Source: a virus
Length of the DNA stretch: 26,337 bases
IMG/VR virus record: IMGVR_UViG_3300030105_002036
Location: 1-26,337 of that record
Direction: 5' to 3' (one strand)
Position 1 is the stretch's first letter, and every line of letters begins with the position of its first letter. The position numbers were made by a program, and so were the translations under genes. Below, one piece after another: positions 1 through 26,337 of the stretch. The notes under the pieces were generated by a model. That model was not told the DNA's origin. It saw only the letters and a list, made by a program, of their open reading frames with translations, and ran no database searches.

Positions 1-3
1 CCT

Positions 4-264
4 ATGATAGATATTAGCCCAGAAAATTTTCCCATGAAAGACGGTCAAATTGATGGACCCGGAACAGAAACTTCAGACGATATACCAGCCATGCTTTCCG
101 ATGGAGAGTTTGTTATGACATCCAAGGCTGTAAGAGGAGCTGGCTCTTTTGATGTAAACAATAACAACGGCATACTTACACTTACTCCTAACGGAACGCC
201 TACAAGAGACTCAGGCACCAGAGTAATGTATAAGCTTATGGAACACTTTGGGAGCGCAGCATAA
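4..264 (+). CDS. Virion-associated protein, possibly 5'-truncated
   Basis: The first bases of the window are in frame with this gene, so it may begin upstream and the ATG at position 4 may be internal. The visible 86 residues carry GPGTETSDDIPAMLSDGEF near residues 18-36, followed by VMTSKAVRGAG. I know this block from structural-region proteins of marine phages, where it usually sits in the C-terminal half of a small protein. No enzymatic residues are apparent, and the role is probably structural or in virion assembly. The stop overlaps the next start (TAATGG), so translation of the two genes is likely coupled. The family match is by eye and its molecular function is not known to me. Confidence 0.7.
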   Translation: MIDISPENFPMKDGQIDGPGTETSDDIPAMLSDGEFVMTSKAVRGAGSFDVNNNNGILTLTPNGTPTRDSGTRVMYKLMEHFGSAA

Positions 265-1436
265 TGGCAGTAGAGCAGCCTATCGCAACAGATATACAAC
301 AACAGTTTAGAACGCTAGACCCAACCACCAGAGAATTATTCTTTGGCTCAGGCATACCGGGAACTTCAAGCTACTCACCGGGCTTTATGCAACAAGCATT
401 CAGAGCTTCTGAGAAAACATTTTATGACGAGCAAGGCAATCCTGTTGTCGTTCCTGAGCAAGTCGCGGGACTTTCTCCTGAGCAGTTAGCAGCGATTAAC
501 CTATCCAGAGAAAACATTGGCATTCAAGACCCGTACTTATTTGACCAGTTTGATGACCAGAATGCACTTACAAGCATGGGCGCAGAGGGATACTTTGGGC
601 AAGGTCTCGAAAGTTTATTTGGTAGACAAGAGCTTGACCCACAGGGAGTTGCAACAGGTAAAAGGCTTGGCGGTTTAGACGAGTCAGAGCAACTATTAAG
701 AGATTACGCAAACGTAGGGTATGACCCTTCACAAATGGTAGGACCCGCAGACGATCAAAGAAGTTACATTTCAAAATTTTATAACCCATACCAATCAGAG
801 GTGATTGACCAAGTTAAAAAAGACTTTATGAAACAAGGCGCAAAAGGCGACATAGCAGCTACGGCTCAAAACATTGGCAGAGGTGGCGAATCAGCATTTG
901 GCTCAAGAGCCAAGCTTGGTGCAACAGAACGCACTGAGGCTCTTGGCAGAGGCTTAGGGGAGACCTTGGGCAGTCTTAGAAGCCAAGGTTACGATCAGGC
1001 TCAACAAATAGCCTTGGGTGAAGTTGGAAGAAGACAACAAAATCTAGCAAATCTTTCATCGGGCATTGGTAACATTGCTCAAACAAGATCAGCAGGGCAA
1101 GTAGGTCTTGGTGGGCAGCTAATGGGTCTAGGAACTCAAGCCCAACAAGCCACGCAAGCTGACATACAAAGACAGATTGGCTTAGGTCAAATGACTCAAG
1201 GGCAACAACAAAATCAACTCAATGCATCAAGACAGAACGCTCTTATGCAACAACAGGCTCCGATGCAACAAATGCAGTCATTGTTGCCATTTGTGCAAAC
1301 TGTGCCAGCAGGCTTCAGTCAGATTGGTACAACCTATGGTGTTCAGCCATCGGCATTACAAACAGGTCTAGGAGCAGGCTTATCAGCATTGGGTGGAATT
1401 GGAAATTTCATGAACCCACCACAATATAAAATATAA
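264..1436 (+). CDS. Putative internal/ejected virion protein with NPYQ-VID motif
   Basis: This 390-residue protein has the block FYNPYQSEVIDQV around residues 173-185. Downstream come alternating Gln/Ala/Gly helical segments and a GRGGESAFGSR segment. That matches a recurrent podovirus-type virion protein pattern (NPY-x-VID followed by a Gly-Ser-Arg element). The C-terminal third is very Gln- and Met-rich and looks flexible. It begins at the ATG of a TAATGG overlap with the preceding gene, with no Shine-Dalgarno sequence of its own. It also ends in a TAATGA overlap with the next gene. Its place in a run of co-oriented, overlapping late genes supports a structural or internal virion role. The exact function, for example in DNA ejection, is inferred. 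Confidence 0.65.
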   Translation: MAVEQPIATDIQQQFRTLDPTTRELFFGSGIPGTSSYSPGFMQQAFRASEKTFYDEQGNPVVVPEQVAGLSPEQLAAINLSRENIGIQDPYLFDQFDDQNALTSMGAEGYFGQGLESLFGRQELDPQGVATGKRLGGLDESEQLLRDYANVGYDPSQMVGPADDQRSYISKFYNPYQSEVIDQVKKDFMKQGAKGDIAATAQNIGRGGESAFGSRAKLGATERTEALGRGLGETLGSLRSQGYDQAQQIALGEVGRRQQNLANLSSGIGNIAQTRSAGQVGLGGQLMGLGTQAQQATQADIQRQIGLGQMTQGQQQNQLNASRQNALMQQQAPMQQMQSLLPFVQTVPAGFSQIGTTYGVQPSALQTGLGAGLSALGGIGNFMNPPQYKI

Positions 1437-2854
1437 TGACCATGAGTAGAGCAGGTCTATCCTCACTTATGGGTTATGCACCGGGTGGCGGTGTAGACTT
1501 GGCTGACATCCCAGATGCGAACGCTCCTACTGAACAGTCAGGCATTAGCATGCTACAACCTTTTGATTTCAATACTAGCGTTGAGAAATATCAAGATAGA
1601 CTTTCTCCTTATGCGGGTCAACAAAGACCTGTTAGCGGATACGAAGCCGCTTCAATGATTGGCAAAGGCTTATTAGCACAACAAGCAGAAAAGTTTCCGT
1701 CCATAGGTCGTGGTTTAGGCATGGGCTTTCAAGAGCTAAGTGCTGAAATTAAAAAAAGAAGAGAAGAAAAAAGAAAAGAAAAACAAGCCGTAGCTATGAA
1801 GGCTATGGAAATGGCATCGCAAGACGAGCAAGCGTCACAGAAGTTTTTAAATGATTACTCATTAAAATTAATTGACTTGGCTAATAAAGATATCAAGACA
1901 ACCAAGTTTGATACCTCTATGTTAATGGATGCTAAAGACGCAGAAGGAAATCCATTAATAAACCCAATAACGGGTGTTGGCTATACATCCGAAGCAACCC
2001 TAAAAGCAAACGACCCACTGATTAATGAGTTATTAGCTTTGGGTGCTAATGTTATAGATAGATCAGGCACCACCGTTAATTTAGGTGCTGGCGGTAATGA
2101 GCTTGACAAAAAAAGAGCAGGAAACATTGCGGATGCTGAAGCAACATGGCAAAAAGAAGCAGACGCTGCTGGTGCATTAAGAGATCAGGTGCTGGTAGCT
2201 CGTCATTTGGCGGAAGAGCTTGGTAAAGAAAACTTCGGTCCAGTAGAATCTCTTACCATGGGGCTAAGAGGCATCATGGTTAATGTAGGTATGGGTGGTA
2301 TAGTCGATCAGAGCAAGCTAGCAACACAACAGGCGCTAACACAAACAAGTATTGGGTTTGTTATGGCTTTGGTTGGTAAAACCAAAGGTGCTATATCAAA
2401 CAAAGAAATGGAAATATTTTTTCAGGCATCACCGACTCTCGGCTCAACTTATGATGGTTATATGCGTATGCTTGGGTACATGGATAGAATCGCTGAACTT
2501 TCTGAAAAATACAATGCTGCGTGGCAAGAGAAAAGTGTTGAGCTACAAGGGGAGTCAATTAGCGTAATTAATGCTGAGTTTGCTAAGTTTAAAACAGAGT
2601 TTAAATCTAAGCCTGAAAACAAACTAATACAAACAAATGAAGAGAAAAAATATTTGGAAGGCATTGCAGATAAAAAAACCTATAACGAAGTTAACGGCAA
2701 TTATCTTAACATTCAAAAAGAATCACAAAAACAAAACGAACAAGACAGCATGGTAAAGCTTAAAGCTGAGGTTATTGCTGAAATGGCAAAACCTGAAACA
2801 ACCACAGAAAGAAAGGTATATCTGCAAAGCTTGTTAGATCAAATGGAAGGATAA
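1436..2854 (+). CDS. Putative internal virion protein (coiled coil)
   Basis: This 472-residue protein has a strongly charged helical stretch near residues 102-120 (KKRREEKRKEKQ), which is a likely coiled coil. A second conserved-looking region near residues 300-345 contains KGAISNKEMEIFFQASP. The KGAIS-x-KEM pattern recurs in unassigned structural-region proteins of marine phages. The C-terminal 80 residues are rich in Lys, Glu and Gln. The ATG at 1436 lies in a TAATGA overlap; a second in-frame ATG at 1442 is equally possible. It is followed after zero bases by the next ATG. I recognise no catalytic motif. Assignment to internal virion or ejection proteins rests on neighbours and composition. 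Confidence 0.6.
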   Translation: MTMSRAGLSSLMGYAPGGGVDLADIPDANAPTEQSGISMLQPFDFNTSVEKYQDRLSPYAGQQRPVSGYEAASMIGKGLLAQQAEKFPSIGRGLGMGFQELSAEIKKRREEKRKEKQAVAMKAMEMASQDEQASQKFLNDYSLKLIDLANKDIKTTKFDTSMLMDAKDAEGNPLINPITGVGYTSEATLKANDPLINELLALGANVIDRSGTTVNLGAGGNELDKKRAGNIADAEATWQKEADAAGALRDQVLVARHLAEELGKENFGPVESLTMGLRGIMVNVGMGGIVDQSKLATQQALTQTSIGFVMALVGKTKGAISNKEMEIFFQASPTLGSTYDGYMRMLGYMDRIAELSEKYNAAWQEKSVELQGESISVINAEFAKFKTEFKSKPENKLIQTNEEKKYLEGIADKKTYNEVNGNYLNIQKESQKQNEQDSMVKLKAEVIAEMAKPETTTERKVYLQSLLDQMEG

Positions 2855-5092
2855 ATGTCACAATCGTATGAGCAAAGGCTAAACAGATTAAACGCAGATA
2901 AATCAAAACAAGAAAGTCTTGAAAGCGATTATGTTTTAAAAAAAACAAGAGCTAACATGTTCTTTGACGATGATGCAAAAATTGATTACTTGGCATCAGA
3001 AAGATTTCCAAACGACCCATTGGCTTCATACAGGTATTCATTTAAAGATGGCGAGTTGGTTTATAAAAACGATGATGGAAGTTTTGAAAAAGAATTTATC
3101 TCACCAACAGACGTTGGTGTGTTTGGCGAGTATGTGCAACCCAATTTAGTTCCAGCCAGTACCTTTGTGGCTGATGTGTATGGTGGCATAAAAGGTGCAA
3201 CAATCGGCTTTAAAAAAGGATTAGACCTAGCCACTAAGTTGCCCGTTAAACATCCAGTAGCTCAGTTTGGTGTTGTTTTGGGTTCTACAGCAGTAGGTGG
3301 CTTTGCTGGCAATATAGCAGTTGGCGGTGCGGCTCGTGGTGGTAGAGAGCTACTGATTGACCAGTTTTACAATATGCCCCCTGAAGAATTGGTAGCTGCT
3401 TCTAAAGATTTATTAATCTCAAGTGGATTCTCAGCCATACCTTTTGGCGTTGGCAAATCAAGGCAAGTATTTAATAAGTTTATTGGCAGAAATGATGATC
3501 TGCAAAGAATTATGAACCTTAGATTGAATAAAGCTGGCACTATAGATGAGGCAAAAAAACTTGGCATTGACTTAACTCCTGCCGAAGCAGATGTTTTGGC
3601 AACAAAAGCACAAAACATACAATACTTTCTTTCAAGGCAGCCAGAGTCTGACAAGATATACAATTTTTATAACAACAGAGCCAGTCAGGTTAGAGAAGCC
3701 ATAGAGGTATTTTCCTCTGAGGTTGGCTCAGGCAAAGGTGGCGACATAGGTCGAAGAGTTCAAGAGGCTTCACAAAGAGCTATTGAAGAGTTAGCCAAAA
3801 GAAGAAAGATGAGAGCTGGAAAGCTTTATGACACGCTTAAAAATGCTGACGAGCCGTTTCAGATCAACACCAACGAAATCATAGAAAAGATTAATAAAAA
3901 ACTTTTAGACCCAGCACTTGACCCAAATGAGGTAGAGGCTATCACCAGTTTTAAAAGCCTATTGTTTGATGCAAACGGTGAAGTCATCAATGACTTAATG
4001 AATATACACAGCAGAAGGGCTGGCTCAATTAACGATTTAATTTCTAGCACAAGCGGTTATGCACAAAAAGTTATTATCAACCTCAAAGATGATATGACCT
4101 CTTTAATGGATGAGGCTACGCCTTTATACAATTTAGCAAGAAGGGTTTATGACCCATCGAGACCTGCATTGCAGATGGTAGATAAAAGTGCAATCGGTAA
4201 AATGGCAAAGCTCATTAAAGACGAACAATCTGCCAAAGCATTGCAATCATTCTTTAACCCAAATGTTTCAACGCAATCGCTCAGAAACTCTAAAAGAATT
4301 TTACAAGCAGTTGACCCAGTTGTGTTTCAGGATGTAAAAAAAGAATTTGTTCTACAACAGTTGGATAGATTTTCAAAAGAGTTTTTATTAGAAGAGGGTT
4401 TGCCACAGTTTAAAAATTATTTTTTGCAAGGCAACACCAAAAAAATGATGGAAGAAGTTTTAGACCCAACAGAACTTGATAATTTTTATAAATTAATTGA
4501 GGTAATGAACAAATCATTTTCAGTGGCTAAGTCAGGCTCACCAACACAGCCATTGAAGGCAATGGAAAAAGAGTTAACAGATCAAGCACAAGGCTTGGGT
4601 GCTAAGTCTTTGGGCGTAATACTTTCAGCCATTAGATTACCGGGAAGACTTTTGACAGGAAATTTTGGCGATGATGTCATAAAAAGAATCTCCATGACTC
4701 AAGCTGATACTTATTATCGTGCGTTAACCGATGCTTTGTTTGACCCAAAAGCTAGCGAAACAATTAACAAGGCTTACGATTACTTTGCTCCGCTTGAATA
4801 TGGGATAAAGCAAACAATGACCAGAGGTGGCGCAGAGGCTGTTGAAGAGATTGCTACACCACAAGAGCAACCGTATGAAGGTCAGGCTTTGGAAAGAGAA
4901 ATTGAAAAAAAAGACAACCTTAGCTCACAACTAGATTCAGCACTGCAAGGTTTCCAACCATCAGATATGCCACTGGTTCCGCCAGCTAATGCAATTACTC
5001 CTCAGCAGATGTTATCTGAAACAGTGCTTCCCAATCCCAGAGACAGGGAAATCGCTGAAAGACAAATGCAGGGCATTGGTTCTTTAGTTTAA
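2855..5092 (+). CDS. Large putative internal virion protein
   Basis: This 745-residue protein starts directly after the previous stop. Residues about 130-165 form a Gly/Ala/Val-rich segment (FGVVLGSTAVGGFAGNIAVG) with a glycine-zipper look, so it could insert in or contact a membrane. The rest is mostly charged alpha-helix with no recognisable catalytic motif. Size, a glycine-rich hydrophobic segment and position at the end of a late operon resemble internal core proteins that are ejected with phage DNA, but I cannot name a family. Its stop lies 3 bp from the stop of a convergent small gene, with no obvious terminator between them. Confidence 0.55.
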   Translation: MSQSYEQRLNRLNADKSKQESLESDYVLKKTRANMFFDDDAKIDYLASERFPNDPLASYRYSFKDGELVYKNDDGSFEKEFISPTDVGVFGEYVQPNLVPASTFVADVYGGIKGATIGFKKGLDLATKLPVKHPVAQFGVVLGSTAVGGFAGNIAVGGAARGGRELLIDQFYNMPPEELVAASKDLLISSGFSAIPFGVGKSRQVFNKFIGRNDDLQRIMNLRLNKAGTIDEAKKLGIDLTPAEADVLATKAQNIQYFLSRQPESDKIYNFYNNRASQVREAIEVFSSEVGSGKGGDIGRRVQEASQRAIEELAKRRKMRAGKLYDTLKNADEPFQINTNEIIEKINKKLLDPALDPNEVEAITSFKSLLFDANGEVINDLMNIHSRRAGSINDLISSTSGYAQKVIINLKDDMTSLMDEATPLYNLARRVYDPSRPALQMVDKSAIGKMAKLIKDEQSAKALQSFFNPNVSTQSLRNSKRILQAVDPVVFQDVKKEFVLQQLDRFSKEFLLEEGLPQFKNYFLQGNTKKMMEEVLDPTELDNFYKLIEVMNKSFSVAKSGSPTQPLKAMEKELTDQAQGLGAKSLGVILSAIRLPGRLLTGNFGDDVIKRISMTQADTYYRALTDALFDPKASETINKAYDYFAPLEYGIKQTMTRGGAEAVEEIATPQEQPYEGQALEREIEKKDNLSSQLDSALQGFQPSDMPLVPPANAITPQQMLSETVLPNPRDREIAERQMQGIGSLV

Positions 5093-5095
5093 AGA

Positions 5096-5266
5096 TTAAC
5101 TTGCTTCTGCTTCTGCTTCTGATTTAATTTTCTTGTGGTTAGTCTCAACCATTAAACGTATCTGATCTATCTTCTTTCTGTGCTGGGAGACACAAATCTC
5201 CTCCAACATGTCGTAAGTCTTTAGATCAACCGTTAAGGTCCTATAACCCTTATTGTAGTCACCCAT
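5096..5266 (-). CDS. Small ribbon-helix-helix-like protein (56 aa)
   Basis: The minus strand encodes 56 residues, starting at an ATG preceded by AGGAGAA (5271-5277) at good spacing. The segment YRTLTVDLKTYDMLEEIC reads as a beta-strand followed by a helix, and QHRKKIDQIRLMVETNHKKI as a second helix. That is the order seen in Arc/MetJ/CopG-type DNA-binding proteins. The C-terminus is a short Glu-Ala repeat encoded by three tandem TGCTTC units on the plus strand. It diverges from the methyltransferase gene and converges on the late operon. A role as a phage repressor or early regulator is inferred from fold pattern, size and position. The ribosome site and open frame are directly visible. Confidence 0.6.
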   Translation of the reverse strand: MGDYNKGYRTLTVDLKTYDMLEEICVSQHRKKIDQIRLMVETNHKKIKSEAEAEAS

Positions 5267-5280
5267 TATTTTCTCCTAAA

Positions 5281-5327
5281 TTTGCTATGATTAGTGATTG
5301 TAACTGATTATAATATATTTTAACACC
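5281..5327. promoter_or_regulatory. Divergent AT-rich promoter region
   Basis: This very AT-rich gap separates the divergent RHH-like gene and the methyltransferase gene. A perfect TATAAT lies at 5309-5314 on plus, with ATTATA (TATAAT on minus) overlapping it at 5307-5312. No convincing -35 box was found on either strand. The plus-strand transcript would start near 5321, only about 7 bases before the methyltransferase ATG, which has no Shine-Dalgarno. Confidence 0.4.
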
Positions 5328-5897
5328 ATGAGAATACTTCACAACATAAAAATTCCTTTGTCTTCTGATAAGGAAATTAAAAAAATTAAGCAGACAAACA
5401 AAAAGCAAACACATCATGGCAACAAGATTTGGGATTCGTCCATGACCATGATCGACTTTCTATCACGATATAATCTTTATCCAATAGATGACGCCATTGA
5501 AATAGGTTGTGGCTGGGGTGTGGTCTTGTCTTACTTAGAACAAAATTATGTTAATGCAGTTGGCATAGACATAGACGAAAGCACCGGAGATTTTGCAGAG
5601 GTGGTAGAAGGGTTAAACGGCGAGGAGTTAAATATCCTATACGGTGATTACACCCAGATGCCAAAAGAAGGCTGGCAAGCTGCTGACTTGGTTGTGGCTT
5701 GTGACATGTGCTACTGGGAAGAACACATAGAGAACTTGGTTAAGGTTATCGACCAATGCAAAGGAACTGTTCTAATAGCTGATGCCGGGAGAGAAACATT
5801 CTGGGAGCTGACCAACATGGTAGACGGCAACCTGCATGAGATTAAATTAAACAAACCAAAGAAGGTCCATGGTTATGTGTATGAGATCATTAAGTAA
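5328..5897 (+). CDS. Class I SAM-dependent methyltransferase
   Basis: This 189-residue protein has the S-adenosylmethionine-binding motif I as EIGCGWG at residues 58-64. Acidic GIDID follows at 79-83 and a GDYTQMP element near 106-112. Later come ACDMCYWEEHIE (124-135) and VLIADAGRETFWEL (148-161). The order G-x-G-x-G, D-x-CY and then LI-x-D-x-GR resembles the branch containing ETF-beta/ribosomal-protein lysine methyltransferases and putative nicotinamide N-methyltransferases. I see no DPPY/NPPY motif typical of adenine DNA methylases. A protein or small-molecule substrate is therefore more likely than DNA, but that is inference. The start is nearly leaderless. The gene ends just before a tandem AAGTGTT promoter. 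Confidence 0.75.
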   Translation: MRILHNIKIPLSSDKEIKKIKQTNKKQTHHGNKIWDSSMTMIDFLSRYNLYPIDDAIEIGCGWGVVLSYLEQNYVNAVGIDIDESTGDFAEVVEGLNGEELNILYGDYTQMPKEGWQAADLVVACDMCYWEEHIENLVKVIDQCKGTVLIADAGRETFWELTNMVDGNLHEIKLNKPKKVHGYVYEIIK

Positions 5898-5898
5898 T

Positions 5899-5944
5899 AT
5901 AAGTGTTCACAAGTGTTGACATTTAATGTCTGTGAGCGTAGTCT
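5899..5944 (+). promoter_or_regulatory. Promoter with tandem AAGTGTT boxes
   Basis: AAGTGTTCAC (5901-5910) is followed immediately by AAGTGTTGAC (5911-5920), a direct repeat with a 10-bp step. TTGACA at 5916-5921 is a consensus -35 box, 17 bp from a -10-like TAGTCT (5939-5944). It is placed to drive the small-gene run that starts at 5978. The same motif recurs near 6946, 7405, 14603, 15075 and 16013. Confidence 0.65.
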
Positions 5945-5977
5945 TGAGTTTGTTCATTAATTAATAGGAGAATCAAA

Positions 5978-6283
5978 ATGACAAAAGATAATAAAGATAT
6001 GAAGAAGGGTGACGAATTTATAGTGACTTATGAGGCAGCTCATTCACCAGAAATCACCACGGTAACCACAACCATTAGCAGTATGGATGAGAAGGCAATC
6101 AAACTGCGCAACGGCTTATCCTTGCCAATGGGCTGGGTAAGAAATGGAATAATCAAACAGGACCCTCTGGGCATTGACTTAAAAATGTCAGAGCATTCAA
6201 TGTCGAATGGCGGCTCGGTCAAAAACAGCTACACCAACTTCGATGATAATGGGCAGTCGCTTGGCGTTGTTCCTAACTACTAG
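5978..6283 (+). CDS. Hypothetical early protein (101 aa)
   Basis: I do not recognise this protein. It starts at an ATG preceded by AGGAGAATCAAA, a ribosome site that recurs almost unchanged at several early genes here. The N-terminal 65 residues (KKGDEFIVTYEAA, TTVTTTISSMDEKAIKL, LPMGWV) look like a compact beta-rich domain. The C-terminal 35 residues are polar and probably disordered. It is the first gene of a run of four co-oriented small genes under the tandem AAGTGTT promoter, a typical layout for early host-takeover or accessory genes. Confidence 0.65.
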   Translation: MTKDNKDMKKGDEFIVTYEAAHSPEITTVTTTISSMDEKAIKLRNGLSLPMGWVRNGIIKQDPLGIDLKMSEHSMSNGGSVKNSYTNFDDNGQSLGVVPNY

Positions 6284-6292
6284 GAGAAAACT

Positions 6293-6490
6293 ATGACACA
6301 GTACAAAGACGTTGTTGAAGAGCAAGAAAAAAAACTTACAGAAGAAAAAGATGCCAACATTCTTACCAGCCTCGGCTGGCAAAGAGAAGAGCCGGGCAAG
6401 CCAAATGTCATTAGGCACAAAGCATACCGTGACAGAGTAGAATATGAATACACTGACAAAAGAAAGAAATCACACACGGTGCGCAAATGA
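6293..6490 (+). CDS. Hypothetical small early protein (65 aa)
   Basis: A Shine-Dalgarno AGGAGAA lies just upstream of the ATG, 9 bp after the previous stop. The protein is highly charged. An acidic, probably helical N-terminus (VVEEQEKKLTEEKDAN) leads into a basic C-terminus (RDRVEYEYTDKRKKSH). I do not recognise a family. Its stop overlaps the start of the next gene (ATGA), indicating coupled translation. Confidence 0.6.
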   Translation: MTQYKDVVEEQEKKLTEEKDANILTSLGWQREEPGKPNVIRHKAYRDRVEYEYTDKRKKSHTVRK

Positions 6491-6687
6491 ATAAAGAGAT
6501 AAGCTTCGAGCAGGCTATCTATGCATACAAGTGCTACTACCAAGACAAATACAACATGAGCGATGTTGAGTACCCGGACGTGGCATCGTCATACAATGAT
6601 AGTAAAGGGGGTTGGTTTCTTAGAGGGTCCAGACAGTCACGGTTGGCTCACGTCAATAAGTCCGGGCATGTAAAATTGAATTATTAA
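6487..6687 (+). CDS. Hypothetical small early protein (66 aa)
   Basis: The start overlaps the preceding stop (ATGA). The protein is rich in aromatic residues and Ser. It has a helical N-terminus (FEQAIYAYKCYYQDKY) and a C-terminal half with WFLRGSRQSRLAHVN, which could be a small beta element. No family is recognised. It is part of the four-gene run driven from 5901. Confidence 0.6.
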   Translation: MNKEISFEQAIYAYKCYYQDKYNMSDVEYPDVASSYNDSKGGWFLRGSRQSRLAHVNKSGHVKLNY

Positions 6688-6700
6688 AAAAGGAGATAGA

Positions 6701-6943
6701 ATGATATTTGGAAAAAAAAGCGATGATGTGCTGGTTGACGATGTGTTAATCAACACCAGCAAAATGACAGCAGATGAGGTGATACTAATGTACGCAAGGC
6801 TTAACCTGTTCCAGAAGGCTGGCTTGCTAAGGCTGCTTGTTAGGGATGTAATCTTTGAACATGGAGATATGCAGATCAGTGGCTTACAGTTTGATGACAT
6901 TGAGGTAGACGGAGCTATTATTACTGCAAAATCTGCTGATTAA
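6701..6943 (+). CDS. Hypothetical small early protein (80 aa)
   Basis: The ATG is preceded by AAAGGAGATAGA, a strong ribosome site. The protein is acidic. The middle (ADEVILMYARLNLFQKAGLL) reads as two amphipathic helices, with beta-like flanks (DDVLVDDVLIN, DDIEVDGAII). I cannot assign a function. It is the last gene of its run; the next tandem AAGTGTT promoter begins 2 bp after its stop. Confidence 0.6.
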   Translation: MIFGKKSDDVLVDDVLINTSKMTADEVILMYARLNLFQKAGLLRLLVRDVIFEHGDMQISGLQFDDIEVDGAIITAKSAD

Positions 6944-6988
6944 ATAAGTGTTGAAAAGTGTTGTAATCTTCAATCAGTTTGCTATTAT
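6944..6988 (+). promoter_or_regulatory. Promoter A with tandem AAGTGTT boxes
   Basis: AAGTGTTGAA (6946-6955) and AAGTGTTGTA (6956-6965) are adjacent. TTGTAA (6961-6966) and TATTAT (6983-6988) form -35 and -10 boxes 16 bp apart. The stretch through TTTGCTATTATAGGTAT is nearly identical to the promoter at 7403-7447, apart from a few spacer bases. It drives the gene at 7030. Confidence 0.7.
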
Positions 6989-7029
6989 AGGTATGTAGGA
7001 AATAATTCTTACACAAATGGAGAATTGAT

Positions 7030-7350
7030 ATGGACATTAAAATTACAAAAGCACAAACAGACCTAATACTTTCTGATGAATTTGCTGGGGTGTTAACAGA
7101 GTTGCAAGAAGCAATGCGAAAAGGTAGGGGCGGCATAGCCAGCATTACATCTAGTCAAGTAGATTTGCTTAATGCTATGTTGTATAGATACCACGCATCT
7201 AATGTAGAATATTTAAATAGCAACTGTTGTGATGCTGCCTTTTGCAAAGGTGCTAACAATATGGTTGACAGGATTACGCAAAAAATATTTGATACCAGAA
7301 GGGAGGCTCAAAAAGTTGCTGAAGCCAAAATAGATAGGCGCACTTTTTAG
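7030..7350 (+). CDS. Hypothetical protein of cassette A (106 aa)
   Basis: The start has a TGGAGA ribosome site 6-7 bases upstream. The protein is mostly helical, with a Cys-containing stretch in the middle (NSNCCDAAFCKGANN, around residues 63-77) and a basic C-terminus. I do not recognise it. It stands alone between its own promoter (6944-6988) and its own intrinsic terminator (7367-7391). That self-contained arrangement is typical of phage 'moron' genes, which are often expressed from a prophage or early in infection. The function is unknown. Confidence 0.6.
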   Translation: MDIKITKAQTDLILSDEFAGVLTELQEAMRKGRGGIASITSSQVDLLNAMLYRYHASNVEYLNSNCCDAAFCKGANNMVDRITQKIFDTRREAQKVAEAKIDRRTF

Positions 7351-7366
7351 GGAAACCCCAAACATT

Positions 7367-7391
7367 AAAAGGAGCTTAGGCTCCTTTTTTT
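7367..7391 (+). terminator. Intrinsic terminator of cassette A
   Basis: AAAAGGAGC (7367-7375) pairs with GCTCCTTTT (7380-7388) around a TTAG loop, and a run of T continues to 7391. It lies 16 bp after the stop of the 106-residue gene. The TGTGCCTA that follows also follows the terminator at 7956-7983. Confidence 0.85.
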
Positions 7392-7402
7392 GTGCCTATT
7401 AG

Positions 7403-7447
7403 ATAAGTGTTGAAAAGTGTTGCAATTATCTAACCGTTTGCTATTAT
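7403..7447 (+). promoter_or_regulatory. Promoter B with tandem AAGTGTT boxes
   Basis: AAGTGTTGAA (7405-7414) and AAGTGTTGCA (7415-7424) repeat at a 10-bp step. TTGCAA (7420-7425) and TATTAT (7442-7447) are 16 bp apart. The -10 box ends 6 bp before the ATG at 7454, so the transcript should start at or within a base or two of the start codon. Confidence 0.7.
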
Positions 7448-7453
7448 AGGTAT

Positions 7454-7957
7454 ATGGATAAATTAAATAAATTAAATACTCAGGTTGGCAATGCCTTTGC
7501 CCACCTTGATGCACAAGAAATCAAGCAAGAGACAGCTTATGCTATAGAGACTGCTGACATGTTAATTGAGCTTTTTAACATAAAGGAGGGTACTGTTCAG
7601 ACTCGTAATGAGGAATTACAAAAACTTCTTGGTCAAAGAAACATAGATAGAGATTTTGCTGGAAGCGTTAGATATAACAGAGCAAATTTTACTCTTGACG
7701 AAGCTAATGCAACTATTATTGAAATGGCTTTAAGACCTCTACAGGCTAAACATGAAAAAAGAAATTATAGAATAGCACAGAAGCTTTTTAAGAAGGGTGT
7801 TGAGGAGTTTGACTTCAATAACCAAGAGGTTGTTTGGGGTGGTGACTTTGAAACTACTTGGAGAGTAGAAGATTTCTTGGTGACCTTAAAAGTTATCTTT
7901 GCAGGTGGGTACAACATCCAAAGGTATCACCCTAGAATTTTAGTAAATGTTAAATAA
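7454..7957 (+). CDS. Hypothetical protein of cassette B (167 aa), likely leaderless
   Basis: This 167-residue mixed alpha/beta protein is unrecognised. The N-terminal half is helical and acidic (NTQVGNAFAHLDAQEI, ADMLIELFNIKEG). The C-terminus (VTLKVIFAGGYNIQRYHPR) has a beta-rich pattern that I have seen in unassigned phage proteins. There is no Shine-Dalgarno, and the next internal Met is around residue 36. Because the -10 box ends six bases before the ATG, a leaderless mRNA is the simplest reading. The gene is flanked by a private promoter and a terminator, both near copies of those around the 106-residue gene just upstream, although the two proteins are not similar. Confidence 0.65.
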   Translation: MDKLNKLNTQVGNAFAHLDAQEIKQETAYAIETADMLIELFNIKEGTVQTRNEELQKLLGQRNIDRDFAGSVRYNRANFTLDEANATIIEMALRPLQAKHEKRNYRIAQKLFKKGVEEFDFNNQEVVWGGDFETTWRVEDFLVTLKVIFAGGYNIQRYHPRILVNVK

Positions 7958-7983
7958 AAAAAGGAGCCTAAGCTCCTTTTTTT
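7956..7983. terminator. Bidirectional intrinsic terminator
   Basis: GGAGC (7963-7967) pairs with GCTCC (7972-7976) around CTAA. Seven A on the left pair with seven T on the right, giving a 12-bp stem. Either strand ends in a T run, so it can stop the plus-strand cassette gene and the convergent minus-strand operon (stop at 7988). It is a near copy of the terminator at 7367-7391. Confidence 0.85.
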
Positions 7984-7987
7984 GTGC

Positions 7988-8512
7988 CTACAGTCTGTTG
8001 GTTATCCTGCCAACTTTTCTCATGGTTAAGAACTTCCACAGCTCTGGTATCGGTCTAAGCTTATTGCTGGGTAAAGCTGGGCATGAGCCGTTGCCAAGAT
8101 CAATGTCTTGAGACTTCTCCATGAATTCTTTTTTGCCTATCCAGCCAGCAACAAACACTGAGTCTGGAATGTCGTGTGGAGTAACCAAGATGGCTACATC
8201 GGCTTTAAAATATTTCTTATGTTTGAATATTAAATGCCCGGCTTGAGTGAAGGTAGCTTTAACATCAAAGCACACATCGTTGTCCCACATATCAATGTTC
8301 TGGTCTATGCCGCCTTTGTTTATGTCGTGGTCAATCTGAAAAACTTTTGCCACCGCCAGTTCACCTTTAATACCCAGAAGGTCAATGCTGCGGTCGCTTC
8401 TAGTTTTGTCTTTCTTCTGGTTGGCTACATCGGATGCCCTAGCCAACTGCCAGCGAAACGAAGCTGCTTGCTCGCACTCAGAAAGTTCCTGTCGTGTAAA
8501 TCTTACTATCAT
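7988..8512 (-). CDS. Putative PD-(D/E)XK nuclease
   Basis: This 174-residue protein has GIKGELAVAKVF (47-58), whose Glu51 sits in a helix. The segment IDMWDNDVCFDVKAT (73-87) then follows, with acidic Asp74/Asp77 and the D-V-K core (Asp83, Lys85). This is the spacing of a PD-(D/E)XK nuclease active site, as in resolvase-like and restriction-like phage proteins. The C-terminus is basic and has no recognised domain. It is the last gene of the minus operon with the exonuclease and SSB-like genes, and its ATG overlaps the previous stop (ATGA). The recombination context supports a nuclease role, but activity is inferred from motif only. Confidence 0.55.
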   Translation of the reverse strand: MIVRFTRQELSECEQAASFRWQLARASDVANQKKDKTRSDRSIDLLGIKGELAVAKVFQIDHDINKGGIDQNIDMWDNDVCFDVKATFTQAGHLIFKHKKYFKADVAILVTPHDIPDSVFVAGWIGKKEFMEKSQDIDLGNGSCPALPSNKLRPIPELWKFLTMRKVGRITNRL

Positions 8513-8787
8513 AATTTTTTCCTCATATTTTCTATTCCAATTCTAAACATTGTTTTTGCCGTGTCGTCTGGCAAGTCTTTGTAAGCTGCGTTCAACAACC
8601 TGTTGGGCAGAGTGTGCATTCTCTTGGGCAACCAGTAGACACAAAGATGTGTAATAGCATCAATGTGTCCTTGGCTAAATTCATACTGCTTTAAATGGTC
8701 CTGCCGTTCTTTGTGTGTGTTAAACGCAGAGACTTCGTTAGCCCAATACAAGTGATCGTGTACGGGTCTGGCTGGTCTGTTTGCCAA
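8509..8787 (-). CDS. Hypothetical protein in recombination operon (92 aa)
   Basis: The frame opens with a TTG directly after the exonuclease stop (TAA then TTG), without a Shine-Dalgarno; a later start cannot be excluded. The protein is helical, with HLYWANEVSAFNTHKERQDH near the N-terminus and LPDDTAKTMFRIGIENMRKK at the C-terminus. No motif suggests catalysis. Tight spacing to both neighbours implies a function tied to the exonuclease or nuclease, perhaps an accessory factor. That is inferred from context alone. Confidence 0.6.
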   Translation of the reverse strand: MANRPARPVHDHLYWANEVSAFNTHKERQDHLKQYEFSQGHIDAITHLCVYWLPKRMHTLPNRLLNAAYKDLPDDTAKTMFRIGIENMRKKL

Positions 8788-9606
8788 TTAAAGATCGGTG
8801 AGTTTGATTGGAACAATTTGATTGTGCAGGTTGTACGGCGTGTAAATCTCAGTCTCCCTGCAATGCAACAACAAATTTAAAGCCCGTTCGTTTAGTGATC
8901 TGCCGTACTCTATAGCCTCGGCGTCAAGCTCATAAACCACATAGGGATATGGGTGAGCTTTTTCTATGGCTAAAAATTGGAACCTATCAACCTCGGTCAT
9001 TCCAGAATGCTTGGCAGCATCTAAATAAAAAGCCGCCTGTTGGTGGTAGCCAAAGTTCCTAACTGCAAACTTAAATCCTCTGGGACTGGCATCGCGACAC
9101 GTCTTGAGATCAATGATTACATTGTCTTGCAACATATCGAACCGGGCTTTGCACAGGTGACCAAAGTAATCAAAGACCACTGACAGCTCTGTCTGGTCAT
9201 CGCCTTTGGGTTTGAATGCATCAAGCACCTCAACCCTAGCAACACAGGTGTCGTACAGGTCTTGGGTTACTATGCTTCTATCATCAACCGATGACAGAAA
9301 ATCTGCATACTCTTCTTTGCCTGCCTTGGTTCTTTTATCAACCTGCGGTGCGATAAGAAACTCATCGTCAAACACATGTGGTTCCAAGAACAAACAATGC
9401 TGTAGCCTGCCTTCAACAAAGAAGGACGCCTCGCTGTCTGGCTTCTCTTCGTATTTATATCTGTATGGGTCTTTCATGATTGCTGATAAGTCATGCGATC
9501 TGAAAGCTTCTAATTGGTTGTACTCTGGGAAGGGCATATCTGTGTACACGCCTTCTTCATACACCTTTGTGTTTTTGCGGTCTGCAATATTAATTACGTT
9601 ACTCAT
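8788..9606 (-). CDS. RecE/exonuclease VIII-like PD-(D/E)XK exonuclease
   Basis: The protein of 272 residues (from the ATG at 9606) shows the motif order of phage recombination exonucleases. It has EGRLQHCLFLEP (65-76, the Gly-x-x-x-His element) and TELSVVFDYFG (139-149). Next come CKARFDM (152-158), VIIDLKT (163-169, Asp166 and Lys168 as active-site residues) and YHQQAAFYLD (187-196). Such enzymes resect double-stranded DNA 5' to 3' for annealing-based recombination. The frame stays open to an ATG at 9663, but that start lies inside an inverted repeat; I chose 9606 because MSNVINIADR looks like a normal N-terminus. Neither start has a Shine-Dalgarno. No obvious annealase (RecT, Erf, Beta) is nearby. 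Confidence 0.8.
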   Translation of the reverse strand: MSNVINIADRKNTKVYEEGVYTDMPFPEYNQLEAFRSHDLSAIMKDPYRYKYEEKPDSEASFFVEGRLQHCLFLEPHVFDDEFLIAPQVDKRTKAGKEEYADFLSSVDDRSIVTQDLYDTCVARVEVLDAFKPKGDDQTELSVVFDYFGHLCKARFDMLQDNVIIDLKTCRDASPRGFKFAVRNFGYHQQAAFYLDAAKHSGMTEVDRFQFLAIEKAHPYPYVVYELDAEAIEYGRSLNERALNLLLHCRETEIYTPYNLHNQIVPIKLTDL

Positions 9607-9618
9607 TATATAAAAGAA

Positions 9619-9683
9619 GGGTTGTTGAATCTTTCGATATGGAGAATCAAATATGAAGTACATTCATTTCGACCCAACAACCC
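9619..9683 (-). promoter_or_regulatory. Long inverted repeat, possible attenuator before exonuclease gene
   Basis: GGGTTGTTG (9619-9627) and CAACAACCC (9675-9683) are perfect inverted copies 47 bp apart, with partial further pairing around TCGANATG. Read on minus, the second arm is followed by TTCTTTTATA, resembling a weak intrinsic terminator or attenuator between the SSB-like and exonuclease genes. On plus, the loop holds GGAGAATCAAAT before an ATG, matching ribosome sites of other early genes. Confidence 0.35.
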
Positions 9684-9689
9684 AAACCG

Positions 9690-10343
9690 TTAAAACGGGA
9701 TTTTTTCCTCGATGGACTTATCTGAATCAGCCAGAGCATCTAATGAAGAGAACTCTTCTTTCTCAGCAGGTGAGAACTTTTCAGACTCTTTTTTGTTTGC
9801 AGCTACACATTCAAAAGATTCATCTATTTTATTTTGCACCCATTCTGGTAATTCCACAAACACATCGCACATCTGTTTGTTGTCTGCGGCATACTCATCG
9901 ACATCAAAAGCCAGTTGGCTGTTAACCGTTGCAACCTTTTGCACGCCACCTTCTGGGTGATACACAGCAGTTACCTTTGGGTTACCGCCAGAAGTGTATT
10001 CAACTTCAAGCTCACAAGTGCAACCAAGTATGTTGGTTAAATCAAAACCTTTAAGTTCATCTTCAGTGAACTTCTTGTTGCGCCATGTGCATAGATGTAT
10101 GTATAAAGCAGACTTCTCATTAAGAGACAAAGTGTATTGTTTCATAATAGAGAATGGTTTGCCGTCTGACATTTTCTCATCCAGTTCCCAGTATAAGAAT
10201 ACACTGTGACGTTTTTTGGTTTCGCCTTCATAGGTTTCGTTGTGTGTTCCCACGTCAACAATTCTATAGCAGGATGCTTTGTATCTACCCACCGGGATAG
10301 TTTCAAAGTTTCCGCCACCCGATTCGCTTATCGTTAAAGCCAT
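9690..10343 (-). CDS. Putative single-stranded DNA-binding protein
   Basis: The start at 10343 has AGGAG at correct spacing; an extension to 10358 would lack it. The 217-residue protein begins with a beta-rich domain (IPVGRYKASCYRIVDV, RHSVFLYWELD, CELEVEYTSGGNPKVTAVY), consistent with an OB-like fold. It ends in a long acidic, Ser-rich tail finishing in EEKIPF. An acidic tail ending in I-P-F is the hallmark partner-binding tip of SSB proteins. It is first in the minus operon ahead of the exonuclease, as expected for a replication/recombination module. The fold is inferred, while the tail is visible. An unclassified exonuclease accessory factor is the alternative. Confidence 0.65.
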   Translation of the reverse strand: MALTISESGGGNFETIPVGRYKASCYRIVDVGTHNETYEGETKKRHSVFLYWELDEKMSDGKPFSIMKQYTLSLNEKSALYIHLCTWRNKKFTEDELKGFDLTNILGCTCELEVEYTSGGNPKVTAVYHPEGGVQKVATVNSQLAFDVDEYAADNKQMCDVFVELPEWVQNKIDESFECVAANKKESEKFSPAEKEEFSSLDALADSDKSIEEKIPF

Positions 10344-10384
10344 ATTTTTTCTCCTCAATAAAAATAATTATTGTTTAATGTTTC

Positions 10385-10425
10385 CTTATAAAGTATATTG
10401 TAAGGTATTCAAGATAACATAATAT
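10385..10425. promoter_or_regulatory. Overlapping divergent promoters
   Basis: On plus, TTGTAA (10398-10403) and TAATAT (10420-10425) are 16 bp apart and drive the primase-helicase gene at 10450. On minus, TTGAAT (10412-10407) and TATAAG (10390-10385) are 16 bp apart and drive the SSB/exonuclease operon. The two promoters overlap, so one bound regulator could control both arms. The AAGTGTT motif of other early promoters is absent. Confidence 0.5.
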
Positions 10426-10449
10426 AGAAGAAACAATGAGAGGGCAAGT

Positions 10450-12567
10450 ATGGGCATAAAGAATATTAAATCGGCGGATAAAGAATATGAGAAACCGCTA
10501 ACAATGGAGTCGATGTCAAAGTTCCAAGATTTTTTAAAACAGAATGGATTTGAACCGCAACATGAAACACTGGAACCTAACCCAGAGAAACCACAAAGAG
10601 CTTACACCAATGTCAATGGTAAGAGAGCCATGTCTGGTTACTATGCTTATTACGATAACTTTGGCACACCTATTGGTTTTGCCTCTGACTACAGGACAGG
10701 GCAGACCCATAACTTTAGACTATCTTCAAGGAAATCTTCCACGGTTAACTATGAGGCTCTCGAACAATTTAGAGAACAAGCAAGGCAGGACCAAGAGCAG
10801 AAACATTTAAAGATAGCCAAGAAAGCAAAAATGATTTGGGATGCCGCAAGTCCTTGTGACTCGCACCCATACCTAGACAGCAAAGGAGTTAAGTCTCACC
10901 ACCTAAGAATACACAGAGATCGTTTGCTCATACCCATCATTGATGAGACTGGCAGGATGTGGTCGTTGCAAATGATTATGCCCAACGGTCAAAAGAGATT
11001 TTTGTCTGGTGGCAAGACAGGAGGTTGCTTCTATTTAATAGGCACGCATCTTATTAAGGAGTCAAAGAAGATAGGCTTCGGTGAGGGCTACGCTACTTGC
11101 GCCACCATCTATGAAGAGACAGGCACTCCGATGGCAGTCTGCTTTAACGCTGGCAACCTGTTATCAATCAACACCAAGTTCACCGAGTCGATGACCGGGA
11201 AGGAATTTATAATCTATGCAGACAACGATGCCAATGGAATTGGTGAGAAGAAAGCAATCGAAGCCGCCCAGATGTCTAACGCCGAGGTGGTCATGCCAAC
11301 AGAAGAAGGCATGGACTTCAATGACCAGAAAGCAATCACCGGAGAGATCATTACCAAAAGAGTAGATGTCCCGGAGTTAATTGAGTTTGAGAAAACTGAA
11401 CGTGGTCGCATCATGGCTACCACTGACAACTATCATGCTTTGATGAAAACATTCGACATTGATTGTTATTACGATGTAATTAAAAAAAGAATAGAGATAG
11501 ACATACCCAACTTCAATCCAATCGCTGATCTAAAAGATGAAGCGCACTTGGTTGAGTTGGAGAACTTATGCATACAAAATTTTGTACCCCATCAAAGAGT
11601 CCGTGACGCAATGAAAATCATTGCCCAAGAAGTTAATCCAGTTGCCCGTTGGATTAGCAGCAAGCCTTGGGATGGTATTAGTCGCGTTGCGGATTTCTGC
11701 GATACAGTGTCCAGCGATGACGTTGTATTAAAGAACATGTTAATGAAGAAGTGGTTGCTGTCATGTGTGGCGGCAGCTTACGAGACAGACGGCGTGTCTC
11801 TGGAAGGTCTGTTGGTCTTTCAAGGCAAGCAAGGTCTAGGCAAAACATTGTGGTTCAAAAGGCTGGCTGACTTTAATAAAGGCTGGTTGCTCGAAGGCGC
11901 AACGCTTGACCCCAAGGACAAGGACAGCGTGAAGAAAGCCGTGAGTCATTGGATAGTGGAGCTGGGTGAGTTGGAGTCTACCTTTAAGAAGGCAGACATC
12001 AATCAGCTTAAAGCTTTCATTACATCCAAGTCTGATGAGATGCGCTTGCCGTATGACAGGACCTTCACCAATTACCAGAGGCGCACAGCTTTCTTTGCCT
12101 CGGTGAATGAGCCAGAGTTCTTGATGGATGGCAGTGGCAACAGACGGTTCTGGTGCATCAAGGTTACCGACATCAACCCGCATCATGGGTTAGACATGCA
12201 ACAGGTCTGGGCAGAAGTTAAAGACACCTTATATAAGCAGGGAGAAAAGAACTGGTATCTGACCGGTGAAGAGAGAGACTTACTGCAAGAATCTAACGAG
12301 GGCTTTAGGACACAAGGAGCGGTAGAGGATTTGTTGTTGCAACATGTAGACTTCGATGCACTGGACACAGAGAAGAAAGCTTGGCAACTGACTGCCATGC
12401 TCAGAGCCTTGGGTATCCGCAATCCACGCAACATAGACTTCAAGGATGCCTCCAGAGTTTTAACCGGCGCCAACATTGACCCAAGGAAGACCAACGGCAA
12501 GAAGGTATACGATGTATCTTTGGTTAACCTGCCGATGGAATCAGAACAAGAACCACTGGCATTCTGA
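10450..12567 (+). CDS. Primase-helicase: Toprim primase plus VapE-like ATPase
   Basis: This 705-residue protein joins two replication domains. Residues about 125-300 match the Toprim-type primase seen in phage/plasmid primases: HPYLDSKGV, LLIPIIDETGRMWSLQ, GEGYAT (211-216, catalytic Glu212) and YADNDANG (Asp258 and Asp260). Residues about 350-640 match virulence-associated protein E-like helicases: Walker A GKQGLGKT (459-466), Walker B-like IVELGELE (502-509) and SGNRRFW (562-568) with likely arginine fingers. No N-terminal zinc finger is visible. It should lay down primers and unwind DNA at the phage origin. GAGAGGG precedes the ATG. A second small gene overlaps its stop (TGATGA). Confidence 0.85.
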   Translation: MGIKNIKSADKEYEKPLTMESMSKFQDFLKQNGFEPQHETLEPNPEKPQRAYTNVNGKRAMSGYYAYYDNFGTPIGFASDYRTGQTHNFRLSSRKSSTVNYEALEQFREQARQDQEQKHLKIAKKAKMIWDAASPCDSHPYLDSKGVKSHHLRIHRDRLLIPIIDETGRMWSLQMIMPNGQKRFLSGGKTGGCFYLIGTHLIKESKKIGFGEGYATCATIYEETGTPMAVCFNAGNLLSINTKFTESMTGKEFIIYADNDANGIGEKKAIEAAQMSNAEVVMPTEEGMDFNDQKAITGEIITKRVDVPELIEFEKTERGRIMATTDNYHALMKTFDIDCYYDVIKKRIEIDIPNFNPIADLKDEAHLVELENLCIQNFVPHQRVRDAMKIIAQEVNPVARWISSKPWDGISRVADFCDTVSSDDVVLKNMLMKKWLLSCVAAAYETDGVSLEGLLVFQGKQGLGKTLWFKRLADFNKGWLLEGATLDPKDKDSVKKAVSHWIVELGELESTFKKADINQLKAFITSKSDEMRLPYDRTFTNYQRRTAFFASVNEPEFLMDGSGNRRFWCIKVTDINPHHGLDMQQVWAEVKDTLYKQGEKNWYLTGEERDLLQESNEGFRTQGAVEDLLLQHVDFDALDTEKKAWQLTAMLRALGIRNPRNIDFKDASRVLTGANIDPRKTNGKKVYDVSLVNLPMESEQEPLAF

Positions 12568-12797
12568 TGAGACTACTACTCAGCGAAGCAGACAAAGAGA
12601 TCATCGTGCGAGTGCTAGGCACACACGGCTGGGACATACAGAAGAAGGACAAGCGAACCAAGGAAGAAGACATGGAGGTGCTGCGCATTAACAACATCAT
12701 CAGCCAAGTGGTATTCGGAATGGACAAGGAAGAGGTGAAGGAAGATAAATTTACGATGGCGCCGTGGTTGGAATATTTAGCCGATGACGAACCGTGA
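12567..12797 (+). CDS. Hypothetical protein coupled to primase (76 aa)
   Basis: The ATG overlaps the primase-helicase stop (TGATGA), so the two are probably translated together. The protein is charged and helical (SEADKEIIVRVLGTHGWDI, EEDMEVLRINNIISQVVFG) and ends in an acidic tail. No family is recognised. The location suggests a replication accessory role, by inference only. Confidence 0.6.
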   Translation: MRLLLSEADKEIIVRVLGTHGWDIQKKDKRTKEEDMEVLRINNIISQVVFGMDKEEVKEDKFTMAPWLEYLADDEP

Positions 12798-12801
12798 TAG
12801 T

Positions 12802-12857
12802 TTGCACCCTAGGGCAACAATCGTTGTTGTTTAAGATGGGTCGCGCAATTTTTTTTA
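12802..12857 (+). other. Structured intergenic segment, possible weak terminator
   Basis: This 71-bp gap holds two small dyads: CCCTAGGG (12807-12814) and CAACAA-TCG-TTGTTG (12815-12829). An outer pairing of TTGC/ACCC with GGGT/GCAA, interrupted by a bulge, is also possible, and eight T follow. It could be a weak terminator or a processing site between replication genes. The pairing is imperfect, so confidence is low. Confidence 0.3.
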
Positions 12858-12868
12858 AGGAGACATAG

Positions 12869-13216
12869 ATGAAGACAAGCAGTGCTAAACAAAAAGGCAG
12901 ACTACTACAGCAGTGGGTGGTCACCAAGCTGATAGAGATATTGCAGTTGGATGCAGAAGACTTAGAGAGCAGACCGATGGGGTCGCAAGGAGAGGATGTG
13001 ATACTCGGTAAGCAATCGAGGCAGAGGTTTCCCTACAGCATCGAGTGCAAGAATCAAGAAGCGGTGAACGTCTGGAAGAGTTATCAACAGGCTGAGACAA
13101 ACTGCAAGGGCTATGAGCCTTTGCTGGTGATTAAAAGAAACAGAAGCAAACCCTTGGTGGTGATGGATGCACAAGCGTTCATTGATCTGCATACCAAGAT
13201 ACATACGGAGACATAG
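12869..13216 (+). CDS. Holliday-junction-resolvase-like PD-(D/E)XK nuclease
   Basis: This 115-residue protein carries a compact nuclease core. MGSQGEDVILG (37-47) contains the conserved Glu42-Asp43, and FPYSIECKNQEA (54-65) contains the E-x-K pair Glu59/Lys61. YQQAETNCKGYEPLLVIKR (72-90) then follows, typical of the fourth motif and helper strand. The length and motif order suit phage resolvase-like or VRR-NUC-like enzymes that cut branched DNA before packaging. AAGGAGA precedes the ATG. It sits between the primase and a zinc ribbon, ahead of the small terminase gene, which fits branch resolution during packaging. The function is inferred from motifs. Confidence 0.7.
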   Translation: MKTSSAKQKGRLLQQWVVTKLIEILQLDAEDLESRPMGSQGEDVILGKQSRQRFPYSIECKNQEAVNVWKSYQQAETNCKGYEPLLVIKRNRSKPLVVMDAQAFIDLHTKIHTET

Positions 13217-13218
13217 AT

Positions 13219-13386
13219 ATGAAGTGCTGGCATTGTAAAGAAGAGCTGATATGGGGTGGAGATAACATCATCGAAGATGAAGAGGGTGCTAATCTGATGA
13301 TTACCAATCTGTCTTGTCCTGGATGTGAGGCGTCTGTTGATGTGTACTTGCCTGTGGCTGATACCGATAAGATGACTGAAGGGTAG
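13219..13386 (+). CDS. Small zinc-ribbon protein (55 aa)
   Basis: This short gene starts 2 bp after the nuclease stop, with GGAG (13207-13210) as ribosome site. It encodes MKCWHCKEELIWGGD at the N-terminus and NLSCPGCEASVDVYL near the C-terminus. The two Cys-x-x-Cys knuckles (C3/C6 and C33/C36) about 27 residues apart form a typical zinc ribbon, with acidic residues between. Such proteins often bind nucleic acid or a partner protein. I have seen similar CWHC/CPGC phage proteins without a known role. Close spacing places it in the nuclease transcription unit. Confidence 0.7.
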   Translation: MKCWHCKEELIWGGDNIIEDEEGANLMITNLSCPGCEASVDVYLPVADTDKMTEG

Positions 13387-13644
13387 GGCAGGGCATGGCA
13401 TATGGGAACAAATATTGTATTAGCAAGAGTTTTGGAGTCAGTGGCAAGGGTTGGGGTATGGCATTGAGAGGCGAATACCCTGACCTATTCCCTGACTTCA
13501 ATCGTTGTAATGGTAAGGCTTTGAAGGCTACTAAGGGTAAAGGGTATAGTATATCTTATAAGAGTATTATATATAGTATAGGTAGGTATGTAGCATGGCT
13601 ATGGGTATGTATATGGTATAGGTCTTTTGAAGTACGCCCTACCC
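13381..13644. repeat. Inverted GGGTAGGGC repeat around a GTATA-rich stretch
   Basis: GGGTAGGGC at 13381-13389 and its inverse GCCCTACCC at 13636-13644 flank about 246 bp. The interior is rich in G and T on plus, with many GTATA/GGTAT words between 13540 and 13625. No transposase is present. It may be an origin-like or otherwise inserted element; the repeat is short enough that chance cannot be excluded. Confidence 0.35.
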
Positions 13645-13676
13645 CATACCCTCTGCCCTGTAATGGATTTAATTAG
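13395..13676 (+). CDS. Doubtful ORF in compositionally odd region (93 aa)
   Basis: The frame is open from an ATG preceded by AGGGCAGGGC. It encodes a Gly/Lys/Tyr-rich protein whose second half (GYSISYKSIIYSIGRYVAWLW) derives from a GTATA-rich low-complexity stretch. Composition differs from neighbouring genes, and no family is recognised. The first half (SFGVSGKGWGMALRGEYPD) reads more naturally than the second. It may be a real short gene, a decayed one, or non-coding DNA. Its DNA is bounded by inverted copies of GGGTAGGGC (13381-13389 and 13636-13644). Confidence 0.3.
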   Translation: MAYGNKYCISKSFGVSGKGWGMALRGEYPDLFPDFNRCNGKALKATKGKGYSISYKSIIYSIGRYVAWLWVCIWYRSFEVRPTPYPLPCNGFN

Positions 13677-13684
13677 GAATTAAT

Positions 13685-14227
13685 ATGAGTGAAAAGAAAG
13701 ATACATCTAAGTATAAAGGCAAGCCAAAGAAGTCACCGATGAAGCCATTGGTTGAAAGACCCAGTGCTTTTGAAGAAGACGTTGAGCTACAGCTAACCGA
13801 TATGCAGAATGCATTCGTCTGGCATTATGTGCATGACAGTTGCACCCAGACCGAAGCTGCTCGAAGAGCTGGCTTTGAGTTCCCAAGTCAAGCAGCCAGC
13901 AGGTTGATGAGTGGCAAGACCAACCCCAATGTGATTACGGCTATCAAGATACAAAAGTCTGAGCTGGCTCACAAGTTTGCGATCACACCAGAGAAGACTG
14001 CGAAGATGTTGTGGCAGATCAGCGAAGAGGCTTACAACAAGGGACAGTTCAATGCATCGGTGTCAGCTATCCGGGAGTTGAATGAGCTGGCTGGACTGAA
14101 GATAAAGAAGACAGAGAACTTAAACATCACAGCCAACTTGGATAACATGTCGCACAAAGATATAGAGAGCAGGCTGAAGGAGATATTCGGTGGTGACATC
14201 GTAGATGCAGACTTCAAGGATGTGTAG
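13685..14227 (+). CDS. terS: Terminase small subunit
   Basis: This 180-residue protein has a basic disordered N-terminus (first 28 residues). LTDMQNAFVWHYVHDSCTQTEAARRAGF follows at residues 37-64, then SQAASRLMSGKTNPNVITAI at 68-87. This is the DNA-binding helix-turn-helix arrangement of the Terminase_2 family: 'T-x-x-Q-x-x-F' followed by a TEAARRAG helix. A coiled-coil middle and a C-terminus ending in DIVDADFKDV complete it. The protein recognises phage DNA to start packaging and recruits the large subunit. No large subunit follows; instead there is a 423-bp gap and early genes, so it lies elsewhere in the genome. Confidence 0.85.
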   Translation: MSEKKDTSKYKGKPKKSPMKPLVERPSAFEEDVELQLTDMQNAFVWHYVHDSCTQTEAARRAGFEFPSQAASRLMSGKTNPNVITAIKIQKSELAHKFAITPEKTAKMLWQISEEAYNKGQFNASVSAIRELNELAGLKIKKTENLNITANLDNMSHKDIESRLKEIFGGDIVDADFKDV

Positions 14228-14456
14228 GCAGAAGATAACCCCAGAGACGTAGATGCAGATGTAAACCAAGAGGGGGCGTTTTTTCTCTGAGAAACTTTTT
14301 TTCTTAGTTTTTTGCTCCAAAATCTAAATGTGACGGGAGATCAGTGACTTACATATTATTTCCACAAGAGATTAGCGAGCTGGATATTTCTTAGATAACA
14401 ACAGTGTGTGCATAGGGCTAACATAGATAGCCAAACAGCCCACACAAAGCCCTGTG

Positions 14457-14570
14457 ATGCCTATGGATAGGGACTCTATTGAATCTGGAACCAAAGGTCC
14501 AAAAAAGCCAAAAATCTTGACCCTACCCCCCAAATATACTGACGGCTCTGGGCTGGGCTATAGCAACTGA
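14457..14570 (+). CDS. Possible short ORF in the terS gap (37 aa)
   Basis: An ATG opens a 37-residue frame, with MPMDRDSIESGTKGPKKPK followed by ILTLPPKYTDGSGLGYSN. The frame is open upstream only to 14427. No Shine-Dalgarno is visible. The polar, Pro/Gly/Lys-rich sequence looks protein-like and could be a small gene or a remnant, but it may be chance. Confidence 0.2.
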   Translation: MPMDRDSIESGTKGPKKPKILTLPPKYTDGSGLGYSN

Positions 14571-14601
14571 GTTAGACATATTATGTGTAATTTTTTCAAC
14601 C

Positions 14602-14633
14602 TAAGTGTTCAAATGAACATATCTATGTATAAT
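14602..14633 (+). promoter_or_regulatory. Promoter with AAGTGTT box and 14-bp palindrome
   Basis: AAGTGTTCAA (14603-14612) overlaps the perfect dyad TGTTCA-AA-TGAACA (14606-14619). A consensus TATAAT lies at 14628-14633. The -35 position is poor, so an activator may be needed, or the palindrome may be an operator. It precedes the gene at 14651. Confidence 0.55.
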
Positions 14634-14650
14634 GCACCTAGGGAGACAAT

Positions 14651-14878
14651 ATGAAGATAGACAAAAACGCATTAAAGGAAGCAGCCGTTGATACAGCTCT
14701 TGGAGCCGTGGTTAACTTCCCACTTTCATGGACCACCATTTACTTGGCTCTGTTTTTTACAACCAACTCATTTATCATTTCTTTTAGCCAGTTGATTATT
14801 CTTTCAATCTTGGCAATCATAAGAAGGTATTATACGAGAGTGTATTTTCAAGATCGAAACAACCGGGAGAATAAATGA
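14651..14878 (+). CDS. Small two-helix membrane protein (75 aa)
   Basis: GGGAG lies upstream of the ATG. After a charged N-terminus come two hydrophobic segments: ALGAVVNFPLSWTTIYLALF (about residues 17-36) and SFIISFSQLIILSILAIIRR (about 40-59). A basic C-terminus ends in RDNNRENK-like polar residues. The arrangement resembles small phage inner-membrane proteins of the DUF7220 type (A-x-D/N-T-x-x-G, two helices, R-x-Y). That resemblance is from memory and uncertain. A holin role is conceivable but unsupported, since no endolysin is nearby. Its stop overlaps the next start (ATGA). Confidence 0.65.
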   Translation: MKIDKNALKEAAVDTALGAVVNFPLSWTTIYLALFFTTNSFIISFSQLIILSILAIIRRYYTRVYFQDRNNRENK

Positions 14879-15063
14879 GCGACAAAGATAAAAATTTAGA
14901 GCAAGCGATTAAGGAGCTGAAGGAAGCCAATGAAATTTTGGTTGAGATAAATAAAAATCTTACAGCCTTGGTTATGTTCCACCAGATGCAACTAGCCAGT
15001 TTGGTTGAAGCATATCCCATGGCTGAAGACGAAGTTATTATTGAGAAAAAAATTATTCATTAA
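14875..15063 (+). CDS. Small coiled-coil protein (62 aa)
   Basis: The start overlaps the preceding stop (ATGA), so translation is coupled to the membrane protein. The segment NLEQAIKELKEANEILVEINKNL, apart from short breaks, has heptad-spaced Leu/Ile and should form a coiled coil. The C-terminus is acidic. No family is recognised. Coupling suggests it acts with the membrane protein. Confidence 0.6.
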   Translation: MSDKDKNLEQAIKELKEANEILVEINKNLTALVMFHQMQLASLVEAYPMAEDEVIIEKKIIH

Positions 15064-15072
15064 TTTCCTAAA

Positions 15073-15108
15073 ATAAGTGTTGACATATACACCTAGCTAT
15101 CCTAGTAT
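15073..15108 (+). promoter_or_regulatory. AAGTGTT promoter with consensus -35
   Basis: AAGTGTTGAC (15075-15084) contains TTGACA (15080-15085), 17 bp before TAGTAT (15103-15108). Transcription should begin near 15115. It shares TTGACAT, a following ACACCTA and the spacing with the promoter at 16013. Confidence 0.75.
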
Positions 15109-15115
15109 TAACAGT

Positions 15116-15130
15116 GTAGGCAATGCCTAC
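15116..15130. promoter_or_regulatory. Perfect palindrome at transcription start (operator-like)
   Basis: GTAGGCA-A-TGCCTAC is a perfect dyad with 7-bp arms, starting about one base after the predicted transcription start of the 15075 promoter. The position suits a repressor operator or a 5'-end mRNA hairpin. Which protein would bind it is unknown. Confidence 0.5.
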
Positions 15131-15148
15131 CAATTTATAGGAAAGAAA

Positions 15149-15406
15149 ATGGCAGAAGATACAATCCAAATAACCAAAAAAGAAGCACACATCATTAGCA
15201 GATGCTTGTGGTACTTTGATAATGAAGCAGACATTATGAATGCATCATTAAGTCTTAACGCCCATAAAGAAAAAGGCAATAAATATGAGGTTGATGGTTT
15301 TAAAAAAATAATTAAACTTTACCAAGAGCAAGATAAAACCCATAAGAAAATGTCCAAAAAAATAGAAATATTTTTGCATGGTGCAGAAGAGGAAGAGGAG
15401 GAATAA
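15149..15406 (+). CDS. Hypothetical early protein (85 aa)
   Basis: The start is set at 15149, where TAGGAAAG precedes the ATG. A longer frame back to 15077 would begin inside the -35 box and upstream of the transcript start. The protein is helical and charged (EAHIISRCLWYFDNEADI, KKIIKLYQEQDKTHKKM) and ends in a polyglutamate tail. I do not recognise it. It is followed by the double zinc-finger gene, whose ribosome site lies in its final codons. Confidence 0.65.
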   Translation: MAEDTIQITKKEAHIISRCLWYFDNEADIMNASLSLNAHKEKGNKYEVDGFKKIIKLYQEQDKTHKKMSKKIEIFLHGAEEEEEE

Positions 15407-15407
15407 A

Positions 15408-16010
15408 ATGACATTCACTATTAACGATGGCTCGCTTCAAGAAAAATGCCTGCTATGCAGCAAGCCCCTTTTGGGTAAAAGAAGAAAGTTTTGTTCAAAA
15501 AATTGCGGAGACAAGGTGTCAAACGCCGGCAGACATTTGAGAGTAACGAAGCAAGCAAAGCCGCGACTTAAAAATTGTGAAATTTGCGAAAAAGAATTAG
15601 AGGGAATGCAAAGAGTTTTCTGCTCGCCGAAATGCTATGGGATAAGTAAAAACACATTTAATCGAAACCCACTCTCACTTTACGGCACCGGGAAGTCAAA
15701 AAAAGAAACAGAAGCATTTGCCAGAGCTTGGACATCTTGCGCTTACGATGAAAGTCATCTACCCCAGAGCGTAGAATTGTACATAGCCAATTTACCAGAT
15801 AAACCATTCACCGAAGAAGATCAGCGCTACCTTAATCGTTGCCTAGAAGAAATGGGTCCAGCCATTATGGATGAAAAAACATATGTAAGCCCAAATTACA
15901 AAGCCAAGCAAGATGGTGTTTATTCTGACCACGGGCATCACTCGGCTTATATCTCAGAAAGCGCAAGGCTTAGAGCCTATGAAAGAAGAATGAGCAGAAA
16001 AGATTATTAA
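15408..16010 (+). CDS. Double zinc-finger protein (200 aa)
   Basis: The start at 15408 is preceded by AGGAGGAATAAA. The protein has two similar Cys4 modules: CLLCSKPLLGKRRKFCSKNC (Cys14, 17, 29, 33) and CEICEKELEGMQRVFCSPKC (Cys57, 60, 72, 76). Each follows C-x2-C-x11-C-x3-C and probably binds zinc in a treble-clef-like fold. The tandem pair looks like an internal duplication. The C-terminal 120 residues (FTEEDQRYLNRCLEEMGPA, RLRAYERRMSRKDY) have no known domain. A DNA- or RNA-binding regulator is likely, by inference. No HNH catalytic residues are evident. Confidence 0.7.
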   Translation: MTFTINDGSLQEKCLLCSKPLLGKRRKFCSKNCGDKVSNAGRHLRVTKQAKPRLKNCEICEKELEGMQRVFCSPKCYGISKNTFNRNPLSLYGTGKSKKETEAFARAWTSCAYDESHLPQSVELYIANLPDKPFTEEDQRYLNRCLEEMGPAIMDEKTYVSPNYKAKQDGVYSDHGHHSAYISESARLRAYERRMSRKDY

Positions 16011-16046
16011 ATAAGTGTTGACATTAACACCTAAATAACCGATACT
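16011..16046 (+). promoter_or_regulatory. AAGTGTT promoter with consensus -35
   Basis: AAGTGTTGAC (16013-16022) holds TTGACA (16018-16023), 17 bp before GATACT (16041-16046). It lies directly after the zinc-finger gene and drives the coupled operon 16087-17898 that ends in the serine recombinase. Confidence 0.7.
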
Positions 16047-16086
16047 GGTCTTAGTTAGAAAATAAATTCATTTAAAGGAGAATCAA

Positions 16087-16323
16087 ATGAACAAAATTGA
16101 AAAAGAAGCAGTCAAGAAAATCCAGAGTCTTTTGGATGCCTTGATTATCAACGAGCCTTTTAACTCTTCAGAATTTAGAAGACTTAAAGGCGAAATTGAT
16201 ACCTATGGAATAGGCAGCAAAAAAGTAATTCCAATGTTTGAAGAAATTTGGTATTACACCTACGAAGCCAAAGACCGCAGCCAAACGCTGACCGAGCTTG
16301 GCGAAGAGTTGGGGGCGCAATAA
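16087..16323 (+). CDS. Hypothetical early protein (78 aa)
   Basis: AAAGGAGAATCAA precedes the ATG, a ribosome site shared with several early genes. The protein is helical (KIEKEAVKKIQSLLDALI; PMFEEIWYYTYEAKDRS) with no recognised family. It is first in a five- to six-gene unit whose members overlap by one to a few bases, ending in the recombinase. Confidence 0.6.
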   Translation: MNKIEKEAVKKIQSLLDALIINEPFNSSEFRRLKGEIDTYGIGSKKVIPMFEEIWYYTYEAKDRSQTLTELGEELGAQ

Positions 16324-16652
16324 TGAAAGAAGATAACAACATAGAAGAATACTTTTCAGGAAAGCATTTGGGCTTTGACCACTATCCCAACAAGGATGAT
16401 TCCGACAAGCACTTTCTTTACACCGGCAAGAATTATAAGTTCAGACTCAAGGATGAAAGCTGGCAGACCTACGAGAGCAAGATCATCAAGCCCGGCGATC
16501 TTAACATCTTGGTTAACGATACCCCGTTCACCAACAGAGAAATAGCCAACGCTTTAGTTGATATCTGGTTTGGCAAAGAGAACGAGGAGCGCAAAGAGAT
16601 AGCCAACCGCAAGGCTAGAGATCGCAGAGCAAAACAAAAGGAGGTGGCGTAA
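16323..16652 (+). CDS. Hypothetical protein (109 aa)
   Basis: The start is the ATG of a TAATG overlap with the previous gene. The frame extends upstream to 16248, but that part only overlaps the preceding gene. The protein has an aromatic, charged N-terminal domain (KHLGFDHYPNKDDSDKHF, FRLKDESWQTYE). Its C-terminus is a strongly basic helix (RKEIANRKARDRRAKQKEVA) that could bind nucleic acid. No family is recognised. Confidence 0.6.
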   Translation: MKEDNNIEEYFSGKHLGFDHYPNKDDSDKHFLYTGKNYKFRLKDESWQTYESKIIKPGDLNILVNDTPFTNREIANALVDIWFGKENEERKEIANRKARDRRAKQKEVA

Positions 16653-16960
16653 TGTCTTGCACACTTAGAATCACCGAGGGCGAGTACAAAGATGTACGCG
16701 CCACCGGCAAAAATGAAGCCGCAGCTCTCAAAAATCTGAAAGCCAAGGTCAAGCGCATAGAAAATAAGAAGGTTGCATTCACAGCCAAGGAGCTGGAGAT
16801 TCTAACCAGAGTGTTCGATGCCACGGTCCATGACGAAAGCTGCCATCCCTACATTGAAAGCGATGAATACTTTGGTTTAACCAGCATCAAGCAAGCCGAT
16901 GAGTTGTTTCAAAAACTGGTAACCCACAGCGAAGCAGCCAATAAAAAGGAGACAGCATGA
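16652..16960 (+). CDS. Hypothetical protein (102 aa)
   Basis: The start lies in a TAATG overlap with the previous gene, behind a strong AGGAGG site in that gene's end. The N-terminus (CTLRITEGEYKDVRATG) is beta-like. A basic helix (KNLKAKVKRIENKK) and a helical C-terminal half follow. I do not recognise it. The stop overlaps the next start (ATGA). Confidence 0.6.
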   Translation: MSCTLRITEGEYKDVRATGKNEAAALKNLKAKVKRIENKKVAFTAKELEILTRVFDATVHDESCHPYIESDEYFGLTSIKQADELFQKLVTHSEAANKKETA

Positions 16961-17079
16961 ACAACAACGACACCGTATCAGACATCGTGCAATTGTTTAA
17001 GAAATTAAATAGCGCCGAGGCGCAGCTTGAAGTCATCAAGATTCTTGAACAGATCGCGGAGGGCAAAGAATGGAAATAG
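16957..17079 (+). CDS. Small helical protein (40 aa)
   Basis: An ATGA overlap with the preceding stop and AAGGAGA just upstream mark this as a real small gene. It encodes MNNNDTVSDIVQLFKKLNSA followed by EAQLEVIKILEQIAEGKEWK, an amphipathic helix pair. The function is unknown. Its last codons contain the ribosome site and start of the next membrane peptide. Confidence 0.55.
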   Translation: MNNNDTVSDIVQLFKKLNSAEAQLEVIKILEQIAEGKEWK

Positions 17080-17141
17080 TAATGTTAACAGCAGTGGTTG
17101 CGATATTGGTTATCGTGGCTTTTATGTACTCAAATTTATAG
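17070..17141 (+). CDS. 23-residue single-span membrane peptide
   Basis: GGAGGG (17058-17063) sits six bases ahead of the ATG, which is ideal spacing. The peptide reads MEIVMLTAVVAILVIVAFMY then SNL, essentially one transmembrane helix with a short polar end. It overlaps the previous gene by 10 bases. Its stop codon ends inside the AGGAGAA ribosome site of the recombinase, so the three are tightly linked. Such mini-proteins are rarely annotated; a membrane regulator or toxin-like role is possible but not shown. Confidence 0.5.
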   Translation: MEIVMLTAVVAILVIVAFMYSNL

Positions 17142-17151
17142 GAGAATCACA

Positions 17152-17898
17152 ATGAATAACGCACTCGTTTACGAATCCATCTATGGCTATTGCCGGGTAT
17201 CATCCATGGAGCAAGCCAATCACGGTACCTCTCTGGCAGAGCAAAAGAAAACCATCACCAAGATGTGCATGTATCTTTTTGACAAAGAGCCAGACGGTTT
17301 TTACATTGACGATGGCATCTCTGGCACCATCGACTTCGATGACAGACCGCAGGGCAAAGCACTCAAATATATTCTGGAACCCAACGATGTGGTGTTATGC
17401 TCCAAGCTTGACCGGTTGATTAGAAGAATCAGCGTCTTGTGCAAAATCCGCGATGACTTTAACGAGCTGAACATACATTTGTTTGCGCACGATATTCTAG
17501 GCGGAGCTGAGTCAATCAGCACCTCAGCATCACCCAGCGCCAAGATGTTTGTAAACATTATGGCTACCTTTGCCGAATGGGACAGAGACAGCACAGCCGC
17601 TAAGTTACACAGTGGCAAGCTTAGAGTTGCGGAACAAGGCAGGTACATAGGCGGTGGCGTGCCATACGGCTTTCGTTTAGAGCCAAGAGGTCGCCATCAA
17701 TACTTGGTTGAGATACCAGAGCAGCAAGAAATCATCCAGTACGTTGATACTTCGCTTATCAGGCACCACAAAAAAGGCAAGAAAGCACCGTGGCGCATCA
17801 TGTCAAAGCAGATCGGCTCACTCTACAATCAAGCAGTGCCACCTTGGAAGGTCAAAAGAATTGCCGAGAGAAAACTTAAAGAAAGAGCAAGTGTATGA
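17152..17898 (+). CDS. Short serine recombinase (resolvase/invertase family)
   Basis: The start at 17152 has AGGAGAA at 17140-17146. The 248-residue protein begins with YGYCRVSSMEQ, in which Ser17 is the likely nucleophile and Arg15 a catalytic arginine. VVLCSKLDRLIRR (80-92) follows with further active-site arginines, then the long helix FAEWDRDSTAAKLHSGKLR (140-158). VPYGFRLEPRG (170-180) marks the start of a 'Recombinase'-type domain. It is much shorter than large serine integrases (typically over 450 residues) and lacks the zinc-ribbon/coiled-coil C-terminus. It may be a resolvase/invertase or a reduced integrase. Its stop is 12 bp before the first of two identical 43-bp direct repeats. 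Confidence 0.8.
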   Translation: MNNALVYESIYGYCRVSSMEQANHGTSLAEQKKTITKMCMYLFDKEPDGFYIDDGISGTIDFDDRPQGKALKYILEPNDVVLCSKLDRLIRRISVLCKIRDDFNELNIHLFAHDILGGAESISTSASPSAKMFVNIMATFAEWDRDSTAAKLHSGKLRVAEQGRYIGGGVPYGFRLEPRGRHQYLVEIPEQQEIIQYVDTSLIRHHKKGKKAPWRIMSKQIGSLYNQAVPPWKVKRIAERKLKERASV

Positions 17899-17909
17899 TA
17901 TATTTGCTC

Positions 17910-17952
17910 AATGGCAGCGCTAGACGAAATTAACATATTAGATCGACAACCC
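17910..17952 (+). repeat. 43-bp direct repeat, copy 1
   Basis: These 43 bp are identical to 19384-19426, including every synonymous position, and cover the start and first 14 codons of both genes. Beyond the 43 bp the two genes still encode similar residues but differ at many synonymous sites. The repeat starts 12 bp after the serine recombinase gene. Confidence 0.8.
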
Positions 17953-19380
17953 GTTGATCTTGAAATGTTGTTACGCTCTGGCAGACAACCCACGGTTGAG
18001 CCAATACCAATCGAAGAGAGAACGCCAGTCAAAGATTTTTTTTACAACAATGTTCTCAACAGCTCTGGCAGAAAGATGGCTGATATCGCAAGAGCAGAAT
18101 TTAACAATCCTCTAAATTTTTTTCCTGCCACAGCAGTTATTGGCAAAGCCAACAAAGTTAGAACAGGAATTGCATCTTTACCGCCAACGCTTACAAGAAA
18201 TCCAAGCAAAGCCGAGATAAAACAAAACTTTATTAACCAACATCCGCCTGTCGGCTCCATTGATAGCAAAACAGGCAAACCTGTAACCGAACAGCTTATA
18301 AAAAATAGAGCCAATGCTTTTGAAAAGCAATTAAAAGTTCCAGCCGTTAAAAACCGTGAAGAGCTTAGAATGTCCACCACAAAAATATCAGGAGTCGATG
18401 AGCCACTGGAAAGAATTATTAAAACTCCAGAAGATTTGCTGGGAAAAGTTTTGGTGCCAGTTACAGGAGATCGCTCTAGGGTTATTTCTGGCGGAATGGA
18501 TGACATCAGAGGCATTCCATTGATACAAAATATACCAGTACAAGGCGGTCCAAACTACATGATTCAACATGCAGGCAGTGGCAAGGCTTGGGCATCTATG
18601 GAAGGAATTGCAAACAAAAAACAAATGAACATGATATTAGCCGCAGACGAAACTGGATTAGACCCTTATGGCGTCTATTCAGCCATGGGCAGAGAATCAA
18701 TTGATTTCTCCGCACCAGTGGCAACGGCTATGGTGGCTCAACTGCCAGCCTTAAACATTCCAAAAAAACACATTAAAGCCTTTAATGAAACAATAAGAAA
18801 AGGCATCGGCAAGACGCAAAAAGGCAGACCAGATTTTGTTGGCTTAGACAGCGAAGATGTGTTCAACCAATTATTAGGCACAGGTGGCTTTTCACGAGAG
18901 GGTTCGGGAACGCTTAGAACTATTGTGGCTCAAGAAATGAAAAAGCCTCGTTGGGAAAAACTGGGCTTCCCTGTTTACGATGATGTTCTTAAAACAATTA
19001 ATGAACCCTCCCTAATGGACCTGAAAACAGGAGAATCTGGCTTAGGAATATTTAAAGCAAACCCATCCAAGTCTACTTTCCCAGAACTTCAGCACCAAAG
19101 TTATAACACAGCAATACCGGGTGAATACTTTGGCGGTCTAACAGCAAGCGTTCCACCCGAAATAATGTTTCCAAAAGCCTTTTCAGCTATGAGCAAAGAA
19201 ATAAACAGTGGCGGAGTGCCTTTTCCATATTCAAATCAAGTTGGGTCATTAGTTATGAACCCAAAACTTTTTGAAGTAGCCGATGACGAATATGTCGATC
19301 AGCTAATAAAATACATGAACAAAAACAAAGGCACAAACTACGCTAAAGGTGGCATAGCCAGCCTAGCTCATTTAAAATAA
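17911..19380 (+). CDS. Putative virion-delivered effector with shared N-terminal block
   Basis: The 489-residue protein begins with a block of about 90 residues shared with the next gene: MAALDEINILDRQP, EMLLRSGRQPTVEPIP, FFYNNVLN-SGRKM, NNPLNF and IGK-NK-R-GIA. The remaining about 400 residues differ from its neighbours. They contain VLVPVTGDRSR, PVQGGPNYMIQHAGSGKAWAS and a long helical region. The 'QGGP-Y…WAS' segment faintly recalls domains found in phage polyvalent proteins. The C-terminus is YAKGGIASLAHLK. No catalytic motif is recognised. There is no Shine-Dalgarno, and the usual late-gene stop-start overlap is missing. A virion-packaged or ejected protein is inferred from context. Confidence 0.6.
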   Translation: MAALDEINILDRQPVDLEMLLRSGRQPTVEPIPIEERTPVKDFFYNNVLNSSGRKMADIARAEFNNPLNFFPATAVIGKANKVRTGIASLPPTLTRNPSKAEIKQNFINQHPPVGSIDSKTGKPVTEQLIKNRANAFEKQLKVPAVKNREELRMSTTKISGVDEPLERIIKTPEDLLGKVLVPVTGDRSRVISGGMDDIRGIPLIQNIPVQGGPNYMIQHAGSGKAWASMEGIANKKQMNMILAADETGLDPYGVYSAMGRESIDFSAPVATAMVAQLPALNIPKKHIKAFNETIRKGIGKTQKGRPDFVGLDSEDVFNQLLGTGGFSREGSGTLRTIVAQEMKKPRWEKLGFPVYDDVLKTINEPSLMDLKTGESGLGIFKANPSKSTFPELQHQSYNTAIPGEYFGGLTASVPPEIMFPKAFSAMSKEINSGGVPFPYSNQVGSLVMNPKLFEVADDEYVDQLIKYMNKNKGTNYAKGGIASLAHLK

Positions 19381-19383
19381 AAT

Positions 19384-19426
19384 AATGGCAGCGCTAGACG
19401 AAATTAACATATTAGATCGACAACCC
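19384..19426 (+). repeat. 43-bp direct repeat, copy 2
   Basis: Identical to 17910-17952 and in the same orientation, 1474 bp apart. A degenerate third version (ATGGCA…CTAGACGAAA…AACAT) begins at 20617. Recombination between the two copies would remove exactly one gene and keep the reading frame of the fused start. Confidence 0.8.
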
Positions 19427-20617
19427 TTTGACCCAGAGATGTTGTTACGCTCTGGTAGGCAGCCTACAGTTGAACCTATTCCACCAACCTTTAACCCAGC
19501 ATCAGACTTTTTTTACAACAATGTCCTAAATGACTCTGGCAGAAAGATGTTGCAGTTTGCCAAATCAGAAGCAAATAACCCGCTAAACTTTTTGGCTGGT
19601 GCTGGAATGATTGGCAAAGGCAACAAAGCAAGACAGGGCATTGCAGGCATAGGTCATAATCAAGGACCGCCTCTTGACTCTGCTCCACAATATTTAAGCC
19701 CAAAAAGTAAAGCAGAGTTTGATAAGTTTGAATCAAGAGCCTTTGAAAGAAGTCAAAGAGAGGGCAAAGACCTACCAAAATCTTTAACCGATGAAACAAA
19801 AAAAGACCAATTTTTTGCCAGAAAATCAAATGTAGACGATGATGAGTTTGAAGTATTTGCTGAGTGGATAGAGAGTAGCAAAGACCAGTCTATTAAAAAT
19901 AGAGTTGCAGACGTAATAAAGGCAAACAAAGAAAGAAGCTTTGGGTTTAGAGGAATTGAGGGTGGCTTTGGCAGAATAGATGATATATCGAGAAAACATC
20001 TTTTCCAAAACAATCTTGTTGATGCAGACGGAAATGTAACTCTGTATCGAGCAATAAATCTCGGAGAAAACAAAAGCTTAGTGCCTGACACAGGATTGGT
20101 CAGCACAACCATAGACCCTAAATATGTAGCCAATCTTGCCAAACAAGAATCTGAAAAAGTTAGCTATGTCATACCAGCAAACATGAAAGACAAAGTTGAT
20201 ATTTTTGACACACCTCTGGACTTAGCAATGAAAGGCATTGAAAGAGAAAGGCAGGTCATGACAAGAACACCTATGATTGTTCAGTACAAAGTTCCTGTTG
20301 ACAAAGTTGAAGCTTATTTGCCCGCTATTTTAAACAAAATGGATGATTCGGAGCTAAATTCGGTTGTAAGCAGAAGAGCTTATAGAGATCATGGTGACGA
20401 AATTGCAGAAAGACAGGATGCTCATAGAGCAGAAGGTTATGATGATGTTTATGGCATAGACGATGAAGTGGCACACGAATACGGCATCAAAGACGAAATA
20501 TACGACACTTTGTATAACGCAGATTTAGAGTCTGAGGTTATACTTGACGCTACCGATCTCAGTCCTTCAAAAGTTTTTAGTTTGGAAGATTTTACAAAAC
20601 AGATTAATATTAAATAA
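19385..20617 (+). CDS. Putative virion ADP-ribosyltransferase with shared N-terminal block
   Basis: Residues 1-90 match the preceding protein (MAALDEINILDRQP, EMLLRSGRQPTVEPIP, FFYNNVLN, NNPLNF). A GIGHNQGPPLD linker follows at about 89-99. Residues about 215-305 show the three signature sites of R-S-E ADP-ribosyltransferases: VTLYRAIN (Arg222), GLVSTTIDPKYV (Ser240-Thr-Thr) and GIERERQVM (Glu286-x-Glu288). Such enzymes move ADP-ribose from NAD to target proteins. T4 Alt is a known virion-packaged example. The C-terminal 100 residues are acidic and unassigned. The Arg-to-Ser spacing of 18 is short but plausible. Position among late genes and the shared N-terminus suggest packaging and injection, which is inferred. 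Confidence 0.65.
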   Translation: MAALDEINILDRQPFDPEMLLRSGRQPTVEPIPPTFNPASDFFYNNVLNDSGRKMLQFAKSEANNPLNFLAGAGMIGKGNKARQGIAGIGHNQGPPLDSAPQYLSPKSKAEFDKFESRAFERSQREGKDLPKSLTDETKKDQFFARKSNVDDDEFEVFAEWIESSKDQSIKNRVADVIKANKERSFGFRGIEGGFGRIDDISRKHLFQNNLVDADGNVTLYRAINLGENKSLVPDTGLVSTTIDPKYVANLAKQESEKVSYVIPANMKDKVDIFDTPLDLAMKGIERERQVMTRTPMIVQYKVPVDKVEAYLPAILNKMDDSELNSVVSRRAYRDHGDEIAERQDAHRAEGYDDVYGIDDEVAHEYGIKDEIYDTLYNADLESEVILDATDLSPSKVFSLEDFTKQINIK

Positions 20618-23600
20618 TGGCAACACTAGACGAAACAAACATCTTTGGAATACCACCAAAACAACCTGAAAAGAAAGATGACAGTCTTTCTCGCCTAGGC
20701 ATATCTGAAAGTGGCTATCTTAATCGACTGGCTCAGATACAGCAGATGAACCTGCAAGGACAAACCGACATGTCCGAAGCACGCTCTGCCAGAGGTGCTG
20801 AAAAAAAAGTTTTAAGAGATCAGTATTTCTCTGACTTAGCCGAAGCCGCCAAAGACCCAACCCAAGAAAAAAGAGACACAGCTTTAGAAAGTTTTTTTGA
20901 AACACCTTTTATGTTTCAGATGGGTCAATACATTCCCGACCCGACTGGCTTGCCAACCGACATAGCTGAGGCAGAATACGCTGGCAGAAAATTTAGAGAG
21001 TCCAGAGAAGAAAGGGGTTTAGGCGATGCTAATTTTCTTTACCCAGATCACATGTCACCCGGCGTTTCATTTGACGGTGGTCAAAGAATTATGTATGAAG
21101 ACCTTTCTGCCGAAGAAGCTGCCTTACAATTACAACGAGGTCTAGCCATTGCCAGCATTCCACCCGGAGTCGGTGGCATAGCATCCCTAGCATCAATACC
21201 AATTGTAGCAGCACGAAGTGCATTTAAAACGCCAAAGTTAGGGCTAGATATAAGCGAGGCACCAAGAATAGACTACAACGACAGATCGTTTCAAGCACCG
21301 ACAATACAAGCCAAAACCATGGATGGACAAGGCGGTGGTGGTGGTGGAATTGGTGGGTTATCCAAGCAAGAATTTACACAACAAGAGATAGACACCAAAG
21401 CCAGAGACGGCATGTTTATCTCACCTTTAAACAAATACCTAATTACCACAGCACCTAAAAATTTAAAAGGTCAGGCTATCCTTGATAACATTAAATCCAA
21501 CCAATCAAAAGGTGGCTATAAAACCGATGAAATAAAAATCACAGGCATTGAAAATTTCTTGAAAGAAAACCCAGAAGCCACAACAGCCGATGCCATAGAC
21601 TTTATATCTGAAAATAAAGTTCGAGTTCAACAAAATGTTTACAAAGACAATGTTAACTCTTCTGAGCCAGAACTATTCCAAGAGCCAGAGCTTGAGTCAA
21701 TAAATCCAATTACAGGAAAAGATGACTCACTTGAATTTGCAGAAGGTTATTACAAAGGAATGAAAGATGGTGACGAAGACTACAGAATAGGTACTGGAGC
21801 GGTTAGGTCACATTTCATGGACCTTCATGCCGATGGAAAAATTAACGATTCTGAGCTAGATAATGTTAAAGATAAGATTACCGCTTCTGAGGTCAGATAT
21901 AGCGGGATAGACAATCCCGAACTTCCAAACCAATATTTATCAGACGATGAGCTTCAACTTCTTAGCAAAAATTTGTCCATAACAGAATACGGGTCCTTAG
22001 CGCCAAACAAGATAATTAGAATAAATGATGATGTGGGACACCCATCGCTGGGTATTTATGGCAATGACGTTGATGGCTATAAATTTTTTCAAAACAATAG
22101 CCTTATTGATACGCCTAGAATTCAAACTGAGGGCGAAGCAAGAATACAAATGCGACAATTTATGCTTGATAACAGCATGATTGAAGGAGACTTATTTCAA
22201 CCCATTGCAGGTTCCGCTCAGTTTAAAAATAATTATGTTTTATCTAAAAATCAGACATTACAATTTCCGGGCGGAGAAAACTACGAAGAAATCGCTCTGG
22301 TTATGCACCCTGAAATGAATTTTAAAGAAATGTCTCCAGTGGGCAGAGGTCACTACCCAAAAGAAAAAAACCTAATAGGTAACATGATTAAGATAGATGC
22401 AAAGCTTGCAGACGGCAGCGACACCTACCATGTTCTTGAGTTTCAATCTGACCCGCAGCAACAAGGAAGAAAAGTAGGATTTGACAACGAAAAAAGTAGA
22501 AAAATTTTACAGGGTGAATATTCTAAAGCAGAAAAAGACCTTGAACAATATTACAAAGATGTGTTTGATTTAAGTGACGATGAGTTCAACAATTTAAACT
22601 TTGATTCTCCTGAAACCTACTCCCGTCAAATGATTGAAAACATACGAAAACGTCTCGACCCTACTGGTGTAGCAAGATTTGACCCTCCAAGAATAAGGGA
22701 ATTTGAAAATGCAAGAATGGCTGCGACAACAGATGACCTTGTCACCGAGTACCCTTTTGGAGAAAATTATCATGAGCTTGTTATAAAAAATGCTATCGTT
22801 AATGCCGTAAGAGACGGCAAGTCATCGGTGTCTTTTCCCAGTGCCGCCACCATCCTAGACCGCACAGGAACAAAACCAGCTTATATAGAGAATTTAGAAG
22901 TTACAAGAGTAGCCAAACCAACAAAAGTAGACAGGGAAATTTTCGACATAAAAAACATAGGGCGAGAAAACGATTTTAGATCAGAAGAAATACTTAAACA
23001 CGCAAGACAATTAAGAAAAGAGAAAAGGCTAAGTGATGCTGGCAGAGAGGATTACTCAACAGGCATAGATTTACACGAATATACAGATTCGTCAGAAAGA
23101 ATGATTGTTGATGCAGAAGCTTTTGAATTAGAAAGAGAAATGAACAGGCTTGGCTTTGAGTTGGTAGACGATGAAGATGTGGTTCTTAGCCCAAAACTAA
23201 ACGCTCATTATGATCGAGATGATTACGGAACGTCTGCGTATGAAGCCTCAAGAAGCGAGGCAATTAAAGACACGCAACCCTTAACGCTCAAAGCCATTGA
23301 AAAAGGCATACCTTTTAGTGACTTTGAGGGAGGGCTACTTTACAACAAAAGCACAGATGAGTTTACAACAATAAAAAATCTTTTTAACGATGCCGAAAGA
23401 AAAATGGTTGACCAAGGCAACTGGGTTATCAAAAGCACAGAAAAAGTAAAAAAAGGTAAAAAAACTATTGAAAGACCCCGAATAAGAGAATTTATGAGCA
23501 TTGACCACGTTCAAATTGAATACGGCAGTAGCGTAGCAAACGCAGTTAAAAAAGCCACAGAATCAGGTGATATTAAACAAACTTGGAACAGTGACTTCTT

Positions 23601-24021
23601 TGGCTTGGTTGAAGGGCATTCAAGACCATCAAGTGACAATGTCATTGATATTTATAAAAAAACAGATTTTCACAACATAGAGTTTGGCAGAGAAGTTGGG
23701 GGTGAAAGCTTTAAAACAGATTACGATAAAAAAGTTCCAAAATATTTACAAAAATTACAAAATGAATACGGTGGCAAATATGAGCTAACAGAACTCGATG
23801 CCAAAACTGCTGCTGGCAAGCCAACCGATGGGGTTACAGGAAAAAAACGTGATTACACTGACTTAGAAAAAAAAGTTTTAAAAACTCATGTTCTCCGCAT
23901 CACCCCAGAGATGAGAGACAAAGTAATAAAAGAGGGAATGGCATCTATGTACAAAGGTGGTATAGTAAATAAGGTAAAATCCATGGATAAACCAATCCAA
24001 GGCAACAGACGAGAAATGTAA
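20617..24021 (+). CDS. Large polyvalent-type protein (1134 aa)
   Basis: The gene starts at a TAATGG overlap. The N-terminus (MATLDETNIFGIPP) is a weak relative of the two upstream proteins. A hydrophobic Gly/Ala/Ile segment (GVGGIASLASIPIVAA) lies near residue 190. From about residue 553 it follows a domain typical of phage polyvalent proteins: GGENYEEIALVM, GHYPKEKNLIGNMIKI and YHVLEFQSDPQQQGRKVGF (about 606-624). NYHELVIKNAIVNAV (about 717-731) and LRITPEMRDKVI (about 1093-1104) continue the pattern. This order matches the 'ENYRE…EEIQSDWHQ-GRK…WHELALKR…ITPEM' family associated with injected multi-domain proteins. No enzyme active site is clear. The C-terminus carries MYKGGIV. Confidence 0.65.
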   Translation: MATLDETNIFGIPPKQPEKKDDSLSRLGISESGYLNRLAQIQQMNLQGQTDMSEARSARGAEKKVLRDQYFSDLAEAAKDPTQEKRDTALESFFETPFMFQMGQYIPDPTGLPTDIAEAEYAGRKFRESREERGLGDANFLYPDHMSPGVSFDGGQRIMYEDLSAEEAALQLQRGLAIASIPPGVGGIASLASIPIVAARSAFKTPKLGLDISEAPRIDYNDRSFQAPTIQAKTMDGQGGGGGGIGGLSKQEFTQQEIDTKARDGMFISPLNKYLITTAPKNLKGQAILDNIKSNQSKGGYKTDEIKITGIENFLKENPEATTADAIDFISENKVRVQQNVYKDNVNSSEPELFQEPELESINPITGKDDSLEFAEGYYKGMKDGDEDYRIGTGAVRSHFMDLHADGKINDSELDNVKDKITASEVRYSGIDNPELPNQYLSDDELQLLSKNLSITEYGSLAPNKIIRINDDVGHPSLGIYGNDVDGYKFFQNNSLIDTPRIQTEGEARIQMRQFMLDNSMIEGDLFQPIAGSAQFKNNYVLSKNQTLQFPGGENYEEIALVMHPEMNFKEMSPVGRGHYPKEKNLIGNMIKIDAKLADGSDTYHVLEFQSDPQQQGRKVGFDNEKSRKILQGEYSKAEKDLEQYYKDVFDLSDDEFNNLNFDSPETYSRQMIENIRKRLDPTGVARFDPPRIREFENARMAATTDDLVTEYPFGENYHELVIKNAIVNAVRDGKSSVSFPSAATILDRTGTKPAYIENLEVTRVAKPTKVDREIFDIKNIGRENDFRSEEILKHARQLRKEKRLSDAGREDYSTGIDLHEYTDSSERMIVDAEAFELEREMNRLGFELVDDEDVVLSPKLNAHYDRDDYGTSAYEASRSEAIKDTQPLTLKAIEKGIPFSDFEGGLLYNKSTDEFTTIKNLFNDAERKMVDQGNWVIKSTEKVKKGKKTIERPRIREFMSIDHVQIEYGSSVANAVKKATESGDIKQTWNSDFFGLVEGHSRPSSDNVIDIYKKTDFHNIEFGREVGGESFKTDYDKKVPKYLQKLQNEYGGKYELTELDAKTAAGKPTDGVTGKKRDYTDLEKKVLKTHVLRITPEMRDKVIKEGMASMYKGGIVNKVKSMDKPIQGNRREM

Positions 24022-25151
24022 TGGCAGTAGATTATTTAAAAGACTATTTAAACATTGACCCGAATGATTATTCTTCAATGGAATCTCGCATTCGCGGTGA
24101 CGAGCCACCAGCACAATCTCCACTCATGATGAGACAACCCATGATGATGCCACAAACCAGAAGTTTGGGCGACATTTCAGCCATGCCGATGATGCCAAGA
24201 CGGCAACCCGAGCAACAAGATGATAGTAAGTACCAAGGCTTGATGGATGAAATTGCAACACTAAGATCACAAATTGAAGGCATGCAAGCTCCGACAGAGC
24301 AAGTTGCCACAGATCAAGCACCAGTTATGGCGGATGCACCAACTGAAGTAAACATGGATGATGCCCGTAAAATGTTTTATGAATCTCCTGAGTTCAAAGA
24401 GTACCAAAGACAGACAGAAGGCATGGCTCATACCATGGAGTACAATCCAAGCAATTACACAGACCCAACGACAGGAAGCACGGTCAGCTTTCAAGATAGA
24501 TCAGGATTGTTTCAGGATTGGTATAAAAACACTTACGGCAGAGATTTAGCGGTAGGTACTAACAACAACAGGTCTTTTCGAATTGGCGACATAGGAGGCT
24601 ATGGTGTTCTTGACGAATCAAAAGCAATTCAAGCACCCGTTGGCATAGAAAACAGAGCGGTAGGCGAACCAGAACCTTTTGAAGACAAAAATGTTTTTGA
24701 GTTGAGACAAGAAACAGAGTCAATGGTCAACCCTTACAATGAATTGCCTACAACAGTACCAATGCCACAAGCACCATCTCAAGACATTCAAGCCAGCATT
24801 GATATGCTTGCAAACTTACCAAAAATGAACATACCGCAGATTCCAGACATGGAAGAAATTAAGCGAAAAATGGCTGAAGCTAACATGAGCTTTCCTGAGC
24901 CAGTAAGTTATCAAGATCAGTTGCAATCAATCAGAGATTTACCACAATCTAACTTACCCAACAATTTTATGGGCAACTCAGCCAGAAACGTCATGAGTCA
25001 AATCATGCAACCACAAATGCAATCTTTTGGCTCCCCAAGACAAGCCATTGGAGAACTTAATATCGACCAAGGCTACCGACCACAAATGATGGCAGGCGGC
25101 GGTTCGTTAGACATGGCTTTACAAAATTTAAAATCCAAGCTGAATGGCTAA
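24021..25151 (+). CDS. Met/Pro/Gln-rich putative virion protein (376 aa)
   Basis: The gene starts in a TAATGG overlap with the preceding gene. The N-terminal 100 residues are unusually rich in Met, Pro and Gln (PPAQSPLMMRQPMMMPQ, AMPMMPRRQPEQQ) and are probably disordered. A short coiled coil (DEIATLRSQIEGMQ) follows. The middle (NPSNYTDPTTGS to GGYGVLDES, about 138-195) looks folded, with many aromatic residues. The C-terminus ends MMAGGGSLDMALQNLKSKL. No family is recognised. Its late-operon context points to a virion or assembly protein. It overlaps the next gene by 8 bases. Confidence 0.55.
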   Translation: MAVDYLKDYLNIDPNDYSSMESRIRGDEPPAQSPLMMRQPMMMPQTRSLGDISAMPMMPRRQPEQQDDSKYQGLMDEIATLRSQIEGMQAPTEQVATDQAPVMADAPTEVNMDDARKMFYESPEFKEYQRQTEGMAHTMEYNPSNYTDPTTGSTVSFQDRSGLFQDWYKNTYGRDLAVGTNNNRSFRIGDIGGYGVLDESKAIQAPVGIENRAVGEPEPFEDKNVFELRQETESMVNPYNELPTTVPMPQAPSQDIQASIDMLANLPKMNIPQIPDMEEIKRKMAEANMSFPEPVSYQDQLQSIRDLPQSNLPNNFMGNSARNVMSQIMQPQMQSFGSPRQAIGELNIDQGYRPQMMAGGGSLDMALQNLKSKLNG

Positions 25152-25680
25152 TATAAACGGTTGGGGCAGAGGTACTTGGGGTCAACTTACATTCGGCGAA
25201 GCCTTACCAGTAATACTTACAGCACCGGGCGCAGCAACGGGAGCTACCAGTGGTGTCGCAGTTGATGCCGGTGGGCAGATTGGGGTTAATGGAGTTGTTG
25301 GTACTACAGGCGCACCCGTTGCAGGTGTAAATGGTAAGGCAATTGTAGCTGTTCCCGGCATTATAGGCAGCGTAGGAAGTTTAGCTGTTGAAGTAGACGG
25401 TGAGGCAAATGTTACGCCAACGGGTCAAGCTGGAACTTCAGCGCTTGGAACAGCCACAACCATTTCAAACAACAATTTATCGGTCACGCTCAATGCAGCC
25501 ACAGGCTCAGTTGGCGCGATTACACCTGACTGCGAGGCAAATGTAACGCTTACTGGTCAATTAGCAACCGCTTCGGTTGGCTCTGTTTTGGTCTGGAGTT
25601 TAATTGATGATGCACAAACGGCAAATTATGCTAACATTAGTGATAGCCAAACTCCAAATTGGAATGATGTGGCAGCTTAG
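25144..25680 (+). CDS. Gly/Ala/Val/Thr-repeat structural protein (178 aa)
   Basis: The N-terminus WGRGTWGQLTFGEALPV is a recognisable pattern of marine phage structural proteins. It is followed by irregular repeats of VTLTGQ/VNGVVG/ASVGSV type, predicted as beta-strands, with Gly, Ala, Val and Thr dominating. The end (NISDSQTPNWNDV) is polar. It likely forms part of the tail or a virion appendage. It lies between the Met-rich protein and the tail fibre and overlaps the former by 8 bases. The role is inferred from composition and neighbours. Confidence 0.65.
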   Translation: MANINGWGRGTWGQLTFGEALPVILTAPGAATGATSGVAVDAGGQIGVNGVVGTTGAPVAGVNGKAIVAVPGIIGSVGSLAVEVDGEANVTPTGQAGTSALGTATTISNNNLSVTLNAATGSVGAITPDCEANVTLTGQLATASVGSVLVWSLIDDAQTANYANISDSQTPNWNDVAA

Positions 25681-25702
25681 AAACAAAAAGTAGGAAAAAA
25701 TT

Positions 25703-26337
25703 ATGGCAAGTACATACGTCAACGACCTCAGACTCAACGAGATGGCTACTGGTGATGCCAGTGGAACGTGGGGAACAAATACAAACGTCAACCTAGAATT
25801 AATTGGCGAAGGTTTAGGCTATGGAACCGAAGCCATAACAACCAACGCAGACACTCATGCTTCCGTTGTAGCAGATGGTGCAACTGACCCAGTTAGAGCT
25901 ATGTATGTTGAATACACAGGAACATTAGATTCTGCTTGCACAATTACCATTAGTCCTAACACTATAAACAGAATGCACTTTATCGAAAATGGTACAAGTG
26001 GTTCTCAAAATATTATTATTTCTCAAGGCTCAGGAGCCAACATAACAATACCGCCCGGAGACACAAAAGCAGTTTACTTAGATGGTGCTGGTTCTGGTGC
26101 AGCAGTTGTTGACGCTTTTGCCAGTCTTAATGTTGTAGATTTAAAAGTACAAGACGATCTTACAGTTACAGATGATGTAATTATTGGTGGCGATATAGAC
26201 CTAGAAGGTTCTATAGATGTAAATGGAACAGCTAACTTAGATATCGTAGATATTGATGGAGCTGTAAACATGGCAACTACTGCCCTTGTTACTGGCGTAC
26301 TGACAACAACCGCAGCACAGGTAATTAATGGTGGGGC
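25703..26337 (+). CDS. Tail fibre protein, 3'-truncated by window end
   Basis: The ATG is preceded by AGGAAAAAA. The frame stays open to the last base, giving about 211 residues. The beginning (YVNDLRLNEMATGDASGTWG, then TNTNVNLELIGEGLGYGTEA) is a familiar N-terminus of tail fibres in uncultured marine phages. Residues about 165-205 show repeated beta-helix-like turns (DDLTVTDDVIIGGDIDLEG, SIDVNGTANLDIVDIDG), typical of a fibre shaft. The receptor-binding end is outside the window. It probably recognises the host surface. The family call is by pattern and the fibre role is well supported by the repeat. Confidence 0.75.
   Translation, partial: MASTYVNDLRLNEMATGDASGTWGTNTNVNLELIGEGLGYGTEAITTNADTHASVVADGATDPVRAMYVEYTGTLDSACTITISPNTINRMHFIENGTSGSQNIIISQGSGANITIPPGDTKAVYLDGAGSGAAVVDAFASLNVVDLKVQDDLTVTDDVIIGGDIDLEGSIDVNGTANLDIVDIDGAVNMATTALVTGVLTTTAAQVINGG

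What the first reader, a model, noticed from the sequence alone, without database searches (positions are those of the whole stretch)
20020..20310. Candidate virion-packaged ADP-ribosyltransferase
The 19385 protein has VTLYRAIN (Arg222), GLVSTTIDPKYV (Ser240-Thr-Thr) and IERERQV (Glu286-x-Glu288), in the order of R-S-E ADP-ribosyltransferases. T4 Alt is a known injected enzyme of this kind. Here the enzyme-like part sits behind the shared N-terminal block in a late gene cluster, suggesting delivery with phage DNA to modify host proteins.
Basis: partly seen in the sequence, partly recalled or inferred. Interest (0 to 1): 0.75.

Follow-up and report, generated by a model that had tools for sequence, protein, structure and literature searches.

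The report
Tagged phage cargo protein, possible ADP-ribosyltransferase
A gene in an uncultured, probably marine phage makes a protein with a weak but above-background resemblance to enzymes that tag host proteins with ADP-ribose, and it sits in a slot where related phages carry different payloads behind the same short leading tag; enzyme activity and delivery with the DNA remain unproven.

Summary
The motifs are present where stated: Arg222, Ser240-Thr-Thr and Glu286-x-Glu288 in the 410-aa product of 19385-20617. The first half of the ADP-ribosyltransferase (ART) reading gets weak support. An independent phage-ART profile aligns residues 215-268, above all 100 column shuffles, and the protein and its two homologues rank 1-3 of 174 background ORFs. 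However, Pfam, NCBIfam and PDB sequence searches are silent, and AlphaFold models are too poor to test the fold (pLDDT 34 and 44). The proposed catalytic Glu286/288 is doubtful: no hydrophobic strand follows it and the models make it helical. A classic E-x-E-V-I-L lies at Glu382-384 but needs a ~95-residue insertion. The catalytic glutamate is unresolved. Virion packaging is inferred, but the context is more interesting than reported. The gene follows a serine recombinase and starts with a tag (MA[AST]LDE[IT]NI[LF]) shared by three adjacent genes. In relatives the same slot carries the same tag on different bodies: ART-like, P0002-type, an HEXXH protein, and a cut, unidentified one. This looks like a swappable-cargo locus, analogous to T4's capsid-targeted internal proteins. 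Best reading: divergent ART-like cargo protein, plausibly ejected into the host.

The parts
19385..20617 (+). P0001, 410 aa: N-terminal tag and block, linker, ART-like body
   Evidence: ORF; homologues in L001 and L002; dN/dS 0.06-0.09 within residues 199-410
19385..19414 (+). N-terminal tag MAALDEINIL, shared with the 17911 and 20617 genes and with slot genes of relatives
19385..19651 (+). N block, residues 1-89, duplicated from or with the 17911 gene (71% aa; the first 42-43 nt from the start codon identical)
19649..19675 (+). IGHNQGPPL linker motif at the boundary between N block and body
20027..20614 (+). ART-like body, residues 215-410
   Evidence: residues 215-268 align to a phage ART profile
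20048..20050 (+). Arg222 codon (candidate beta-1 Arg)
20102..20110 (+). Ser240-Thr241-Thr242 codons (candidate beta-2 S-T-T)
20240..20248 (+).
20528..20536 (+). Glu382-Ser-Glu384 codons, alternative E-x-E followed by V-I-L
17098..17898 (+). Serine recombinase directly upstream of the variable slot; the likely start is the ATG at 17152
   Evidence: Pfam Resolvase 3e-22, PHROG integrase/invertase
17911..19380 (+). P0002, 489 aa: same tag and N block, different body, C-term KGGIASLAHLK
20617..24021 (+). P0003, 1134 aa: tag MATLDETNIF; conserved ends and divergent middle versus L002
24021..25151 (+). P0007, 376 aa, low-complexity late protein
264..1436 (+). DNA-ejection-protein-like gene at the other end of the contig
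   Evidence: phrog_4287, 5e-13

Best explanation
P0001 is a cargo protein of a late phage operon. Its short N-terminal tag and N block probably direct it into the particle, and its C-terminal ~200 residues are a divergent ART-like domain of the R-S-E type that would act on host macromolecules using NAD after ejection with the DNA. Shown: the motifs, weak similarity over the R..STT half, purifying selection, the shared tag and the exchange of bodies in the same slot in relatives. Inferred: the fold, the catalytic glutamate (E384 slightly preferred over E288), the activity, packaging and target.
For: Profile-profile alignment of residues 215-248 to nine phage ARTs that were not chosen by this motif scores 26.3, with 0 of 100 column shuffles reaching it. 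Single-sequence P0001 aligns over 215-268 and ranks first of 174 ORFs, its homologues second and third. With all 11 ARTs the score is 35.9, but L013 and L014 were found through the motif. The second, colinear, non-significant hit puts E382-S-E-V-I-L-D on the ART catalytic strand. dN/dS is 0.06-0.09 in the body. The tag is shared by three adjacent genes and by slot genes with other bodies. T-even internal proteins are diverse defence proteins sharing only a capsid targeting sequence (PMC3012670). About 44% of phage ARTs lie in contexts suggesting head packaging (PMC9503650).
Against: No Pfam, NCBIfam or PDB hit to any ART, even at E up to 1-10. hhalign probability is only 12% without the motif-selected rows. 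One other ORF (L001 P0003 type) scores 24.9, close behind. R222-S240 spacing (18) is shorter than in L013 and L014 (about 26). No single E-x-E satisfies both spacing and strand pattern. AlphaFold gives no ART fold. No virion proteomics exists.
Confidence: 0.4

Rival explanations
1. It is an internal or ejected phage protein with an unrelated, non-ART body; the R..STT..ExE series is coincidence.
For: No family or structure library recognises it. The motif series has a by-chance rate of 0.0015 per protein before allowing for many ORFs and families. Similar G-[LF]-V-T-T-T-x-D-P stretches occur in many bacterial proteins that are not ARTs.
Against: It ranks first of 174 background ORFs and beats all column shuffles against an independent ART profile, and the alignment continues to the IPANMK strand.
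Confidence: 0.4
2. It is an ART-fold protein that has lost catalysis (E288-x-Q290 in place of E-x-E) and works by binding, not modifying.
For: MAFFT puts E288-x-Q290 on the E-x-E columns when residues 140-330 are used; Q290 is invariant in all three homologues.
Against: E382-S-E-V-I-L offers an intact E-x-E, and E288 is one residue away from a spacing-based fit.
Confidence: 0.1
3. It is an ART-like protein made during infection and not packaged; the shared N-terminus is only a recombination junction left by duplication.
For: The first ~43 nt of the 17911 and 19385 genes are identical and the junction DNA between genes is conserved across contigs, which fits cassette exchange by homologous ends.
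Against: In L145 the tag is kept as protein with synonymous codon changes (MASLDEINIL), and N-block dN/dS is 0.16-0.33, so the protein sequence is under selection.
Confidence: 0.1

Closest known systems
Phage T4 Alt and the Alt/VIP2 (R-S-E) ART clade
   Same: Order of R, S-T-[ST] and E-x-E motifs; late gene; in T4, packaged and injected, with diverse internal proteins sharing an N-terminal capsid targeting sequence (PMC5512222, PMC3012670).
   Different: No detectable relation by Pfam; shorter (410 aa); catalytic glutamate unclear; the phage appears P22-like, not T4-like.
MuF-associated and other phage ADPrib_exo_Tox (PF03496) ARTs, such as L013, L014 and Gordonia/Streptomyces phage genes
   Same: R..STT..IPAxxK stretch alignable.
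   Different: P0001 misses PF03496 entirely, whereas L013 and L014 score 1e-21 and 2e-18; no RG..F+V strand after E-x-E.
ARTs of polyvalent proteins (Iyer et al. 2017)
   Same: Predicted early-delivered effectors in phages; metallopeptidase is another common domain there, and an HEXXH protein occupies the same slot in L144.
   Different: Those ARTs are H-Y-D and fused in large polypeptides (PMC5512222); here the motif is R-S-E and the bodies are separate tagged genes.
T-even internal proteins with a capsid targeting sequence
   Same: Diverse bodies behind one conserved short N-terminus (PMC3012670).
   Different: The tag is not known to be related; no prohead protease or targeting role shown here.

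Membership tests
R-S-E ADP-ribosyltransferases | Arg on beta-1 in an aromatic-Arg context | tested here: met
   LYRA with R222, aligned to the Arg of phage ARTs; sequence level only
R-S-E ADP-ribosyltransferases | S-T-[ST] on beta-2 | tested here: met
   S240-T-T aligned to the same motif; sequence level only
R-S-E ADP-ribosyltransferases | E-x-E at the start of a hydrophobic beta-5 | tested here: inconclusive
   E286xE288 has the spacing without the strand; E382xE384-VIL has the strand at an unusual spacing
R-S-E ADP-ribosyltransferases | Match to a curated ART profile | tested here: not met
   No PF03496 or PF01129 match at E up to 10; no NCBIfam match
R-S-E ADP-ribosyltransferases | Split beta-sheet ART fold | tested here: inconclusive
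   AlphaFold pLDDT 34 and 44, Foldseek nothing below E 0.8
R-S-E ADP-ribosyltransferases | NAD-dependent activity | not testable with these tools
   needs biochemistry
T4 Alt-like virion-packaged ART | Present in the mature head and injected | not testable with these tools
   no virion proteomics for this uncultured phage
T4 Alt-like virion-packaged ART | N-terminal targeting sequence shared with other internal proteins | tested here: inconclusive
   A shared tag is present on three adjacent genes; its role is unknown
Polyvalent-protein ART (Tox-ART-HYD2) | H, Y, D active-site series | tested here: not met
   Motifs are R-S-E type against H-Y-D described in PMC5512222

The most novel reading that the evidence does not exclude
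The locus after the serine recombinase is an effector cassette of a podovirus-like phage group. Exchangeable host-acting proteins (ART-like, HEXXH peptidase-like, others) are each made as separate genes carrying one short N-terminal capsid-targeting tag, so the phage keeps the delivery signal and swaps the payload: a split form of the polyvalent-protein strategy, analogous to the T4 internal proteins.
Probability: 0.3. Interest if true: 0.72.

Novelty: new variant of a known kind. Interest (0 to 1): 0.45.

Why it matters
Packaged ARTs are a known first-strike tool of phages, but in the NAD/ADP-ribose survey only about 3% of podoviruses had an ART (PMC9503650). If P0001 is one, it adds a family that current profiles miss. 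The more general point is the slot: a ten-residue tag kept at protein level while the bodies change predicts a transferable packaging signal outside the T4 group, which can be tested by fusing the tag to a reporter. It also gives a search key (tag plus recombinase) for unrecognised host-acting phage proteins in viral metagenomes.

Tried and rejected
Pfam, NCBIfam, PHROGs and PDB sequence searches gave nothing useful; phrog_23688 (E 0.006-0.15, unknown function) could not be followed. PADLOC gave weak unrelated hits. AlphaFold with three close homologues was too weak for both full length and residues 199-410, and Foldseek on it was meaningless. Searches for further homologues by ART motifs and by the VPVDKVEAY stretch returned only the known loci or ordinary ARTs. 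The GLVSTTxDP pattern in bacterial genomes returned mainly G-[FL]-V-T-T-T proteins that look like pseudouridine synthases (from memory), and no evident ART. A 16-position score of the catalytic strand did not discriminate between the E-x-E candidates. tblastn in 50,697 phage records found no relative of P0001 or P0003. A PARP14 hit to the L144 HEXXH protein (E 0.08) was judged chance.

Full report
Observation. The window is a 26,337-base virus record from IMG/VR. ORF 19385-20617 encodes 410 aa (P0001). A third contig, L005, holds only the N-terminus. A residue series R..ST[S/T]..ExE with ART-like spacing arises in 0.15% of shuffles of this protein, before correction for the many ORFs and families a reader implicitly scans.

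Is it an ART? Curated models say nothing: no Pfam or NCBIfam match and no PDB match to an ART. As a yardstick I assembled 11 phage ARTs. Two of them, L013 and L014, were found through the STT pattern and match PF03496 strongly; nine came from annotated phage records found with L013. Against the nine alone, a profile of P0001 and its homologues aligns over R222..STT (residues 215-248) with score 26.3 and probability 12%; none of 100 column-shuffled versions reached it. Against all 11 the score is 35.9 and probability 66%, but that includes motif-selected rows. Run as single sequences against the nine-ART profile, P0001 and its two homologues are the top three of 174 ORFs from this and related loci; the fourth, a stretch of the L001 P0003-type protein, is not far behind. 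For P0001 the alignment runs through residue 268 (IPANMK against the ART IPAGTK-like strand). This is suggestive remote similarity, not proof.

The glutamate. The protein has four E-x-E pairs: 154, 255, 286 and 382. By spacing from STT (46 and 48 residues, against 49 and 51 in L013, counted on the sequences), E286/E288 fit. But in all 11 ARTs the catalytic Glu is followed by three hydrophobic residues and then usually a basic/glycine turn; E288 is followed by R-Q-V-M-T-R. MAFFT places E288-x-Q290 on the E-x-E columns when residues 140-330 are used, and other residues with other truncations. Both low-confidence AlphaFold models make residues 277-288 a helix. E382-S-E384-V-I-L matches the catalytic strand in sequence and appears as the second, non-significant, colinear profile hit (E 0.31). 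It would need a ~95-residue insertion; a T4-type Alt (L021) also carries a longer stretch between STS and E-x-E. I prefer E384 slightly and regard the assignment as open. Selection does not decide: against the window sequence, residues 212-320 have dN/dS ~0.06 and 381-410 ~0.13-0.15.

Structure. AlphaFold on three sequences gave pLDDT 34 (full length) and 44, pTM 0.37 (residues 199-410). Foldseek searches of the second model returned nothing below E 0.8.

Surroundings. Upstream is a serine recombinase (17098-17898). Then come P0002 (17911), P0001 (19385), P0003 (20617), P0007 (24021) and a repeat-rich gene (25144), all on the + strand and touching or overlapping. In L002 the same series is followed by a gene matching tail-fibre families. 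At the left end of the contig lie three large genes; the first matches a DNA-ejection family (phrog_4287). A remote homologue of P0002 in an environmental phage record (MW202879) follows a run of large hypothetical genes downstream of a stabilisation protein, and a homologue of the third large window gene lies in a late region with P22-like coat and tail genes (MW202691). This fits a P22-like layout, and P22 ejects internal proteins with its DNA (established knowledge; abstract of PMC8402733).

The tag and the slot. The three adjacent genes begin MAALDEINIL, MAALDEINIL and MATLDETNIF. P0001 and P0002 share an 89-residue N block (71% aa, first ~43 nt identical). A scan of IMG/VR for the tag found further cases. 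Directly after the recombinase, L001 and L005 carry the P0001 type (the window has it after P0002), L024/L143 the P0002 type, L144 a 265-aa protein with HEYAH (HEXXH, metallopeptidase-like by motif only), and L145 the N block, IGHNRGPKL and an unidentified body cut by the contig end. The L144 protein and P0002 also share the C-terminus GGIASLAHLK, and the DNA around the next start codon is the same in both, so bodies appear to be exchanged between conserved ends. P0003 and its L002 homologue likewise keep N- and C-termini but are only about 24% identical in the best middle stretch. The tag is not merely a DNA junction: in L145 it is kept through synonymous changes. A few other hits of the tag pattern (L146-L149) are in short or unrelated ORFs and may be chance.

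Mechanism. Most likely P0001 is loaded into the particle through its N-terminus, ejected with the DNA and acts on host molecules through an ART-like body. Shown: gene, motifs, weak ART resemblance, selection, shared tag, swapped bodies. Inferred: fold, catalysis, packaging, target. T-even internal proteins, diverse in function and sharing only a capsid targeting sequence (PMC3012670), are the closest working analogy. Polyvalent-protein ARTs are H-Y-D (PMC5512222), so P0001 is not a member of that ART family.

Verdict. Observation confirmed; interpretation partly supported. The enzyme claim is plausible but unproven, and its catalytic residue should not be taken as Glu288. The swappable tagged slot is the part most worth following.

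Noticed in passing
window 19649-19675; L145 near 6640; IMG/VR loci L124-L142: The nine-residue motif IGHNQGPPL marks the boundary between N block and body. The same motif appears in linkers or near N-termini of unrelated phage proteins (nuclease-like, internal virion-like, exonuclease-like) in 21 IMG/VR stretches; no paper in the library holds the searched strings.
   Followed up: partly
window 17910-18174 and 19384-19645: The 5' ends of two neighbouring genes are a direct repeat (87% over the first 100 nt, 73% over the next part) next to a serine recombinase, suggesting duplication or exchange of gene bodies.
   Followed up: partly
L144 242-1036 (-): In the same slot of a relative, a tagged 265-aa protein with HEYAH (HEXXH) and the C-terminus GGIASLAHLK identical to that of P0002; no family match.
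   Followed up: partly
window C-termini at ~19345-19380, ~23940-24018, ~25110-25148: Several late proteins end in a short GG-containing element (YAKGGI.., MYKGGI.., MAGGG..), possibly a second shared signal.
   Followed up: no
window 20617-24021: P0003 (1134 aa) and its L002 homologue both hold a stretch like E[FI]QSD in an otherwise divergent middle; no family match.
   Followed up: no
L144 3615-4538 (-), L145 2307-3233 (+), L001 4740-5708 (+): Relatives carry a ~310-aa gene with HELTHW/HELSHW before the recombinase; it resembles ArdC-like antirestriction proteins by eye and was not seen among the window ORFs.
   Followed up: no
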